Below, piece by piece: positions 1 to 64,000 of a DNA stretch of 64,000 nucleotides. Every line of letters starts with the position of its first letter. Position 1 is the first letter of the stretch. The position numbers and the translations under genes were made by a program. Under the pieces are notes generated by a model. The model saw only the letters and a list, made by a program, of their open reading frames with translations. It was not told where the DNA came from and ran no database searches. Origin of the DNA: a virus; IMG/VR virus record IMGVR_UViG_3300021963_000041, positions 62,001-126,000 of that record; one strand, 5' to 3'.

Positions 1-1799
1 CTAAACTCAAATGGAACAATCATACCTTTGCAATGATCATCGTCGCCAGCATTTACAGATTTTCCATAAGCTTCAATGATAGCCGACCTTGCAGCTGATG
101 CTGTTGTGTCATTTACCTCCTCACCAAGATTATCAAACAATTCGGCAAACGAAGGTTTCTTTTCATTTGGTGCAGCTCCCTCACAATCACACTTTGGTGG
201 ATCTGTTGCCGGTGGTGCTGCTAAATTCTTGTAACTGTTTCCCATTGTAAATCCTTTCAACGCATTTGCTCCACAGTTTCCTCCGGACTCTGTTTTTGCC
301 TTTTGTTGTTTAGATCCACCCGCATACAGTGCCTGAGTTTTCATATTCTCAGTCATCTTCATATCCAGTTTCATTTCACGTAACGCAGAAGCCTTACCAC
401 CAATGGCTTTTGATGGTACTTGATAAGCTGGAGCTGGATCATAGATTTTTGCATCTATCACAGAGATGGTTGGTACTTTCTTTGGGTCTGAGCAATCCTC
501 ACTAGTAGACACTACTTCAAACTCCCACAAGTTTCCACAACAATCGTTAATTTTTCTCAATACGTTTTGTAGGAATGTCGTTAGTTTTGGATCGCCTCCA
601 CTTTCAACAGAATCCAATTCAAGCATAAGAAAAACCGTATTAATCATTATGTTATCTAGTATAACCTTATTCCCCTGAATAGCTGACGCTCCTCCTCCTC
701 CAACTGGTTTAGCTATTGTGCTGGCTTTGGACGTACCTGGAATAATACAAATTCTTGGGTCTGATGATTCTAAACTTGGGTGATTTGATATTAGCATGTC
801 ATTGCTCGAAAGCTTTCCAATAGTGTATTTACCTCCCGTTGTAGGAATACAAAATCTATTAATTGCCGCTTCTAGTGTGGCATACGATATGTATCCTTCT
901 GTAGCGTCAACCTCATTACCTATGACAGCACCAACTAGACCACCCTCGTACCAGCTAGAATCATCACCACCCTTATCTGTACGTTGTGGACCTAAATAGT
1001 TGTATTGTGCTATTACAGCAGTCTTACCATCTTGGCTTGCAACAGTTTGCAGGCCTGGCAAATACTTAGGTTTAGCTGTTTCAAAGTTTTCCCACAAATC
1101 ATGAAAAAACGTATACAAATCTGACTTATTTTCTACAGCGCTTTTTTCTTCTCCGTTTTCTTCGTTTTTATATTCTCGAGCACAATCTGGGCAATTATAT
1201 GTTGCTACCTTACTTCCACCAACAGCCTCTGATGCAGCTATCACCTCAATACTACAATCCCAAGTATTATCCCTAGTTAAGCTATATGAGAAGTTTGCTA
1301 CAATTCCTTGAATACCTGCGTAGTGTGTTTGTGATTCTGCTCGCTTATTCATTGCGCAAATTGCAATTGGATCGGCTGTATCCCTTCCTAGACCAATTGG
1401 ACCTAAACTCTTTGTTCCAGCTGCATCCACATTCCATCCCCATTCAACTCTACAACCCATTCCAGGAATAAAGTAGCATTTTTGCAACTCCCTAAGCTGA
1501 TCGTCTGAGAATGCTGTTAGCTTAATTGTAGCTTTTCGTGTTGTACCCAACTCACCTTGCTTTTTAACATCAACACCAGTTACTACTGGAAGTGGTCGAA
1601 CATAATTTGTTTCATAAAGAGGTCCGTTAGCTTTACTCGATAGTGTTACAAATTTACCGCCACAACCACCCGACAAGCTAGTGACATGAATCCATGGCAT
1701 GCGTTTTGCAGCCCAGGTAACACCCAACTGTGTACCACGACGATCAAGCTCAGCCTGCGTTGATCCAGGCACTGATTTTTTTCCAAAGGGACTACCCAT
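1..1799 (-). CDS. Baseplate (hub-like) structural protein, 3' end missing
   Basis: The reading frame opens with ATG at 1799 and stays open to position 1, so about 599 residues are visible and the C-terminus is outside the window. The start lies 4 bases after the LysM-like gene stop, so the two are probably co-translated. The N-terminal 120 residues contain a segment rich in Gly and Cys, then VRPLPVVTGVDVKKQGELG and PGMGCRVEWGWN, which I recall from baseplate proteins of marine T4-like phages. A CPDC pair near residue 205 and further cysteines in the C-terminal half could bind metal. Its place after tape measure, tube-initiator-like and LysM genes fits a central baseplate or hub component. The exact T4 equivalent is not established. 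Confidence 0.6.
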   Translation of the reverse strand, partial: MGSPFGKKSVPGSTQAELDRRGTQLGVTWAAKRMPWIHVTSLSGGCGGKFVTLSSKANGPLYETNYVRPLPVVTGVDVKKQGELGTTRKATIKLTAFSDDQLRELQKCYFIPGMGCRVEWGWNVDAAGTKSLGPIGLGRDTADPIAICAMNKRAESQTHYAGIQGIVANFSYSLTRDNTWDCSIEVIAASEAVGGSKVATYNCPDCAREYKNEENGEEKSAVENKSDLYTFFHDLWENFETAKPKYLPGLQTVASQDGKTAVIAQYNYLGPQRTDKGGDDSSWYEGGLVGAVIGNEVDATEGYISYATLEAAINRFCIPTTGGKYTIGKLSSNDMLISNHPSLESSDPRICIIPGTSKASTIAKPVGGGGASAIQGNKVILDNIMINTVFLMLELDSVESGGDPKLTTFLQNVLRKINDCCGNLWEFEVVSTSEDCSDPKKVPTISVIDAKIYDPAPAYQVPSKAIGGKASALREMKLDMKMTENMKTQALYAGGSKQQKAKTESGGNCGANALKGFTMGNSYKNLAAPPATDPPKCDCEGAAPNEKKPSFAELFDNLGEEVNDTTASAARSAIIEAYGKSVNAGDDDHCKGMIVPFEF

Positions 1800-1803
1800 A
1801 ACC

Positions 1804-2103
1804 TTAACTATTTAATGTTTCGTATTCTTGAATGATTGTCGCTATGTTTCTTGGTATTCTTAATTGTATGCCTATTGGTAAATTTAGATCACCCTTTCCA
1901 ACTTCGTTAGCTTGTGCAATAATCCACCAGTAGCCTACATTGCCATAGTACTTGTTAGATAATAAATCCAACCTATCACCAATAGTGGTGATTATATACG
2001 TGTCGTCTAAACTACGTGGAATGGGTGGATAGATGATGGAACGGACTACACGCTTTCCATTGTCTCCAGTTTTTTGTGGTATGGTTTCGTATCTGTTTAT
2101 CAT
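1804..2103 (-). CDS. LysM-like baseplate protein (T4 gp53 type)
   Basis: A 99-residue protein. Residues about 36-90 form a LysM-like unit: DRLDLLSNKYYG, then WWIIAQANEV, then a Pro-Ile-Gly-x-x-L-R-I-P ending, the usual shape of tail LysM proteins such as P2 gpX and the T4 wedge protein gp53. In a phage tail this fold works as a structural connector in the baseplate rather than as a cell-wall hydrolase. The start overlaps the stop of the upstream gene by four bases (ATGA), which implies translational coupling. The family assignment is good; whether it sits in wedge or hub is inferred from position. Confidence 0.75.
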   Translation of the reverse strand: MINRYETIPQKTGDNGKRVVRSIIYPPIPRSLDDTYIITTIGDRLDLLSNKYYGNVGYWWIIAQANEVGKGDLNLPIGIQLRIPRNIATIIQEYETLNS

Positions 2104-4088
2104 CTGTAATTAAAATAATCGTTTGAAGATGCGTTTAATGGCTTACCACTAATATCTCCCAGAACAGCAAAGTCTAAAGATACATCCACCAATTGTGGCA
2201 CCTCTTTATCAATATCCCAAGAATAATCAGCCATCTGTACATCAAACTTAACCGAGTTAAATACAACCGGAGTATTTGTAAACCAATTACCTACAGTCAA
2301 TTTACACAACGGTCCTGCAATATACAAACCACCATCCAGTGGAGCACCAACTGCAGCAATCTTTGTTAATTTGTTTAGTTTAGCGTATTGCGCATTTAGG
2401 TCTGCAAGATTGAATGCTGCTACTTTAAAAGCTACACTTCCAGCTCTTGTTGCACCTTTGAAAGTCTTTAGCGTATCTTGACGACCAACATAATTTAAGT
2501 CGTTCCAAGAAACACTCCAGCCATCACTAAATGAAGTAATGAACGATCTAAATTTTACAGAACCTTGACCAGTCATTGAATCAATCTGCAATGTTACGAA
2601 GTCGTTAGATGCACCAGAATCAATACCTCTACGATTAACACTCGTACTAGTTTTTACATTGATACCTAAATCTTTACGGAAGTCTGGTCTTTGTTCTGAT
2701 GGATCGTTAGCTCTCTTTACGATTTGATCATACGTCAGTGTTTTGTATGATGCTAAACTTCCCTCATTACCAGTCGACTTTGGAAACTGTACCGTTTGTT
2801 TTATTAATGATGCTAGATTTTCAGTAGATGTACTAGCTCCTAAAGCTCTTGCTAAAGTGGTGTTTGGATTACGAACTAGTTGTCCACCAATCTTAACATA
2901 CTCAACACTCAGATAATTTTGAGCTTTATTATTGTTATCGTAATAAGCTGGTTTCGCAAATGCGTATTGCCAATCAATCCACACCATTAACACATCCTCA
3001 ACCTTTGCGGCATCCAGAGCGTTTGATAGTACTGGTGATACTTGACTACTTTTGTAATCGAAGTACTTACCATCTATTGGTGGTAGTTTTGTTGGTGCAG
3101 TTCCTTGGTTTGGTTTTACTGCTGTTTGAAAGTCTGTTCCTCTCAATATTGCACTACCATGCTTTATAGTAGGTGTGAAGAATGCCAAAGCTCTATCAGC
3201 TGCGTACTTCAGTACATTCAATATTGGTGACGTTCTTTCTGGTTGGAAAGTTATTTGTACCGGATCCTCACCACCTTGATTTGGTGTTGCTATTGGATTA
3301 GCAATCACAATGTTTGGAAACTCCAAAAGGTTTGTTGGTGGTGCTGGCGGTACTATTAAACTCGTTAGGTTATTAGCTTGGTCTGCCACTAACCCTTGTA
3401 GCAATGCTATGCTAGCTTGTCCTACTGAGTTTGTTGGATTAATGCCACCTTGCACCAAACTCTGAGAGCTGATGCTTATTGTTGGTACTACTAGTGATGA
3501 GTATGCACCATTGCTAAAATAAGTTCCTTGTAAAATTAAACTATCGTAATCTGGTACCTGCACATTAATAAATGAATAGTAGGTACCATTACTAAGAACC
3601 ATCCCTTGTGCTAATTCGCTTACAAAGGTTGGTATAGTTGGATTGACACCTCCCTGCGCTAAAGAAGCTGGTGGTGTTGATAATACTGTATTACTTGTAT
3701 GTGTAAATATTCCAAACGGAGTTATCTTAATGTAATCCGTATATAAGTCTGCTAAGAAGAATTGTGATAAGTGTGTTGTAGATCCTAACTTTGGTTGCTT
3801 TAATCTATCAGCCAAGTTAATTGAGGATCTAAATTTTACATTAACAAACGGTCTTGCTAGTTTGGAGATAGGCTCCGTATTAAAATTTCCAATTGTTGGA
3901 AAGCTAAACTTCTGTTGCTTTGATGCTGATGCTTTTAGAATCTGGCTATTAACCTTTACAGCTTCTGGTGTTAATTTTAAACTAGCACCTTCCACTTCCT
4001 TAGTTGGTTTTGGTAAACTAGGAGCCGTGTTGTAAGGACTTGCCTTCAACCTCTCTTCAAGACTTATTGTTTTAAATAGTTGAGCCAT
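2100..4088 (-). CDS. Baseplate / tail-tube-initiator-like protein
   Basis: A 662-residue protein directly downstream of the tape measure gene, with TAATG start-stop overlap. The C-terminal 170 residues carry features of tube-like baseplate proteins: FSDGWSVSWNDLNYVGRQD, then GPLCKLTVGNWFTNTPVVF, then the tail YSWDIDKEVPQLVDVSLDF. This pattern is common in the hub-proximal tube or initiator proteins of contractile tails (roles of T4 gp48 and gp54). The region around residues 130-280 is low in complexity, with recurring QGG-x-(N/D)-P units and many Ser, Thr and Val. The N-terminal 90 residues are basic and Pro-rich. Function is inferred from position and the C-terminal pattern. Confidence 0.55.
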   Translation of the reverse strand: MAQLFKTISLEERLKASPYNTAPSLPKPTKEVEGASLKLTPEAVKVNSQILKASASKQQKFSFPTIGNFNTEPISKLARPFVNVKFRSSINLADRLKQPKLGSTTHLSQFFLADLYTDYIKITPFGIFTHTSNTVLSTPPASLAQGGVNPTIPTFVSELAQGMVLSNGTYYSFINVQVPDYDSLILQGTYFSNGAYSSLVVPTISISSQSLVQGGINPTNSVGQASIALLQGLVADQANNLTSLIVPPAPPTNLLEFPNIVIANPIATPNQGGEDPVQITFQPERTSPILNVLKYAADRALAFFTPTIKHGSAILRGTDFQTAVKPNQGTAPTKLPPIDGKYFDYKSSQVSPVLSNALDAAKVEDVLMVWIDWQYAFAKPAYYDNNNKAQNYLSVEYVKIGGQLVRNPNTTLARALGASTSTENLASLIKQTVQFPKSTGNEGSLASYKTLTYDQIVKRANDPSEQRPDFRKDLGINVKTSTSVNRRGIDSGASNDFVTLQIDSMTGQGSVKFRSFITSFSDGWSVSWNDLNYVGRQDTLKTFKGATRAGSVAFKVAAFNLADLNAQYAKLNKLTKIAAVGAPLDGGLYIAGPLCKLTVGNWFTNTPVVFNSVKFDVQMADYSWDIDKEVPQLVDVSLDFAVLGDISGKPLNASSNDYFNYR

Positions 4089-6670
4089 TATCTAATTCCT
4101 GATGAGTTTAATCCTAAACGTACTACTTCACCAACCTTCTTACCATCCATCTTAACTTCACCACCTGATGAAGCTACTGCTATAAGTTGATCCATTTTTG
4201 CAATCAACGTATCCATCTTATCTTCGTCTTCACCACCGCCACCAAACATTCCACCAATTGCCATTCCCAAACCTGCTAAGGCTGGTGCTACAACTGCTAA
4301 TCCTGTCAACGCTGCAATTACTGGTAATGCTGCAAGACCTGCTATTGCCATTACTCCTAGACCAGCTCCAATAGATACAATAGACATTGCAACCAATCCC
4401 AATCCTGCTGACTGTAATGCTAAGTTTGTTAAGCTAGCAAACACATCCATACCACCTTGTGCAGCTTGTAGTACAGCTAAACCTCCAGCTACTGCAATCA
4501 TACCAACACCTAATGCTGCTAATGCTGCTGCTCCTAGAGTTATAGGAATTATTAAGAATCCTAATCCTGCTGCTGCTAATGCTAGTAGTGGCAATGCAAT
4601 ACTAAATGCTGCCATTTGTTTAATATCTATACCACCTAACATGCTAAATGCAAATGCCGCTGGAATCAATGCTGCTCCCAATATTACCATTGCGACAGCA
4701 CCTTGTATAATTTGTCCCCCTAATTTACCTAGGATGGCTACCGTTAATCCTAACATACTCAAAGACCCAGCTACAGCTAACATCTGAACCGGATCTTGAT
4801 CTCCTAGCATCATCATTGCAACTGCAAATGATCCACCTAGAGCAATACCCGTAATACCTAAAGCAACGGCACCCTTAACAACATTAGCAAACTGCTTACC
4901 GATACTAGCTAAGCCATCTCCTAATCCTTTAAGGAAACCTTTTACACCGCCTCCTTTTTTTGCATCCGATCCTTTCGTCTTATCTGATAAACTTTTGGTT
5001 TGATCTGTAGCTGTTTCAGATAACTTGTCTACGGCACCACCACCCTTACCAAAAAGCTTTCCTGCAGTAGCTTTCCATGCCCAATGAGCTTTCTCTTTTA
5101 CCCAGTGTGCTACATCTGATGCATATCCTTTAACTTTGGTTAGGTTCATGTTTTGTAAAAACTGAAGACTGGTGAGCAATAGCAAGCCATTTTCTTTAAA
5201 GAAAGAAGCTCCCTTACTACCATACTCTGTCAAATAACCCAAAGCATTCATTCCTATACTAGTACCTTCGCCAAAATATTTATTTGACTCTTCTTGAGCA
5301 TCAATAGACTTTTGCAATTCCTCTACTGTCATTCCAGTAGCTTCTGCTAAAGCTTTCTTCTGCATTACGTTCATTTTTTCGAACTCAGCAGCTCCACCAA
5401 TATTTGCAAGTACTTCTTTAGTTGATCCCTCAAGATCACCATTCAAAGCTAACTCTCGAGCTTTATCCAAATTAATTTCTCTACCCAACAATACAGATGC
5501 CTCCATCTGCTTATTGATACTACTCTCAAAATCCAATAAGCCATCCGCCATCTTAGCAGCTGTACCTATTTCAACTCCCATCTTATGAAGTTGGATAGCA
5601 GATTCACCAAATGCTTTAGCACCACCCTTACCATATAAAGCCATTGCTCCAGTATTTGCGGCCATGTCTTTCATAATTTTACCTGGTGCAATTCCTTGAA
5701 GCTCAGCCATATGACCTACGTGCTCCATTGCGTGTGCTGCAGTTTCAGCTGTCTCACCTGGCATCTCAGACAAAGATGCGTTTAGTTTAGCTGCCTCAGC
5801 TCCAGCAATACCGAAGTGTACAGCCATCTTACCAAGCTCATTCACAGTGTCACCACTAAGTGCATTGACGTTTCCGTATTGCTCAATGACACCATTCATA
5901 ACACCTTGGGTATCCGATAAACCTGCTATAGATGCAAACGACATTGTTTTCATTTGAGCTTCCATAGCTTGGCCGGCAGAGAGTCCTTGTTTCTTAAACT
6001 CTTCAAAACCTTCAACACCCTTCTCAATTCCTTTGACAGCTTCATTGAGTAAGAAAGCTCCCATCACTTTTGGATCACGAGCAATAGCTTTTGCTGTCTC
6101 TGAAATCTTAGTAAAACTCTTTTTCCAAGATTCAGCTTCTTCTATAATCTCAAGCTGCTTTGCTGCTATCTCTTCGTATAACTCAACCTCCTCTTTTACA
6201 TGCTTAACTCTTTTTTGATCCTCTTGAAGACGCTTAATGTGCATATCATATATGCCTTCTGTAATTGCGCCTTGATCAAGTAGTAGTTGTAAATTTTTAG
6301 CTTGTTCTGCGTACTCATCTGTCAAACCATGCTTAACCATCTGCTGCTTCAAAACCAAATCTGCCATAGACCGGTTTCTTGATGCAGCCATTTCATTAGC
6401 TGTTTCTAATACCTGCTTTGTTAAATTTTCTAATTGCAACCTCTCCTTCGTTCCTTCCTTCATCTTCTCTATCGACTTGTTAAGAGAAGTGACTAAACCG
6501 TTCTGCTGACCTAATATAAAGTTAGATCGCTTAGCTTCCTCAGTTGCTCCAGTTAGAGATTTACTATACAAGGAACCCATAGCGTATAGCTCTTTCATCT
6601 CCTTCTTAGCCATACCTAAGGCTTTGCGGAGTTCGTTAACTAAGTCTGGGTTTATAGATTCATCTTGCAT
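4088..6670 (-). CDS. Tail tape measure protein
   Basis: An 860-residue protein. Residues 1-200 are charged and predicted coiled coil. Residues about 620-820 are a long run of hydrophobic segments rich in Ala, Gly, Leu and Ile, typical of tape measure proteins and of the part thought to meet the host membrane. The C-terminus ends with a Gly-rich hinge, an acidic patch, KMDTLIAKMDQLIAVASSGG and a short MDGKKVG unit, a layout I associate with tape measures of T4-like marine phages. It lies between the chaperone genes and the baseplate genes, the standard position. By the usual rule of about 0.15 nm per residue the tail would be roughly 130 nm; this is inference only. Confidence 0.9.
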   Translation of the reverse strand: MQDESINPDLVNELRKALGMAKKEMKELYAMGSLYSKSLTGATEEAKRSNFILGQQNGLVTSLNKSIEKMKEGTKERLQLENLTKQVLETANEMAASRNRSMADLVLKQQMVKHGLTDEYAEQAKNLQLLLDQGAITEGIYDMHIKRLQEDQKRVKHVKEEVELYEEIAAKQLEIIEEAESWKKSFTKISETAKAIARDPKVMGAFLLNEAVKGIEKGVEGFEEFKKQGLSAGQAMEAQMKTMSFASIAGLSDTQGVMNGVIEQYGNVNALSGDTVNELGKMAVHFGIAGAEAAKLNASLSEMPGETAETAAHAMEHVGHMAELQGIAPGKIMKDMAANTGAMALYGKGGAKAFGESAIQLHKMGVEIGTAAKMADGLLDFESSINKQMEASVLLGREINLDKARELALNGDLEGSTKEVLANIGGAAEFEKMNVMQKKALAEATGMTVEELQKSIDAQEESNKYFGEGTSIGMNALGYLTEYGSKGASFFKENGLLLLTSLQFLQNMNLTKVKGYASDVAHWVKEKAHWAWKATAGKLFGKGGGAVDKLSETATDQTKSLSDKTKGSDAKKGGGVKGFLKGLGDGLASIGKQFANVVKGAVALGITGIALGGSFAVAMMMLGDQDPVQMLAVAGSLSMLGLTVAILGKLGGQIIQGAVAMVILGAALIPAAFAFSMLGGIDIKQMAAFSIALPLLALAAAGLGFLIIPITLGAAALAALGVGMIAVAGGLAVLQAAQGGMDVFASLTNLALQSAGLGLVAMSIVSIGAGLGVMAIAGLAALPVIAALTGLAVVAPALAGLGMAIGGMFGGGGEDEDKMDTLIAKMDQLIAVASSGGEVKMDGKKVGEVVRLGLNSSGIR

Positions 6671-6673
6671 CTA

Positions 6674-6976
6674 TTAATATCGTTTTGCACGTTGTGTTGC
6701 TAGTGCTCTAAGAAATCGTGGGTCTTTATCTAGGAGTGTGTTAATTCTACTTTCTAAATCTCTTGATGTGATTTTAAGATCCTTTGCTAATCTTAGCAGT
6801 TTTGGATCTGAAGATAATGCTCCGCTTAAACCCTTTGCTCGTCTATCAATGATATCGTAAGCAACCTTTCTACCAACACCAGTCATCCAACCAACGATGT
6901 CTTCATTGATCTTGTGATTTTGTAATTCCTCACGAATCAACTTCTGAATCAGTTCTTGAACTTTGTTGTTTGCCAT
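6674..6976 (-). CDS. Small tail-region protein of unknown function
   Basis: A 100-residue basic protein between the tail assembly chaperone and the tape measure; it stops 3 bases before the tape measure ATG. The first 20 residues form an amphipathic helix ending in IQKLIREEL, similar to the N-termini of several small head-region proteins here. The rest (GWMTGVGRKVAYDIIDRRAK, then helical) has no domain I recognise. It has its own TATTTATA motif 13 bases before the start and follows a terminator, so it probably begins the transcript carrying the tape measure and baseplate genes. Confidence 0.65.
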   Translation of the reverse strand: MANNKVQELIQKLIREELQNHKINEDIVGWMTGVGRKVAYDIIDRRAKGLSGALSSDPKLLRLAKDLKITSRDLESRINTLLDKDPRFLRALATQRAKRY

Positions 6977-6989
6977 GGAGTTATTTTCA

Positions 6990-6997
6990 TATAAATA
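6990..6997 (-). promoter_or_regulatory. TATTTATA motif before the 100-residue tail gene
   Basis: Sits 5 bases after a terminator (7003-7032) and 13 bases before the ATG at 6976; probable late promoter core for the tape measure and baseplate genes. Confidence 0.6.
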
Positions 6998-7002
6998 TTG
7001 TC

Positions 7003-7032
7003 AAAAAAGGAAAGCCAACCGAAGTTGGCTTT
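7003..7032 (-). terminator. Rho-independent terminator after the chaperone genes
   Basis: Coding-strand hairpin with stem AAAGCCAAC / GTTGGCTTT around a TTCG loop (7011-7032), followed by a T-run. It starts 3 bases after the stop of the frameshifted extension (7035), which supports that frame as the real 3' end of the gene. Confidence 0.85.
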
Positions 7033-7034
7033 TA

Positions 7035-7232
7035 TTATCTCTTTCCAGATTTTGCTTTTTCGTATGCTGCTTTTTCTGCCTCATGTTCTTTCTTTTTAAC
7101 ATCTGCCAACTTGAGGTAGAAGTATCTTCTAAGGTGTACTGGTAAAGTGTATAGGTCGTTGTAAGTCCAACCCATTTTTCCATAGTACATAAGATCAAAA
7201 ATCTGATCTTGTAGAATGGGCCTGTAATCAGA
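7035..7232 (-). CDS. Frameshifted C-terminal extension of the tail assembly chaperone
   Basis: This frame is +1 relative to the gp26-like gene and reads straight on from its last codons: S-D-Y-R-P-I-L-Q-D-Q-I-F, then MYYGKMGWTYNDLYTLPVHL, then RRYFYLKL and a Lys/Glu-rich helix, stop TAA at 7035-7037 (65 residues). The Tyr-x-Leu-Pro-Val-x-x-Arg-x-Phe-Tyr pattern resembles the short chaperone extensions found before tape measure genes. The 4-G run at 7233-7236 allows a +1 slip giving Trp-Pro-Gly-Ser-Asp; the 7-T run at 7242-7248 allows a -2 slip. The only internal ATG (7188-7190) has no visible ribosome binding site. The fusion product would be about 355 residues. A single-base sequence error is the main alternative. 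Confidence 0.7.
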   Translation of the reverse strand, partial: SDYRPILQDQIFDLMYYGKMGWTYNDLYTLPVHLRRYFYLKLADVKKKEHEAEKAAYEKAKSGKR

Positions 7233-8103
7233 CCCCAGGCCAAAAAAACCCTACTCCAATGGGCAACGCCATCTTTTCTTGTTCAAAGCCACAACTCGGA
7301 CACTCAAATGAGAATGTTGTATCGATATCTGGAGTAATCTCTTTTAGGTATTTGCGTAGTTCTAAAGAATCTCTAGACAACATACTATCAACAAATTTGT
7401 TTACTACAGCTCTATCTGTCTCCCCTTCAACAGCTACGATCATATGTTTCAATCGTGTTGAAAGCTCAGGATCAACTCCCGTAAGACGACTTAGCTTTTT
7501 AGTAGCCTTGATAGCATCTTCAATTTTCTTTTCATCACCGTGAGTTAAAAACTTCAATGTAATCTCTTTTTTGGAGATTGGTAATGTGAAATTGTGTGTT
7601 GTTTGACCTTTTGTAAAGCGATCCCAATCGATCTCCTTATCTTCAAATTGTTGAAGGTCAATTACATGATTTGACTTTTCACCACAACTTGGACAAGTGA
7701 TCTCTACCTCATAATCTTTACCATACGCAAGAATACGAGCTGCAATAAAGATTGCGTTTTTGTCAACAGTTAACAAGTCGTTGAAGTTAATTTTTGTAAC
7801 AATCAATGATTGCAACAACTTATCTAATACAATACCTTGTTTGATAAGACTCTGCGATGTTAGGATATCCTCCTCCTTAGCAGTCATATACTTCATCTCA
7901 ATAGTACCACCTGATAATGGATGTCCTTCTGGATAGAAGTATCCTTTACTTGGAAGTGGAATTATCTCCGTTGGTGTATCTGATTTAGTGAAAGTTTCAA
8001 CAGCTCCTGTGTTGATTGAGTCTGCCAAGAATTTGGCTTTGATCTCTTCGTCTGTTAGTTGGCGATTGTTTGTTGGGTAATCGTCGTTTACAACTTTTGT
8101 CAT
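7228..8103 (-). CDS. T4 gp26-like baseplate/tail assembly protein (zero-frame product)
   Basis: A 291-residue protein. Residues 48-105 hold the hallmark LPSKGYFYPEGHPLSGG, then IEMKYMTAKEEDILTSQSLI and VLDKLLQSLI, which I recognise as the T4 gp26 family (T4_baseplate). Two Cys pairs, ITCPSCGE near residue 136 and FECPSCGFE near 273, suggest a zinc ribbon split by an inserted helical region. The zero frame ends in FFWPGV at a TGA (7228-7230), exactly where another frame continues a conserved protein. Position between tube and tape measure genes is that of G/GT-type tail assembly chaperones, so it may act as the short form. A TATTTATA motif lies 34 bases upstream. Confidence 0.85.
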   Translation of the reverse strand: MTKVVNDDYPTNNRQLTDEEIKAKFLADSINTGAVETFTKSDTPTEIIPLPSKGYFYPEGHPLSGGTIEMKYMTAKEEDILTSQSLIKQGIVLDKLLQSLIVTKINFNDLLTVDKNAIFIAARILAYGKDYEVEITCPSCGEKSNHVIDLQQFEDKEIDWDRFTKGQTTHNFTLPISKKEITLKFLTHGDEKKIEDAIKATKKLSRLTGVDPELSTRLKHMIVAVEGETDRAVVNKFVDSMLSRDSLELRKYLKEITPDIDTTFSFECPSCGFEQEKMALPIGVGFFWPGV

Positions 8104-8137
8104 ATTGATAAAACTATTTTAGTAACTATGGTTCTCC

Positions 8138-8145
8138 TATAAATA
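8138..8145 (-). promoter_or_regulatory. TATTTATA motif before the gp26-like gene
   Basis: Lies 34 bases before the ATG at 8103 and 8 bases after the terminator of the tube gene. Confidence 0.6.
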
Positions 8146-8153
8146 TACGCAAA

Positions 8154-8190
8154 TAAAAAAAGAAAGCCAACAGTTAAGTCAGCTTTCTTT
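8154..8190 (-). terminator. Rho-independent terminator after the tail tube gene
   Basis: Nine-base stem AAAGAAAGC / GCTTTCTTT, extendable inward with wobble pairs, then a run of seven or more T on the coding strand. Confidence 0.8.
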
Positions 8191-8210
8191 AAATTAATTT
8201 TCAGTCTTAA

Positions 8211-8699
8211 TTAGTATTCAAGTACTGCGTAGTCGATACCAAGTGTTAGAGAGATTTCAACTGGAGTCTCAGTAGACCAGTCCATATCACCAAACTGTGC
8301 AGTTTTGATGTAAGCTCCCCAAATTTTCCAGTTCTCGATTTTATCACCAACTGGACCTAGTACGAAGATATCGAAGTTCTTCTTGTAGAAGTCTGCATAT
8401 CCATCACGACCGGTTACTGATTCGTGAGCTGTACGTACCCACTCCATTACTGCTTGCGCACCTGATGGAACGATGGCGTCATACATAGAGATTGTGATAT
8501 CTCCCCACTTACACTTACCCTTCATCTTGCGGATAATGTTGATGTGATCTAGAACCACCTCACCACATTCCAATTGTGGACGAGAAACTTTTTTACACAA
8601 GAATGATGGAATACCATCTACTTGTAATATAAATCTATTCTGTACCTTTGGTTCGTAAGGTGTGTAGAAGATTTCGTTGTTTTCTATTAAGTTTGCCAT
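8211..8699 (-). CDS. Tail tube protein (T4 gp19-like)
   Basis: A 162-residue protein, nearly the length of T4 gp19 (163). It starts with PKVQNRFILQVDGIPSF and continues with a beta-rich pattern: the segment CKWGDITISMYDAIVPSGAQ, then VMEWVRTAHES, then IEISLTLGIDYAVLEY at the C-terminus (seen as VEISLTLGIDYAVLEY), all typical of contractile-tail tube subunits. It follows the sheath gene and has its own TATTTATA motif 17 bases before the ATG and a terminator just after the stop, so it can be made separately and in large amounts. The assignment is firm on sequence pattern and gene order. Confidence 0.92.
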   Translation of the reverse strand: MANLIENNEIFYTPYEPKVQNRFILQVDGIPSFLCKKVSRPQLECGEVVLDHINIIRKMKGKCKWGDITISMYDAIVPSGAQAVMEWVRTAHESVTGRDGYADFYKKNFDIFVLGPVGDKIENWKIWGAYIKTAQFGDMDWSTETPVEISLTLGIDYAVLEY

Positions 8700-8716
8700 G
8701 TTGCGTTACTCTTTTG

Positions 8717-8724
8717 TATAAATA
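8717..8724 (-). promoter_or_regulatory. TATTTATA motif before the tail tube gene
   Basis: Ends 17 bases before the ATG, in the 25-base gap after the sheath gene. Confidence 0.55.
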
Positions 8725-11109
8725 TTAAGCGTTGTCAAAAGTTGCTCCAGTAGGAAGAATGTTAAAGTCAAGAACGATAAATTCTGCTGCTTTAGCTGGT
8801 TGTAAGTAAATTTGACCGTACATGATGTTTCTGTCGATTACATCAGGTGTGTTGTTAGTCTCATCCATTACAACTTTGAAAGCATAAAGACCTTGACGAG
8901 CTTTAACTGTTTCTAAGTATGGAGTTACGATGTTCAAGAAACGTTGACGTGTAGCTGTAGTATTGTTTTCGAATACCAAATAGCGGCTAGCACTTGCAAT
9001 GTATTTCTTCATTGTGATCATTAAACGTCTTACATTGATACGATCAAGAGCTGATGGTTTAGCTTGTAGAGTTTTTTGACCCCAGATACAAATTCCTTGG
9101 TTAGGGAATGTTGCAATTGCATTGATCTTGTTTTCGTATAAGTCGTTTCTATCAGCTTGGTTAAGTTTCAATTCAACATCAACTGCTTCAGAGATACCTC
9201 CACGGTTTAGACCAGCTGGTGCAAACCATTCGTAAGCTACTGAATCGTTGTAAGCCATTACACGTGGAACAACAACACTAGGTGGAACCCATACTGGTTT
9301 GTTCTTGTTTGTGTCTAGGATTTTAACCCATGGCCAGTAAGTACCTACGTAGTTAGAATCGATTCCTGAGTCAGTTACTGCTGCGATTGCTGCTGCTGCT
9401 GATTGACCTTGGATAACTGGATCTGCGATTACAAATGCATCTCCACGATCTTCTGCTACTTCGATAGCTTTATTAACGATAGCTGAGTGATCTTTAATTG
9501 TAGCACCTGGAGTAACGATTAAGTTAACATCATATTCATCAGAGTTGCTGATTACATTGAGTGCTTTTACATATCCTACTGAACCTTTTGCAGTTGCAGT
9601 TGAACAATCCATACCAAACAAGTTAGTAGCTGTGATTGCTGAACCTACTTTCTTAACGATTGCTGGGTCCATACCATCAAATCCACCTTGGAATGGTACT
9701 GTAAATTTCAAGAATGTGCTTACGTCTAATCCAGCGAATAATGATGCAGAGATTGAAGAACCTCCCACAAATGTTGAGCTGTCGTTTAATTTAGAAGCAC
9801 TTGCGTGAATGAAACAAGCATCAAGGTTGAATGCAGCATTATTCATTGCTGATGTACCAAGAGCTAATGGTTTCAAGTAGTTTTCGTTATCTGCTGTAGA
9901 CCAGCTCCATCCGTAGTAAGCTTTCTTATTGTAAGCGCTATTGATCTCGGTGTTTTGAGTCACCATAGATGCAGTTGGCATTGCGTAGCTAGAAGATACT
10001 GGCTGGATTACTGCAGCAAAACCAAAAGGTTTTACGTTTGCTGTAATCGCTTTAGCTGATACAGCTGAATCAACTTCTACACGAATGTATTTAGAAATGT
10101 TGTTGTAATCTCCAGTTACAGATACTACACCTGCTGAACTTACTGAGTAAGCTTTATCACCAATTCGACGAGCGATGTAATTAGATGAATCTGGATCTAA
10201 ATTAAGACCAGTGAATGATTCTAAGATAACTGGACGTTGGTCTGTATCATTGTAGTCACGAACTACTACTGTGAATGATCCATAATCGCTTCCTGCATCA
10301 TCTCCAGGTAGAGTTGTGTTGATTACAGCAACTTTAAATGAAGTGTTTGTGTCAGTGCCATCAGCAAGAGTGTGAATCTTAAATAAGTTTAGTTTCTCGT
10401 TACCAATGATTTGTGATTGAATCCATGGAGTCTCAGCGTTTGAGTATGCACCTGCTGAACCAGATAGATCAACTTTTGCATTAGCTGATTGAGATACGAA
10501 GCTTACAGATCCAGATAAACCTGGAGTAGTTGCTAGGTAACCACCAAACCAAGTGTACATATAACCCTTCTTACCACCTTTTACGGATTGGCCAAGTACA
10601 TTGGCAAAAGAGTTAACATTTGCTGGGTTAGCAGATGCAGTAAGTGCTTGTGCAGTTACGCTTGAACCAGAAAGCTGGAATCCGAAAGATCCAGTTACGC
10701 TACCTGCTTGGAAAGCGGTAAAATCTGATTTAGTGTATCCGTTACCAGTAGAAGAACCTACAGTGGTAGTTGGCATAATAACACCAACCAATCTAGTGAT
10801 TGATCCAGTAGTGTGGATGATTTGTACTGCGTCAGCATTGTAGCCTCCCTCAGACAATACACGAACCACAGTAACAGTTGAAGCGCTATTCAAGTAGCTC
10901 TTAACTGCATATGGTACGTATGTTTCTTCGCTTAAGCCACCGAACTTAGCAATAAAGTCATCAAATGAAGTGACAACTGTCGGTACAAAAGCAGGTCCTT
11001 TTACTGTTGGACCAATGATTGCAGCTCCGATTGCTGCAATACCTGCAGGTAAAAACGAGAGGTCTTTCTCGTTTGTAAATACACCTGGTGATACTATTCT
11101 TTCAGCCAT
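8725..11109 (-). CDS. Tail sheath protein (T4 gp18-like)
   Basis: A 794-residue protein, longer than T4 gp18 (659). The N-terminus AERIVSPGVFTNEKDLS, then a hydrophobic AAIGAAIIGPTVKGPAFVPT segment and FGGLS, is the standard start of myophage sheath proteins. The C-terminal 130 residues (LNRGGISEAVDVELKLNQAD, then INAIATFPNQGICIWGQKTL, then IYLQPAKAAEFIVLDF) match the conserved sheath core that forms the handshake between subunits. The middle, about residues 110-480, is Ser/Thr-rich and probably surface-exposed. A TATTTATA motif lies 28 bases before the ATG. Confidence 0.95.
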   Translation of the reverse strand: MAERIVSPGVFTNEKDLSFLPAGIAAIGAAIIGPTVKGPAFVPTVVTSFDDFIAKFGGLSEETYVPYAVKSYLNSASTVTVVRVLSEGGYNADAVQIIHTTGSITRLVGVIMPTTTVGSSTGNGYTKSDFTAFQAGSVTGSFGFQLSGSSVTAQALTASANPANVNSFANVLGQSVKGGKKGYMYTWFGGYLATTPGLSGSVSFVSQSANAKVDLSGSAGAYSNAETPWIQSQIIGNEKLNLFKIHTLADGTDTNTSFKVAVINTTLPGDDAGSDYGSFTVVVRDYNDTDQRPVILESFTGLNLDPDSSNYIARRIGDKAYSVSSAGVVSVTGDYNNISKYIRVEVDSAVSAKAITANVKPFGFAAVIQPVSSSYAMPTASMVTQNTEINSAYNKKAYYGWSWSTADNENYLKPLALGTSAMNNAAFNLDACFIHASASKLNDSSTFVGGSSISASLFAGLDVSTFLKFTVPFQGGFDGMDPAIVKKVGSAITATNLFGMDCSTATAKGSVGYVKALNVISNSDEYDVNLIVTPGATIKDHSAIVNKAIEVAEDRGDAFVIADPVIQGQSAAAAIAAVTDSGIDSNYVGTYWPWVKILDTNKNKPVWVPPSVVVPRVMAYNDSVAYEWFAPAGLNRGGISEAVDVELKLNQADRNDLYENKINAIATFPNQGICIWGQKTLQAKPSALDRINVRRLMITMKKYIASASRYLVFENNTTATRQRFLNIVTPYLETVKARQGLYAFKVVMDETNNTPDVIDRNIMYGQIYLQPAKAAEFIVLDFNILPTGATFDNA

Positions 11110-11137
11110 TGTTGTAATGTAGTTTTATCAGTTTGAA

Positions 11138-11145
11138 TATAAATA
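11138..11145 (-). promoter_or_regulatory. TATTTATA motif before the sheath gene
   Basis: Ends 28 bases before the ATG at 11109. Confidence 0.55.
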
Positions 11146-11175
11146 TCACAACATACAGCGAAACCTTAAAATACC

Positions 11176-11448
11176 TTAGCTATTTGGCGTAAATTGTCCA
11201 GTCTCAAGATCTAAAGAACCAGCTCCGTATTTTGCATCTAATTCTTGAGCTAGCTTCTTTTCTTCCTCGTTCGTCTCTACAATCTGATTTTCTAGTAATC
11301 CCTCTTGCTCGATTAAGCCATTAAGATAGGTTTCAGCATTCTTTTTTGCTAACTTTAATTGTACTAGTTGAATACCTAATACGTTGTACTTCTCTTGTAA
11401 GACTTTGATTTGCTCAAGTTCTTCTGCGCTAAATTGCTTGTTTTCCAT
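11176..11448 (-). CDS. Small coiled-coil protein next to the sheath gene
   Basis: A 90-residue protein. I take ATG at 11448 as the start (MENKQFSAEELEQIK) and not an upstream in-frame one, because a TATTTATA motif at 11474-11481 sits in the upstream stretch and the extra residues look non-coding. The body is a Glu/Lys/Gln-rich coiled coil with regular Leu and Ile. The C-terminus is YGAGSLDLETGQFTPNS. I recall similar short proteins near tail genes of marine phages but know no function. It may assist assembly of the neighbouring fibre or sheath proteins; this is a guess. Confidence 0.65.
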   Translation of the reverse strand: MENKQFSAEELEQIKVLQEKYNVLGIQLVQLKLAKKNAETYLNGLIEQEGLLENQIVETNEEEKKLAQELDAKYGAGSLDLETGQFTPNS

Positions 11449-11473
11449 AACTTTGTTTTTATGTTGTTCTTTG

Positions 11474-11481
11474 TATAAATA
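11474..11481 (-). promoter_or_regulatory. TATTTATA motif before the 90-residue coiled-coil gene
   Basis: Ends 25 bases before ATG 11448; its position supports that start over an upstream ATG. Confidence 0.5.
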
Positions 11482-11501
11482 TGTTGTTTTGTTTGTAAAC
11501 C

Positions 11502-12095
11502 TTACTTGTAATGTCCGCCACCGACCCATAAAACAGCACTTTGTCTCAATCCTTCAGTTACTGGTGTTACTCTGTGTAACATGAATGACGGAAAGATTGC
11601 AACCGCTCCTTTTTTGCGTGGTACAGCAAATGAGAAGTTACCTGGCATTAACTCTAAGTCACCACCCACATAATCATCGGGGTCTGCTAATTGAACTACA
11701 ACAGAAACCTTTCTGTGTGAGATTGTGGAAGGTCCAATATCGACATGCCAGTCATAATGACCTCCCCCCGCTTCATACTGAGTGTATTGGATATCATCTA
11801 TAATACTATGCAAGTCAAAATGCCATAAAGCGTTATTTGCTTCTACTACCATGTTGGCAATACGATCATAAAACCAACCCCACTCAGGAGTATTTGGAAG
11901 CCATTTGATTTTTGATTTTCTAATGGCTTCCTCTACTTCTTCATTATTGCCAATTATTGTAGCATCTTGTTCATCGTACTTGGTTGCAGAGTTGTGTATG
12001 TGGTTTACCTCTTCTTCTGTAAAACCATTTTCAAACCAATAGTATTGAGTCTGGTCTACGTTTTCTGCTGGTCTAAATGTAGGTCTATTATTCAT
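11502..12095 (-). CDS. 2-oxoglutarate/Fe(II) oxygenase, PKHD-type (prolyl hydroxylase-like)
   Basis: A 197-residue protein with the complete catalytic set of the PKHD/P4H type: YDWHVDIG gives the iron ligands His117 and Asp119, LHRVTPVTEGLRQS gives His174 and the 2-oxoglutarate-binding Arg184. Between them are RKVSVVVQLADPDDYVGGDL and KGAVAIFPSFM, typical of this superfamily (PiuC/YbiX-like). It would couple 2-oxoglutarate decarboxylation to hydroxylation of a protein side chain. The gene directly upstream, 36 bases away, encodes a Gly-Pro-Thr collagen-like fibre, so that protein is the natural candidate substrate. The family call is firm; the substrate is inference. The upstream region holds only a degenerate TATATTTTA. 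Confidence 0.88.
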   Translation of the reverse strand: MNNRPTFRPAENVDQTQYYWFENGFTEEEVNHIHNSATKYDEQDATIIGNNEEVEEAIRKSKIKWLPNTPEWGWFYDRIANMVVEANNALWHFDLHSIIDDIQYTQYEAGGGHYDWHVDIGPSTISHRKVSVVVQLADPDDYVGGDLELMPGNFSFAVPRKKGAVAIFPSFMLHRVTPVTEGLRQSAVLWVGGGHYK

Positions 12096-12131
12096 AACTA
12101 AAATATACGTAAAAAATTAAAACTATGCAAC

Positions 12132-13958
12132 TTATATTATTGTCACGTTTGTTAATAAACCGTTTGTAAAGTCCATAATAACTGTCGCACCTCTTGGGTC
12201 GGCAACCATAACCGATGCAGTCATACCAGTTGTACCACCACCAGATCCTGGAGGTCCTGGAGGGCCAGTAGGTCCAGTTGGGCCTGGAGCTCCATCGGAT
12301 CCTGCGGGACCAGTAGGTCCAGGTGCCCCAGTGGGGCCTGGAGATCCAGTTCCTGAAGGTCCGGTAGGTCCGGTAGGTCCTGGACTGCCAGTAGGTCCAC
12401 TAGGTCCAGTTGGGCCAGTTGGTCCAGGTGCTCCTCTTAATGCTGCTAAGAAGGCAGATTCTGTTCCACTATTACCTAAAGCTAACCAAGACTCATAAGC
12501 TGAACGACCAGTAGCTCCAGTAGGACCAGTTGGACCAGGTCCACCAGTAGGTCCAGTTCCACCACTCGGTCCTGGAGGGCCAGTTGGACCAGGTCCGCCA
12601 TTAGTTCCACTAGGACCTGGACTACCAGTTGGGCCAGTTGGGCCAGTGGGTCCAGTGGGACCAGTAGGACCTGATAAAGCATATGTACTTAGGTTCTCTG
12701 TAGTAACAAATGTGTATGGGCCTTTCTGTACACCACCCTCTAATCTTGAGTATTGAGGTGCTGTCCAGAATGGCATGATTAAGGTTTGGTTATAGTAGGT
12801 CTGTCCATCACCATGATTTGATATTATATAACTTGCCCAACTGCCATTATATCCTGCAATTCCAGATGGTGCTTGATACCAGGTCTGAGTACCGTTTCCA
12901 AACCCAGCGTTTGATAAAGCTCCTGCTGTATATGAAGTTGATCCTGCAGGTCCTGTGGGTCCAGTAGGTCCAGGTGATCCAGTAGGTCCACTAGGTCCTG
13001 GAGGGCCACTAGGTCCAGTTGGACCAGTAGGGCCAGTAGGTCCTGCTACTGTTGATCCAGGTCCGGTTGGGCCGGTAGGACCGGTAGGTCCAGGTGATCC
13101 AGTTGGACCAGGTGAGCCAGTAGGACCGCTTGGTCCAGTAGCTCCAGTAGGTCCAGTGGGCCCTGTCGGTCCAGTAGGACCAGTAGCCCAAGAAGATAAT
13201 CCAGTGCTTGTGTAGTAGGTTCCTCCACTAGGAATCGTTACCATTCCAGGCAACCATTTTAGTGAGCTATTATCTCCATTATGAACTGCAATCAATACCC
13301 AACCATCGACTACTTGGACTGATCCATCGTTGTAAGGAAGTACCACAAGTTTGTTTGAATCGTAGGTATTGGCCATTCCACGAGCCACTTTGTAATAAAC
13401 TCCTGACCATGCAGGTACTAATAAATTGGAAACTGGTCCAATATCTAAATAACCACTAGCTGCTTGACTATTGTCAGCAGGAATGACAATTACTCGCTCA
13501 CCCCACGATACTCTACCACCTGACCATGTTACAGTACCTCCACCGTTAACTGCATAGTTTGCGTTAGCAGTTTCATATTCTGTTGGGCCAGTAGGTCCAG
13601 TTGCACCCGTAGGACCAGTAGGGCCAGTAGGCCCAGTTGGGCCACTTGGTCCTGGAGGGCCAGTCGGTCCAGTGCTTCCATTGGTTCCACTAGGGCCAGT
13701 AGGACCGGTAGGTCCAGTCAGACCAGTATCCCCTTTCAATCCCTGAGGTCCACTAGGGCCAGTCGGTCCAGTGGGTCCACTTGGTCCTGGAGGTCCACTT
13801 GGTCCAGTTGAACCTGGAGATCCAGTAGGGCCAGTTGGTCCACTTGGTCCAGTAGGTCCAGTAGGTCCTATAAATTGAGGATAGCTACTAGCATCGAAAT
13901 TACCAGTATGTAGAGCTTCGTTACCTCCTATGGTTGTTCCTGTTTTTAGCTTAGCCAT
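12132..13958 (-). CDS. Collagen-like tail fibre protein
   Basis: A 608-residue protein with four blocks of Gly-x-y triplets, mostly Gly-Pro-Thr with Gly-Pro-Ser, Gly-Ser-Pro and Gly-Pro-Pro, at residues about 30-127, 258-345, 430-482 and 510-575. They alternate with globular segments of 60-130 residues rich in Tyr, Trp, Gly and Ser. Collagen-like triplets form trimeric rods, and phages use them in tail fibres. The N-terminus ([18 protein letters not shown]) resembles fibre attachment ends. Prolines occur in the Y position in Ser-Pro-Gly, Pro-Pro-Gly and Ala-Pro-Gly, the type of site used by collagen prolyl hydroxylases. The start overlaps a 53-codon gene by one base. Confidence 0.88.
12239..12432. 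repeat. GPT triplet block 4 of the 608-residue fibre
   Basis: Nine-base Gly-Pro-Thr/Ser units near the 3' end of the gene, with codon variation between units. This block has the most Gly-Ala-Pro and Gly-Pro-Pro triplets. Confidence 0.9.
12503..12672. repeat. GPT triplet block 3 of the 608-residue fibre
   Basis: Gly-x-y triplets interrupted by a Gly-Thr-Asn-Gly-Gly step. Synonymous codons vary between units, so slippage in replication is reduced. Confidence 0.88.
12946..13191. repeat. GPT triplet block 2 of the 608-residue fibre
   Basis: About 27 Gly-x-y triplets with one break (Gly-Ser-Thr-Val-Ala) near the middle. Confidence 0.9.
13583..13868. repeat. GPT triplet block 1 of the 608-residue fibre
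   Basis: About 32 consecutive Gly-x-y triplets. It includes [16 protein letters not shown], which is also present in the other collagen-like fibre gene. Confidence 0.9.
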
Positions 13959-14119
13959 TATATCTCGTTCTGTTTTATTGTTTCAATTTCACTAAGAATC
14001 TCTAGGACTCTTGGATTATACAATCCTTCCAACTCTTGTCGTTCTTCATCTGTACTGGCTTGGCCAATTATCCAGGTGATCGAACTTAGCTCCATTTGTA
14101 GTTTTTGTAGCTCTGTCAT
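13958..14119 (-). CDS. Short helical protein between two fibre genes
   Basis: A 53-residue open frame, ATG at 14119 ([20 protein letters not shown]) and TAA at 13958-13960. The stop shares its last base with the ATG of the collagen-like fibre gene, and the start follows the previous stop by 4 bases, so it fills the gap exactly as expected for a real gene. It is Glu/Leu/Gln-rich and mostly helical. No family recognised. It resembles in size and composition the other short genes beside fibre genes in this window. Confidence 0.65.
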
Positions 14120-14123
14120 AATC

Positions 14124-15595
14124 TTATATTCTTATATCAATAACACCTTTTCTTTTATATACAGTATCTAGTTGATTAGCTCCGTCCTCCTTAATTACTC
14201 TCTGTCCTCTTCCGACAGCTGCATAAGGATGTCTTACACCACCTCCAGTATATACTGAATGTAAAGATCCGTCGTTAACTAGTAACCTTGATTTCATAGC
14301 TCTCATTTGAGCATCTAATGTTGAGTTAGGATTAATTGCATCGAACGATGTCATAACCCACACCTGACTACTAGTGATGGTTGCAAGCTTATTAGCTAAC
14401 GCTGTTCTAGCACTATCGTCTCCGTATGTATCATAAACTTGATCAAACACTACTGAAACTGATGCCTCATCTATAATAGTAAGTCTTAAACCTCTACCAC
14501 CCTCTTGGTTGTATATTGTTGTACCATTGAGTTGTAAAACTCTAGGACCATATACTGCAAACCTATCTGTACCGTTTCCAATATCTAAACCTACGTAAGC
14601 TGTTCCTTTTGCAAACACTGCAATAGTTTCTTCCGAAATAGTGTCGGATTCCCAACCACCTGATGTAAGGTTCCAAGAAACGTTATCTGTAATATCTGTG
14701 ATTTGAATATTATCTACATAGACATGAGTTCCTCTACTACCCTGATCTTCATAACTAAAACCAATTTTCAGGTTAGCGTATAAATCAAAATACCCTGCAA
14801 CCATTGGTGCTCTATAATCCCAAATACTAGGATACTCTTGATCAGGTGGAACGCCTTTTGTAGGCTGTCCAGTCCAGCTTGGCTTTCTATAAACATAACC
14901 ATTATACTGTACTGGTTGCCAGTCACCATACTGTGTACTCGCATTCCAGACTGGAGTGTTTTGACCCGGTACCCAATCTAGGTAACCGTCTTGAATTGTG
15001 TATGTATACTCATACCTTCTCCACTCCCAATCAGTATCAAATGCCGATACAGCGGAATACCATGGAGTTGGTAACCAAATTCCTAAATCTCCCCAACCTA
15101 CGGTAAGGTTATTGTAAACTTCCATCTGATTACCATTTGTATATCCTCGGTAGTTAAATGAAAATCTGTATGTGTGACCTCTTAATTTTGAAGCAGCTGG
15201 TGGATAAAAAGCTAATCCACCCCAAGTTGAGGCTGCTGAAATGTTTGGGTATCTAAATATGTGAACACCGTATGATGCATCCTTACCAGCATGCCTTCTA
15301 GCGGTTGTGTATATATTATCTTGTTTGTAGATTCCCCAATTTGAGTTGCCATATATGTTCTCCGACCCGAATGCTTGATTGTTTGGATTAGACCACCATC
15401 TATCACCTTGATCATTAACATGCCAACCAATGGCATCTAAAGAATTATATGTTTCATCAAAAGCAGCACAATGCATATCACCATCACCTTTGAGTACAGC
15501 TCTTACGCCGGTAGGCAAAGACGAAGTCTCATGAAAGACACCTTCATTTAGGTGCCAGGTGTTACTGGATCTTATGAATGTTGCTTTTGTAGCCA

Positions 15596-15596
<1 letters not shown>
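14124..15596 (-). CDS. Tail fibre protein with C-terminal ILEI/FAM3-like domain
   Basis: A 490-residue protein. The first 330 residues are rich in Trp, Tyr and Asn and look like a beta-sandwich adhesin: one stretch contains FRYPNISAASTWGGLAFYPP and a later one IGFSYEDQGSRGTHVYVDNI, the style of carbohydrate-binding jelly rolls. Residues about 355-475 match the ILEI/FAM3 pattern: GGRGLRLTIIDEASVSVVFD, then VYDTYGDDSARTALANKLAT, then VWVMTSFDAINPN and a closing glycine-rich turn. That domain is known from animal secreted proteins and also from glycan-related bacterial and phage proteins. It overlaps the stop of the upstream collagen-like gene by one base. Receptor binding is the likely role. 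Confidence 0.7.
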
Positions 15597-20603
<5,007 letters not shown>

Positions 20604-20688
20604 ACTACAAATTTCTTAAACTGTGGTTAGATACATACACTTATGCCGTGTATATGCCTACTTCCTTTCGGCCTACAGCTTTATTTCT

Positions 20689-20696
20689 AATAAATA
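20689..20696 (-). promoter_or_regulatory. TATTTATT motif before the 1111-residue fibre gene
   Basis: Ends 85 bases before the ATG at 20603, so the leader would be long. GCCTAC occurs twice in that leader (20656-20661 and 20671-20676). Confidence 0.45.
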
Positions 20697-20710
20697 TCTT
20701 GTTAAAGATA

Positions 20711-20977
20711 TTAGGATACCGCCTGCTCAGCTTTTTTTTGTTTCCTTGCTTCTGCTGCAATAGCACGTTCTAATTCAGCAGCCTTTTCAGCTTGCATACG
20801 TGCTTCTTGTGCTTCACGCTCAGCCAACATTGTGCGAATAGTCTGTAGTTCTGTTTCTAGTTTGTATTGTAGATTACCTACAAACTTAGCATCCTTACCA
20901 GTTATATTGATTACGTCTAATGATTGACGCAATAATGTAATCTCTTGTACTGAGAGATCGATTGAGAAAATATCCAT
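20711..20977 (-). CDS. Small helical protein, paralogue of the adjacent 64-residue protein
   Basis: An 88-residue protein. Residues 6-50 (LSVQEITLLRQSLDVINITG, then KFVGNLQYKLETEL) align in pattern with the 64-residue neighbour. The C-terminal 35 residues are a highly charged Ala/Glu/Lys helix absent from the neighbour. I do not know a function. Placement between two fibre genes suggests a role in fibre assembly, or simply a small conserved tail-region protein. Confidence 0.65.
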   Translation of the reverse strand: MDIFSIDLSVQEITLLRQSLDVINITGKDAKFVGNLQYKLETELQTIRTMLAEREAQEARMQAEKAAELERAIAAEARKQKKAEQAVS

Positions 20978-20990
20978 AACTTATTTGTCT

Positions 20991-21185
20991 TTATTTAGCT
21001 TCCTGCTGCAGGTATTGATTCTGCAGCTTGGTTACTAGAATATAGAACATTTCTACCTGTTCTCCAACTAATTGTGTTGTTTTCAGGGTTTTTAATAAAA
21101 ATTCAAGCTCCTGAAGATTGAGCTTGTTGCCGTCTTCAGAAGCTTGATTATTTGTTTGTGTTGCTAGTTTATTAAAAATACTCAT
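20991..21185 (-). CDS. Small helical protein, paralogue of the adjacent 88-residue protein
   Basis: A 64-residue protein. Residues 21-60 (KLNLQELEFLLKTLKTTQLV, then GEQVEMFYILVTKLQNQY) form two helices with the same spacing of Leu, Gly and Lys-Leu as the 88-residue protein, so the pair probably arose by duplication. It lies 15 bases after the stop of the 495-residue fibre-like gene and 13 bases before the next start, in one operon. Function unknown. Confidence 0.65.
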   Translation of the reverse strand: MSIFNKLATQTNNQASEDGNKLNLQELEFLLKTLKTTQLVGEQVEMFYILVTKLQNQYLQQEAK

Positions 21186-21200
21186 AACCTATATTAAGTT

Positions 21201-22688
21201 TTATGCTGTATAAATCCAGAAGTCTCCTGCGTTAGACATATACATCGAACCTACTACCGCAAACTCACCAGTGATTGGTTTTGTTGCACCGTGGTTTGCT
21301 TCTACAAATAAGTAAGGAGCAAATGATCCACTCACACCAGAAGCTGATGTTGGATCAATTACGTTTGATGTATCAACTACACCTGATTGATATCCCCAAC
21401 GGTCTGTTGAAGAATCATATCCATATGCAATGTTACCTGCTGCGTCAGATCCTCTATCGATTACGATACCACCATCTCCTGCAGTTGCAGATCCTGATGC
21501 TAACAAGATAAACTGATCAGCTACATACAAGTTAGAAGAACTGATTGCTGTTACAGAACCCTCAACGTATAAAGTACCTTTAACGCTTAAGTTGTTATTA
21601 ACTGTCGTTGTACCAGTACTAGCACCTAAGTTTACTGTAGTTGCTGCACCACCAATGTTTAAAGTAGTTGCAGTTGTGTTAACTAAGTTGAAAGTTGTTG
21701 CAGAAGTTGTAATGTCTCCACCATTTACTGCTGCGTCACCCGTCAACGTTAATCCAACGAATTGTGGAGAATCTGAAGTTTGTAATCCTAAGTCAACTGC
21801 AGAAGCTGCTACACCGTTTGTTGTAAGTGTTACCTCACCCTGTGCACCTGATGCAATTGATGAACCAGATACAAGACCGGTTTTAAGAGTTACTACACCT
21901 GCTGACGATACTGTTGCACCACCTGATAATGTACTGAAGATAGAACCAGAGTAGTATGGTAACATTGAACCAGAATCTACAGAGAATGTTCTTGCTGTAG
22001 CTCCATTAAATGTACCGGCACTAAGTAAACCTGAACCTGCTGTTAAAGCTGCTAATGTAGTGTATGCTGTTGATGCTGCTGTTGCCCAAGACGCTGTACC
22101 AATTAAAGCACCAGTCAATGAACCAGTAAATCCTACTGAAGCTGATACTGATGTTACGTTAATTGCACTTGGTAAGTAGGCGTTAGCTAAAGTACCAGCG
22201 TTAATGTTAGATGCGTTTTGGTAGTAAGCAGGAAGCTGACCACCTAAGTTTAATGCGTTGTTTGCAGTTACTGCGTTTGTTGCCCAAGAAGCTGTACCAA
22301 CTAACGCACCAGTTAATGAACCAGTAAACGATGCAGTTACACCAGTTACTGAAATTTGAGCAGCTAACGCTAAGCTATCTGTACCCTCTACTGTTAAGTT
22401 TGTACCTGCTAAGTCCGTTAATAAGTTACCATAGGTAATGTACTTATTGGCACCATCATTAATATAAAACTGATCCGTAGATGTTAGGTCAGTTTTAGCA
22501 GTTGTAGGGAAGATTGCTGTTGCTGTTACTCCAGTCAATCCTGCACCATTACCGGTGAACGATCCCGTAAACGAACCCGTTAAGAAGGTAGTACCCTGTG
22601 CGGTCGTGATTTGCTGATTAGTACCGACGTTTAACTGACTCAGCTCAGCTGCCGAACCGGATACTATGACTTTTTTCCAAGTTGCCAT
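21201..22688 (-). CDS. Tail fibre-like protein
   Basis: A 495-residue protein starting ATWKKVIVSGSAAELSQLNV, the same N-terminal module as the 1111-residue fibre. It then carries several GSFTGSLTGALVGTASWA-type units that are typical of phage fibre shafts. A central region (SGSIFSTLSGGATVSSAGVV) leads to a C-terminal beta domain with SSNLYVADQFILLASGSA, DGGIVIDRGSDAAGNIAYGY and STDRWGYQSG, a pattern seen in phage head or tail decoration fibres. A TATTTATA motif lies 30 bases upstream. Fibre or fibre-base role is likely. Confidence 0.72.
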   Translation of the reverse strand: MATWKKVIVSGSAAELSQLNVGTNQQITTAQGTTFLTGSFTGSFTGNGAGLTGVTATAIFPTTAKTDLTSTDQFYINDGANKYITYGNLLTDLAGTNLTVEGTDSLALAAQISVTGVTASFTGSLTGALVGTASWATNAVTANNALNLGGQLPAYYQNASNINAGTLANAYLPSAINVTSVSASVGFTGSLTGALIGTASWATAASTAYTTLAALTAGSGLLSAGTFNGATARTFSVDSGSMLPYYSGSIFSTLSGGATVSSAGVVTLKTGLVSGSSIASGAQGEVTLTTNGVAASAVDLGLQTSDSPQFVGLTLTGDAAVNGGDITTSATTFNLVNTTATTLNIGGAATTVNLGASTGTTTVNNNLSVKGTLYVEGSVTAISSSNLYVADQFILLASGSATAGDGGIVIDRGSDAAGNIAYGYDSSTDRWGYQSGVVDTSNVIDPTSASGVSGSFAPYLFVEANHGATKPITGEFAVVGSMYMSNAGDFWIYTA

Positions 22689-22718
22689 GTTACTTTTAGA
22701 TTGTTTTTAGTTGTTGTA

Positions 22719-22726
22719 TATAAATA
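22719..22726 (-). promoter_or_regulatory. TATTTATA motif before the 495-residue fibre gene
   Basis: Ends 30 bases before the ATG at 22688, just after the 179-residue gene. Confidence 0.55.
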
Positions 22727-22743
22727 TGCTGTAGTATTAGAAA

Positions 22744-23283
22744 TCAATCTAATCCCACAAAAAAGTCTGTTGCTGTGAAAGTCATTGCACCGTTTGGAGC
22801 TGTTCCAGTTGGTGTAGATGATTGTGTTGCTAGCATAACAATACCACTCTGAGACACTGTCATTATAGCAGCTGAGCTTGAGTTTCTTATTATGAATATG
22901 TTATTAGTAACCCCAGTAAGGTCAAAAGATCCTGAAGTTACAAATAAACTACCCGTAATCGATTGACTTGCTTTGAATTGGTTTGATCCAGTAATTGCAA
23001 ATGAACCCGTGTTTGTAGCAGCAAATGCAAAGGCAGAAAAGGATGCAGAATTTTCTAAACCAGCATATCCAGGTGTCTCAAATGCAATAAACTTTGAAAC
23101 ACTGTATAGTTGGTTTTGGTTTTGGACATATATGATTTGACCATCTGCTAATCTATCCTCATAAATCGAATACATATTAGATGCAGAAGGTACAGTAATC
23201 CATCCCCCTTGAACAAATTGAACAGCGGTGAATGAGCCCGACGCTCCACTCCTTACGTATATATCACTTGCAGTAGTTGCCAT
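22744..23283 (-). CDS. Small virion protein of the fibre cluster
   Basis: A 179-residue protein. The N-terminal 80 residues (TASDIYVRSGASGSFTAVQF, then GQIIYVQNQNQLYSVSKFIA) form a beta-rich segment; the remainder is Ser/Thr/Gly-rich like the fibre shafts, with ITGSLFVTSGSFDLTG. I do not recognise a named family. It lies between the 1054-residue adhesin-like gene and the 495-residue fibre gene with short gaps, so a structural role in the fibre assembly is most likely. Confidence 0.6.
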   Translation of the reverse strand: MATTASDIYVRSGASGSFTAVQFVQGGWITVPSASNMYSIYEDRLADGQIIYVQNQNQLYSVSKFIAFETPGYAGLENSASFSAFAFAATNTGSFAITGSNQFKASQSITGSLFVTSGSFDLTGVTNNIFIIRNSSSAAIMTVSQSGIVMLATQSSTPTGTAPNGAMTFTATDFFVGLD

Positions 23284-23299
23284 TAATCTATTCTAATCT

Positions 23300-26200
23300 T
23301 TATGGTGCGGATGCTGAATCCGGCATTAAAAAGTATCTTGTGTTATTTGTATTTTTTCCTTCTGCAAATATCACGCCCCATCTAGAATAGCTGTTGATTG
23401 GTGTTTCTAAATCGAAGTAGTAAATACCGGTACCAACTGTTCCAGGGATAGCCGAATCCTTTGCATATAAATAGTATTCACCACTAGTTCCTACAGTGTC
23501 TGGTGGAACGCCATCATACATACTCACTGGCTTACTACCTAAGTTTGATGCTGATGGGAATATGATTAACAATCTATTTGCTGTTGCACTAAAGTTAATA
23601 TAACCTAGAGTTGATACCCCTGAGCTGTTCGAATCGGATAGTACCGATAAAGATGCTGTTTTGAATAATGTAGCTGTTCCTCCAACGTAAGCTGGAGTAA
23701 ATGAGGATGAACCGATTGATCCACTTTGGAACATAGCAATCAACGAACCACTAGTAATAACACCACCGGTGTCACCCATACTAGCTAGAGTGTTAGTTTC
23801 ATTTGTTCCTGATCCTCCAGTCCAACCATACACATAAGTCTTACCAACCGGTTGGGCTATTGTTAATGTTCTAGTATATGTTGTCGATTTTCCATGCACA
23901 TCAAATACACTAGCTGTATAGGCTACAGTACTTGCTGTAACAAATGTTGATGTGTTTTGAAGAACATATGATGAAGAGTTTGCATTTTGTGGAACAAGTT
24001 TTAAACTACCAGCTGTACCACCGCTCAATGAAGCAGAGTATGGTGTATCGGATTCTGTATCTGTTATAGACATACTCACTAATCCAGTGTTAGCACTTAT
24101 TGATGCTGTTAGATTTGCTGGTATATCTGTAAATGTTGCAGTTGGTGCAAAGTTCTGCGCTACGTTTATTGTTACGTTTCCACTTCCAATATTATTATAC
24201 TGATCACGGAATGTTATTGTTGATGTGATTGTCTGTCCACTGGTGTAAGAGCCACTTACATTTTGAGCAATACTCAATGCTCCCGCACTTGTTACATTTA
24301 CTAATGCGTTAGATGATGTGAATGATTGAACCAATTGTGATCCGTAGTTTGGTGAGTATGTTACATCTAGATCGCCTTGAGTTCCAGTTCTACCATTTGA
24401 GTTTGTATAAATCAACGCTCCACTTCTTGCTGTCTCAATCACATAGAAAGTACCATTTGTGGTTAATGTTCCGGTACCGGCTTGAGCAATAGTAAATGAG
24501 CTGCTCTCTGTATTTGTTCTAAAACCATGCACATCCTTAATGCTGGCAGTATATCTGTATAAAGTAGAACCACTCAAGCTATTTTTTGCTTGAATATAAT
24601 AAGCACTACCACTCTGAACCGCATTCAGTTGACCACTTGGATCGGTAAGTGTAAATGATGAGAGGTTTACAGTATCACCTTCTGTATCAGAGAATGATAA
24701 TGTCACCATTGTACTACCTGATGTAGCTAAGTTAGTATTTTGGCTAGTACTCTTATCTGTAAACACAATATCTGGAGCATTGTTGATAGCAACATTTACT
24801 GTGAGATTAACATATTGTTTTGTTGTTTCAAACGCATGCTCAGACGCTGTTAAGTAAACACCGATAGTATTATCACCGTTAAAGGACCAAGCTGATCCAC
24901 TAACATTATTTTTCAATCTCAGATTTGTAGCAGAACCTGTCAACGAAGTTACTTCGACTAAATCCCCATCCGAAGTAACAGTCCATCTTTGCGATGCTGC
25001 AGAAGACCATTGTGCTACAGTTCCAGTTCTGCCGTTTGAGTTGGTGTATATTGATGCACCAGCTGCAGCGGATTCAATTACGTAGGTATTTGTCCAGTTG
25101 TTTGTAACCACACTTGTAGCATCCGGATCAATTGGGATAGTGATTAGTCCGGTGTCTGTTGTGTTGTTATAGGAATCTCTAACTGACACCTGATACACAT
25201 ATCTATCTGCCACATCAGAGTTTAAATAAATTCCAGTTTTACGTGTTACAGTTCCACTAGAGTTGCATTGAAATGGATCTGCATGCGGATTGTAAAGAGA
25301 GGTACCTCCTAACGAAGATGTGATATTAGTACCTACCGAATTTAGATAAGCCGATACAAGTGTAAAGTTGGAAAAAGTTATTGTATCACCCTCGGTATCT
25401 GTTGCAGAGATAACTCCTACAGTCGTACCGTCGGCTGAGTTTTCATTGATTGCTGTGAGTGATTGATCATTCACTGTGGGAGCAATATTATCAACAACTC
25501 GAATAGCAATCGGCAATGCTGTGATTGATGTTGTACTGTCTCCACTAGTGTAGTGCTGATCTTGAGCTGTAAATGATAGGGTATAGGCTGTTGTGGTTTC
25601 GTAATCCAATGAAGCTGTTGTCTGGTGTACTGCTACGTAAGTAGCTGCTAACGATGCCGAAAAGCCGGATGGCATACTTCCAGTATTTATAGAGATTGTG
25701 TCAGACTCAGCATCCGTAAAGTACAACCTAAATTTCTCACCACTAGTTGAATTTTCATTTAGTGATGCTGTATAGTTTGATATAATAGCACCAGAAGTTG
25801 AAGTTTGTCTCCAAGATGGTGCTGTATTTGGATTAACGCGGATATAGATTGTCTTAGAACCTACACCGTTAAAGGTATCAACTGCTTCTATCAAGAATGG
25901 ATGTGATCCAGAGCCTGGTGTCATATCCGTATTCATTGATGCGGTAGATTTTGTATTTAGTGTAATCTCTCCTCCTGACGATATTTTGAAAAAACCTGCA
26001 GTGTATGCACTCGCTGTTCTGAATGTGATTGCTTGACCTTCAGCATCTACAGCTGATACCGTACCAACTACAGAACCACTCACTTCATATTCTTGAATTG
26101 TGAATCCCGTAGATGTGATGTTAGGAACACTGTTTGGAAAAAACACCTTCTCAATGAAGTTGCTTAATGATCCACTAGTCCCGTAATTAACATTATATAC

Positions 26201-26464
26201 TCCAGATGGAAGATTGGTATTAGATACGATTCTGTTACCATCAAATGATGTTAGTGGATTTGTGGATTGCGATAAAGCAACATCTTGACCAGCAAACCCC
26301 AGTGCCACCATTGAGGCTGATATGAAAATTGGATCAACGTAAGAAGCTGTGTTTGCAATGCTAGCACTGACTGCATAACTAGCACTGAGCGTATAACTCG
26401 CACTAAGTGCATAACTCGCACTTGCAACACTTCCTGATATCTGTTCTCCTCTTATTAAAGCCAT
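23300..26464 (-). CDS. Large adhesin-like fibre protein with cadherin-type repeats
   Basis: A 1054-residue protein. The first 45 residues are SASYALSASYTLSASYAVSA-type repeats. Residues about 100-900 hold a series of cadherin-like units of roughly 100 residues, recognised by ENS-x-(D/S)GT or similar starts, DTEGDTI(T/N) calcium-site-like acidic motifs and Thr-rich strands. Two units share the unusual element IYTNSNGRTGT. The C-terminal 150 residues are a Gly/Tyr-rich domain. It overlaps the upstream tail-terminator gene by one base, so it is translated with neck genes. Host surface binding is likely. The protein has no signal peptide, which fits a virion component. Confidence 0.72.
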   Translation of the reverse strand: MALIRGEQISGSVASASYALSASYTLSASYAVSASIANTASYVDPIFISASMVALGFAGQDVALSQSTNPLTSFDGNRIVSNTNLPSGVYNVNYGTSGSLSNFIEKVFFPNSVPNITSTGFTIQEYEVSGSVVGTVSAVDAEGQAITFRTASAYTAGFFKISSGGEITLNTKSTASMNTDMTPGSGSHPFLIEAVDTFNGVGSKTIYIRVNPNTAPSWRQTSTSGAIISNYTASLNENSTSGEKFRLYFTDAESDTISINTGSMPSGFSASLAATYVAVHQTTASLDYETTTAYTLSFTAQDQHYTSGDSTTSITALPIAIRVVDNIAPTVNDQSLTAINENSADGTTVGVISATDTEGDTITFSNFTLVSAYLNSVGTNITSSLGGTSLYNPHADPFQCNSSGTVTRKTGIYLNSDVADRYVYQVSVRDSYNNTTDTGLITIPIDPDATSVVTNNWTNTYVIESAAAGASIYTNSNGRTGTVAQWSSAASQRWTVTSDGDLVEVTSLTGSATNLRLKNNVSGSAWSFNGDNTIGVYLTASEHAFETTKQYVNLTVNVAINNAPDIVFTDKSTSQNTNLATSGSTMVTLSFSDTEGDTVNLSSFTLTDPSGQLNAVQSGSAYYIQAKNSLSGSTLYRYTASIKDVHGFRTNTESSSFTIAQAGTGTLTTNGTFYVIETARSGALIYTNSNGRTGTQGDLDVTYSPNYGSQLVQSFTSSNALVNVTSAGALSIAQNVSGSYTSGQTITSTITFRDQYNNIGSGNVTINVAQNFAPTATFTDIPANLTASISANTGLVSMSITDTESDTPYSASLSGGTAGSLKLVPQNANSSSYVLQNTSTFVTASTVAYTASVFDVHGKSTTYTRTLTIAQPVGKTYVYGWTGGSGTNETNTLASMGDTGGVITSGSLIAMFQSGSIGSSSFTPAYVGGTATLFKTASLSVLSDSNSSGVSTLGYINFSATANRLLIIFPSASNLGSKPVSMYDGVPPDTVGTSGEYYLYAKDSAIPGTVGTGIYYFDLETPINSYSRWGVIFAEGKNTNNTRYFLMPDSASAP

Positions 26465-27666
26465 TATACAAATTTTCCTACTGCGACAACCTCATCAGTT
26501 GTTGCTAATGTAAATCCTAATTGTGATGTGTTTAATACCAATGTACATACTCCTGATGATTCTGTGAAGCTTGTTATTGCTGCCGGTTCTACATAGATAC
26601 CGTTCACTAAGAATTGGAAGTTGTTAACACCAGTAGCCGGTAATCCTGATGGTGCTGTTAAGAATGTTGCCGTAAAGTATACTGTATCTGGTACGGATAC
26701 CGAGGTTCCAACTAGTGCCTTGTTTGCTGCTAGGTAAGCAACTGTAGTGGCATCTGTCAAAGATAGTGGGTTGATTGCTGTTCTCACTGTAGGTTCTGTA
26801 AAAGATAATGCACCTGCGCCACCACTTATAGTTGATGTTTCGGTTTCTTGGTAGATTGCAGGATCGGCATCTGGTGTAGTCTCTATTGTGAATTGACGAG
26901 TATCAAAAGCTTTCTCTGAATACTTGTTACTCAACTCTTTAACCAGAACATCAGGAACAATGTGTCCAAACAAGGTTATTTGGAAAGTCGTTCTTACAAT
27001 TCGATCTGCTTCCTGCAGTACATCTGTTGTGTTTGTAAAGCTGTCAATTTTTGTTCTAAACTTGAATCGCTCCATATCACCCCAGTAAGCACCTTCCGAG
27101 TATATGATTGATTCAACAATTGAGTTCATTCCTTCAATGTAATCTGTCCAAACAACCACATCGTAAGTAATGTCGACGTAATCAGGCACTACTGTGTTTA
27201 TGTATGATTTGATTGGTTTACTATTTGTTAAAACACTAAACTGATCGTACTTGTTAACTTGTGAGTATTTGACTTCTTGTGTTTGATATAGTTGTGGAAA
27301 GTTGGCGTCTACTTTATTAGCTAACATACGATTTTTAGTAATCGCTGTTCTTTTGTAAGCTATTAGTGGAGATTGAATCTTTCCCTCCTTATCGCGAAAG
27401 TACCCATCTGCTTGTAAGTTCTTCCACTTTTCTGGCGAACCGTATATTACAGGGACTTTAACTTTTACTCCATTTTCTACAATGTATGGTTTGATTACGT
27501 TTTCAAAATAAAACTGAATAGCATAGTCTATATCAAATAGACCAACAGAAAGCCCCTTCAGCGTATCGTCGTCACGTCTGATATCATTATGACGCTTGAA
27601 CTCACTGTTTTCTGAACCCTTACTAAGTTCGTACTGTGTTTTAGGTAGTTGCTTTCTTGTATACAT
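26464..27666 (-). CDS. Tail completion / sheath terminator protein (T4 gp15-like)
   Basis: A 400-residue protein. Residues 40-260 fit the tail terminator family of T4-like phages: LFDIDYAIQFYFENVIKPYI, then VPVIYGSPEKWKNLQADGYF, then KIQSPLIAYKRTAITKNRML and a second half with VDITYDVVVWTDYIEGMNSI. The C-terminal 110 residues look like an added Ig-like domain (PDTVYFTATFLTAPSG, then NNFQFLVNGIYVEPAAI). T4 gp15 is 272 residues and has no such addition. It follows the gp14-like gene with TAATG overlap, preserving the T4 order 13-14-15. Confidence 0.78.
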   Translation of the reverse strand: MYTRKQLPKTQYELSKGSENSEFKRHNDIRRDDDTLKGLSVGLFDIDYAIQFYFENVIKPYIVENGVKVKVPVIYGSPEKWKNLQADGYFRDKEGKIQSPLIAYKRTAITKNRMLANKVDANFPQLYQTQEVKYSQVNKYDQFSVLTNSKPIKSYINTVVPDYVDITYDVVVWTDYIEGMNSIVESIIYSEGAYWGDMERFKFRTKIDSFTNTTDVLQEADRIVRTTFQITLFGHIVPDVLVKELSNKYSEKAFDTRQFTIETTPDADPAIYQETETSTISGGAGALSFTEPTVRTAINPLSLTDATTVAYLAANKALVGTSVSVPDTVYFTATFLTAPSGLPATGVNNFQFLVNGIYVEPAAITSFTESSGVCTLVLNTSQLGFTLATTDEVVAVGKFV

Positions 27667-28175
27667 TAAACTCTACTCTTTACTATTTGCAATCTTGAAA
27701 CTCTAGTCATATGTCCAACACATAGTATGCTTAAACTTTCACCAAACTCTGAACCAACACTCTTTCCATAGTCGTTATCTTTTCCAGCAATAAACTGGTT
27801 TTCGTTTATTTGATCTAGCTCGTAGAAGTTACCTCGAACTTCAACAATATCGCCACCTGCTGGTACTAGGTTGATTTCTCTCAGTTTTGGTTTTAAAAAC
27901 CTAAACGTCATTGTCTGAATAACGTCTAACCCAAACTGATCATCAGCTACATAGGTTTGATCTCCTCTTTCTATTAAGCACGTCACTCGAACTGCTGTAT
28001 AGTAAGTTTTTTGACCTGATGCTTCTCCGTATAAATTAGAAGCAACATCTTTTGCTTTTGTCTCTGGTAGAAAATACTTGTAATAATCCACCTCTTGCTG
28101 AATTACATTGTCTAGTAACTCACCATTAACCTTTTTAATAAAGCTTATATCCCGACTACTTCCAAATAATGCCAT
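27666..28175 (-). CDS. Neck protein (T4 gp14-like)
   Basis: A 169-residue protein: FIKKVNGELLDNVIQQEVDY then YKYFLPETKA at the N-terminus, LYGEASGQKTYYTAVRVTCL in the middle and RGNFYELDQINENQFIAGKD near the C-terminus. This is the pattern of the short gp14-type neck proteins in marine T4-like phages; T4 gp14 is longer (256). It joins head and tail together with gp13. Overlaps the gp13-like gene by one base (TAATG). Confidence 0.8.
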   Translation of the reverse strand: MALFGSSRDISFIKKVNGELLDNVIQQEVDYYKYFLPETKAKDVASNLYGEASGQKTYYTAVRVTCLIERGDQTYVADDQFGLDVIQTMTFRFLKPKLREINLVPAGGDIVEVRGNFYELDQINENQFIAGKDNDYGKSVGSEFGESLSILCVGHMTRVSRLQIVKSRV

Positions 28176-29350
28176 TACTTAACGTATATGTAAAGTGGTA
28201 CTTTTGATAATTGTGTTTGCATAGCAGTTGCTATTGCTGACTCTTGTTCCATCTGACCTTGTCTAGTCATACTTTGTAGTAATTCTTTCAAGTCTGTAAG
28301 TAATGTGGTTTTATCTTCACGACCTTGAGCTAATAAATCAGTTCCGTTAAGAGTTGTCTCTGCTCCTGGAATAGGTACGGTTGTATATTTTCCTCGAACT
28401 AGACCCAACATTTCTTTTGCAGTTGCTAGCGTGTATTTGTAAATCCACTGAACACCTACGTCTTTGATTTTATTGAACTCAATTCTGCTGTAAGGTACAT
28501 TACTCAAATCGCTGATTGATCCAGTTGGAGTTTGTAGTGGATTATTTCTATCATTAGTAACCACATACTCAAACCAAAGTTTGTAATCAGCTGTTGGAAT
28601 GGGATATAGACTCAGTTTATTATTTCTCAATTCAAAAGAGTAGTTAGACTTACGAATCGTATCATTTAATTCAATAGCCTGCATACGAAGCAAATCCGCA
28701 TACAATGGCATCACCATAAACGATACTGCAGGTGAGTATGATCCCCAACCAAAACTATCTAATAGTTGTTGAGTTCCTGCTCCAGTTCCTACATAAGGGT
28801 CAAAGTATCTTACGATAGCTGGCGTAAAGTCATGATAAACTCTTTTGATTTCAATCGCGTTTCCTGACTCACTAACATTAGCCCATAATGTGTCTAAGTC
28901 ATAGCTTTGCGATCCAGCAACAAGATTGATGTAGCCTTTTTTCCAATCAACGTTACCACCAGTACCAGTTTCCGATCCATAATTTTTAGCTAACTCAATT
29001 GTACGTCCCATGTTGGGAGATATAGTTCGCTGTGATAGTTGATTTGAAGTTGAGGTACCTTGCAAAGTTAGCATATAGTCCTTTGCATTAAACATATTCA
29101 CTTGAGTGCTAAATTCAGTCACTGCTTCCTCAAAAGCAGTAAAGAAGTTAATATCTTGCAATTCAACTTCCATTATAGGATAGCCTAATCTGCGTGCACA
29201 CCAGTCTGCTACTTTATCAGCTTCAGTCTTGAATACAACATCTCCGTCATAATAACCAAAAGCTGTAGGTCTTACTGTAGATGATCCTGTGTAAAATGAA
29301 GCGGATAGTGTTGCAAACGAACTGGATCCTGGCCAAATTGGTATGTTCAT
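28175..29350 (-). CDS. Neck protein (T4 gp13-like)
   Basis: A 391-residue protein. Residues 40-95 (DVVFKTEADKVADWCARRLG, then YPIMEVELQDINFFTAFEEA and VTEFSTQVNMFNAKDY) are the signature helices of gp13-like head completion proteins. The rest contains RTIELAKNYGSETGTGG and LYPIPTADYKLWFEYVV, with alternating helix and strand. Longer than T4 gp13 (309). It starts a transcript: a terminator at 29386-29422 is followed by a TATTTATT motif 15 bases before the ATG. gp14- and gp15-like genes follow with overlaps. Confidence 0.8.
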   Translation of the reverse strand: MNIPIWPGSSSFATLSASFYTGSSTVRPTAFGYYDGDVVFKTEADKVADWCARRLGYPIMEVELQDINFFTAFEEAVTEFSTQVNMFNAKDYMLTLQGTSTSNQLSQRTISPNMGRTIELAKNYGSETGTGGNVDWKKGYINLVAGSQSYDLDTLWANVSESGNAIEIKRVYHDFTPAIVRYFDPYVGTGAGTQQLLDSFGWGSYSPAVSFMVMPLYADLLRMQAIELNDTIRKSNYSFELRNNKLSLYPIPTADYKLWFEYVVTNDRNNPLQTPTGSISDLSNVPYSRIEFNKIKDVGVQWIYKYTLATAKEMLGLVRGKYTTVPIPGAETTLNGTDLLAQGREDKTTLLTDLKELLQSMTRQGQMEQESAIATAMQTQLSKVPLYIYVK

Positions 29351-29365
29351 GTGTAGCTACTTTGT

Positions 29366-29373
29366 AATAAATA
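29366..29373 (-). promoter_or_regulatory. TATTTATT motif before the gp13-like neck gene
   Basis: Lies between the PhoH terminator and the ATG at 29350 (15 bases). Confidence 0.6.
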
Positions 29374-29385
29374 GTTGTGATTTGT

Positions 29386-29422
29386 ATTTAAAAGAAAAGC
29401 TGACCGTATTGGGCCAGCTTTT
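29386..29422 (-). terminator. Terminator after phoH
   Basis: Eight-base stem AAAAGCTG / CAGCTTTT plus inner G-C pairs; the T-tract is interrupted (TTTTCTTTT), so efficiency may be partial. Confidence 0.7.
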
Positions 29423-29444
29423 ATATCTTTATATTCTGGTGTCA

Positions 29445-30137
29445 TTAGATGTCTCGATAATCGGAGTAAATCTTTAACACCTCTTCCACAATTTCATGTC
29501 TATGGTTGGTCTTGAGAGATACTATCTTAACACCCTTAATGTTTTCTTCTAACCGAACAAAGAAGCCAATACCCGAGTCTTTCTTTTGCTTCAAGTCAAT
29601 CTGAGCTAAGTCTCCACAAAACACCATCTTACCACCACGACCTAGACGACCTAGCATCATCTCAGTCTGACCATGTGTGATATTCTGACATTCGTCAACT
29701 AACACAAACGTGTTCGGGAAAGTTCGACCTCTCATGAATGCAAATGGTACAATCTCAATATGCCCCTCTTGAACCATTTTATCAATACCCTCCTTGTTGT
29801 AAAGCATATACAAGTTAGCATAGATTGGAGCTAGCCATGGATCCATTTTCTCCTTTAGATCACCTGGTAAGAATCCAATATCCTCCTTTGCTACCGTTGG
29901 TCTTGTTATTACAATTTTTTCAATCTCCCTCTTAAAGAACATATCTAAAGCAGTTTGACACGCTACTAGCGTTTTACCACTACCTGCCATTCCTTTTAGA
30001 AGTGTGATTGGATTTTCAAAGATTATTGACTTAGCAGACTTCTGCTCTTCATTCAATTCGATCTTGAATTTAACTGGGTTTTTCGGCTTTCTTTTTTCCA
30101 AGTTGCTTAACTTTTTAGCCGGTTGTGGTTGGTCCAT
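29445..30137 (-). CDS. phoH: PhoH-like ATPase
   Basis: A 230-residue protein with a P-loop GMAGSGKT at residues 49-56 and Walker B VLVDEC at 145-150, flanked by ITRPTVAKEDIGFLPGDLKE and GDLAQIDLKQKKDSGIG, all standard for the PhoH family. PhoH proteins are very common in marine phages. The biochemical role is unsettled; the fold is that of an RNA helicase-like ATPase. The gene is a one-gene unit: TATTTATT motif 35 bases upstream and a terminator after the stop. The first 25 residues are basic and probably disordered. Confidence 0.93.
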   Translation of the reverse strand: MDQPQPAKKLSNLEKRKPKNPVKFKIELNEEQKSAKSIIFENPITLLKGMAGSGKTLVACQTALDMFFKREIEKIVITRPTVAKEDIGFLPGDLKEKMDPWLAPIYANLYMLYNKEGIDKMVQEGHIEIVPFAFMRGRTFPNTFVLVDECQNITHGQTEMMLGRLGRGGKMVFCGDLAQIDLKQKKDSGIGFFVRLEENIKGVKIVSLKTNHRHEIVEEVLKIYSDYRDI

Positions 30138-30172
30138 GTCATATGGTATAACTGATGAATAACTTTGTCCTT

Positions 30173-30180
30173 AATAAATA
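30173..30180 (-). promoter_or_regulatory. TATTTATT motif before phoH
   Basis: Lies 12 bases after the capsid gene terminator and 35 bases before the ATG at 30137. Confidence 0.6.
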
Positions 30181-30192
30181 GTTTCGGGCAAC

Positions 30193-30218
30193 AAAAAAGC
30201 CCCTCTTTTGGAGGGGCT
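30193..30218 (-). terminator. Strong terminator after the major capsid gene
   Basis: Stem AGCCCCTC / GAGGGGCT with a five-base loop and a T-run of six; the most GC-rich hairpin seen between genes. Confidence 0.88.
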
Positions 30219-30241
30219 CTTTTTACCTATTCGTGATTAGA

Positions 30242-31852
30242 TTAGATGTTGTTCAATTGACCAACATAAACTTTACCATAGAACTCAGGACGAGTAACAA
30301 CTTTCGCGTAGCGAGTCATCACACCACGACGTGGGATGAAGTTGTTAGGATCGTACACTAGAGGAGTAAGCATTAATGGAACGTAAGGAGCATAAACTGC
30401 ACCAGTTTCCAAGAATTGGTTACCTCTGAAGCCCATCAATACAGTGTTTTCTTGCATGTAAGGGTTTTTGTACACTTGGTAGCGGCTAGTTAAAGCACCT
30501 ACTTTTTGAACACCCATTGCATACTTCATTTTCTCACCATCACCATCTGCAGCATATCCAGGGATAGACTCAAGAATAGTAGACACGTTAGGAGAACATA
30601 CTAGGAAGTTTGCACCACCACGTAATGTCTTAGCGTGAATTTGGTTAGAAACTTTTTGCAATTTAGTTCCTAGAGTAGAGAACCAAGTACCTTGTACATA
30701 TGCGTTACCGCTTACGTTAGGATCAGCAATGAATGCAGAACCATTCCAAACCTCGTTTGTACGTGCAGACCAGTATTCAGTAGTGTCAGCAGCAGCGATC
30801 AACATATCTAGGATCTCTAAGTCAATTTCCATAGAAACGTACTCAGATAACATAGCTGTTAATTCAGCTTCAGCATCTACAGAGTGGTATGCGTTAAGGT
30901 CTTGTGCAAATTCTGGAGTCCAGCTTGCTTTCAACTTACGAGTCTTAGCAGTCACTGGAATAGAACGCATTTGCAATTCGATCTCAGGGATGTTAAGGTT
31001 GGTATCTAATGTACGGCCGTTAGCAGTTTCGAAGTCGCTACGAGCGTCATTAGTAGGTTGGATAGAGTAGCTAACAGCAGCAGTTGCCCATGAACCAGTT
31101 GTGATAGCAGAGTTTGCTACAACGAAGATCAAGTCGTTACCAGACTTCTTAGTGAATGCAGGGAAGTATCCAGTACCAGCAGTTAATGCAGTTGAACCAG
31201 AGAATGGTTGGAATGCACGAACAGCGTATTGGTCAGCTTTAGATTCAGTAGCGAAGAATCCTGTGAAAGTCACAGTACGGTAGCTAGAAAGTGAACCAGT
31301 AAAGTCACCATCGTAGTTAACAGAAGCAGCAGTAGCTGAACCTGAAGTTACGAACAATGCACCTGGGTTTGCAGATACTACACCATTAGATGAGAATCCG
31401 AAACGACCTGCACCATAAAGACCATCTTTAGGAGCACCAGTACCGTTAGTAACACCCTGAAGTGTACCAGTTTGGTTTTGACCAGTTGGATCGTATCCAA
31501 AAGGAGCTTTGTTAGTACCATATTTGAAGTCTAAGTAGAATACTAGACCAGAAGGTAAGTTCATTGGCTGAACGCTAACGAATTCTTTAGCTGAAATCTC
31601 AGCAAAGATACGACGTACCAATGGAAGAGCTACACCGTGGTATTGCTCATATCCGCTTGTACCTTGTCCTGCAGTAGATACAGATCCTTCTTTAATTAAT
31701 TGTTTTGCTTGGTTTTCCAAAAGGACAGCAACGGTTGATTTCTCGTTGTTCCCTTTCAAACCTTCTAAAAGGCCAGTTTTTGACCATTTAGAAATCAACG
31801 GCTTAACCTCTTGGGCGCGGTTGACATTTCCTAGGTTTTCGAATAAATTCAT
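30242..31852 (-). CDS. Major capsid protein (T4 gp23-like)
   Basis: A 536-residue protein, close to T4 gp23 (521). The N-terminal 55 residues are a charged delta-like region ending QAKQLIKE/GSVSTAGQG; the Ile-Lys-Glu/Gly at residues 53-56 fits the (Leu/Ile)-x-Glu cut site of gp21 proteases, so the mature protein probably starts at Gly56. GYEQYHGVALPLVRRIFAEI and PMNLPSGLVFYLDFKYG follow, both gp23 hallmarks, and the C-terminus has FIPRRGVMTRYAKVV. It follows the scaffold gene by 20 bases without a motif of its own and ends at the strongest terminator in the window. Codons are regular, as expected for high expression. Confidence 0.95.
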   Translation of the reverse strand: MNLFENLGNVNRAQEVKPLISKWSKTGLLEGLKGNNEKSTVAVLLENQAKQLIKEGSVSTAGQGTSGYEQYHGVALPLVRRIFAEISAKEFVSVQPMNLPSGLVFYLDFKYGTNKAPFGYDPTGQNQTGTLQGVTNGTGAPKDGLYGAGRFGFSSNGVVSANPGALFVTSGSATAASVNYDGDFTGSLSSYRTVTFTGFFATESKADQYAVRAFQPFSGSTALTAGTGYFPAFTKKSGNDLIFVVANSAITTGSWATAAVSYSIQPTNDARSDFETANGRTLDTNLNIPEIELQMRSIPVTAKTRKLKASWTPEFAQDLNAYHSVDAEAELTAMLSEYVSMEIDLEILDMLIAAADTTEYWSARTNEVWNGSAFIADPNVSGNAYVQGTWFSTLGTKLQKVSNQIHAKTLRGGANFLVCSPNVSTILESIPGYAADGDGEKMKYAMGVQKVGALTSRYQVYKNPYMQENTVLMGFRGNQFLETGAVYAPYVPLMLTPLVYDPNNFIPRRGVMTRYAKVVTRPEFYGKVYVGQLNNI

Positions 31853-31872
31853 TTTTTGTTTTGTTAAAGGGT

Positions 31873-32901
31873 TTATTTGTTGTAGTTAACCAATGATTTG
31901 AAACGGTTTACGATATCATTGCTTTCAGTGATGATCTTAGTCTTCTTCTGTGGAGCAGATGCAAGACCTTCAGTCATTCTTTTCTTAGGTGCAGCAGTAG
32001 CTTTTGCTTTACCAACTGATTCAGCTAAAGTAGCATAGATCAATTTAGCTTCGCGTACGTTCTTAGCACGGTCGAATGTTTCAATGATTTTAACCTTTTG
32101 AGACTCAGTCAACTCACCTTTACGGAATAATTTGTTAACGAATAACAATTTAGCGTTGAGTAAGTTTACTTCGTTCAATTTGCTACGTAAGAATTTGATT
32201 ACACCGTAAGCTTCGTTGAGTTCAGTTTTGATTTCTTCAACTTTCTCAGTTTCTTCTTCTTCAGCTTCTTCATCTTCTTCACGCAATGCGCGGATGATTT
32301 CTTCTAGGTCAACTTCTTCGTCATCTTCACCTTCAGCACCTTCGGTCTTAGGTTCAGACTCCTCTTCTTCGTCGCCTTCTTCTTCCATCATCTTTTTCTT
32401 TTTCATTTTACCTTCGCTTTTAGGAGCTTCTTCGTACTCTTCATCTTCACCTTCTTCAAGTGATTCTTCTTCGTCCGAACCTTCTTCTTCTCCTTCAAGT
32501 TCACGTAAAATTTCTTCCAACTCTTCATCAGAAATTTCTTCTGAATCGTCAGCTGGCATTTCTTCTTCCTCAGTAGGCATTTCATCCTCTGCAGGCATTT
32601 CTTCTTCTTCAGTTGGCATCTCTTCTTCAGCAGGTTCTTCAGCAGGCATTTCATCCTCCATTTCTTCACCTTCTTCTGAAACGATTCCAGCCATTTTTCG
32701 CATTCTTGCAATTTCAGTAGTCTCTTCTTCTGCAGGTGCTTCTACTTCTTCTTCGTCTTCCATCTCTTCTTTGATTTTGTGAGATAGCATTGATTGAAGT
32801 TTAGGAGCAAATGCTTCTTCAAGAGCTGCTTTAGCGTTTGCAAGCGCAGTTTCGCGTACGGCCTTAGCGTCAGCGATAGCATCTTTTAAAAGCTTGTTCA
32901 T
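31873..32901 (-). CDS. Prohead core scaffold (T4 gp22-like)
   Basis: A 342-residue protein. The first 45 residues form a basic/neutral helix (LLKDAIADAKAVRETALANA). Residues about 48-225 are extremely acidic, with repeated EEEMPAEDEMPTEEEEMPA-type units. The C-terminal 110 residues are helical (NEAYGVIKFLRSKLNEVNLL). The position between protease and capsid genes is that of T4 gene 22, and an acidic, helical, internally repetitive protein is what a prohead core requires. Several Ile/Leu-x-Glu sites would allow digestion by the prohead protease. It has a 101-base leader with possible alternative hairpins. Confidence 0.88.
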   Translation of the reverse strand: MNKLLKDAIADAKAVRETALANAKAALEEAFAPKLQSMLSHKIKEEMEDEEEVEAPAEEETTEIARMRKMAGIVSEEGEEMEDEMPAEEPAEEEMPTEEEEMPAEDEMPTEEEEMPADDSEEISDEELEEILRELEGEEEGSDEEESLEEGEDEEYEEAPKSEGKMKKKKMMEEEGDEEEESEPKTEGAEGEDDEEVDLEEIIRALREEDEEAEEEETEKVEEIKTELNEAYGVIKFLRSKLNEVNLLNAKLLFVNKLFRKGELTESQKVKIIETFDRAKNVREAKLIYATLAESVGKAKATAAPKKRMTEGLASAPQKKTKIITESNDIVNRFKSLVNYNK

Positions 32902-33002
32902 CTTTATTTAATGTGGTTTTTGACTTAACGTCCTATAGCTATTAGAGAGCTACAATTAGATACAATTACTAGGACGCTATAATAGGGATAGCGTATTATG
33001 AT
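32902..33002 (-). promoter_or_regulatory. Structured leader of the scaffold gene
   Basis: This 101-base leader can form a hairpin ACGCTAT / ATAGCGT (32974-32980 with 32988-32994) or a longer one CGTCCTA / TAGGACG (32970-32976 with 32929-32935) that encloses a small TAGCT / AGCTA stem (32936-32940 with 32948-32952). The two large stems share bases 32974-32976 and so exclude each other. A switch in scaffold translation is possible; this is inference. Confidence 0.45.
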
Positions 33003-33010
33003 CATAAATA
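33003..33010 (-). promoter_or_regulatory. TATTTATG motif before the scaffold and capsid genes
   Basis: Lies 7 bases after a terminator and 101 bases before the scaffold ATG; probably drives scaffold plus capsid. The last base differs from the usual A or T. Confidence 0.55.
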
Positions 33011-33017
33011 GTCACGC

Positions 33018-33048
33018 AAAAAGCAAAACCCACCTTGAAGGGTGGGTT
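33018..33048 (-). terminator. Terminator after the 216-residue head gene
   Basis: Stem AACCCACC / GGTGGGTT, six-base loop, then TTTTGCTTTTTG. It separates the protease-containing operon from scaffold and capsid. Confidence 0.8.
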
Positions 33049-33069
33049 CTACAAAAATTTTTTTATATA

Positions 33070-33720
33070 TTATGCGCTTTTTAGACCAACCTTACCTAAG
33101 AATGATGAAACCTCTGAGGTTTTGATGGATGCCATTGCTGCCTCAAATGCTGCAATTGAGAAGCTACCACCATGAGCTGCTCCAGTCATCGCTCCCTTGA
33201 AGGCTCCAATTGCCCCAATTCCTGAGTAGACCGCAAGCCCCGCAATAATAGTGTAATACAACATTTCTGCTGCTTTGTCTTGTGCAGTATCTCCTTCGAT
33301 ACCAGCTTTCTTAAAAATACCACTAATTTTAAGAATAAATTTCAAACCTTTGACATACGCTTTGTGCCACTTGTGAGTGAACTCGATAATGTTGTGAGCA
33401 AACTCCTCCTCTTGACCTTTTGCTTGTCCTGGCTTAACTAGCTTCTTCCATACAGCTACCAACTTGCCAACACCCTTAACAAAAAGCTCAACTACTTTAG
33501 GTAGTGCCAAGATAAATCCAATGATTGCAAATGCTCCAAGCGATTCATTCAACTTTTCCTCAGAAGATTCAACCTCTTGTTCAATCTCATCTTTATTCGA
33601 TTCGAACTCAGTTCCCAAAGCTGTAAAAGAATCTTTCATTGCAGCATCCATTGCTGCTATCATTTTTTTATCCTCTTCCTCTCTAAGGATCTGTTCAACT
33701 ATTAATCCAAGCTTTGCCAT
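33070..33720 (-). CDS. Head-region membrane-like protein with targeting-type N-terminus
   Basis: A 216-residue protein. It starts AKLGLIVEQILREEEDKK, a helix ending in Leu-Arg-Glu that looks like the capsid-targeting ends of T4 internal proteins. Residues 61-78 (LGAFAIIGFILALPKVVEL) and about 155-180 (LYYTIIAGLAVYSGIGAIGA) are hydrophobic and long enough to span a membrane. Helical, charged regions separate them. Position among prohead core genes suggests a core or packaged internal protein; a membrane-active injected protein is possible. A terminator follows the stop. No family recognised. Confidence 0.6.
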   Translation of the reverse strand: MAKLGLIVEQILREEEDKKMIAAMDAAMKDSFTALGTEFESNKDEIEQEVESSEEKLNESLGAFAIIGFILALPKVVELFVKGVGKLVAVWKKLVKPGQAKGQEEEFAHNIIEFTHKWHKAYVKGLKFILKISGIFKKAGIEGDTAQDKAAEMLYYTIIAGLAVYSGIGAIGAFKGAMTGAAHGGSFSIAAFEAAMASIKTSEVSSFLGKVGLKSA

Positions 33721-34082
33721 TATTTCTTTTTAAAGAAGTTTTTTACGTTTTCTGATATATCGTCAAAATTCACAAGAACATCTACACCATCTGGTTGAGT
33801 TGTTACCAACACACCTTTTTTGTCAATACTTTTGACAGTACCTTTATCGCTAACAAAGTTAGCATTGTTGTATTTTTTTACTGCGCTAAGATTAAAACTA
33901 ATCGGAATACCTGCTGGCTTTTCTGGAGTTGCGTCTTTCTTCTCTTCTTCACCCGCTTTCTCAGCAGCTTCTGGTCCACCCTTTGCAGCAGCGGCAAAAG
34001 GATTTGCCTCTTCCTCCGCTTCTAGAACGTAGGATTTTACAACCTTTTCGATTAGCTCTTTAACTTGCTTATTTAATTTCAT
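33720..34082 (-). CDS. Small head-region protein (prohead core candidate)
   Basis: A 120-residue protein, taking ATG at 34082 (MKLNKQVKELIEKVVKSYVL); an in-frame ATG at 34115 would add 11 residues that lie inside the previous gene and look non-native. The N-terminal helix is followed by an acidic Ala/Glu/Lys segment (residues 25-55) and a compact C-terminal domain about residues 58-118 (IPISFNLSAVKKYNNANFVS, then KKGVLVTTQPDGVDVLVNFD), probably a small beta fold. Overlaps its neighbours at both ends. Function unknown; T4 has small core proteins (gp67, gp68) in the same region. Confidence 0.6.
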   Translation of the reverse strand: MKLNKQVKELIEKVVKSYVLEAEEEANPFAAAAKGGPEAAEKAGEEEKKDATPEKPAGIPISFNLSAVKKYNNANFVSDKGTVKSIDKKGVLVTTQPDGVDVLVNFDDISENVKNFFKKK

Positions 34083-34428
34083 AGTAGCGTGATAATGTGT
34101 GACCCATTTCTTCATATAACGATTCTAGGCGTTGCTGTAATTTAGCAACCTCTTTTACAGTTTTCATAAACTGCTCGTTATTTGATCGTAGACCTTTCAT
34201 ATTACGCTTCACAGTAATCTCATCAAACCACTCATCAGTTTCCTGAAGAGCAATTCTTTCAGCATTCTCAACAATGTTGCTAATTGCAGTTGCTGCTTCA
34301 CGCAAATCGTCAGTGCGATAAATCTTCGCACCATACTCGTTGAATCTAGAAACTGCTTCTAAAAACTGAGTTTTTTCGTTTAGTTCAACCTTTTGGTCGA
34401 TGCTTTCTTTTATCTTTTTGAGTTTCAT
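34069..34428 (-). CDS. Helical head-region protein
   Basis: A 119-residue all-helical protein rich in Glu, Lys and Arg, starting KLKKIKESIDQKVELNEKTQ and ending EEMGHTLSRYYEIK. The start is 1 base after the protease stop and its end overlaps the next gene by 14 bases. Location directly after the prohead protease suggests a prohead core protein, perhaps digested during maturation, but I recognise no family. Confidence 0.6.
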   Translation of the reverse strand: MKLKKIKESIDQKVELNEKTQFLEAVSRFNEYGAKIYRTDDLREAATAISNIVENAERIALQETDEWFDEITVKRNMKGLRSNNEQFMKTVKEVAKLQQRLESLYEEMGHTLSRYYEIK

Positions 34429-34429
34429 A

Positions 34430-35050
34430 TTACATTATTGAGATTATATCACTAATAAGTGAGTTCACTTTATTGTATTTGTTGTTGTTGCTGGCACCAT
34501 GAGATACACCCTCGTTTAGGTTATCCATAAAAGCACCTTGTGTTGATGGATTAGATACTAAATCCCAACAAACGATTTCAAAATCATCTTGCACTTCTAC
34601 TCTACCCTCTCCTAGATTCTTAACAGAACCCATACCACGAGAGCTAATACCTAAGCGGATACCCGCTTTTAAAAGTTCTTTGGCAATGTTTCCAGATGGT
34701 GTAGATAGAATTTCAATTCTACCCATCAAGTCATTACCTTCCCACCACAAATCTAAGATATTGTGTGATACGTTTGCTAAGTTGACTACAGATGATTCTG
34801 GGTGATCTAATTCTCCTAATGCTCTACGCTCAGCTACAAATACTTTTTTGTATTTTTCACACTCACGCTTTAGAATAGGCATTGGATAGCTTCTACCATT
34901 TTGGTTAAAGTTCTTATCCATATTTGAACTACCTCTCTGCATGACACCGCTTACGATCAACTTGCCACTATTTTGGCTAATTGATTCGTTAATCTGCTCT
35001 GGTGTAAATTGTAAAGAGCCTATGAAGTCAACTATTACTTGCTTGCTCAT
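34430..35050 (-). CDS. Prohead maturation protease (T4 gp21-like)
   Basis: A 206-residue protein, near the size of T4 gp21 (212). The herpesvirus-type serine protease triad can be placed: ALGELDHPE (His83), GIRLGISSRGMGSV (Ser136 or Ser137) and VCWDLVSNPST (Asp163). NRNGRSYP-like FNQNGRSYPMPIL lies upstream of the His motif, as usual. It would cut the scaffold, capsid protein N-termini and other prohead proteins after (Leu/Ile)-x-Glu. Overlaps the previous gene by four bases (ATGA). Confidence 0.93.
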   Translation of the reverse strand: MSKQVIVDFIGSLQFTPEQINESISQNSGKLIVSGVMQRGSSNMDKNFNQNGRSYPMPILKRECEKYKKVFVAERRALGELDHPESSVVNLANVSHNILDLWWEGNDLMGRIEILSTPSGNIAKELLKAGIRLGISSRGMGSVKNLGEGRVEVQDDFEIVCWDLVSNPSTQGAFMDNLNEGVSHGASNNNKYNKVNSLISDIISIM

Positions 35051-35787
35051 GCTTTAAATTCTTTAGTTATGTTCTGTACTAATTGTTGTTCTTGATTGAA
35101 GTTTCCTAATCTAATCTCCTCATCGTAGGCTTGGTACATTAACTCACCATTACGATAATCGATAGCGTATGGCTCTCCATCGAGCATAACATCAAATTCA
35201 TACCACTCAGTCCCTAATTGATTGTAGTCAATATCTTGAGGTTTGATAGTCAATCCAGCTTTTGCAAAAATTTGCACTAGCTTATCTTTTACAGCTGTAG
35301 CTGCCAACTCTTTCAAGTTTGCTAGACTGCGTGCTTTTTTATTTATCTCAGACAATCTGTTGCTGATCTTTAGGATAGCTTCATTTGTACGCTTCCAATA
35401 ACGACCGTTGTCAATTGCTGATTCGGTTTTTAGCTTGATACTGTGATCTAACGCTCTAGAGATTTCTCTAAGCATCTTATTCACTTCTAATATCTTTCTA
35501 TTGACCTTTTGAACTTCGTTAGCTGTTGGATCAGTTTTAAAACTCTTATAGCTAACTTCGTGTAATTTTATTGTATGTGGATGTTCTTTTGGAGCCTTCT
35601 TGCTATATGCAAATTGCTCGTCTTCTAGATCAACCGCTTGAGTTCCGTCGTCTGTAGGATCTCCTGTGAAAGCACCTGGTGTGTGGAAAGCTCCTGCACC
35701 ATCTGAGGTACTCCCTTCGTTACGTAGTTTTTTAATATACTTACGTACCTCTTCTATCTCTTTTAATGTTAGTTTCTTACTTGACAT
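35047..35787 (-). CDS. Conserved head-region protein of unknown function
   Basis: A 246-residue protein. Residues 1-25 are helical, 25-60 low in complexity and acidic, 70-165 helical with KVNRKILEVNKMLREISRAL, and the C-terminal 80 residues form a compact alpha/beta end with YEFDVMLDGEPYAIDYRNGE. It overlaps the previous gene by 11 bases and the protease gene by 4. Genes of this look sit between portal and protease genes in related marine phages as I recall, but no role is known to me. Confidence 0.6.
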   Translation of the reverse strand: MSSKKLTLKEIEEVRKYIKKLRNEGSTSDGAGAFHTPGAFTGDPTDDGTQAVDLEDEQFAYSKKAPKEHPHTIKLHEVSYKSFKTDPTANEVQKVNRKILEVNKMLREISRALDHSIKLKTESAIDNGRYWKRTNEAILKISNRLSEINKKARSLANLKELAATAVKDKLVQIFAKAGLTIKPQDIDYNQLGTEWYEFDVMLDGEPYAIDYRNGELMYQAYDEEIRLGNFNQEQQLVQNITKEFKA

Positions 35788-36634
35788 TTTTCAACTCTTT
35801 TAGTAGCTCATGATATAGAAGTAGTGATAAAACGTGATCTTCCTTAACAGACTTAATTTTTTCAAGTTTGTTAGTCATGCTAACAACCTCATTGAGTTTG
35901 ATAGCCGTTACCTTATCTTGAACTTTTGGTAGCATTTTCTGAATAGCTGCTGCTACAATCTTACCTTCTTTAACGATAAACTGTTTTAACCCAGCAGTGT
36001 TAGATACATTATTAATGTACTCTCTTAAAATGCCTTTTTGTTTTGTTGATAGATTAGCGTACTTATCGTTGAATTTATTTATCATCAACTTGTAAGCTAA
36101 CAAACGAACTTCTTCATCTTGCTTCAAATAATCATCTACTGCAGCTTCTGCTGACTCAGCAAGTTTAATTTGGTTCTTTCTAGTGATGTGTTCAAGAATT
36201 GTATAACGACTCTTAACAACATCAGCTACTTTAGCAACACTCACACCTTCAAAAATACGATAGATGGATGCGTAGATTCTGTACTCAGCTAGATTGGTTT
36301 TGAAGAAATCTTTAAGATCGTAATGATTCTTAACCTCTTTAATCAAATTGTACTTGGTTTCGCTAAGCTTTGTTGCGTTCATTTTATTACGCAACTTTAC
36401 TACTGTATTCAATAGGTAATTAGCTTTGCTGCCATCGGTATACTTTTCATTCATTAGAGTTTGGTATAATACCAACTCCTTTGCGAGAATTGAATCAGCT
36501 TTGAAAAACTCTCTGATTATAGTTAAAGCCGGTGATTTCTCGACACCCTTAATTGTATCAGCCGCAACCTGACGCGTTAACAATTCAAATAGAATTGCCG
36601 TGTTCCTGATCTTGGAGTGTGTTGATTTTTTCAT
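35777..36634 (-). CDS. Conserved helical protein after the portal gene
   Basis: A 285-residue, nearly all-helical basic protein. The start KIRNTAILFELLTRQVAADT and the segment NLAEYRIYASIYRIFEGV are patterns I recall as conserved in T4-like marine phages at this location, without assigned function. A TATTTATT motif ends only 5 bases before the ATG, so the transcript may start at or very near the codon. Possible roles are prohead core or portal-associated assembly factor; both are inference. Confidence 0.65.
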   Translation of the reverse strand: MKKSTHSKIRNTAILFELLTRQVAADTIKGVEKSPALTIIREFFKADSILAKELVLYQTLMNEKYTDGSKANYLLNTVVKLRNKMNATKLSETKYNLIKEVKNHYDLKDFFKTNLAEYRIYASIYRIFEGVSVAKVADVVKSRYTILEHITRKNQIKLAESAEAAVDDYLKQDEEVRLLAYKLMINKFNDKYANLSTKQKGILREYINNVSNTAGLKQFIVKEGKIVAAAIQKMLPKVQDKVTAIKLNEVVSMTNKLEKIKSVKEDHVLSLLLYHELLKELKNVK

Positions 36635-36639
36635 CTAAT

Positions 36640-36647
36640 AATAAATA
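36640..36647 (-). promoter_or_regulatory. TATTTATT motif before the 285-residue head gene
   Basis: Ends 5 bases before the ATG at 36634, in the gap after the portal gene. Confidence 0.55.
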
Positions 36648-36659
36648 TGTCGGTTTATG

Positions 36660-38510
36660 TTATTCTTCTTGTAAGATATTATCCTCGTTCAACAAATTTG
36701 AATTTTCTTCAAAACGCTCGGATTCAAATGTATCTTGTATTGCGTTTTTCTTTTTATCCAATTCTGTGATCAAACCTTCGTATAACGCTCTCTTCTTTGA
36801 ACTCTCATAAACCTTGCGGATAGTCTTGTTTCCTAACGGATCCCATCCAAGTGGATGCTCATGTGTACCATGTGTTCCTGGTTCTTCTGGTCTTCCAGCT
36901 CCAGGCCATCCACCTTTTGGCATTTGTGCTTGCCTTTCATCGTACCCTTTTGGTACCTCTCCACTACCCTTATATAAAGCTGCTAAATCGTGAGGTGTTC
37001 CAAATGACTGTCCAGTCTTGATTGGATCATTACCTTCTGTTTTAATCTGCTCAATTCTAAACTGGGCTTTTGTATCTTCGATAATTCGATTTTGCTCTTG
37101 TAGGTATTGTACCTCAGTTAATCCAAATAACTGCTCGTAAACCCAATTGCGACTGAATAACTTTTTCTCTATCATGTCACCAGCTAAGGTAACTTTACTA
37201 GTCCAAAGTTCAATCTTCTCTTTTTCATATACCGAAGATGGTGCTGTTAAGCTTAAACTAAAGTCTACTAAATCTTCGTCAGTAAATCCTTGAGTGTACA
37301 AATGCACGATTGCAATCTTGTACAACTCAGATGTGATAATTTTCTGTACACGCTCTACTGTTCTAGCAAAACGGAAATCTTGAGATGCTAGAGTTGCTTT
37401 ACCGGTTGTATCCTCTTCATATCCAAGATACGCTTTTGGAATCTTTAATGACCCTAGTAGACGATTCTTTAAGTACTCGATATCCGTAATACCATCATAG
37501 TTTAGACCTGCTAATGGTTCGATGTTGGTACCACTTTCTGAACCACGAACTGGAAGATAAAAATCTTCAAGAAGGTTCTGCATATTGTACTTTAAGTTGT
37601 ATTGACCAGTCTCTGGATCAACGTATGGTACTTTCTTCATTCTGTTGATCATACCTTCCATGAAAGCATCTACCTCAGCAGGTGGAATGTTACCAATATC
37701 AATCTTAAAAATACGTTTATCTGGAGCACGCATAATACGATGAATTAACATCGCATCTTCCATTAGTGTGATCTGTTTCCAAACCTTTCTAGATGGTTCA
37801 ATGATCGCTCTACCATACGGTAAAAAGTTTGTATCACTTAATAAGCGAAAGTGTGCAATCTCATAGTTATCGTAAGTCTCACCCTCTTTACCAGCAGATG
37901 ACATATGTGTCAATCCTGATACAGCTGTTGTATCTCTACGGAACTTAACCTTTGTAGGATTTTCTGGATCAAAGTTTTCTTCTCTGATCATTTCATAAGC
38001 TGAGATAGGTTCCACATTAATAACACCAAACTTTTCAGCAATGTTTAAGTGTAGAAAGAAGTCACCATATTTGACCGTATTTCTAATCCAAGGCCATAAG
38101 TTAAACTCGATGTTCAATACATCATAGAATAGGTTATGTAAAACTCGTTGAACTTTCTCATTTCCTGTGGTGATTGTTAACATATCACCGTACTCATTTT
38201 TAGCAGTACACTCGTCTGCATAAATGTCTAATGCTGACGAAATAATACTATCCGTATCCATTGCTTCATAATCACGAAACAACTCTAAACGAGTATATAA
38301 TTGTAATTGACCGGCATGTTGAGACATACCAGGTGTTGTAGAGAAGAGTCTTGAAAATCGGTCGATTCGACGGTTTGTGTTTATGTTTCCGTCAGATTGA
38401 ATGCGAGCTGTATCAATAACCTTTAGTTGGTTACCTCCCACATTACGAATGATCACATCCGTACTAAAGAGCTTTTGTAGCCTGCTAAAGAGTGTCTTAT
38501 TTTCAGCCAT
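36660..38510 (-). CDS. Portal protein (T4 gp20-like)
   Basis: A 616-residue protein, longer than T4 gp20 (524). Signature segments include YTRLELFRDYEAMDTDSIIS, SALDIYADECTAKNEYGDML, FNLWPWIRNTVKYGDFFLHL, ISAYEMIREENFDPENP, IHRIMRAPDKRIFKIDIGNI and YLGYEEDTTGKATLASQDFR. These are all core features of gp20-type portals. The extra length is a C-terminal tail (about residues 500-616) rich in Gly, Pro, Glu and Lys. It forms the dodecameric DNA gate at the head vertex and is the docking site of the terminase encoded just upstream. TATTTATT motif 14 bases upstream. Confidence 0.95.
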   Translation of the reverse strand: MAENKTLFSRLQKLFSTDVIIRNVGGNQLKVIDTARIQSDGNINTNRRIDRFSRLFSTTPGMSQHAGQLQLYTRLELFRDYEAMDTDSIISSALDIYADECTAKNEYGDMLTITTGNEKVQRVLHNLFYDVLNIEFNLWPWIRNTVKYGDFFLHLNIAEKFGVINVEPISAYEMIREENFDPENPTKVKFRRDTTAVSGLTHMSSAGKEGETYDNYEIAHFRLLSDTNFLPYGRAIIEPSRKVWKQITLMEDAMLIHRIMRAPDKRIFKIDIGNIPPAEVDAFMEGMINRMKKVPYVDPETGQYNLKYNMQNLLEDFYLPVRGSESGTNIEPLAGLNYDGITDIEYLKNRLLGSLKIPKAYLGYEEDTTGKATLASQDFRFARTVERVQKIITSELYKIAIVHLYTQGFTDEDLVDFSLSLTAPSSVYEKEKIELWTSKVTLAGDMIEKKLFSRNWVYEQLFGLTEVQYLQEQNRIIEDTKAQFRIEQIKTEGNDPIKTGQSFGTPHDLAALYKGSGEVPKGYDERQAQMPKGGWPGAGRPEEPGTHGTHEHPLGWDPLGNKTIRKVYESSKKRALYEGLITELDKKKNAIQDTFESERFEENSNLLNEDNILQEE

Positions 38511-38524
38511 TAGTGTTTATTTTT

Positions 38525-38532
38525 AATAAATA
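38525..38532 (-). promoter_or_regulatory. TATTTATT motif before the portal gene
   Basis: Ends 14 bases before the ATG at 38510, in the gap after the terminase gene. Confidence 0.55.
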
Positions 38533-38541
38533 GTCGCGGCA

Positions 38542-40113
38542 TCAAAGAAGCCATCCCATGTCCTCATTGTTCCCTTTATTGTCCGTCATATTCCACGGAT
38601 TATTAGTTTGGGCTCTAGTATACACAGCTACGGTCGATTTGATATTATTTACTGCCACTCGGTTAATTTCTATACCTGCTTGTCTAAGTTTCAATGCTGT
38701 ATCTCTGACCCACAACCCTTGACCAAAACACATGACCAAGTCATCGTTATAGCCTTGAGCTGCTTCAGCTCTACCAGCTCTCCATATGAATACATACAAC
38801 TCATCAAGCAAGCGCTTACTACGTATTATACAACTATTTTCACGGATAAACAACTCTAGTTTAGAAATAACTAAAGGTCTTGTTTTATGTGACATTGTAA
38901 ACCCTGCAACCATGTCAGTTTTAGATGCTAAGTCATATCCCTTAGTTAGGAACTTGTCTGAGTCTAATGCATCTTGTTTATATGTGTAATATAAATTTGG
39001 ATAGTTCCTATCAATAACTTGCTGAATTGCTGCCCATCCTACGTTAGCGTTCTCCACAACTAGCAATGCATTGTTCCACTCTGTTGCTGCAGCTACTAGT
39101 AAATTACCGAAATCTTTTGTTCCAACCTGACCTTTATATTCTGCTACCTGGCGACATGATTCAACCTCAACAACATGGAAAGCAGAGTAGTCACTACCAT
39201 CTCCACGAGCAACGTCGGCAGATAGGATATAGTTTTTTGTGTAGTCTGGAAACTCCCATACCCAGTAGTTACCATCAAAACCTCTCTTCTCAATTGGATC
39301 TTGAGCATAGGTCTGCATGTAGTATGTAATGAGCTCTGGTGATACGACAGTATTACCTGATGTACTAAAGTCACAGTCACACTCCTGAGCTGCAAGTCTT
39401 AAACCAAGCTCAGCATCTTGTCGATCTCTCCATGTTTGATCCCTCTCAGGATGCACTTGCCATGGAAGTCGTAGAGTCTTAAACTTATTCTCACCTGCTT
39501 CTGCTTTAGTCCACATTTTGTGGAAGAAGTTACCAGTACCATTAGGAGTTGATAACAAGATACCTTGACCACCCGTACTCAATGTTTGTTGTAGTGATGC
39601 CCATAGTTCTTCTGCTCCATCAACGAAAGCTGCCTCATCAATAATAACTAACGATAACGCTTCTGAACGTCCTGATGTTCCTGTACTCGATACGGCTTTG
39701 ATTTGTGATCCGTTTGAAAGTCTCATTGAAAGCTTGTTACTCTCAACCGCCTTCAGCTTTAACCAACTAGGTAAATTATCAAACATCACTCGCACCTTTG
39801 TTACAAGGTTCTTAGATGTGTTCTGGTCAATCGCAACTACAAGTACGTTCTTATCATTTTGGAATAGAATCATCCAAAGTGCATAACCTGCAATAAGTGT
39901 TGAGATACCTAGCTGTCTAGATTTTAAAATGATAACCCTGTCGTTATCTTGAAACTCTTGTAACGAGTCTTCTTGGTAAGGATAAAGATGAAATGGAATT
40001 TTTCCCTTAGTGGGGTGCTGAATCATACAATACTTCTTCATGAAGTAAGTTGCTGACTTTGCACACTTTAGGTACTCCTCCTTGATTATATCTTTTAAAG
40101 TCTTTTCTGACAT
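38542..40113 (-). CDS. Terminase large subunit (T4 gp17-like)
   Basis: A 523-residue protein. The ATPase half shows ILKSRQLGIST (residues 62-72, Walker A-like), SLVIIDEAAF with Walker B at 156-160 and the coupling motif STPNG at 188-192. The nuclease half shows SADVARGDGSDYS (Asp300), LVVENANVG (Glu354) and GYNDDLVMCFG, the three acidic groups of the RNase H-like fold. It pumps DNA into the prohead and cuts it when full. Somewhat shorter than T4 gp17 (610). No small terminase subunit was recognised in the window. Confidence 0.95.
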   Translation of the reverse strand: MSEKTLKDIIKEEYLKCAKSATYFMKKYCMIQHPTKGKIPFHLYPYQEDSLQEFQDNDRVIILKSRQLGISTLIAGYALWMILFQNDKNVLVVAIDQNTSKNLVTKVRVMFDNLPSWLKLKAVESNKLSMRLSNGSQIKAVSSTGTSGRSEALSLVIIDEAAFVDGAEELWASLQQTLSTGGQGILLSTPNGTGNFFHKMWTKAEAGENKFKTLRLPWQVHPERDQTWRDRQDAELGLRLAAQECDCDFSTSGNTVVSPELITYYMQTYAQDPIEKRGFDGNYWVWEFPDYTKNYILSADVARGDGSDYSAFHVVEVESCRQVAEYKGQVGTKDFGNLLVAAATEWNNALLVVENANVGWAAIQQVIDRNYPNLYYTYKQDALDSDKFLTKGYDLASKTDMVAGFTMSHKTRPLVISKLELFIRENSCIIRSKRLLDELYVFIWRAGRAEAAQGYNDDLVMCFGQGLWVRDTALKLRQAGIEINRVAVNNIKSTVAVYTRAQTNNPWNMTDNKGNNEDMGWLL

Positions 40114-40128
40114 ACGTAACCGGTATTG

Positions 40129-40548
40129 TTATGGTATCAAAAAACCAATCAACGTTGTTAGGAATAATGCACCTACTGTACCTCCTAACACCCTTGTTGT
40201 TTTTCTTAACCTAGTATTGTCTTTTTCCAAATCGGAAACGATTAATACATACTTAGATTCTTTCTCTTTGTAGAGTTGAATTTGTTGTGTGTAGTTTGCT
40301 TCTTTTTGGACGTAAGTTTGGATGATACTATCTTTCAACTCAACTTTTTGCTCAGTGAGTTGTAATAGCTGTATAGTTTGAGTTAACTCAGCTTTTGCTG
40401 AATCCCCTTTCACTAAATCAACTGCAATTTTTTTAGCAGTAGTGCAAGGAATCATAACCTTGCAAGTATCCTTAATTGTAACGGTCTGTGAAAAAGCTGT
40501 CAAGCTCAGTAGGAGTGTACCTACCAACATTTTGAATTTTAGTGCCAT
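40129..40548 (-). CDS. Spanin-like protein with signal peptide and C-terminal membrane segment
   Basis: A 139-residue protein. Residues 1-20 (ALKFKMLVGTLLLSLTAFSQ) look like a signal peptide with cleavage near Ser20. A long coiled coil follows from about residue 40 to 115 with DSAKAELTQTIQLLQLTEQK and ESKYVLIVSDLEKDNTRL, and residues 121-138 (GGTVGALFLTTLIGFLIP) are a membrane segment. I recall similar proteins in Bacteroidota phages. The start lies inside the end of the preceding coiled-coil membrane gene (77-base overlap), as in Rz/Rz1 pairs. Disruption of the outer envelope at lysis is the likely role; no lysozyme or holin is recognised nearby. Confidence 0.5.
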   Translation of the reverse strand: MALKFKMLVGTLLLSLTAFSQTVTIKDTCKVMIPCTTAKKIAVDLVKGDSAKAELTQTIQLLQLTEQKVELKDSIIQTYVQKEANYTQQIQLYKEKESKYVLIVSDLEKDNTRLRKTTRVLGGTVGALFLTTLIGFLIP

Positions 40549-40825
40549 ATTGTTTTTTTAGATTAGAAATTTTACCCTTTTGGTTATCGATTTCATCATC
40601 TAATGCAGACACCTTTATCTCAAAGTCTTTGATGATGCTATCGCGAACCAGTTGCTCACGCTCCAAACCACCAATAACTTGAGTCAAACTATCGATCTCT
40701 TGTTTCTGTTTTGCGTAACGATCAGCGTCACCAATCTTTGGTGCTTTGTACATAAAATAGTAAATCAGCAATGCTGCGATGACTACTATTAACATTAGGT
40801 TTGTTTTTGTAACTCTTGCTTGCAT
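40472..40825 (-). CDS. Membrane-anchored coiled-coil protein (Rz-like candidate)
   Basis: A 117-residue protein with an N-terminal membrane anchor (residues 8-27, TNLMLIVVIAALLIYYFMY) and then a coiled coil with EIDSLTQVIGGLEREQLVRD and LDDEIDNQKGKISNLKKQYG. That is the plan of inner-membrane spanins (i-spanins). Its 3' end overlaps the start of a secreted coiled-coil protein in another frame by 77 bases, which strengthens the Rz/Rz1-like reading. The alternative is an unrelated small membrane protein. Confidence 0.5.
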   Translation of the reverse strand: MQARVTKTNLMLIVVIAALLIYYFMYKAPKIGDADRYAKQKQEIDSLTQVIGGLEREQLVRDSIIKDFEIKVSALDDEIDNQKGKISNLKKQYGTKIQNVGRYTPTELDSFFTDRYN

Positions 40826-40826
40826 A

Positions 40827-41012
40827 CTATTTTAATTTACGTTCAGTCTTAGCTGAGTAGTTTTTATCAACGTAGTTGAAGAAGTTTTTCTTTCTCTCAG
40901 GATCTTCCAAATCAGCTGGTGATTTGATGTCGAACTTAACCATTGCTTTTTTGAAAAACTCTTGATAAGCTGTATCCTCTTTTAGACGTTTTATGATATG
41001 TGCCGTTTTCAT
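40827..41012 (-). CDS. Small conserved phage protein
   Basis: A 61-residue basic helical protein: KTAHIIKRLKEDTAYQEFFK, then KFDIKSPADLEDPERKKNFF. I recall very similar short proteins in T4-like marine phages near head genes, without known function. It overlaps the 139-residue acidic gene by one base (TAATG) and ends 1 base before the next ATG. Confidence 0.65.
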   Translation of the reverse strand: MKTAHIIKRLKEDTAYQEFFKKAMVKFDIKSPADLEDPERKKNFFNYVDKNYSAKTERKLK

Positions 41013-41431
41013 TATTGTATGATGTTTGATTTTACAGCTTGTAATATTTTTAATTTACCCTCACTAGAAGCATTGAACATAGTAATCAAGTCACCAACCA
41101 TAGTTACTAAATCATCTTGCTCAACTGGCTCTGTACTAGTTTTTAACTTTTGTACAAATTGATCCATTGCATCTTGAAAGTCTTGGTTTAATCCAACTTC
41201 GGGTTCTGGTTCTGGAGCAGGTTCTGGCTTAGGCTCTTCTTTAGGCTTTTCTTGCGGCTTAGGTTCAGTTACTGGTTTGTCAGTAGGTGTTTCAGGAGTC
41301 TCGGGAGTTTCTGCAGCTGGAGTTTCTTCTGTACTCTCCTCATCCGCTTCCATGATCTTACGAATCTCTTTTTGGATATAACGACGCAATAAGCTTTCAG
41401 CTAATTGTGATTTTGTCCTATTCTTCTTCAT
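41012..41431 (-). CDS. Pro/Glu-rich protein with targeting-type N-terminus
   Basis: A 139-residue protein. Residues 1-30 form a basic helix ending RKIMEADEES, with an Ile-Met-Glu/Ala site that fits the prohead protease. Residues 33-80 are almost only Pro, Glu, Thr and Lys (for example EKPKEEPKPEPAPEPEPE). The C-terminal 55 residues are helical (FQDAMDQFVQKLKTSTEP). This plan, a targeting helix, an acidic spacer and a short folded end, suggests a packaged or core protein. TATTTATA motif 17 bases upstream. Confidence 0.6.
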   Translation of the reverse strand: MKKNRTKSQLAESLLRRYIQKEIRKIMEADEESTEETPAAETPETPETPTDKPVTEPKPQEKPKEEPKPEPAPEPEPEVGLNQDFQDAMDQFVQKLKTSTEPVEQDDLVTMVGDLITMFNASSEGKLKILQAVKSNIIQ

Positions 41432-41448
41432 TTTTTAACGCGTTTATA

Positions 41449-41456
41449 TATAAATA
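41449..41456 (-). promoter_or_regulatory. TATTTATA motif before the Pro/Glu-rich gene
   Basis: Ends 17 bases before the ATG at 41431. Confidence 0.55.
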
Positions 41457-41463
41457 GTATGTG

Positions 41464-41685
41464 TTAAGCTTTAAGACCTTTCTTATATTGCCATCGAAAT
41501 AAAATGGATAATCCAAAGAACAACCCCGCTATACAGTACAAAGCGAAATTCGCTCTCCACAAATTTCCAGTTGCTAGTATCAACCAATATTGGACTACGT
41601 CGAACCCCAGTGGATTGAAGAATAGAGCTATCATCATGCTCCAGGTTGCGAGATCCTGTTTTTTTATTCCTCTTACTACTCTCAC
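41464..41685 (-). CDS. Small two-helix membrane protein
   Basis: A 73-residue protein with two membrane segments, about residues 13-33 (ATWSMMIALFFNPLGFDVVQ) and 45-65 (FALYCIAGLFFGLSILFRW). The KKQDLATWSMMIALFFNPLG stretch is a pattern I recall as widely conserved in marine T4-like phages. The frame has a stop four codons upstream, so the start must be the GTG at 41685, a rare start in this window. Role unknown. Confidence 0.65.
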   Translation of the reverse strand: MRVVRGIKKQDLATWSMMIALFFNPLGFDVVQYWLILATGNLWRANFALYCIAGLFFGLSILFRWQYKKGLKA

Positions 41686-41691
41686 CTTCCA

Positions 41692-42099
41692 TTATTTTTT
41701 ATTTTGGTTCGACCTTACAGAAATCACTTTCTGCATATGCTCTCTCACAAGTTTGCGTACTTGCTCTTGCAATTTACCTTGCTCATAAGCCTCCACTTCT
41801 TGCTCCAGTTGATTGAAGTCTTCTATGTCGGCTGTGCGAACAAATTCAACAGCTCTTCGAAAGGTTTTGAAGTTTAGTTGATCCATTAACTTTGGATCAC
41901 GAAATATTTTACGAAGTAGTTCTCTTACACCAACAGAGTTTATAGTCAATTCGTTTACACTCTCGTTTGCGTTAAGATGTAAAGCTGCTAAATATTTACG
42001 CAATGCTTCTTTGTTGCCATCTGTGCAACCTACCTTCTCACCACCATCTTTTTTGTAGACGCAGTATTGATCTCCGACCTTTCTAGCTGTATATGGCAT
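41692..42099 (-). CDS. Small protein with N-terminal zinc-free CVYKKD-type domain
   Basis: A 135-residue protein. The first 45 residues, with KVGDQYCVYKKDGGEKVGCT then KEALRKYLAALHLNANES, form a unit I recall in several phage proteins. The C-terminal 90 residues are helical and charged (ELLRKIFRDPKLMDQLNF, QVRKLVREHMQKV). It overlaps the ParB-like gene by one base. Function unknown. Confidence 0.6.
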   Translation of the reverse strand: MPYTARKVGDQYCVYKKDGGEKVGCTDGNKEALRKYLAALHLNANESVNELTINSVGVRELLRKIFRDPKLMDQLNFKTFRRAVEFVRTADIEDFNQLEQEVEAYEQGKLQEQVRKLVREHMQKVISVRSNQNKK

Positions 42100-43118
42100 T
42101 ATGCTTTTCCTTTTTTGATTGCTTCCTTAAGCATCTTATCAATTGCTTTGGTTGCTGATTCTTTAAATGGTTCTTTGAAGTTAATCTCACCTGATTGGAA
42201 AGCTGTGTTAACAGTTGCTTGAGTTGTCTTATCTCCAGACTTACCTGCTTGTGGCATAATTGTTCGTGGATAAGGTCCTTTCATTTTGATAATAAGTGCG
42301 TGTGACTTACCGATATACTTAGCTACAGCTGCTCTATTTTTAGCATCAGCAGCATCTCGATCGTTGTTAGGTACTTTTAATCCCACCTTTGTAAAAATCT
42401 CAGGAGCATATTTTGCAAACTTTTGAACTTCTGCTTTACCTATGTTTTCTGTAACATATTTTATCACCTCTTCAGTGCTAGTAGCCATTAAATCCTTTCC
42501 TTCGAAAGGTTTAGTAACAACTTTTCCTGCTTTTGCTGCGATTGCTAATTGCATTGCTTTAAGTGCATCTTCTGCACCCATTCCTGCTGGAGCTTTCATA
42601 ATGTCGCACATCATTTGAGCTTTTGGATTAATCATAAAGCAAAGTGACCATCTATGATGTCCATCTAAGATTGCTACTTGACCATCCACTTCAGCGCACA
42701 ATACTGGAATCTTTCCATCTGGTGATGGCATCTTTACTGGATTAGTAAAAGCTGCATCAATAGCTCCATACTTGTCATTGATAATATCATCAAGGCTGTT
42801 TCCGAATCCTATTTCTGCTTGTGTTGGAAACATTTTAGTTGCAGCAATTGGTGTAGTATTAAACGGCACTTTTTCATCTTCTGGTTGACCATCTTCAGTA
42901 CCTTTGTTAGCAGCTGCTTTGAACTCTGCATCCGATGCTTTAGCTTTTAAGTCAGCTACAGCACCAGCAAGATCTTTATCCATTGCTTTTTTCAAATCAT
43001 CTGCTGCATCCTCTATAATAAGGAGTCTGTGCATTTCTGTGTTGTAATAGTCTTCAGAAATGACTCTGGCTTTCAATTGCCAGTCTAATTTTTGTTTTAA
43101 GTCTTTTACGTTTGCCAT
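42099..43118 (-). CDS. ParB/sulfiredoxin-like domain protein
   Basis: A 339-residue protein. Residues about 100-165 contain FGNSLDDIINDKYGAID and VDGQVAILDGHHRWSLCFMI; the Asp-Gly-His-His-Arg-Trp core is the signature of ParB/Srx-type folds (VxDGHHR). The N-terminal 80 residues are helical, and the C-terminal half is Ala/Lys-rich and helical. ParB-like domains in phages can be nucleases, nucleotide-dependent clamps or modification enzymes; nothing here decides which. It starts with its own TATTTATA motif 14 bases upstream and leads a group of small head-region genes. Confidence 0.65.
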   Translation of the reverse strand: MANVKDLKQKLDWQLKARVISEDYYNTEMHRLLIIEDAADDLKKAMDKDLAGAVADLKAKASDAEFKAAANKGTEDGQPEDEKVPFNTTPIAATKMFPTQAEIGFGNSLDDIINDKYGAIDAAFTNPVKMPSPDGKIPVLCAEVDGQVAILDGHHRWSLCFMINPKAQMMCDIMKAPAGMGAEDALKAMQLAIAAKAGKVVTKPFEGKDLMATSTEEVIKYVTENIGKAEVQKFAKYAPEIFTKVGLKVPNNDRDAADAKNRAAVAKYIGKSHALIIKMKGPYPRTIMPQAGKSGDKTTQATVNTAFQSGEINFKEPFKESATKAIDKMLKEAIKKGKA

Positions 43119-43132
43119 GTTAATTGATATTG

Positions 43133-43140
43133 TATAAATA
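43133..43140 (-). promoter_or_regulatory. TATTTATA motif before the ParB-like gene
   Basis: Ends 14 bases before the ATG at 43118. Confidence 0.55.
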
Positions 43141-43148
43141 GGATAACC

Positions 43149-43604
43149 TTACCACTTTCGGCAAGACCAATATCTTGGTTTGTGTCTTGGTCCTGGGTTA
43201 TCGCAGTTGTGTCTTGCTCTAAACGATCTACGTCTTTCTGGATTGTTCTTTTTAATACTCATACCCTTCTGTCCAAAGTTTACTTTAACAACATTGCCTT
43301 CTGGGTTTTTAACATAGACCTTGAACTTCTTAACATCACCACGCATTGGTTTACCAAGTTGTACATTACGACCTTGATATTCTGCTTCAGTTATTTGTAT
43401 GTTTCCGGCTTTGATGTCTTCCATCAACGCTAACGCACAAGCTTCACAGATAGTGACTTCGTATACACCCTCCTCTGCATTAATCTTCTTAGCAGCAGCT
43501 ACTGCTTTTTTGTATGCCTCAGAGCCTTTACGTGCGGGTGCTTCACCTCGAGCACGCTTAGCTCTTATGTTTGCCCACAATCCTTGAGACTCTTCGTTTG
43601 TCAT
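43149..43604 (-). CDS. Conserved basic protein with RRSFRARHNC C-terminus
   Basis: A 151-residue basic protein. The C-terminal 60 residues hold KFKVYVKNPEGNVVKVNFGQ, then NPERRRSFRARHNCDNPGPR and HKPRYWSCRKW, a very conserved end in T4-like marine phages as I recall, with Cys and His residues that might bind a metal. A further CEAC pair lies near residue 55. Function unknown; a nucleic-acid-binding role would fit the basic, Cys-containing end. Start overlaps the GAF protein stop by one base. Confidence 0.7.
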   Translation of the reverse strand: MTNEESQGLWANIRAKRARGEAPARKGSEAYKKAVAAAKKINAEEGVYEVTICEACALALMEDIKAGNIQITEAEYQGRNVQLGKPMRGDVKKFKVYVKNPEGNVVKVNFGQKGMSIKKNNPERRRSFRARHNCDNPGPRHKPRYWSCRKW

Positions 43605-44212
43605 TATTTTTTATTTAAGTGTGTATCTAATACACCGCCAATGGCAGTTGCATGATTTGCAAGATGATTGATATCTTCCATACCAAGCTTAGTTTTTCTT
43701 TTTGTATAATCTAGACCCATAATAGCTATAAATTTACCATCAATATTCTTAACAGCAAAAATATACTCGGATCTACAACCTGACTCTTCAGCTACATATT
43801 TCAATCCCCATGTTGCAATAGACTCATCTTTAAAGTCAGCAATCTCAATAATATCATTTTCTAATAGTTGATTGATAAATCGTGAAAATAAGCTGACAGG
43901 TATATTTTGAAAGTTGGTTTGGATTGATGTAGCTCCTGCTGAAACAACCTCATACACTACGCTAAATTTAGCAATGCTTTTTCCGGTTGGATAGAAATGA
44001 CCTCCATTATGAAATTGTGATATCCAAACTCGATCTGCACCAAATTCATCACGGATATGCTCCATCTTTGCAAGCACCTTCTCACTAGTTTCTAACGCTT
44101 CTTGAACCATATCGGTTTTTTTCTTACGTCGTTCTATAATATACCGAGTGACTAACACCACGATAGGTCCCAATACGCCAGTTAGGAAGGCTGCTACAAT
44201 CGCTGAATCCAT
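43604..44212 (-). CDS. Membrane-anchored GAF-like domain protein
   Basis: A 202-residue protein. Residues 4-22 (IVAAFLTGVLGPIVVLVTRY) form one membrane segment followed by a basic patch (IERRKKK) and a short coiled coil. Residues about 55-195 resemble a GAF sensor domain: DRVWISQFHNGGHFYPTGKS, then YVAEESGCRSEYIFAVKN and GKFIAIMGLDYTKRK. GAF domains bind small ligands. I know of similar phage proteins but not of a tested function. It is overlapped at both ends by neighbours. Confidence 0.65.
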   Translation of the reverse strand: MDSAIVAAFLTGVLGPIVVLVTRYIIERRKKKTDMVQEALETSEKVLAKMEHIRDEFGADRVWISQFHNGGHFYPTGKSIAKFSVVYEVVSAGATSIQTNFQNIPVSLFSRFINQLLENDIIEIADFKDESIATWGLKYVAEESGCRSEYIFAVKNIDGKFIAIMGLDYTKRKTKLGMEDINHLANHATAIGGVLDTHLNKK

Positions 44213-44715
44213 TACTTTTCTCTTATTTCTTTTATGTTTTGTTCTAGTTTTTCAACCACTTGGGTTTTTATTTCTTCTAAATGATCTTGGCTGACATCTT
44301 TCCATCTCTCAACCATACCATCTTCAGTAACATTAGAACTAGAAACACTATCACTCATGTAGTCCTTCATATAAGATTCAAAGTCTTTCAAAAACGCTTC
44401 AGCGTTATTTAGCATTACTTGCTTCTCATAATCAGCCCACTCACCACTCTTCATCATTTTGTGATCGTTATCAATCACACACTCAAAACAGCTTTTATGT
44501 GTAGACCAAGCTTTTTCATCTAAATGATGTTTCATAGCCTTTCCACAACTAGGACATGCTAATGGAGTTAGTAACTCCTTTCTAGCTGCCTCCATCTTTG
44601 AGATGGTTCTTTTTATACCATTCTTAATGGTCCATAACTTTCCTTGCTCTTCCCATACATCACCTTCAATACGTTTTGTATATTTAGAGTCTGTCGTAAC
44701 AAATAAATCTCTCAT
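44212..44715 (-). CDS. Zinc-ribbon protein
   Basis: A 167-residue protein. Residues 54-80 contain LACPSCGKAMKHHLDEKAW and a second pair in SCFECVID, a four-cysteine zinc ribbon. The flanks are helical: N-terminal GKLWTIKNGIKRTISKME and a C-terminal charged coiled coil (LEEIKTQVVEKLEQNIKEIR). It overlaps the 104-residue gene by 4 bases and the GAF gene by 1. Similar proteins occur in T4-like marine phages; function not known to me. Confidence 0.65.
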   Translation of the reverse strand: MRDLFVTTDSKYTKRIEGDVWEEQGKLWTIKNGIKRTISKMEAARKELLTPLACPSCGKAMKHHLDEKAWSTHKSCFECVIDNDHKMMKSGEWADYEKQVMLNNAEAFLKDFESYMKDYMSDSVSSSNVTEDGMVERWKDVSQDHLEEIKTQVVEKLEQNIKEIREK

Positions 44716-45026
44716 CGTGCTTGTAACTTGTATTTTTCAATTACGAATTGTACATTCTTATCAAATTTACGCAAAGCTCTACGAAGCTCTAGTCGTACAC
44801 CTTCGGCTAATTTAGCACTCTCATTACTATCACCAACTGATCGGAAAAACTCTTTTCCACCAACTGACGAAATACTAATCGTAAAGCTAAATTCTGGGCT
44901 TCCCTCTTCTCCTACGTTTTTGAAATCTGCATCGTAGTGTAGGGTCATGTTTGTGCTAGGTGAAGATGCAATAGCCTCTTTCTTTTCTTCTAGCTTTTGG
45001 TTTTCAAGTAATTTCTTTAGTTTCAT
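44712..45026 (-). CDS. Small conserved protein of unknown function
   Basis: A 104-residue protein. It starts with a charged helix (KLKKLLENQKLEEKKEAIAS) with a Leu-Leu-Glu site, then a beta segment (NMTLHYDADFKNVGEEGSPE, FSFTISISSVGG) and an amphipathic C-terminal helix. No family recognised. It starts 3 bases after the stop of the nucleotidyltransferase-ligase gene and is therefore in the same operon. Confidence 0.55.
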   Translation of the reverse strand: MKLKKLLENQKLEEKKEAIASSPSTNMTLHYDADFKNVGEEGSPEFSFTISISSVGGKEFFRSVGDSNESAKLAEGVRLELRRALRKFDKNVQFVIEKYKLQAR

Positions 45027-45029
45027 TTT

Positions 45030-47234
45030 TTAGAATTTTAAGTACCCTAGAATCTGATTGATTGGTGCAAATGCTCCAGTCAGCTTGTAAAGTTTTCCGT
45101 TATATTTAAACACAATACCTTCTAAAGGTACAATAGCTTTAAAACCTCCAATATCTTTAAGTCGTGTTAACTCTCTTTTCAAAAACTGTAAAGAGGCATC
45201 ATCATCTGACATCTCAGGGGTTTGTGCAGCTGCTTGTATTTTAGCAATTGCATCTTCAAGATCCTTATTGATCTGTCTAACAGTATCATTAGGATTCAAA
45301 GACACTAATTGCGAAACATTCTTTAATGTATAAACTCCTAGTTTAAGGAATACCGTCTCTAGAGGTTTTATGCATATCTTCTTTTGAACACCATACTCCT
45401 TTTTATCGAAATTTACAACCCAATTTTTGAAGTCCTCGTTATCAATACCATCACGGATAACCTTGATGTTAATATCTTTGAGTGAGTAAGCCCAACGATT
45501 GATTAGTTGTTGTAAGGTGTTGGCTGGGATCTCGTAACCATACTGCTTTGCAGTGTTCTTCAAATAGTTTGTCCACCAAGCTTGGATGTACACACTAATT
45601 TTATCATCTTCCTTTAACTTATATTGCTCTCTAAGCTTTCTAAGCGCTTGATGCAATTCGTCACGCTGTCTTTCGTAATCTGCAGACTTATTGATTGTGA
45701 TTGGATCGGTTACGCGGATCTCGTATGTTTTTTGATTTTGAGCTTCAATTTGTCTAAGAGCTCCATCCAACTTATGTACAGCATCCGTGTCAGTATTTAC
45801 AACATTCCCTGCTGGATCGTATTCTGTAATGTTGTGTAGTCTCAGCTGAGTAGCTCCATAAGGAATTACGTTAGCTGTTTCTGGATACAACACTTCAAAG
45901 TTTACAAACTTCTTTCCATTTTGGAAGAACTCTTCTTTTTGTTCTGGTGTAAGTTTATTGATTGCTGCTTCCAGATCCTTCATTGCTTCTCCAAAAGCTG
46001 CTTGAATAGCACCACGTCCTGCAAACATATCTTCAACCTGCTTAACAGTTAGAGATGTTGCACCTGCATCTTTTAAATGCCCTTTGTTTCTAGCTGCACG
46101 GACTTTACCATCTTTGTAGGTAGCCATAAGGTTTTGACCATCCAACTTCTCTTGTGCATATTCAACCTTACCACTCAAAGCTGCATCAATCATACTGTTT
46201 GCATCTTTGAAAGTTAGATCATAGTCCTCGTAAGGGTGTGTCATGTGACCAGCGGCACCACCTTCTTTTAGAAGAGTACGCTCAAACAATGGAGCGGTTG
46301 TTGCTGCTTTATTTAAAAAGTTGTTTGGGATTGTGTATTTTTCTAAACGTAATAAGCGAATCAAAATGAAATAAATTGTTCCGCCTGGAAGAACACTAGC
46401 TGCAATAATGCCTGCTGTCTTCAATACGTCCTTCATCTGATTACCAATCTCCTCCTTTTCGGCATCAGTTAGTGTCTTTTTACCTTGAGCAGCTTGAGCT
46501 AACATAACAAAAGCTTCTTTAGTCTCTCTACTCTCAGCAGCTATCGATCTCAAGAAAGCTTGAAATCGTGAACTCATTTTTTTCACAATAGCAGAAAGAT
46601 CAACCTCTTGTAATGGTTGTCCTGGTGCTAATATTTTAAATACTGATTTGATAGTTGACTCGGAGATACCTGGGTAGTTTGTTTTGAAGTTGTCAAAGTT
46701 CTTTGCTGCTAAGTCTGCTCTCAAAGTTGATGCACTTAGACCTTGTCCGTTCAACTGATCAGTACGACCTTTGTATAAGATTGGTGATGTGTTCAATGAC
46801 AACTCAACAACATTAACACCTGGTCTATGATACTTTGCTCCTGCTGCGTGTCCGTCTACAAAACCCTTAACACGAGCGTAGTCGCTTCCTTTTGAACTAG
46901 CTCCTAGAGCATAAGTTCCTGCTGGAGCTTTTTCTACGAACTCGTAGGCTGCTCTCATTGGATTATCGTTTGGAGCTTGCTCTACTTTTATATTTGGAAT
47001 ACCACCTAATAAAAGCTTCCACACTTCCATGGATTGTTTCATAGTAATTCCATCACGCTCTTTTGGTCCAATCAGTATTCGCACTTCTGCTACACTAGGT
47101 AGTGCTGCGTAACGCTTTGCTAATTCCAAGTGACCACCATGAGGAGGTTTGAAACCACCTGGTAGCATTACAATTATTCCGGCTTCTGCCTCTCTTAATA
47201 CTCCTTCAACTAGGAATTTAGTAAGTTCATTCAT
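45030..47234 (-). CDS. Nucleotidyltransferase fused to a nucleic-acid-ligase-like domain
   Basis: A 734-residue protein. Residues 1-18 form a targeting-like helix (FLVEGVLREAEAG). Residues 20-205 are an adenylyl/cytidylyltransferase-type domain: LPGGFKPPHGGHLELAK (26-35 is the GxFxPxHxGH motif) and GLSASTLRADL (SxSxxR). Residues about 271-295 are hydrophobic. Residues 325-734 resemble an ATP-dependent ligase: EKLDGQNLM with Lys363 as candidate AMP-accepting lysine, RNKGHL, FVNFEVLYP (Glu447), and EGIVFK then YKLTG at 705-720. Ile/Leu-Lys-Glu/Gly at 322-325 (LLKEGG) matches the capsid protein cut site. Substrate unknown: NMN, a lipid head group or an RNA end are all possible. Confidence 0.75.
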   Translation of the reverse strand: MNELTKFLVEGVLREAEAGIIVMLPGGFKPPHGGHLELAKRYAALPSVAEVRILIGPKERDGITMKQSMEVWKLLLGGIPNIKVEQAPNDNPMRAAYEFVEKAPAGTYALGASSKGSDYARVKGFVDGHAAGAKYHRPGVNVVELSLNTSPILYKGRTDQLNGQGLSASTLRADLAAKNFDNFKTNYPGISESTIKSVFKILAPGQPLQEVDLSAIVKKMSSRFQAFLRSIAAESRETKEAFVMLAQAAQGKKTLTDAEKEEIGNQMKDVLKTAGIIAASVLPGGTIYFILIRLLRLEKYTIPNNFLNKAATTAPLFERTLLKEGGAAGHMTHPYEDYDLTFKDANSMIDAALSGKVEYAQEKLDGQNLMATYKDGKVRAARNKGHLKDAGATSLTVKQVEDMFAGRGAIQAAFGEAMKDLEAAINKLTPEQKEEFFQNGKKFVNFEVLYPETANVIPYGATQLRLHNITEYDPAGNVVNTDTDAVHKLDGALRQIEAQNQKTYEIRVTDPITINKSADYERQRDELHQALRKLREQYKLKEDDKISVYIQAWWTNYLKNTAKQYGYEIPANTLQQLINRWAYSLKDINIKVIRDGIDNEDFKNWVVNFDKKEYGVQKKICIKPLETVFLKLGVYTLKNVSQLVSLNPNDTVRQINKDLEDAIAKIQAAAQTPEMSDDDASLQFLKRELTRLKDIGGFKAIVPLEGIVFKYNGKLYKLTGAFAPINQILGYLKF

Positions 47235-47775
47235 TCTTTAAGGTGTCTTGAATATAAATATGTTTGGAATCGAGTTCACGCTTTAATTTAGCAATCTCTA
47301 ACTGCATTTTCTCTGTTCTATCGAGTAAGGTTACTAATAGACGTCCTAATGAGGTATCTTTCAGTTGTTCGTAATTCTTTAAGAAGATATCATCAACAAC
47401 AGCATTACCATCAACAAATAACCTATAGTCTTTATATAATCCCTCATCCAACGATTGACCAATATAAACCCTCTCCATATTACGTAGTGGTACAATCTCA
47501 CGGCGCTCAATATCCTTTGTTAGTGGATTGTATGCTAAATAATGTAAGATAAAATATATAGCGTCACCTTTTAATTGCTTGTCAGTTGATGGCGTTCCTA
47601 TCCTCAGTGTATATGGGTTATCAGTATGTTTTTGTTTTATATCAACAATACTCTCGCCATTCCAAGCTTGATACACATTCTTGATAAGAATCTTACCGAG
47701 TGTATGCTCGTTGAGCAGCCCTTGTATTGCTGGGAAGGGTCTTGTACAGTTTCTTATAGTGTTGTTACCTATCAT
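47227..47775 (-). CDS. Structural or assembly protein with C-terminal coiled coil
   Basis: A 182-residue protein. The body has KGDAIYFILHYLAYNPLTKD and EGLYKDYRLFVDGNAVVDDI; the last 40 residues (LVTLLDRTEKMQLEIAKLKR) form a coiled coil likely to trimerise. It ends inside the start of the ligase gene (8-base overlap), and a TATTTATA motif for that gene sits in its final codons. It follows the 457-residue structural gene by 10 bases. Function unknown. Confidence 0.55.
   Translation of the reverse strand: MIGNNTIRNCTRPFPAIQGLLNEHTLGKILIKNVYQAWNGESIVDIKQKHTDNPYTLRIGTPSTDKQLKGDAIYFILHYLAYNPLTKDIERREIVPLRNMERVYIGQSLDEGLYKDYRLFVDGNAVVDDIFLKNYEQLKDTSLGRLLVTLLDRTEKMQLEIAKLKRELDSKHIYIQDTLKNE
47253..47260 (-). 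promoter_or_regulatory. TATTTATA motif before the nucleotidyltransferase-ligase gene
   Basis: Lies inside the last codons of the 182-residue gene (Ile-Tyr), 18 bases before the ATG at 47234. Confidence 0.5.
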
Positions 47776-47785
47776 CTAATTGTAA

Positions 47786-49159
47786 TTAAGCAAGAGAACC
47801 TCCACCGGTTGGATCATATGGTACAGAGATGGCTTCACCCAAATTGCTAGTATTCTGTGCAACAGTAGTTGGTTTAATAAAACGTGGATCAGTTGTTACA
47901 CCAACCTTACAAATTTGGATATCATCCACTATAATACCAAAGAAAGAGCTATCCGATAATGATCCCGATGCCTCCAAACATAGTTGTGCTGGATATCCGT
48001 ACTGTATCACATTGAAGTTGAACTTTTCAATTTGATAGCCGGTCTGCACATCATAGAAAGACATTTGTGGACCACCCTGATAACCATGTCCAATTTTTAC
48101 AATATTATTGTCTGGTGGGTACCAACCACTAGTACCTCCAACTCTTAATCCTGGATTTGGTGCAGATGAATGCACATTGTGAATAAAGACACTCATAAAC
48201 GATCCCGTATCTGGAAAATTATCTGTGGATACTTTTCTTTTAAGGGAAAGTTGTACATTGTAGATTCCACCATTATCTGAAAAAATCTCACTAGCTCCAT
48301 AACCTGAAAAAAGCTTAAAGAAATAGTCTGTTCCATTGGTTGTTCCACTACCACTAACTGGAATAGGAAAGTATAATCTACGAGCTTTTAGTGCTTCTGT
48401 ATAATGTCTAACGGTAACTGTACCCGATCCCGATCCTGATACAGATTGTGTAACAAACGATCTACTGATTGCTGCTCTAGTGATTGCTGCACCTCCACCA
48501 ACATCAAAATATTGTCCATCAATTGATGATGTAGCGTTTGAGCTAGTTACGTTTGGCCATGTTATGTCATAAGCTACATTAGAACTATATTCAATACCAG
48601 AATAAGCATACCAACTCCCAACATATGTTGGATATTGTAATAATCCATTCCTACTATGAACGTAATACATATTTGATGCATTACCAAACTTCGGATCAGT
48701 TATATACCAACTAGATGTAACTGGGTATGCAGATACTCCAACAGAACTATAACCACCCCAATTATTTCTAAGAAAGCTTCCAGTATAGTCCGTAGAAAGT
48801 GACCATTGTCTCATTACGTAGGAAGCTCCCGAATAGGACACAGTACTGTCGGTAAATGACCATGATGGTGTTGACACATTCCATAAAAAATCTGTTGCAC
48901 AAGATCCCCACGGAAGACCTTTGTATGTTGCGTTGCTTGACGATTGTCTTGTTGATACGGTTGTGGTTACTGTCGTTGGTGGAAAGTTTAACCATCCGCC
49001 AGATACTGATGGTGTAAGCGTAGTTGCTGGGAAGTTTAAAGAAGCTGTCCACCAGAATTGTGGAAGGTATCCACTCCATATACTAGGGGTTCCAGAGCTT
49101 CCTGTCGGGCCTAACCGCTTGTAAACTAAATCGAATGACTTGATTGCTAATGTACCCAT
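47786..49159 (-). CDS. Structural protein (adhesin-like)
   Basis: A 457-residue protein. I use ATG at 49159 (MGTLAIKSFDLVYKRLGPTG), since the longer frame would begin at TTG inside the upstream gene; this start follows that stop by 2 bases. It is rich in Tyr, Trp, Ser, Thr and Gly and predicted beta-rich. A central stretch (SSNATSSIDGQYFDVGGGAA) leads to jelly-roll-like strands with FSGYGASEIFSDNGGIYNVQ, and the end has SFFGIIVDDIQICKVG, as in carbohydrate-binding modules. No precise family. Confidence 0.6.
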   Translation of the reverse strand: MGTLAIKSFDLVYKRLGPTGSSGTPSIWSGYLPQFWWTASLNFPATTLTPSVSGGWLNFPPTTVTTTVSTRQSSSNATYKGLPWGSCATDFLWNVSTPSWSFTDSTVSYSGASYVMRQWSLSTDYTGSFLRNNWGGYSSVGVSAYPVTSSWYITDPKFGNASNMYYVHSRNGLLQYPTYVGSWYAYSGIEYSSNVAYDITWPNVTSSNATSSIDGQYFDVGGGAAITRAAISRSFVTQSVSGSGSGTVTVRHYTEALKARRLYFPIPVSGSGTTNGTDYFFKLFSGYGASEIFSDNGGIYNVQLSLKRKVSTDNFPDTGSFMSVFIHNVHSSAPNPGLRVGGTSGWYPPDNNIVKIGHGYQGGPQMSFYDVQTGYQIEKFNFNVIQYGYPAQLCLEASGSLSDSSFFGIIVDDIQICKVGVTTDPRFIKPTTVAQNTSNLGEAISVPYDPTGGGSLA

Positions 49160-49161
49160 AA

Positions 49162-51279
49162 TTACCAAATAGACTCTATAAAGTCGTATGTAAAATATAA
49201 CTTATCATCTTGACAAGTGTTTGAAGTGATTGTTGTTTTAAGATTGAGAGTAACATCATCTAAGAAAGTTGTATACTCAGATTGACGACCTGTATAATCA
49301 AAATAATCAACTTTAAAATCGATTGATTGTGATAGCGATGCAGCATTGAGAAACTCTTGAGGTAGTGGTACCGCATACTGCACAATGTTTGGTGTAAAGC
49401 CATTCAATGTATACGGCTTTATACTCACCTCACTAAGATAAGCACTACCAGTTTGATTCATCTCATCAATAACTCGCGTTCTTAATAATGGTCTACCAAA
49501 CCCATTGGCATCAGTAGTAAAGTCAAATAATAATTTGCCGTAATATTTACGAGTACTTCTATCATTTACAACCTTACCAATATACTTTCCAAAACGATTT
49601 GTGTCACCTGAGTATCTAGTTTTTTCAGTGTTTCCAGTCTTATTGAAAGCTCTTGTATATATTGATGGTGTTATGAGATATGTGTTTAATGGATCGCTAT
49701 TCATATACACCTCAAGCTCTGTATAAGGATCTAGAGTTAAACTAAAGCTTAATGTATATGTTTGTTCTGTGTTGTAGTTTTGATTGTATGTTGTAGTAAA
49801 GGCAAGTGACTGTGTATATGATGCATTGCATTTAACAGAGTCGGAGTGAACCGTTGTGTTTACGGATCCTGTGATCAAGTCAAACCCGTTTGGAGTTTCT
49901 TGGTATAAACTCCAATATGTGTTTAAAAGAGAGCTAGTACTAAAGTGTCCTATCAATCTATACTCTGAATCGTGCCGAGCAAAATTCAAACCATTTGAGT
50001 ATTCGGAGTCTGTTAGATACTCCACTGGAGATACTATTTGATCATTAAGTAGTTTGTAGTCACCAACAATTGATCCTAATTTAGCTGAAGTTTTTATTCT
50101 ATATACTTGACCACTTACAGGGTTCAAATCATTAAACGTAAACTCCACATAGGATTGACTAACAGTTGAACTTGTTACATATGAATTTACATTTGGTACA
50201 AATGTAACACTCCCAGTAAACAGACTTGCTGATTTGTATGTAAATATTTCTGTAGACCTGGAGCTTAAGCTTCGTGTATTATATACAAGCACTGACGGTG
50301 CTTTATTTATTACCGCTTGAGTGCTATTTACAACCTCAACAATTGTTGCACTATATGATTGGAGTTGATCAGAAATTGATCCAGATACTTGGATAGGTCC
50401 TGATGCGCTTGGATACAAATATCTTGGTATTGATGCTGAGTCAAAAAACTCAAAATAGCCACCTAACATATCTTTTGTAAAGAATGATGAAGTTGCTGTT
50501 ACTAGTGTACCAAATCGAGATGTGTTTGTTATAGAAAAACCATTCTCTATATCGTCCTCTGCTTTACGAATTGTCGTAGGAACGCTATTCACAGTCAATG
50601 GCCTGCTAGTTGGATCTACAGTGATTGCTTTTAGATAGCCATCTAATATATCAACACTAGATGCAAAGTCTCTATCATAACCCTGAAAGTTTGATGTTAT
50701 GATTGATAGTTGGTTTATACTACTAGTTGCTGTTGTGTATGTAGCAGTACTACCAGATTGTTGATTAGAGGTTATGCGTGCTGGTGTTACCACTTGCGCA
50801 ACTGATACTGATGGCGGTTCGTCAAACAGTAGGTCTGCATTGTTTCTTTCAAAGGGTAAAATGGATATCTGACGAGCCCATCTTACATTATACTCTCCTC
50901 GAAACTCTTGTGGTATTGGATCACCATTTGTATCAATTACAGCTTCACCAACTAGATACACTGTTGCCAATCCTTGAGCCGTTATATCATATACGTCAAA
51001 CGAAATGTAATAGTTATTAAAGCGATCTACAAAATCAACAACCTCTGCAAAAATTCTCTGCCCTTCTGCATCTATAATCTCAACATCTATGGTGCTATTC
51101 AATTTCATATTTGCACCATTACCCTTTAGCTTAATGACATGACGACCTCCTCCCACTACAGTAGGGAAGTACTCTACATCAAAGTATTCTGGTGAAGATA
51201 CTGAACGATCCTCCACATAGTATGATGTGTTTGAGTAACCACGTGGTTGTGGTATCTTGTATGTTGAAAGTAAAGACAT
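49162..51279 (-). CDS. Large virion structural protein
   Basis: A 705-residue beta-rich protein. The N-terminal 150 residues (STYKIPQPRGYSNTSYYVED, then RHVIKLKGNGANMKLNSTID, then GEYNVRWARQISILPFERNN) look like an N-terminal platform domain that I have seen in marine phage structural proteins. The remainder alternates Ser/Thr-rich segments with short beta units. A TATTTATA motif ends 4 bases before the ATG and sits in the gap after the Mre11-Rad50 gene... it is the first structural gene after that island's coordinates and leads the group 51279-47227. Baseplate or fibre-connector role is likely but unproven. Confidence 0.6.
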   Translation of the reverse strand: MSLLSTYKIPQPRGYSNTSYYVEDRSVSSPEYFDVEYFPTVVGGGRHVIKLKGNGANMKLNSTIDVEIIDAEGQRIFAEVVDFVDRFNNYYISFDVYDITAQGLATVYLVGEAVIDTNGDPIPQEFRGEYNVRWARQISILPFERNNADLLFDEPPSVSVAQVVTPARITSNQQSGSTATYTTATSSINQLSIITSNFQGYDRDFASSVDILDGYLKAITVDPTSRPLTVNSVPTTIRKAEDDIENGFSITNTSRFGTLVTATSSFFTKDMLGGYFEFFDSASIPRYLYPSASGPIQVSGSISDQLQSYSATIVEVVNSTQAVINKAPSVLVYNTRSLSSRSTEIFTYKSASLFTGSVTFVPNVNSYVTSSTVSQSYVEFTFNDLNPVSGQVYRIKTSAKLGSIVGDYKLLNDQIVSPVEYLTDSEYSNGLNFARHDSEYRLIGHFSTSSLLNTYWSLYQETPNGFDLITGSVNTTVHSDSVKCNASYTQSLAFTTTYNQNYNTEQTYTLSFSLTLDPYTELEVYMNSDPLNTYLITPSIYTRAFNKTGNTEKTRYSGDTNRFGKYIGKVVNDRSTRKYYGKLLFDFTTDANGFGRPLLRTRVIDEMNQTGSAYLSEVSIKPYTLNGFTPNIVQYAVPLPQEFLNAASLSQSIDFKVDYFDYTGRQSEYTTFLDDVTLNLKTTITSNTCQDDKLYFTYDFIESIW

Positions 51280-51283
51280 TTAC

Positions 51284-51291
51284 TATAAATA
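51284..51291 (-). promoter_or_regulatory. TATTTATA motif before the 705-residue structural gene
   Basis: Ends only 4 bases before the ATG at 51279; fills the 16-base gap after the Mre11-Rad50 gene. Confidence 0.55.
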
Positions 51292-51295
51292 TCTC

Positions 51296-54200
51296 CTAAC
51301 AATTTATGTGACTCAAATCATCTTTACGCTCGATGGTAATTATGTTATCAACCATATCTCGAACAACATCGATGTGTGAGATTACTAAACTGAAACGGAA
51401 GATATCTTTCATGTAAGTGAAGAGGGTGTGCATCGAGTTTAGATTACTACTATCTAAGACCCCTAACCCCTCATCAATAGCAATGAAGTCTGGTTTTGGT
51501 AAGTTTGTAATTTTGATTAGTGCAATACGAATTGCCAAAGATGACATAAACCTCTCCATCCCAGAACTTAACTCTAGTGGCCACTTATTATCATCGTATA
51601 CAATGAATACATTGATATTTTTGCCATCCGTCTCCATCTCAACAGTAAAGTCAATAACCTGATTGAGAATGTTGTTAACGTAGTGTTGAATGTATGGAAC
51701 AGCCTTGCTGATCAGCACATACGGGATACCATCTTTACACATGGCTTTACAGTATAAGTCATAAGCTACTTGCTTATCGACTAACTCCTGCATATGCTTG
51801 ATTGATTTGTTACACTCAGCAATCGTCGTCTCTGCAATTCTAATTCTTCCGTGGTAATCTTTTACTACATTATTAAGCTTTGATAACTCAATTTTCTTAG
51901 TAGATACCTTTGTTTGAACCTCTTTGATCTCAGTCTGAATCTTCTTATTATTCTCTAGTGTTTGCGTATTTGCATTGTATGTTTGTATGTCACGCTCCAG
52001 GTTTGATATTGCATGCTTTACTGTGGCTGTTTCATGTCTAACTTTGTCGTAGGCATTTTGGTACCTGTCTACAGAAGTTTTTGCTTCATTGTATCGCTTT
52101 ACTAGTTTTTGTATCTCCTCAGCTTGATCAGCTATACTACTGTTTGCGTCAATAAAATCTGAAACATCTCTCAGTTTTTGCAAGAACTCGTGTACAGTCT
52201 TCTTGTCGCTCTCTAATTGGCTTTTTGTGTCTATAGCATCTTTAACAAACACGTTGTCACAACAATACTTGCAATTTGGATCATACTCGTGCTGTTGCAA
52301 CTTTTCAAGCTTTTCGAGCTTGTTTTTGATAGTAACCTTTAGTGTTGCTAATGTACTATCCAACTCAACCTTCTGCTGAACCTTCGCTGTATACTCCTTA
52401 TACAGCTCTGTATCGAATGATGATTTGTGTTGGTCTAGCTCAGCTTCAGATTCTGATAAAACTACCTGTTCATCCTCTAGTTTTAGATGATAGCCACTTG
52501 CTGACTCTTCTAGGTCTAATAATTTTTGATTGGAAGACTTTAGTTGAGATTCTAGTTTGTTGATATCTAACCCATCGGCATTACACGGTTGCAACTGCTT
52601 ATTAAGTTCTAGCAGTTCATCCGTTAAATCTTGGAGTTCTTCTTCAGCCTTGTCAACATCTTCTTGAGCCTTTGTATGCTTGGTCTCATTGATGTCTTTC
52701 GAACGCTCTGCGTCTCCGAGTTTTGTTTCAAAGTCTTGCTTTTGATATTCTTCAAGTACGATTGAAGCGGTTCTGTTTTCTTTATTAGCCAGCTCATATA
52801 GTGCATCAAATATTTTTAAATCAAGAAAGTTTGCTAGTAGGTCTTTCCTTTCACCTTGTGTCTTGTCAATAAAGTTTGAGTTATTCTGTTGTAGCGATAG
52901 TGCTGTAAGAATGAAGTCTTCAAACGTACCAACATATGATTGTATAATATAATTTGTATCTCGTCTTTGCTCACCATTCAATGATACTTTCTCACCTTCT
53001 GCGTTTACACACCAGAAGTCAATATCGACTCTAAGCTTTCCTTTCAGCGGTCCACTTTTGTATTTGTAAGCCTTCTTTTCGATGTAGTAATCTACTCCAC
53101 CAAGTTCAAAGTTAAACTTACACCAGAAGTCATCCTTCTTTCTGTTTAATACTTGTTCAGCTTTACTAGCTCTAAATGAATGATCAAACAAACAAAAGCA
53201 CAATGCATCTAATACAGCAGACTTACCTGCGTGGTTTGGAGCAAATAGACCGCATGTACCATCTAACTTATCAAAACTAACAACGTTGTCTTCACCATAG
53301 CTAAACATATTTGAGAACTCAAAATGCTTTGGCTTCCACACAACATTACGAGCTGTCTCACCCTGTGATATTGTCTGGTTTAAAGTTGCATTTATCTTCA
53401 ACACCGATTCTAACAACTCATCATCAATACCCTGATGTTGTAAGTAGTCTGTTATGAGTTGGTTTTGGTATTGGATATTTCTTACATCTCCCTGATGCAG
53501 CGACTCTCCAAACAACTGACTTTCATCCAAAGAACTAGCTTTATCCAACTTCTGCACCATAACATCACTGTTACGATACTCCTTTCTAATAGTTGCTAGT
53601 ATACGTTTTAGCTCTGCTGGTGATGTGTTCTTTGTACGAAGTCTGACGTTAGTCTTTGATGTGATTGGTAGATTGTCTGGTAGCACTCCATCCTCAACAT
53701 CTAACGTATAGTAACCGTAGTCATTAGGAATATCAAAGAATTCATACCCAATGTCACCCTTAGTCGTCAGATCAACTAAAGCGTAACCATGTCCTTCAAA
53801 AGACTCTCCAAAGTTCTGTTGTACTAAAGATCCTGGATAGAATATGATAGGCTCTGATTTTGACAGAATTTGACGTTTGTGTATGTCTCCCAACAAAACT
53901 AAATCATAACCAGCAAAAGTGTCCCAATCCAATCCATGAGACAATACTAACCCACTATCAACACTACTATTAGCAATAGTACCGTGGTACATTGCAATCG
54001 TGTGTTTGTACTCTTTGTTGCCTGGAATCTTGTCAAAAGTAACGTAATCCTCTTTTTCATCTAGCAACGACATTACACTGATAGCAACATCCCCTATCTC
54101 ATACAAACCAGAGTTACGTAAATAAAATAGGTTAGGATGGTTGTTAGCTTCGATGATTGGAGTAAGAGCATCTAGTCGGTTGTTGTTGTTCAAATTAGTG

Positions 54201-54481
54201 TCGTGATTCCCGGTTATCACAATTGTTGGTCTACGATCAGCTAACTCGTTGAATAGGTACGATACCATATTGATTAGCTCCGGACTCATATCAGTCTTGG
54301 CATGCACAATGTCTCCTCCAACAGTCACAATAGAGTTAGCAGGTAATGCATCAACTGCCGCAAAAAGCTTCTTAAACACCTCTTTGAACTCCTTATGGCG
54401 TTTCCAGTTGCGTAGGTGTATATCTGCAATGTGAAGAATCTTCTCCACACTTTCCATCTTACACTTTATCTTATTTATCAT
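51296..54481 (-). CDS. Fused Mre11-Rad50 (SbcD-SbcC) recombination nuclease
   Basis: A 1061-residue protein that joins both halves of the complex; T4 encodes them separately as gp47 and gp46. Residues 1-260 are the Mre11-type phosphoesterase: ADIHL (Asp20, His22), GGDIVH (Asp57), TGNHDTN (91-94), YHGTI (166) and LLGDIHKRQ (198-201). Residues about 385 onward are the Rad50-type ATPase: Walker A FAPNHAGKSAVLDAL (414-421), long coiled coil, zinc hook CKYCC in the middle, then signature LSSGMERFMSS and Walker B FIAIDEGLGVLD. It resects DNA ends for recombination-dependent replication. Starts with an ATGA overlap on the primase stop; Met9 is an alternative start. Confidence 0.93.
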   Translation of the reverse strand: MINKIKCKMESVEKILHIADIHLRNWKRHKEFKEVFKKLFAAVDALPANSIVTVGGDIVHAKTDMSPELINMVSYLFNELADRRPTIVITGNHDTNLNNNNRLDALTPIIEANNHPNLFYLRNSGLYEIGDVAISVMSLLDEKEDYVTFDKIPGNKEYKHTIAMYHGTIANSSVDSGLVLSHGLDWDTFAGYDLVLLGDIHKRQILSKSEPIIFYPGSLVQQNFGESFEGHGYALVDLTTKGDIGYEFFDIPNDYGYYTLDVEDGVLPDNLPITSKTNVRLRTKNTSPAELKRILATIRKEYRNSDVMVQKLDKASSLDESQLFGESLHQGDVRNIQYQNQLITDYLQHQGIDDELLESVLKINATLNQTISQGETARNVVWKPKHFEFSNMFSYGEDNVVSFDKLDGTCGLFAPNHAGKSAVLDALCFCLFDHSFRASKAEQVLNRKKDDFWCKFNFELGGVDYYIEKKAYKYKSGPLKGKLRVDIDFWCVNAEGEKVSLNGEQRRDTNYIIQSYVGTFEDFILTALSLQQNNSNFIDKTQGERKDLLANFLDLKIFDALYELANKENRTASIVLEEYQKQDFETKLGDAERSKDINETKHTKAQEDVDKAEEELQDLTDELLELNKQLQPCNADGLDINKLESQLKSSNQKLLDLEESASGYHLKLEDEQVVLSESEAELDQHKSSFDTELYKEYTAKVQQKVELDSTLATLKVTIKNKLEKLEKLQQHEYDPNCKYCCDNVFVKDAIDTKSQLESDKKTVHEFLQKLRDVSDFIDANSSIADQAEEIQKLVKRYNEAKTSVDRYQNAYDKVRHETATVKHAISNLERDIQTYNANTQTLENNKKIQTEIKEVQTKVSTKKIELSKLNNVVKDYHGRIRIAETTIAECNKSIKHMQELVDKQVAYDLYCKAMCKDGIPYVLISKAVPYIQHYVNNILNQVIDFTVEMETDGKNINVFIVYDDNKWPLELSSGMERFMSSLAIRIALIKITNLPKPDFIAIDEGLGVLDSSNLNSMHTLFTYMKDIFRFSLVISHIDVVRDMVDNIITIERKDDLSHINC

Positions 54482-55401
54482 AGCATCATTTTATACGTTA
54501 TCAAGTCAAAGAAGTCGACTTTTTTTGCCTTATTTATTGAATCTACCATCACCTCATAACCAACATCACCAGGATCTTTTCCTGGCACTTGTATCACATA
54601 TACTTCAATACCGTTGTTGAGAAAGTACTCAACCTCCTTAATAGAATCTTTGAAAGCATCTTTATCTAGAGCTAGGTAAATCTTCTGAACTTTCTCTGTT
54701 AGTATCTTTGTACGCAAGCTACTGAGTATCTTCTTACCAAACAGTGGTATTGCATTTCTCTTTGTTGCGATTGCATCATACACACCCTCTACAATGATTA
54801 TTGGCTCTTTCCAGTTAATCTGATTTTCAAGCCCAATCACATCCTTAGATACGGGTGGATTCTTATGCGATATAGTTGTGTTGTAGTAACTGCGTCCAAC
54901 GTAGTAGTTGAGTAAGCCAGCCTCATTGTAGCTAGGAACAATCAACATTCCTGCATAAGGTCCTTCCTCACAATAACCCACCTGATACCTTAAAATGTCT
55001 AGTGGAGTTAGCTTTCTCACACTCAAAGCGTAGTGTAAAGCGTTTTTGTAGTCAGGAGTGTTTTGTGTTATGTATAGTGGTTTGTAATGCTCTGGTAAGC
55101 CAACAATCTCTCTTGCAAAGTCCGTCTTACTACTTGGTCTGGAATCACCATACAGTTCACGAATCTTCTTGTAAGTTTGTGTAGGTGCATTACTCTTCTT
55201 TAATAGAGAGATAAGCGTTTGACCTTTACTATCACATACCCAGCAATGCCACTTCTGTGTGTTGAGATTAACTTGTAATTTTGGCTTATAGTGATTGCAG
55301 AATGGGCAGTGATAACTTATCTCTCCATCCTTTCTATGCTGCACACTCGATCCTAAATGATCGTCTAATAGATGTTTTGCTTGCAGTAGATTGACACTCA
55401 T
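54478..55401 (-). CDS. DnaG-type DNA primase (zinc finger plus TOPRIM)
   Basis: A 307-residue protein. Residues 31-56 form the CHC2-type zinc finger: HCPFCNHYKP (Cys32, Cys35) and WHCWVCDSKG (Cys53, Cys56). Residues about 200-280 are a TOPRIM domain: PIIIVEGVYDAIAT with Glu205 and Asp209, and YLALDKDAFKD with Asp246 and Asp248. This fits a compact phage primase that makes RNA primers for lagging strands. It has no helicase domain and no C-terminal helicase-binding extension is obvious. Overlaps the Mre11-Rad50 gene by 4 bases. No TATTTATA motif precedes it. Confidence 0.9.
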   Translation of the reverse strand: MSVNLLQAKHLLDDHLGSSVQHRKDGEISYHCPFCNHYKPKLQVNLNTQKWHCWVCDSKGQTLISLLKKSNAPTQTYKKIRELYGDSRPSSKTDFAREIVGLPEHYKPLYITQNTPDYKNALHYALSVRKLTPLDILRYQVGYCEEGPYAGMLIVPSYNEAGLLNYYVGRSYYNTTISHKNPPVSKDVIGLENQINWKEPIIIVEGVYDAIATKRNAIPLFGKKILSSLRTKILTEKVQKIYLALDKDAFKDSIKEVEYFLNNGIEVYVIQVPGKDPGDVGYEVMVDSINKAKKVDFFDLITYKMML

Positions 55402-55437
55402 ACTCCAACTATACGACTTTTATTTCAATAAGCAAAA

Positions 55438-55839
55438 TTAATTGAACCAGTCTGTTGGAATTTCTTTGTCAGCGAATTTAAACCCATACTTCACACACCA
55501 ATCAGCGTATGTCGTTTTTGAGCCTTTGCGAAGTTTGTTTTTTGAATTTTGGAACACAAATCGAATATCTAACTCAGGATACTGATCCTTTATTAATATA
55601 TGCTTTTTTCTGTCTTCTGCAACGAATCTACCTTTAGTTTCTATAAAAATTCCGTTAGGTAGTTTGAAGTCTGGAGTGTATGTGTGGTTTGTAGCAGGTT
55701 TAATGTATTTTATCTTATGCTGCTCATATTCACCATCAATACCCTTCTGCTTTAATGATTCGTCTAGGTCAACCTCGAGACCACTACGGTATCCTTTGAC
55801 CTTTGCGGCTTGTGTTTTAGTGTAACGCTTTCTTGCCAT
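55438..55839 (-). CDS. T7 endonuclease I-like Holliday junction resolvase
   Basis: A 133-residue protein. The acidic catalytic set lines up with T7 gp3 at a constant offset of two: Glu22 (SGLEVD), Glu37 (GEYEQ), Asp57 (YTPDFKLPNG), Glu67 and Lys69 (FIETKGRF). The end ADWCVKYGFKFADKEIPTDW is also typical. The enzyme cuts branched DNA, which is needed to resolve packaging concatemers and recombination intermediates. It lies 12 bases after a structural gene and 36 bases before the primase gene, so it begins the replication and recombination island. Confidence 0.92.
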   Translation of the reverse strand: MARKRYTKTQAAKVKGYRSGLEVDLDESLKQKGIDGEYEQHKIKYIKPATNHTYTPDFKLPNGIFIETKGRFVAEDRKKHILIKDQYPELDIRFVFQNSKNKLRKGSKTTYADWCVKYGFKFADKEIPTDWFN

Positions 55840-55851
55840 AACTTATTTTAA

Positions 55852-57507
55852 TTACCGATCTAACCTAATAACAAATGTTGTATCTACGTTGTCCGGTGTT
55901 TGTATTGGTGTATTTAATTTTGCGACTGCTAGCATTCTTCCATAGTCGTCATACAAACCTATTGAAGTAACAAACGGTTTGAAACTTGAACCAGTTACAA
56001 ATGGTTTATATTCATATTGATTGTGTGATGCATTGTAATACTGTAGTGTTGGGTTACAACTCATTCCAAACTCACCTGGTCCAACTGTGCATGAAATCTC
56101 AGTCTCCCATATAGTATGTGTACCTCTACAGTCTACGTTGGTGACTGTACCAAATTTACTTGGAATAGCTCCTAACACCATCATACCATGATTATAGAAA
56201 ACATTACCCATAAACAAATTGCCCACTCCAACAGTGTGAAATAATACATCAACTTCTGTTGTATTTAAAGATTCTCTGTATAGTTTGACATTATCAATGA
56301 TGCCATTAAAACCCCTATCACCCTCGTAAGAGTTTCCAATATACACGTTTGACAGATTTGATGTCTCTTTATCTAGGAAGCTATACGATCCAGAGTTTAC
56401 TGAACAACTTGCTGCACTATTCACATGCAATGTCACTAATGATCCGGTCTTGCTTACAGCAATATGATACATCCTATCTTGCTCGATTGTTGCCGAACTA
56501 GTTAGATAAAGTAATTCTGATCCAGTATCCTTTTCAAACGCTACCTTATTACTTCCCGATGTAATATATAATCTATATGGTGATCTATTTGGAGTTGTTT
56601 GTGTGAATATGTTACCATCCTCATCAACACGCAATTCTTCAATTGGACCTTGTTTTGCTATAAGCATTGATCCAGATGGATGTTGTGGCATCTGACTAGG
56701 ATTAATAATTAAGCTGAAAGCAAATGGACTATTTTCAAAATTGTAAGCGTGATTATATTCTTGTACTACGTTTGGTTTAATTAAGATACTAGAAGATAAA
56801 CTAGATGTAAAATGCCAAGAAGCACCAAGAAAATCCTTTTCCGACATTTGTGGCGATGCACCTTGTCTATACACACTCTGTACATTGTTGTAGTTGGATT
56901 CCATTTGCCATAAGCCTGGATTAAAACTACTAGTGAAAGACACAACTCCTCCATTCAAATATCGGTAAACGATTTCAGATGGCCATTCGCCAACCAAAGC
57001 TCGCTCAACAGACGATGTGTAGTTTGTTGCAGAGCCACCTATAAATTTTCCATACGGTGAGTAAAAACCGCTACCAGAAATATGTAAGTTGCCTAAGCTG
57101 TCATCTAATAAAGTCCAGTTAGTGTTTAATAAACTTCCTGAGTAAGTTCCACTGACTGGTATCATATAGCAATCCATATCTATAACAACTGAGTCAGTCA
57201 TTATGGCTTCACCAAACTTTGATTGTGGAATACTTATCACATAAGCCTGATCTTCTAACGAGCGAAATTGCTTATTAATATTACCACTACCAAAAGAGGC
57301 TTTAGTATTACCATAGAAGTCTCTATAATATAGGTGGTCTATTGATCTATGAACAATGCGTTGAAATTTACCATTTGCAGTTATTGGTTCGTCATTGTGT
57401 AGCTGAATGTTGCCTTGATCAAAATTAACATGCAATACATTATCCTCCTTGTAGGCTGCTAAAGGATTGTAATCTGCTCTATATATTGTGTATATGCTGT
57501 TTATCAT
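55852..57507 (-). CDS. Structural protein with LamG-like domain
   Basis: A 551-residue protein. Residues about 235-435 form a LamG/concanavalin-like beta sandwich: FAFSLIINPSQMPQHPSGSM, then DRMYHIAVSKTGSLVTLHVN and FNGIIDNVKLYRESLN, the usual strand pattern. The C-terminal 40 residues (VTSIGLYDDYGRMLAVAKLN) match those of the 360-residue protein nearby. LamG folds often bind sugars. The start overlaps the upstream structural gene by 4 bases. Virion surface or baseplate-associated protein is the likely role. Confidence 0.7.
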   Translation of the reverse strand: MINSIYTIYRADYNPLAAYKEDNVLHVNFDQGNIQLHNDEPITANGKFQRIVHRSIDHLYYRDFYGNTKASFGSGNINKQFRSLEDQAYVISIPQSKFGEAIMTDSVVIDMDCYMIPVSGTYSGSLLNTNWTLLDDSLGNLHISGSGFYSPYGKFIGGSATNYTSSVERALVGEWPSEIVYRYLNGGVVSFTSSFNPGLWQMESNYNNVQSVYRQGASPQMSEKDFLGASWHFTSSLSSSILIKPNVVQEYNHAYNFENSPFAFSLIINPSQMPQHPSGSMLIAKQGPIEELRVDEDGNIFTQTTPNRSPYRLYITSGSNKVAFEKDTGSELLYLTSSATIEQDRMYHIAVSKTGSLVTLHVNSAASCSVNSGSYSFLDKETSNLSNVYIGNSYEGDRGFNGIIDNVKLYRESLNTTEVDVLFHTVGVGNLFMGNVFYNHGMMVLGAIPSKFGTVTNVDCRGTHTIWETEISCTVGPGEFGMSCNPTLQYYNASHNQYEYKPFVTGSSFKPFVTSIGLYDDYGRMLAVAKLNTPIQTPDNVDTTFVIRLDR

Positions 57508-59066
57508 TGCACGTCAAACTTGTATAGGTATCGTGATCGTACTCCCGTAGTTGGGTTTATTTCAGAAATATTTTGTGTAAAACCTAACACTGTGGTTGTT
57601 CTATTGTCTGCAGTAAGCATATTGCTACCACTCTGCTGAGTTCCAAATAAAGGTTGTGATGAATTACTCAAAAAACCTACGTGAATTGGATCTTGAATCT
57701 CGTTAGTATCTAGATTAACAACGAACATGGAAGACTTACCTTTTACCGTTGGCTCTACCCAAACATATAATAGAGAAGCGCTACCAGAGCTAATTAAATC
57801 TACATTCTTATTAATAGCTGCACCTGTCACTTTACTATTTGCACCAACGTATTGTCTTGCGTCAATAACCTCATAGGTAAATTGTGCATAAAACTGACTA
57901 GCATTAATGTTATTCAGTATTGTACCATCCTCTAACACAGCTACAACATTAATCTGCGCATCACTACTATTTGCTTGAAACTTAATAGCACCTACTGCGC
58001 TATCGTATCGAATCATATCTTTATCACACAACAATCTTACAATTGGTGCAGCGTCTATTTTGAGATAATTACTAAGGCTAATATCGAAGCTTGAAGCGTA
58101 AATATTGTTTTGACCTTTTAGTGTAAAGTATGCAAACCCCTTTGAACCTACAATATCCACAACACCCGTCGTAGCATGCTCTCCTGGATCACCCATTGCA
58201 CTAATAGTTGAGTATGATGCTGAGTATGCTGCACCAAAACCTTGCAACTCTATATTACTAGTCATCAGTCTTGATGTACTGTCCTTGTAAATAGCAAGAA
58301 TCCTATTAGTCTGTTCTGGTTGTGTTGAAGGAATCGCTGCATAATAATCTCCACGATAATCATTATCGGCACCCCAGTATGGAGGTAATATTGGATTAGG
58401 TGGTTCTAAATAAGGTACTACGGTTGTTGCTACAACTTGCTTGTTACTGACATCTAACTCCATAGCTAGTAAACCACCATAATAAGAGCCACTCTGATTG
58501 TGGGATACTAGAATTATTGGTCTAACGACTGGTAATGCTCCCGCAAATGGATAATAATCAATTCTATTGATATAGCTTCCACTCAAACCGATATCTTCAT
58601 AAGGCATACCACCGCCAATAAAGGTTGACATCTGGTAATCCATCTGCTTGATTCTGAATCCGCCACCTGTTCCTAAGGTTGGATCTGATTCTATTGTTAT
58701 GACACGACTTGGACCATTACCATCAGTATTATCTAACACTCCCGCAATGTACTTGTTTGCAACTAATGGCGTTGAACTAAAACTCGTGACTGTTGCTGAA
58801 TTGTACTGTAATTCAAACGTATCACTATCAACCTCAGCATAGCCTAATATATTATCACTATTTACATAGTAATAAGCTGTTACTGGATCTGTATCGTATA
58901 TCTTTGTTGAATAAGGTGCTTGTAATTCGTAGAAGCTGGAGCTATTCGATACTGATCCGGTGATCTCAATCTTAGTATAACTCACATTTTCCGACCACAG
59001 CTTATGTGTACGGAATGGTGTGATTCGTACATCTGATTTGTCTAAACTTTTGAAAACTCCTGCCAT
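57504..59066 (-). CDS. Virion structural protein
   Basis: A 520-residue beta-rich protein starting AGVFKSLDKSDVRITPFRTH, which I recall as a conserved opening in marine T4-like phages. The middle contains PPNPILPPYWGADNDYRGDY and a stretch with several repeated beta strands, a layout reminiscent of beta-propellers (ILAIYKDSTSRLMTSNIE, KGFAYFTLKGQNNIYASSFD). No enzymatic motif seen. The TATTTATA motif ends 4 bases before the ATG, after the terminator of the upstream gene, so it leads the transcript that runs on into the replication island. Confidence 0.6.
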   Translation of the reverse strand: MAGVFKSLDKSDVRITPFRTHKLWSENVSYTKIEITGSVSNSSSFYELQAPYSTKIYDTDPVTAYYYVNSDNILGYAEVDSDTFELQYNSATVTSFSSTPLVANKYIAGVLDNTDGNGPSRVITIESDPTLGTGGGFRIKQMDYQMSTFIGGGMPYEDIGLSGSYINRIDYYPFAGALPVVRPIILVSHNQSGSYYGGLLAMELDVSNKQVVATTVVPYLEPPNPILPPYWGADNDYRGDYYAAIPSTQPEQTNRILAIYKDSTSRLMTSNIELQGFGAAYSASYSTISAMGDPGEHATTGVVDIVGSKGFAYFTLKGQNNIYASSFDISLSNYLKIDAAPIVRLLCDKDMIRYDSAVGAIKFQANSSDAQINVVAVLEDGTILNNINASQFYAQFTYEVIDARQYVGANSKVTGAAINKNVDLISSGSASLLYVWVEPTVKGKSSMFVVNLDTNEIQDPIHVGFLSNSSQPLFGTQQSGSNMLTADNRTTTVLGFTQNISEINPTTGVRSRYLYKFDVQ

Positions 59067-59070
59067 TGTA

Positions 59071-59078
59071 TATAAATA
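59071..59078 (-). promoter_or_regulatory. TATTTATA motif before the 520-residue structural gene
   Basis: Ends 4 bases before the ATG at 59066 and starts 5 bases after a terminator. Confidence 0.6.
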
Positions 59079-59083
59079 TGGCT

Positions 59084-59117
59084 AAAAAAGAAACCCTCCA
59101 CTTTAGGTAGAGGGTTC
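59084..59117 (-). terminator. Terminator after the 360-residue virion gene
   Basis: Nine-base stem ACCCTCTAC / GTGGAGGGT with one G-U pair, then a T-run. Confidence 0.8.
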
Positions 59118-59135
59118 ATTTTTGCTAATTTAAAA

Positions 59136-60218
59136 TTAGTAGTCTAATTTAACCTTAATAAGAGCTTCTCGGTTGAATGATTTCAACAATGGCTTGCTCA
59201 ACTTGGCTACTGCTACTAAACGGTTTCTATCGTCATACATTCCAATTGTTGTAATATAAACGCTTGGATTTCTTAACATGCTAGCATGTAGGAATGTTCC
59301 TGTGCTTCCAGTTACAAACGTTGGATTGTTTGAGAAGTTGAATTGTTTATTAGTTACACGAACAAAGTAGTGTGTAGATGTTACTTTTTCTTCACTTCGA
59401 GCTGCAAAATATGTAGAGCCTGAGATTCGGAAAGACATCGTTACGTGGTTTCTTGGTTGCGTTGCAGCTGCTGCTAGTGTAGTTGCAGATGCACTGTTGA
59501 ATGGAATACCACATCCAGTTGCTCCAGTACCTCTTAATAAACCGGCATGGAATACAAAGACACCTTGGTCTGGATAGAACAATCCATACTGAGTGTTAGA
59601 TGCAGTCACACCACCAGAACCTGAGTAGATTCCAAATACGCGACCTGCTTCGTTGATTGTTGGCGAATCACCTTGACCGCTAGCATCAATAAAGCTTAGG
59701 TAGCTAGATGTAAAGTTATTACCCGTATATGTAGCATTTGAACCAGATCCAATTCTCAATTCCCAGTTTCCTGGATCAATCTTTTGACGGAATCTTGAAC
59801 GAGCTACATTGATTACAATAATCTCGTTTGCTGAAGAGCTATTGATTGTAAATACACTATCCGTTGGAGGAAGTAACATATTACGATACTGCGAGTATAT
59901 AGCTCTTGTTGGTGTATCATTTGAGTTGTTACCTACAGTGTTTGAATCACCATAAGAACCACTACCCTGTCTGTGGCCATAAGCAATTGCAAACTGAATT
60001 GCTGCATTGGTTGCTGATTGTGGGTTTCTGTGGTACACATTCATGTAGTAGTCTCCTGATTGAGACATCTGAGTAGAAGATGTAAAGAAGCCTACACCAG
60101 AATAAGCAGCTGATGCCGACAGTGGGTTAATGTTTTCAGACCAAACTGGCTGGGAGATTGTTTGAACGTCTCCTGGTACGATATCGTCTTGCGTGAAGAT
60201 TTTATATATTTCTGCCAT
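59136..60218 (-). CDS. Virion structural protein with shared C-terminal module
   Basis: A 360-residue protein. It starts AEIYKIFTQDDIVPGDVQTI, continues with MNVYHRNPQSATNAAIQFAI and a Ser/Gly-rich beta domain. The last 40 residues (ITTIGMYDDRNRLVAVAKLS) are closely similar to the end of the 551-residue protein. A terminator lies just after the stop. I recall this type of protein in T4-like marine phages as a structural protein near the baseplate genes, without an assigned T4 name. Confidence 0.65.
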   Translation of the reverse strand: MAEIYKIFTQDDIVPGDVQTISQPVWSENINPLSASAAYSGVGFFTSSTQMSQSGDYYMNVYHRNPQSATNAAIQFAIAYGHRQGSGSYGDSNTVGNNSNDTPTRAIYSQYRNMLLPPTDSVFTINSSSANEIIVINVARSRFRQKIDPGNWELRIGSGSNATYTGNNFTSSYLSFIDASGQGDSPTINEAGRVFGIYSGSGGVTASNTQYGLFYPDQGVFVFHAGLLRGTGATGCGIPFNSASATTLAAAATQPRNHVTMSFRISGSTYFAARSEEKVTSTHYFVRVTNKQFNFSNNPTFVTGSTGTFLHASMLRNPSVYITTIGMYDDRNRLVAVAKLSKPLLKSFNREALIKVKLDY

Positions 60219-60224
60219 TGTCTA

Positions 60225-60980
60225 TTACTTATTTGCTAATCCTACTTGAATATCAAGAGCAGCGAAGTTTGTAGGATCAACTGATACAGATACAGTTTTG
60301 AATCCACCAGTCTCGTTACCGATGATTGTTAATAATGTGCGTTTGATAGTTAAAAGGTTTGCTTGAGCTTTAGGTTTCAATACAAACTTCTTACCAACCC
60401 TAACAATTGTTTTACCAGCTGTTGTTACGCTAGTAACTTCATCGTCTAAGAAGCTAGTCACTCCTGCTGCATTAGCATTTGCTGCTAGTACTTCTGGATT
60501 AAGTCCTACAGCTGATGTATTAGCAGGTGCTTTAGAAACACCACCGTCTGCTGCAACTTCTAGAGTTGCTACAGTATCGTCTGCTAAGATTGCTGTATAA
60601 CCTAATGAATCATTTCCTCCCGCTAAGTTAAGGGTAGCTGGACTAACTACAATCTCTTGCTTTAATGAAGTGAAGCTTACTGCTGTTGGTGAAACGCTAA
60701 TTACTGGAATACCTATAACATCTTTTGGAAGAGTTACAAGTTTGTAACGTAACATTTGAGTTTCATCTGGTAACGCTTCTAATACCGGCATGTTTTCAAT
60801 CACAGCTCCATAGTAGTTTGTACCTAATGTGTGGGCTGGATTCCATAGGTCGTAGTCGACTTCGTCGTCAGATAACGCGAATTTTGTGATGTTTAATTTA
60901 CCACCACCTGCTAAAATCTCACGACCCTTATTCGTAAGAATAGCATCTACTGTGACGGTTGAATTATCTAAGTATCCCAT
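60225..60980 (-). CDS. Conserved virion protein (MGYLDNSTVTVDAILT type)
   Basis: A 251-residue protein. The first 60 residues (GYLDNSTVTVDAILTNKGRE, then LNITKFALSDDEVDYDLWNP) are a highly conserved start that I recall in many T4-like marine phages. The middle third includes the Ser/Thr/Val-rich segments TAVSFTSLKQEIVVSPATLN and a C-terminal beta domain. No function known to me; it lies between large structural genes and is probably a virion component. TATTTATA motif 15 bases upstream. Confidence 0.65.
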   Translation of the reverse strand: MGYLDNSTVTVDAILTNKGREILAGGGKLNITKFALSDDEVDYDLWNPAHTLGTNYYGAVIENMPVLEALPDETQMLRYKLVTLPKDVIGIPVISVSPTAVSFTSLKQEIVVSPATLNLAGGNDSLGYTAILADDTVATLEVAADGGVSKAPANTSAVGLNPEVLAANANAAGVTSFLDDEVTSVTTAGKTIVRVGKKFVLKPKAQANLLTIKRTLLTIIGNETGGFKTVSVSVDPTNFAALDIQVGLANK

Positions 60981-60995
60981 TGCTATTTGTTTTTA

Positions 60996-61003
60996 TATAA
61001 ATA
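60996..61003 (-). promoter_or_regulatory. TATTTATA motif before the 251-residue virion gene
   Basis: Ends 15 bases before the ATG at 60980. Confidence 0.55.
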
Positions 61004-61021
61004 TGTCTTGTTTTGTAAATC

Positions 61022-64000
61022 TTACTTTATTTCAAAAGTTCCCTTGACGTTTGGTTTTACGCCTAATTGCTTACCGCCACCTACTGTAATTTGCACTACC
61101 GGTCCTCCATCAGAAGTATCGGGGCTGTTAATATTCCAGTCTGTTGATGACATTTTACAACCGTCGTATCGAGCATTCCTCATACCATAACTATCACGTA
61201 AGTGAAAATCTTGTACATCAGCTCGATAGTTTAAACATCTTACTTTGAGTTTTGGAATCCAAGTTGCGTTTGGTGCTAAACTTGGTGAGATGTATAATCT
61301 CAGACCTAGCCAGTTACCAAGTGCTCGAGTTGTAAACACTACATCTGTTTGTGTAGATGTTGGTGTAATAGATCCAGTTAAACCACAATCTAAATCTCCA
61401 AAGTGAAGTTCTAGAGTGTTGTTTACGCCAGCCGCACCCTCATCAGTAGATATCGTTATCTCATAAATGTAGTTTGCTGTTTTTGCGTCGTCAGCTTTGT
61501 AGAAAAATGCAGGTATTCTAACTGAAGCTGTTACTGGTGTTCCAGTTGCTGCTGTTTGGTAAAATGATAAACCTGGATATGCATATCCTGCTCCTGCAAG
61601 CTGCCAATAACCTACCGAAATTGAACCAGTAACTGGATCAATAGCAAATGATGCTGAGTATAGTGATCTGACTTGCAAACCATAGGATGATAACCATGCA
61701 TTTTCAACCCATGCTGCACTAGATGTTATTGTTGTGACTGTGGTACTTGTAGCTGTGTCAGAGTATGTTGTATGTTTATCAAACGCTTTTCCACCGTAGA
61801 TATCAATATCATATATATCACCACTAATGTTAGCAACACTACTAGGAGTGTTATCCATAATAACTGGGCTATAAGGTTCGTGATAGTCATAACGACTACT
61901 AGTGAAAGGTGTCCACGTCAATCCTACCCCACTTCCACTTTGATAATAACTTGTAAATACATACTGAGATCCATCAGCTATTAAATCCCTACCGTATGCA
62001 GTAGTTCTTGTTTTAGCTTCTCCAGCCATGCTACCGCTGGTTGATGGATTATCATCAACACCAACTCTAGTAAATTCATTTGCATAGCTTGAAGCAAAAT
62101 CTGGAGTAGTATCTAGGTTAGTACCATCTAACACTACAAAATCGATTTCTGTGTTTTCAAAACCAGGCAAACTCTCTATATCCCTACGTGGTGATTCATA
62201 TTCGTAAGTTGGATACGATATTACATCGTTAAACTCAGCAACGTTCTGTTGTTCACCGCTAAATCTAATATAGTCAGACTCGTCTCCACCTATTTTACCT
62301 TCTTGAACATAACCCGATCCATCACGGAATGGCTCGCCATCACCATCTTGAACAAAGCCACCGGGTGTAATGTACGTTTCTGGTCCTACATCTAAAGACG
62401 AACTATAATGGTTTTCCTCAAAGGTTGGTAGCTTTGTTGGTATCTTACTTCTAGTAAGAATGTTTGGTTCTACAACAAATCCAATTTGTGCATTAGCACG
62501 ATGTGGAATGAATTTTTTAATTATTTGGAATAGTGCCGAATCAAAGTGTTGGATCAGTCTGATATAGTTTTGTGGTCTATATCTTCCAGATGTATACTTT
62601 TTTAAGTATTCGTATTGCAAATTTTCCAAGTCAGGGTAGTGATCTTTATCTAGGTCACTTGGAGTACCTATAAAATCATCGATACTAAGACCACCAAATT
62701 GCTCTGCAATGTCTTGGTTTACCTCATTAACTGGTGACAAGTAGACACCTAATCGTGGTGAGTCCGCAGGATAATTATCTGTTAAAGACCTCTCTGCGCT
62801 ATTATCACGATATAGTTGTGAATCTCCTGCTAAAAAGGTTTCGTCGATTCTAATTTTATTACCAACTTGCCTATTTGCTCCTAAATCAGGCCACTCCATT
62901 GAATGGATCTCCACGTTAGGTTTGTGTATTGATCCACTAAAGTTGTAAGCTCTAATATCAGTACCCGATTTGTATTGTTGGTTTGGATGTGATGAAGAAA
63001 CCACTAAACCATTGCTACCAGTAACCGCTAGTTTTTTGTTGTCAGCTCCTAATGGATGACGCATCATCAAGGTGTAGAAGCTAGATGTACTTCCGGTATA
63101 CGTGTCAGATAAGTTTCCTTGGTAACTTGTTGGTGCGAGTGTATGATTATCTAAAATACTATCTTGTAGTGGTTCGCTCCAATATCTCAACTCTTGAATA
63201 GAACCAGTCCACAATAGCATTGAATGACTCTGTGCAATGGTATATGATCCTGTTCCAGGTAGCCATAAATGGCTGCTAGATATGTGCGAAGTTGTCCAGG
63301 CATTATTGTAAGAGGCACTAGTTAATCCAGTTACAGTGATTGATGAACTTTGTGAAAATACTACTTTTTCATACTTCGCTTTTTTAACAATGAGCGAGTA
63401 TGTTTGAGAAACTGAATCTGTGTTAGTAGCTTGCGATCTATTAACTGCAACATGATACCAGTCGCCATCGTAGATTGAACAACTAACACTAGCTGTAGCC
63501 CATGTCGTTGAGGATCCCCATGTTGATGTGGAGTTATTATTATTACCTAAATACAGTTTTAAATACTGAAAGTCTCCAGATTTAGAAGCTTCTAAATACC
63601 ACGAACCAGATTTCTCCATTAAGCGTTGTATCTTCGATTGACTTACTGCCATCTTTACACGCAACTCTACTGCATTTGGATACAAGGATTGTGATCCTAT
63701 ACTATCCCAATCAGCTCTCAATGTTTGTACTGGATTTCCAGATATTTGACCGTTATAGCCTACTGTAGTTGAGTAATTAAAACGCTCATGAACCCAATCA
63801 GTTTTTGTATTAAATTCTGGTTCAGCTCCTCCGTATTCACGGATTCTAAGAATTGTTTGTGGAATACCAAAGCAGTTAATTAAAGCTCTAACACCTCGTT
63901 CTGTACCTTTGGTTTTTAATAAATAAGGAAGGTTGTTAATAATACGCTTCCAAGTCTCTTTGGTTTTATCCTCACTCGTTATGCTATAAGTCGATGCTAA
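61022..64000 (-). CDS. Large structural protein with LamG-like domain, 5' end missing
   Basis: The frame is open from the stop at 61022-61024 to the window edge (at least 992 residues); the true start is outside, so no start inside the window should be used. The visible N-terminal part has KETWKRIINNLPYLLKTKGT, then ERGVRALINCFGIPQTILRI and REYGG, a motif I recall as conserved in large marine phage structural proteins. A LamG-like sandwich follows at about residues 110-290 (DGDWYHVAVNRSQA, GSIQELRYWSEPLQDSILDN). The rest is Ser/Thr/Tyr-rich and beta. Probably a baseplate-associated or fibre-type protein. Confidence 0.7.
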   Translation of the reverse strand, partial: LASTYSITSEDKTKETWKRIINNLPYLLKTKGTERGVRALINCFGIPQTILRIREYGGAEPEFNTKTDWVHERFNYSTTVGYNGQISGNPVQTLRADWDSIGSQSLYPNAVELRVKMAVSQSKIQRLMEKSGSWYLEASKSGDFQYLKLYLGNNNNSTSTWGSSTTWATASVSCSIYDGDWYHVAVNRSQATNTDSVSQTYSLIVKKAKYEKVVFSQSSSITVTGLTSASYNNAWTTSHISSSHLWLPGTGSYTIAQSHSMLLWTGSIQELRYWSEPLQDSILDNHTLAPTSYQGNLSDTYTGSTSSFYTLMMRHPLGADNKKLAVTGSNGLVVSSSHPNQQYKSGTDIRAYNFSGSIHKPNVEIHSMEWPDLGANRQVGNKIRIDETFLAGDSQLYRDNSAERSLTDNYPADSPRLGVYLSPVNEVNQDIAEQFGGLSIDDFIGTPSDLDKDHYPDLENLQYEYLKKYTSGRYRPQNYIRLIQHFDSALFQIIKKFIPHRANAQIGFVVEPNILTRSKIPTKLPTFEENHYSSSLDVGPETYITPGGFVQDGDGEPFRDGSGYVQEGKIGGDESDYIRFSGEQQNVAEFNDVISYPTYEYESPRRDIESLPGFENTEIDFVVLDGTNLDTTPDFASSYANEFTRVGVDDNPSTSGSMAGEAKTRTTAYGRDLIADGSQYVFTSYYQSGSGVGLTWTPFTSSRYDYHEPYSPVIMDNTPSSVANISGDIYDIDIYGGKAFDKHTTYSDTATSTTVTTITSSAAWVENAWLSSYGLQVRSLYSASFAIDPVTGSISVGYWQLAGAGYAYPGLSFYQTAATGTPVTASVRIPAFFYKADDAKTANYIYEITISTDEGAAGVNNTLELHFGDLDCGLTGSITPTSTQTDVVFTTRALGNWLGLRLYISPSLAPNATWIPKLKVRCLNYRADVQDFHLRDSYGMRNARYDGCKMSSTDWNINSPDTSDGGPVVQITVGGGKQLGVKPNVKGTFEIK

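Follow-up and report, generated by a model that had tools for sequence, protein, structure and literature searches.

A 64,000-nt window of a 127-kb uncultured virus record was analysed, and it very likely encodes two forms of a tail assembly chaperone: a short protein, TAC-N, and a longer one, TAC-NC, which would arise by +1 slippage of the ribosome at UUU_UUU_UGG, a site followed by a hairpin. As judged from evidence that is comparative throughout, a few ribosomes probably slip forward by one base near the end of the gene and thereby give rise to the longer second protein. A G/GT-type chaperone with a programmed frameshift had already been suspected in the first-pass annotation, and this reading is now strongly supported by a conserved slip site, by relatives in which the two frames are never fused, and by coding selection on the extension.

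The genes concerned lie on the minus strand in the order tail tube, gp26-like gene, +1 extension, terminator, 100-aa ORF and tape-measure-like protein. The gp26-like ORF (8103-7228) codes for TAC-N, a protein of 291 aa with two CxxC motifs, and ends at TGA 7230-7228, exactly as first annotated. Profile searches placed this product in PF12322 (E 1.2e-16; 61.5 bits, above the curated cut-off of 24.5) and in PHROGs family phrog_150 (baseplate hub; E 5.7e-21). Its upstream neighbour (8699-8211) matches the tail tube family phrog_4542 (E 7.7e-26) and, under the curated cut-off, PF06841 (2.8e-4). The 860-aa downstream product (6670-4088) is assigned by its position and by its BLASTP match to a protein of Flavobacterium phage immuto that is annotated as tape measure (E 2e-24); the 100-aa ORF lying between it and the chaperone (6976-6674) has no family match above chance in Pfam or PHROGs. 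The proposed location of the chaperone between the major tail tube and tape measure genes is confirmed by these matches, and the same gene order was found in relatives as well. Matches in MAGs hint at a Bacteroidota host, although they do not settle it.

Several other features of the window were observed. Terminator hairpins at 7011-7032 and 8159-8190 separate successive tail genes, so the tube, chaperone and tape measure genes may form separate transcription units. The motif ATATTTATA occurs 10 times, always on the minus strand, versus 1.7 occurrences expected (6990-6998, 8138-8146, 8717-8725, 11138-11146, 11474-11482, 22719-22727, 47253-47261, 51284-51292, 59071-59079 and 60996-61004); several copies stand directly 5' of minus-strand gene starts and some right behind terminators, and the motif is possibly a late promoter. 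Long collagen-like GPTGPT repeats are present at 12132-13958 and 15596-17275, in probable tail fibre proteins.

From just beyond the T-run, the +1 frame is open up to TAA 7037-7035 and reads GLGSDYRPILQDQIFDLMYYGKMGWTYNDLYTLPVHLRRYFYLKLADVKKKEHEAEKAAYEKAKSGKR. Counted from GGC, this extension, TAC-C (7241-7035), comprises 68 codons plus the stop and brings the fusion TAC-NC to 355 aa; 65 codons of it follow the gp26-like stop directly. The intrinsic terminator with a TTCG loop reported behind it is indeed there (7032-7011, minus strand), two bases past the extension stop. Neither Pfam nor PHROGs contains a family match to the extension alone, and the lengths of out-of-frame continuations of the window's other ORFs were uninformative, being dominated by overlapping genes. 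The earlier impression that the continuation is protein-like is borne out far beyond chance by stop counts and codon-position bias. Among 122 close relatives, the first 150 nt after the gp26 stop contain no stops in the extension frame, whereas the two remaining frames have 253 and 558; in 48 independent pairs the substitutions at codon positions 1, 2 and 3 number 372, 183 and 983. The extension is evolving as a protein.

In 80 related contigs the extension, wherever it could be found, is always one base out of frame. The comparison was widened to further relatives and named phages: 265 loci with a complete gene were classified by a profile of the extension, 263 of them were kept, and 159 remained as distinct once near-copies (90% nucleotide identity) had been removed. 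The extension lies at +1 in 117 of these 159 and at -1 in the other 42; since the relatives have common ancestry, such locus counts are not independent events. A frame-0 match to the extension was found in none of the 265 loci, and none of the 263 relatives (159 distinct) carries the fused frame that a one-base error would predict. Homopolymers are error-prone, as one may reason, yet the arrangement is shared by 117 distinct +1 loci of independent assembly or isolation, the isolates Mel-JY01, immuto and SP15 among them. Because relatives never fuse in frame 0, and given the stop counts and the codon-position bias, a sequencing or assembly indel is excluded.

The extension could instead be a separate gene, starting at ATG 7190 or translated by coupled re-initiation after the gp26 stop. 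It is annotated as such in several phages, e.g. SP15, 121Q and P-SSM5. In two immuto-like loci (L262 and L267), moreover, the T-run is gone and the extension stands in a different frame, preceded by an ATG that closely follows the gp26-like stop; these look like true, natural conversions of a frameshift extension into a separate gene, with the slip site lost along with the need for it. They are the only relatives in which the extension appears to be independent. Elsewhere the position of the start codon is inconsistent, conserved residues precede ATG 7190 of the window, and Shine-Dalgarno-like sites accompany 6 of the 117 distinct +1 loci, a scarcity which is weak evidence because the host may be a Bacteroidota. 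A separate gene would also leave unexplained why TTT TTT TGG CCT is retained, and why it is lost exactly where the extension stands alone. For the window this explanation is therefore very unlikely.

Two candidate slip sites had been pointed out, GGGG at 7236-7233 and seven T at 7248-7242, and both sequences are present. As GGGG is not conserved among the relatives (it is replaced by AGCC in loci L014, L090, L127 and L129), it was rejected. The slip site is the T-run, TTT_TTT_TGG (7248-7240, minus strand). Conservation of the site, raised in the first-pass annotation as a point to be checked, proved nearly complete: 96 of the 117 distinct +1 loci read TTT TTT TGG CCT, and variants are TTC TTT TGG, CTT TTT TGG, TTT CTT TGG (2 loci, in which slippage would be possible at either codon), GCT TTT TGG and TTT TTT TAY CCN. 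Named phages with a +1 extension have TTT TTT CAC (SP15), TTT TTT AGT (LIS04), TTC TTT CGT (SagM-GXN1), CTG TTT CGC (BRock) and TTT CTA (LR756508). Among 142 testable gene columns, the top three in synonymous conservation are the Pro codon and both Phe codons. The second Phe codon is TTT in all 109 of 109 +1 loci (background 74%), the Pro codon is CCT in 110 of 111 (background 28%), and the first Phe codon is TTT in 103 of 107. The 12-mer TTTTTTTGGCCT has a single occurrence in the 127-kb record. The chaperone gene of the window hence carries a C-terminal extension in another frame behind a conserved slip site near the stop, as G/GT-type genes do.

The T-run had originally been considered for a -2 shift, and of that proposal the site has been retained but the sense has not. 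A -2 shift within the seven-T run would enter the same frame but insert a further Phe (FFFGL); taken alone, the window's run would permit it, and such shifts are employed by phage Mu and arteriviruses (the TF protein in the latter; PMC5009743). In relatives with TTC TTT TGG, GCT TTT TGG, TTC TTT CGT, CTG TTT CGC or TTT CTA, however, the P-site codon is unable to re-pair two bases upstream, whereas re-pairing at +1 (UUU to UUN) works, and the variants leave the P-site tRNA of every +1 member able to re-pair at +1. Furthermore, UUU_CGU is a +1 site proven by mass spectrometry in influenza PA-X (PMC3498833). Since the variants bar -2 while this site is a proven +1 one, forward slippage offers an explanation common to all, and the shift is most simply read as +1 by the Phe tRNA; the -2 alternative seems improbable. 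Slippage of the transcribing polymerase on the seven-T run, yielding a mixed pool of mRNA, would be conceivable from the run itself, yet the same arrangement is found in relatives with runs of only 3-5 T, and long-run slippage of this kind is excluded where the site is TTC TTT TGG, TTC TTT CGT or CTG TTT CGC. The hairpin and the fixed third-base pattern likewise point to decoding, and transcriptional slippage is very unlikely.

The hairpin, GGGUCUG-AUUA-CAGGCCC (7235-7218, minus strand), begins 7 nt past the slip codon and consists of 7 bp, 7235-7229 pairing with 7224-7218, and a 4-nt loop; the stop codon of the gp26-like gene straddles the 5' arm's end and the loop. In an alignment of 46 distinct rows picked by gp26 identity alone, 91% of the hairpin cells are paired, as opposed to 15-61% with the partner slid. 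A reading of the sequences indicates that part of the non-pairing cells belongs to loci in which the 3' arm is shifted by one base and a shorter stem remains. Changes on both sides occur in three pairs (GC to CG twice and GC to AU once), and the covariation score was reached by none of 500 shuffles. The folding z-score of the 45 nt downstream of the slip site is -3.8, while folding the 60 nt that surround the site as a single sequence gave nothing out of the ordinary (z -1.0). The hairpin is limited to the clade of the window; +1 relatives further away either lack it or have a different one.

Taken as a forward slip of tRNA-Phe, the event may be pictured as follows. The majority of ribosomes would terminate at TGA 7230-7228 and release TAC-N. 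In a minority, with the A site waiting on UGG and the ribosome slowed by the hairpin 7 nt downstream, the peptidyl-tRNA-Phe would shift at UUU_UUU_UGG to the overlapping UUU, from 7245-7243 to 7244-7242. Reading would then resume as GGC-CUG-GGG-UCU-GAU, the next codon being GGC 7241-7239, and TAC-NC would acquire the predicted three-helix TAC-C. By analogy with lambda G/GT, TAC-N may coat the tape measure protein and TAC-C may recruit tube subunits. The occurrence of slippage, its efficiency and the assembly role we infer from this arrangement.

TAC-N and the extension were modelled as two separate parts with AlphaFold (AF2), and both gave confident models (pLDDT 88 and 90, respectively), that of TAC-C consisting of three helices. 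Among viral models, those matched by TAC-N carry the annotation of T4-like baseplate hub proteins (SP-15, E 3.5e-20). In a Foldseek search against the PDB, the HK97 chaperone 2ob9 appeared at ranks 2 and 3 for TAC-N with a non-significant E of 1.0, and nothing was found for the extension.

In the jumbo phages 121Q, CBB, Munch, PA5oct, Atu_ph07, XacN1 and others, as well as in cyanophages, Rhizobium phage LG08 and Vibrio phage VmeM-32, the extension lies in the -1 frame behind NNT TTT TTY. These sites form the heptamer T_TTT_TTY at the same Phe-Phe as the +1 sites, and many of them are followed by stable hairpins of their own. In P-SSM5 (L165, 3193-3366) and other cyanophages, the annotated 57-aa 'gp51' continues gp26 in the -1 frame, with T_TTT_TTC ahead of it and a strong hairpin downstream of that site, and is for this reason probably not a separate gene. 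The two types of extension are homologous (hhalign probability 96.5%, E 8.8e-10). In the window, TTTTTTT is preceded by G and the extension is in the +1 frame, so the -1 pattern X_XXY_YYZ does not apply. A T precedes the Phe pair in 40 of 40 -1 loci versus 2 of 109 +1 loci, where 44 would be expected from synonymous usage; it looks as if the -1 heptamer were avoided. On a 60-row tree, some branches of which are weak, the +1/-1 label needs two changes.

T4 gp26, which ends at EFFELL, and T4 gp51 both match PF12322 in profile searches, and an hhalign comparison against a single sequence links the C-terminal part of gp51 to the -1 type extensions (87%, E 3.6e-6). The +1 type extensions gave no direct profile match to T4 gp51, their link to it going via those of the -1 type. 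The two T4 proteins look like a short/long pair encoded by separate genes. Vladimirov, Gautam and Davidson are said to have named genes 26 and 51 in the abstract of their 2022 study, with frameshifting reportedly conserved in several T4-like groups. According to the papers that cite it, that study (PMID 34826709) identified the T4-like chaperone genes (PMC10885494, PMC12846349), described some T4-like phages as having one short and one long chaperone gene and no frameshift (via PRFect, PMC10885494), with which the T4 pair seen here agrees, and reported poly-T -1 signals in T4-like chaperone genes (via PMC12846349); an earlier review had listed T4 as the exception to G-T frameshifting (PMC5009743). 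The link between T4-type factors and the G/GT scheme, which had seemed novel at first, is thus largely published already, as far as these citing papers convey. Judged against the 2022 study as they relay it, the apparent novelty lies in slipping forward, in the conserved signal that goes with it and in a change of sense inside a single family.

The window thus shares with T4-like gp26/gp51, as relayed, the PF12322 family, the short/long scheme and a poly-T shift site; it differs in that T4 has two genes and other T4-like groups shift by -1, whereas here the shift is +1, with another invariant site and a hairpin. With lambda G/GT and other long-tailed phage chaperones it has in common the gene organisation, the position between tube and tape measure and a C-terminal frameshift extension near the stop, but lambda uses -1 and the likeness is one of organisation. 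The Vandenendeviridae chaperone of phage Adele (PMC12846349) likewise has a conserved poly-T shift site (GTTTTT) and an extension overlooked by annotation, yet shifts by -1. Among phages in general, -1, -2 and +1 shifts all occur (PMC5009743): the Mu chaperone (-2) and Listeria phage PSA (+1 on CCC) also reach the +1 frame in structural or assembly genes, although at other slip sites and in other genes. Influenza PA-X (UCC_UUU_CGU; PMC3498833) shares the +1 slip of tRNA-Phe on UUU, and TTT CGT recurs at the slip of the relative SagM-GXN1; PA-X, however, belongs to a eukaryotic virus and, in the view of the review PMC5009743, has no stimulatory signal, unlike the hairpin-bearing site described here.

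It is likely that the sense of slippage was altered, within one orthologous chaperone family, at one and the same Phe-Phe. Jumbo phages and cyanophages would shift by -1 at T_TTT_TTY; the clade of the window would shift by +1 at TTT_TTT_TGG, as would Gram-positive and actinobacterial phages at related UUU sites; T4 uses a pair of genes; and in an immuto-like branch the extension is a gene standing alone. Because the slip sites are mutually exclusive, they make up a natural series in which one decoding switch would have been rewired in several ways while its two-form output was kept. In practical terms, where a small 'hypothetical' or 'gp51' gene is annotated behind gp26, as in 121Q, P-SSM5, SP15 and others, it probably encodes the C-terminal portion of a fusion protein. 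A large and mostly uncultured group of contractile-tail phages would thereby join those with frameshifted chaperones, and would do so with a forward slip, providing matched natural sites within one gene for asking what decides +1 rather than -1 slippage.

What the first reader, a model, noticed from the sequence alone, without database searches (positions are those of the whole stretch)
45030..47234. Single-chain nucleotidyltransferase plus ligase of unknown substrate
The N-terminal domain keeps both nucleotidyltransferase motifs (GGFKPPHGGH and SASTLR) and the C-terminal half has a plausible KLDG lysine, FVNFEVLYP, EGIVFK and YKLTG. A hydrophobic segment of about 25 residues lies between. Both halves look active. 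An NMN adenylyltransferase would help rebuild NAD after host defences consume it, and a ligase would repair cleaved tRNA or nicks; a protein doing both would be a compact counter-defence enzyme. That function is a hypothesis.
Basis: partly seen in the sequence, partly recalled or inferred. Interest (0 to 1): 0.7.

Follow-up and report, generated by a model that had tools for sequence, protein, structure and literature searches.

The report
Phage-packaged nucleotidyltransferase and RNA-ligase-like enzyme
A marine T4-like phage carries one protein that joins a cofactor-type nucleotidyltransferase to an RNA-ligase-like enzyme, in a large and little-studied family that looks packed into virus heads and delivered with the DNA, perhaps to mend damage that host defences cause.

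Summary
The 734-aa ORF (45030-47234, minus strand) has two confidently predicted enzyme folds: residues ~18-207 are a HIGH-superfamily nucleotidyltransferase (CoaD Z 14.2, NadM 13.2), and residues ~326-734 are a covalent nucleotidyltransferase closest to RNA ligases (T4 Rnl1 Z 8.6). Lys363, Glu447, Glu705 and Lys717 are invariant in 43 of 43 complete members. The ligase half passes no Pfam or PHROG threshold, carries ~210 extra residues, mostly between motifs III and IV, and ends 17 residues after motif V: a new family within a known superfamily. Members keep the ligase at the C-terminus and add kinase, CCA-adding enzyme, Nudix, Pol-beta-like or ParB-like domains. The gene sits in the head/packaging cluster (terminase in 80 of 88 loci). 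Members start with a short leader holding LxE/IxE (42 of 43), like T4 capsid-targeting sequences, and the genome has a T4-type prohead protease. A cyanophage relative of the first half was detected in purified virions (PMC3037559). Best reading: an injected, polyvalent-type early effector that seals cleaved RNA and makes a dinucleotide cofactor, probably NAD. Packaging and both substrates remain untested.

The parts
45030..47234 (-). whole gene, 734 aa, nucleotidyltransferase plus ligase-like protein
   Evidence: relatives
47187..47234 (-). N-terminal leader, residues 1-16 (MNELTKFLVE/GVLRE): capsid-targeting-like, LxE sites at E10 and E15
   Evidence: LxE/IxE in 42 of 43 members versus 13 of 52 window proteins (the 13 include this protein); low pLDDT helix
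46617..47180 (-). HIGH-superfamily nucleotidyltransferase domain, residues 19-206
47130..47159 (-). GGFKPPHGGH motif, residues 26-35
46719..46736 (-). SASTLR motif, residues 167-172
46356..46544 (-). optional LETM1-related stretch, residues 231-293, containing most of the hydrophobic segment (about 273-297)
   Evidence: NF040639, E 4.6e-5, below cut-off; 8 of 43 members
45033..46259 (-). RNA-ligase-like covalent nucleotidyltransferase half, residues 326-734
46137..46151 (-). ligase motif I EKLDG (Lys363), residues 362-366
45885..45908 (-). ligase motif III FVNFEVLY (Glu447), residues 443-450
45150..45782 (-). mostly helical insertion between motifs III and IV, about residues 485-695
45102..45128 (-). 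ligase motif IV PLEGIVFKY (Glu705), residues 703-711
45075..45089 (-). ligase motif V YKLTG (Lys717), residues 716-720
44212..44715 (-). downstream gene with a CxxC...CxxC pattern (zinc-finger-like by eye); found in 86 of 88 family loci
38542..40113 (-). T4-type terminase large subunit; found in 80 of 88 family loci, same strand
34430..35050 (-). T4-type prohead protease (Peptidase_S77), the predicted leader-cutting enzyme
   Evidence: E 1.1e-26
30242..31852 (-). Gp23-type major capsid protein; LxE/IxE sites at E30, E46, E55 before the capsid domain at residue 69

Best explanation
It is a head-packaged early effector of a T4-like phage, in the manner of T4 internal proteins and of 'polyvalent' proteins. 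The leader brings the precursor into the prohead and the S77 protease trims it after an LxE site. The protein then enters the cell with the DNA, before phage genes are expressed. Inside, the C-half takes AMP from ATP onto Lys363 and seals RNA ends, most likely host or phage RNAs cut by defence RNases. The N-half adenylylates a small phosphorylated substrate, most likely NMN or NaMN, restoring NAD. Shown here: both folds (as predictions), catalytic residues, family, gene context, leader pattern, protease gene. Inferred: packaging, cleavage, injection, RNA as ligase substrate, NMN as transferase substrate.
For: Folds: N-half CoaD Z 14.2, NadM 13.2, NadD 12.3; C-half pLDDT 90.4, pTM 0.87. The 39 best PDB rows by VIA are all covalent nucleotidyltransferases, led by T4 Rnl1 (Z 8.6, 180 residues, rmsd 4.4) and Naegleria RNA ligase, above an Hsp70 row at 5.9; Foldseek gives the same families; BFVD adds phage RnlA and RM378 RNA ligase at E <= 1e-3. 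Motifs: Lys363/Glu447 align with T4 Rnl1 motifs I and III, motif IV with the phage's own RNA ligase; Pfam RNA_ligase is the only, subthreshold, match of L098, at motif I. Partner domains in 43 complete members: CTP_transf_like 26, AAA_33 and Zeta_toxin 10 each, PolyA_pol 2, NUDIX 1; CCA tRNA nucleotidyltransferase E 1.7e-50. RNA ligases act in phages with kinases, CCA-adding and RlaP Pol-beta enzymes (PMC7824862, passages); NMN adenylyltransferases come with kinase or Nudix domains (PMC9503650, passages). Packaging: leader 42 of 43, S77 protease and T4-type head genes, synteny 86/80/59 of 88 for the zinc-finger-like gene, terminase and portal. A T4-GC190 'citidylyltransferase' was found in purified S-SM1 virions (PMC3037559, passage); its gene SSM1_190 begins MKKFSAFLNEAE. 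Other cyanophage virions hold such proteins (PMC10665884, passages). The phage also encodes an RNA ligase, an AAA_33 kinase and four tRNAs.
Against: No mass spectrometry or assay of this protein or a close relative was found. Sequence support for the ligase is subthreshold: no Pfam match for the window protein, hhalign score to T4 Rnl1 (19.2) only slightly above T4 DNA ligase and NrdA (15.2, 15.5), no PDB Foldseek match with E below 1e-3. Substrates are open: CoaD and NMNAT models score alike, and the AAA_33 kinase is unproved as a polynucleotide kinase. No NAPRTase (NadV-type) gene in the record (the record may be incomplete). The leader test uses related sequences and a window (residues 7-22) chosen after seeing them; shuffled leaders score 35%. 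S-PM2's cyanophage protein shows no such leader at its start, and the authors of PMC10665884 say virion detection could be carry-over.
Confidence: 0.55

Rival explanations
1. Same two enzymes, but an ordinary late intracellular protein: it repairs RNA and restores NAD in the infected cell and is not packaged; the leader is just an N-terminal helix and the head-cluster location reflects late expression.
For: No proteomics for this phage. Leader similarity is short and members are related. PMC10665884 (passage) warns that virion detection may be contamination.
Against: The leader is kept in front of several different first domains while the rest of the N-terminal region is exchanged; S77 protease present; a virion-detected relative of the first half has a T4-like leader (PMC3037559). 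A late-made RNA-repair enzyme would act after most early defence.
Confidence: 0.25
2. The ligase half does not join RNA: it transfers AMP to another acceptor (protein, DNA nick, or a cofactor), so the protein modifies targets, as T4 Alt does by another chemistry, rather than repairing RNA.
For: It lacks the C-terminal specificity domain expected in known RNA ligases (ends 17 residues after Lys717) and has a large unique insertion, so the acceptor cannot be read from homology. DNA ligases and capping enzymes also appear lower in the structural list.
Against: RNA ligases fill the top of the PDB lists and are the named non-family matches high in BFVD; partner domains include a CCA-adding enzyme and AAA_33 kinases.
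Confidence: 0.15
3. The whole protein serves NAD or CoA chemistry only: kinase plus nucleotidyltransferase plus Nudix as in NadR and NadM, the ligase-like half being a regulatory or dead domain.
For: Known NMN adenylyltransferases are fused to kinase or Nudix domains (PMC9503650, passages), both seen here as partner types.
Against: Ligase catalytic residues are invariant, and in L006 the ligase-like gene stands alone; the N-half is the part that can be split off.
Confidence: 0.05

Closest known systems
Polyvalent proteins (Iyer et al. 2017, PMC5512222)
   Same: Multidomain phage polypeptides with disparate enzymes, predicted to be packaged and injected with the DNA; zeta-toxin-like kinase, Pol-beta, ParB and peptidase domains recur in both.
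   Different: The passages read do not name an RNA ligase or a HIGH nucleotidyltransferase among their domains ('ligase' occurs three times in the text; I did not read it whole). Here the ligase is the constant C-terminal module.
T4 internal proteins and Alt
   Same: Short N-terminal leader of similar shape (MKTYQEFIAE, MELITELFDE from the fetched T4 record), T4-type head and S77 protease.
   Different: Different cargo; packaging not shown here.
T4 RNA ligase 1 (Rnl1), archaeal RNA ligases, T4 Rnl2
   Same: Nucleotidyltransferase fold and motifs I, III, IV, V.
   Different: Sequence similarity below thresholds, about 210 extra residues mostly between motifs III and IV, no domain after motif V.
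NadR / NadM / CoaD (HIGH nucleotidyltransferases)
   Same: Fold, HxGH and SxTxxR-type motifs.
   Different: Fused to a ligase-like half; 18 of 43 members have GxHH in place of HxGH; substrate unknown.
Cyanophage T4-GC71 (Pfam DUF6267) and T4-GC190 cytidyltransferase pair
   Same: A protein with KWDG and EGxV motifs next to a HIGH nucleotidyltransferase; T4-like marine phages; virion detection of T4-GC190.
   Different: Order reversed (ligase-like first), two genes in S-SM1 and S-CAM4; sequence comparison with the window family not significant; the link rests on a BFVD structural match to S-PM2 A0A0M6VVW4 that I identify with this locus by name and length only.

Membership tests
HIGH-superfamily nucleotidyltransferase | HxGH-type and SxTxxR-type motifs | tested here: met
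   GGFKPPHGGH and SASTLR; H35 and R172 in 42 of 43 members
HIGH-superfamily nucleotidyltransferase | fold | tested here: met
   CoaD Z 14.2 over 150 residues, rmsd 2.7
HIGH-superfamily nucleotidyltransferase | Pfam CTP_transf_like cut-off for the window protein | tested here: not met
   no Pfam match at E <= 1; 26 of 43 scanned members match at E <= 0.01
NMN/NaMN adenylyltransferase | substrate specificity | tested here: inconclusive
   NMNAT and CoaD models match similar numbers of members (15 and 14 of 43); the window protein matches the CoaD model, below its cut-off
Covalent nucleotidyltransferase / RNA ligase superfamily | motifs I, III, IV, V with lysine nucleophile | tested here: met
   invariant K363, E447, E705, K717 in 43 of 43; retrieval caveat for K363
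Covalent nucleotidyltransferase / RNA ligase superfamily | fold | tested here: met
   (predicted model)
Rnl1 or Rnl2 RNA ligase family | family-level sequence match | tested here: not met
   PF09414 subthreshold in 2 relatives only; phrog_562 E 0.014
Rnl1 or Rnl2 RNA ligase family | C-terminal specificity domain after motif V (recalled feature) | tested here: not met
   protein ends 17 residues after K717
RNA ligase | joins RNA ends | not testable with these tools
   needs an enzyme assay
T4-type internal protein | N-terminal leader with LxE/IxE site | tested here: met
   42 of 43 members, with the caveats told
T4-type internal protein | T4-type prohead protease in the genome | tested here: met
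   Peptidase_S77 E 1.1e-26
T4-type internal protein | presence in the capsid, cleaved leader | not testable with these tools
   only literature on a distant cyanophage relative (PMC3037559)
Polyvalent protein | two or more disparate enzyme domains in one chain | tested here: met
Polyvalent protein | hallmark domains such as zincin metallopeptidase, ArdC, MuF | tested here: inconclusive
   none found in the window protein; Zn_protease in 1 of 43; HExxH stretches by eye in Flavobacterium phage immuto gp088

The most novel reading that the evidence does not exclude
A widespread lineage of T4-like aquatic phages delivers, inside the virion, a single-chain kit that combines RNA sealing with cofactor synthesis and, by exchange of domains, RNA-end phosphorylation, CCA addition and nucleotide removal, so that the cell is repaired before the first phage transcript; the cyanophage DUF6267 / T4-GC190 pair is the same kit in two genes, which would make DUF6267 a previously unrecognised RNA-ligase family.
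Probability: 0.35. Interest if true: 0.85.

Novelty: new variant of a known kind. Interest (0 to 1): 0.7.

Why it matters
Phage RNA repair is known as separate genes expressed after infection. A virion-delivered, single-chain version would act as soon as defence RNases or NADases strike, and would give a testable reason why aquatic T4-like phages carry nucleotidyltransferases in their heads. The ligase half is a large family that met no Pfam threshold here, and the work points to DUF6267, found in the cyanophages looked at, as a possible second one.

Tried and rejected
DNA ligase as the identity of the C-half: DNA ligases appear but rank below RNA ligases. NAD-dependent ligase: no match points to it; no separate test made. 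Kinase partner as NadR-type: only AAA_33 and Zeta_toxin models matched; comparison with T4 PseT hit only the P-loop and the PDB profile search gave no kinase, so the kinase substrate stays open. Direct sequence link between the window ligase half and cyanophage proteins: none significant (one search gave only what I take for a chance hit to a 91-aa neighbour). A CTP_transf_like search of the own genome gave no match, so that family model misses the window protein. PDB profile searches with A1 and A2 gave chains that I take for unrelated. Literature: paper searches showed no description of this family or this fusion in their listings; most subscription papers are not held, so this is no proof of absence. 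PMC5062991 (named by me from recall as an RNA repair review) was not held. The VIA list of the whole model shows no ligase rows because one domain filled it; that is no evidence against the fold.

Full report
WHAT IS THERE. The ORF at 45030-47234 on the minus strand is 734 aa. The window is bases 62001-126000 of a 127149-base virus record. The window protein itself has no Pfam match at E <= 1, a weak PHROG match to 'cytidyltransferase' (phrog_395, E 0.0041) and a weak PDB match to phosphopantetheine adenylyltransferase (E 0.0085).

FOLDS. AlphaFold2 on alignment A3 gave mean pLDDT 85.1. Residues 18-207 match CoaD at Z 14.2 (150 residues, rmsd 2.7), NadM at 13.2 and NadD at 12.3; CoaD and NadM are tied at about one unit of Z, so the substrate cannot be read from the fold. 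The C-half alone (A5, 40 rows) gave pLDDT 90.4 and pTM 0.87. VIA places T4 Rnl1 first (5tt6, Z 8.6, 180 residues, rmsd 4.4, chain 73-269 over model 12-418), followed by Naegleria RNA ligase, tRNA ligase Trl1, Rnl2 and others; rows 1-39 are all covalent nucleotidyltransferases and row 40 is an Hsp70 at 5.9. The span of the model against Rnl1 shows about 210 extra residues; by the positions of the motifs they lie mostly between motifs III and IV. Foldseek's best PDB E value is 1.4e-3, so that score is modest and the claim rests on the consistency of the list plus the motifs.

FAMILY. tblastn in 50,697 phage records found 26 records with a match: three with the C-half (Microcystis phage Mel-JY01 and two uncultured phages) and 23 with only N-half similarity, mainly Lak phages (one search finds the same three with another C-half as query). 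One pattern contained the motif I lysine, which biases that residue. In genome contigs 4 of 81 stretches encode a relative, all in MAG contigs; of those I read, L097 and L099 also carry terminase- and portal-like genes and so look like phage contigs. An ORF search gave 86 family ORFs in the 87 loci then held, two of them (L002, L003) copies of the window protein.

ARCHITECTURE. I took 43 ORFs with a start inside the locus as complete (A4; L015 and L016 are near copies; L002 and L003 were dropped as copies of the window). Pfam at E <= 0.01: CTP_transf_like 26 of 43, AAA_33 10, Zeta_toxin 10, PolyA_pol 2, NUDIX 1, ROS_MUCR 1, ParB_N 1, ParBc_2 1, Zn_protease 1, and a few weak others. By motif columns the first-half domain is in 42 of 43. 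In 18 of 43 the HxGH reads GxHH with the last histidine kept. Regular expressions over 84 ORFs, many truncated, found P-loop 10, Nudix 3, ParB-like 3, Pol-beta-like 2, CCA-like 2. L097, fetched later and not in A4, is a 1907-aa member with PolyA_pol (E 1.5e-29), CTP_transf_like and the ligase half. L006 has the ligase half alone (421 aa) followed by a 653-aa gene ending in a CTP_transf_like domain. So the ligase half is the constant part and what stands before it is exchanged.

CONTEXT. Searching window neighbours against 88 loci (those held, less L002, L003 and L007): the gene at 44212-44715 is found in 86, terminase in 80, portal in 59, all on the same strand, with median offsets of 4, 1238 and 2827 bases from the ligase stop. 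The window has a Gp23 capsid protein, T4-type portal and terminase, and Peptidase_S77; the capsid protein is 53.7% identical to that of Flavobacterium phage immuto. That phage has, upstream of its terminase, a 907-aa 'NadR' with a Pol-beta-like stretch, a HIGH domain and HExxH stretches by eye (Pfam support weak).

LEADER. T4 IPII, IPIII and Alt begin MKTYQEFIAE and MELITELFDE. The family begins, for example, MNELTKFLVE, MSSLSNYLVE, MNKLTEWLVK. LxE or IxE with E at residues 7-22 occurs in 42 of 43 members, 13 of 52 window proteins (the protein itself and the protease among the 13), 11% of random internal stretches and 35% of shuffled leaders. The members are related and the residue window was chosen after seeing them, so these numbers are a description, not a test of independence. 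T4 leaders of 10-20 residues target proteins to the prohead and are removed by the gp21 protease (PMC5694885, passages); T4 internal proteins are a diverse set with only that leader in common (PMC3012670, passages). That the T4 site is LxE/IxE is recalled. The window capsid protein has such sites at E30, E46 and E55, before its capsid domain at residue 69.

CYANOPHAGE LINK. A BFVD search of the C-half gave 17 matches at E <= 1e-3, among them S-PM2 A0A0M6VVW4, 591 aa, 'Cytidyltransferase-like' (E 1.6e-4). In NC_006820 the S-PM2 locus is split into p141 (TTKWDGAPAV, QGDLL) and p142 (PEGFV, then the HIGH domain, T4-GC190); that the 591-aa entry is their joined form is inferred from length and name. 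In S-SM1 and S-CAM4 they are neighbouring genes: DUF6267 (E 1.6e-91 and 4.7e-124) followed by the cytidyltransferase. Sullivan et al. report T4-GC190 among proteins detected in purified S-SM1 virions (PMC3037559, passage), and SSM1_190 starts MKKFSAFLNEAE. PMC10665884 (passages) reports a cytidylyltransferase in S-CREM2 virions (3 peptides) and cites NMNAT-like proteins in three other cyanophage virions, with the authors' caution on carry-over. Sequence comparison of the window ligase half with a DUF6267 protein is not significant.

MECHANISM AND WEIGHT. I put the nucleotidyltransferase fold at about 0.97, the ligase fold at about 0.93, packaging at about 0.7, RNA sealing at about 0.6 and NMN or NaMN at about 0.5. 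RNA repair is favoured because RNA ligases act with kinases, CCA-adding enzymes and Pol-beta RlaP enzymes in phages (PMC7824862, passages) and such types recur here as fused partners; the phage also has a separate RNA ligase, a kinase and four tRNAs, which suggests that RNA repair matters to it but also shows that this protein is not its only ligase. NAD is favoured over CoA only by the partner domains and by custom in the literature. No NAPRTase was found in the record, but the record may be incomplete.

NOVELTY. The closest idea in print is the polyvalent protein (PMC5512222: abstract and passages read). In the passages read, RNA ligases are mentioned as separate from those proteins. The combination with a constant C-terminal ligase of a new family and a capsid-targeting-like leader was not seen in the searches listed under tried and rejected. 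I call it a new variant of a known kind.

Noticed in passing
L110:1296-2267, L111:1371-2573, L107:3026-3601: Pfam DUF6267 (T4-GC71 in S-SM1, phrog_455) in cyanophages carries a KWDG motif, and in those with an intact frame an EGxV motif, and sits beside a HIGH nucleotidyltransferase; it may be an unrecognised ligase-type family.
   Followed up: partly
L006:7271-9229: 653-aa protein next to a stand-alone ligase half has a C-terminal CTP_transf_like domain and an N-terminal ENLDGS stretch that resembles motif I without its lysine.
   Followed up: no
L094:10122-12842: Flavobacterium phage immuto gp088, annotated NadR, looks like Pol-beta plus HIGH plus two HExxH stretches upstream of the terminase: a polyvalent-type protein in a cultured phage.
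   Followed up: partly
window 44712-45026 and L089:15283-15708: Two proteins of the same phage whose first residues read MKLKKLLEN and MKLRKLLEN but whose remaining sequences look unrelated by eye; perhaps a shared packaging leader.
   Followed up: no
window 42099-43118: ParB-like DGHHRW motif by eye, no Pfam match; a ParB_N-like stretch is fused in front of the nucleotidyltransferase in L005 (E 0.00044).
   Followed up: partly
window 46356-46544: LETM1-related stretch with a hydrophobic segment between the two enzymes; the model matches 8 of 43 members; role unknown.
   Followed up: partly
L088:14712-15284: Four tRNA genes (Arg, Glu, Leu, Leu) in the same phage record, together with RNA_ligase and AAA_33 kinase genes at L088:1985-3106 and 3733-4131.
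   Followed up: yes
L097:835-6555: 1907-aa member in a Flavobacteriales MAG contig that also carries terminase- and portal-like genes; probably a phage contig binned with a host.
   Followed up: partly
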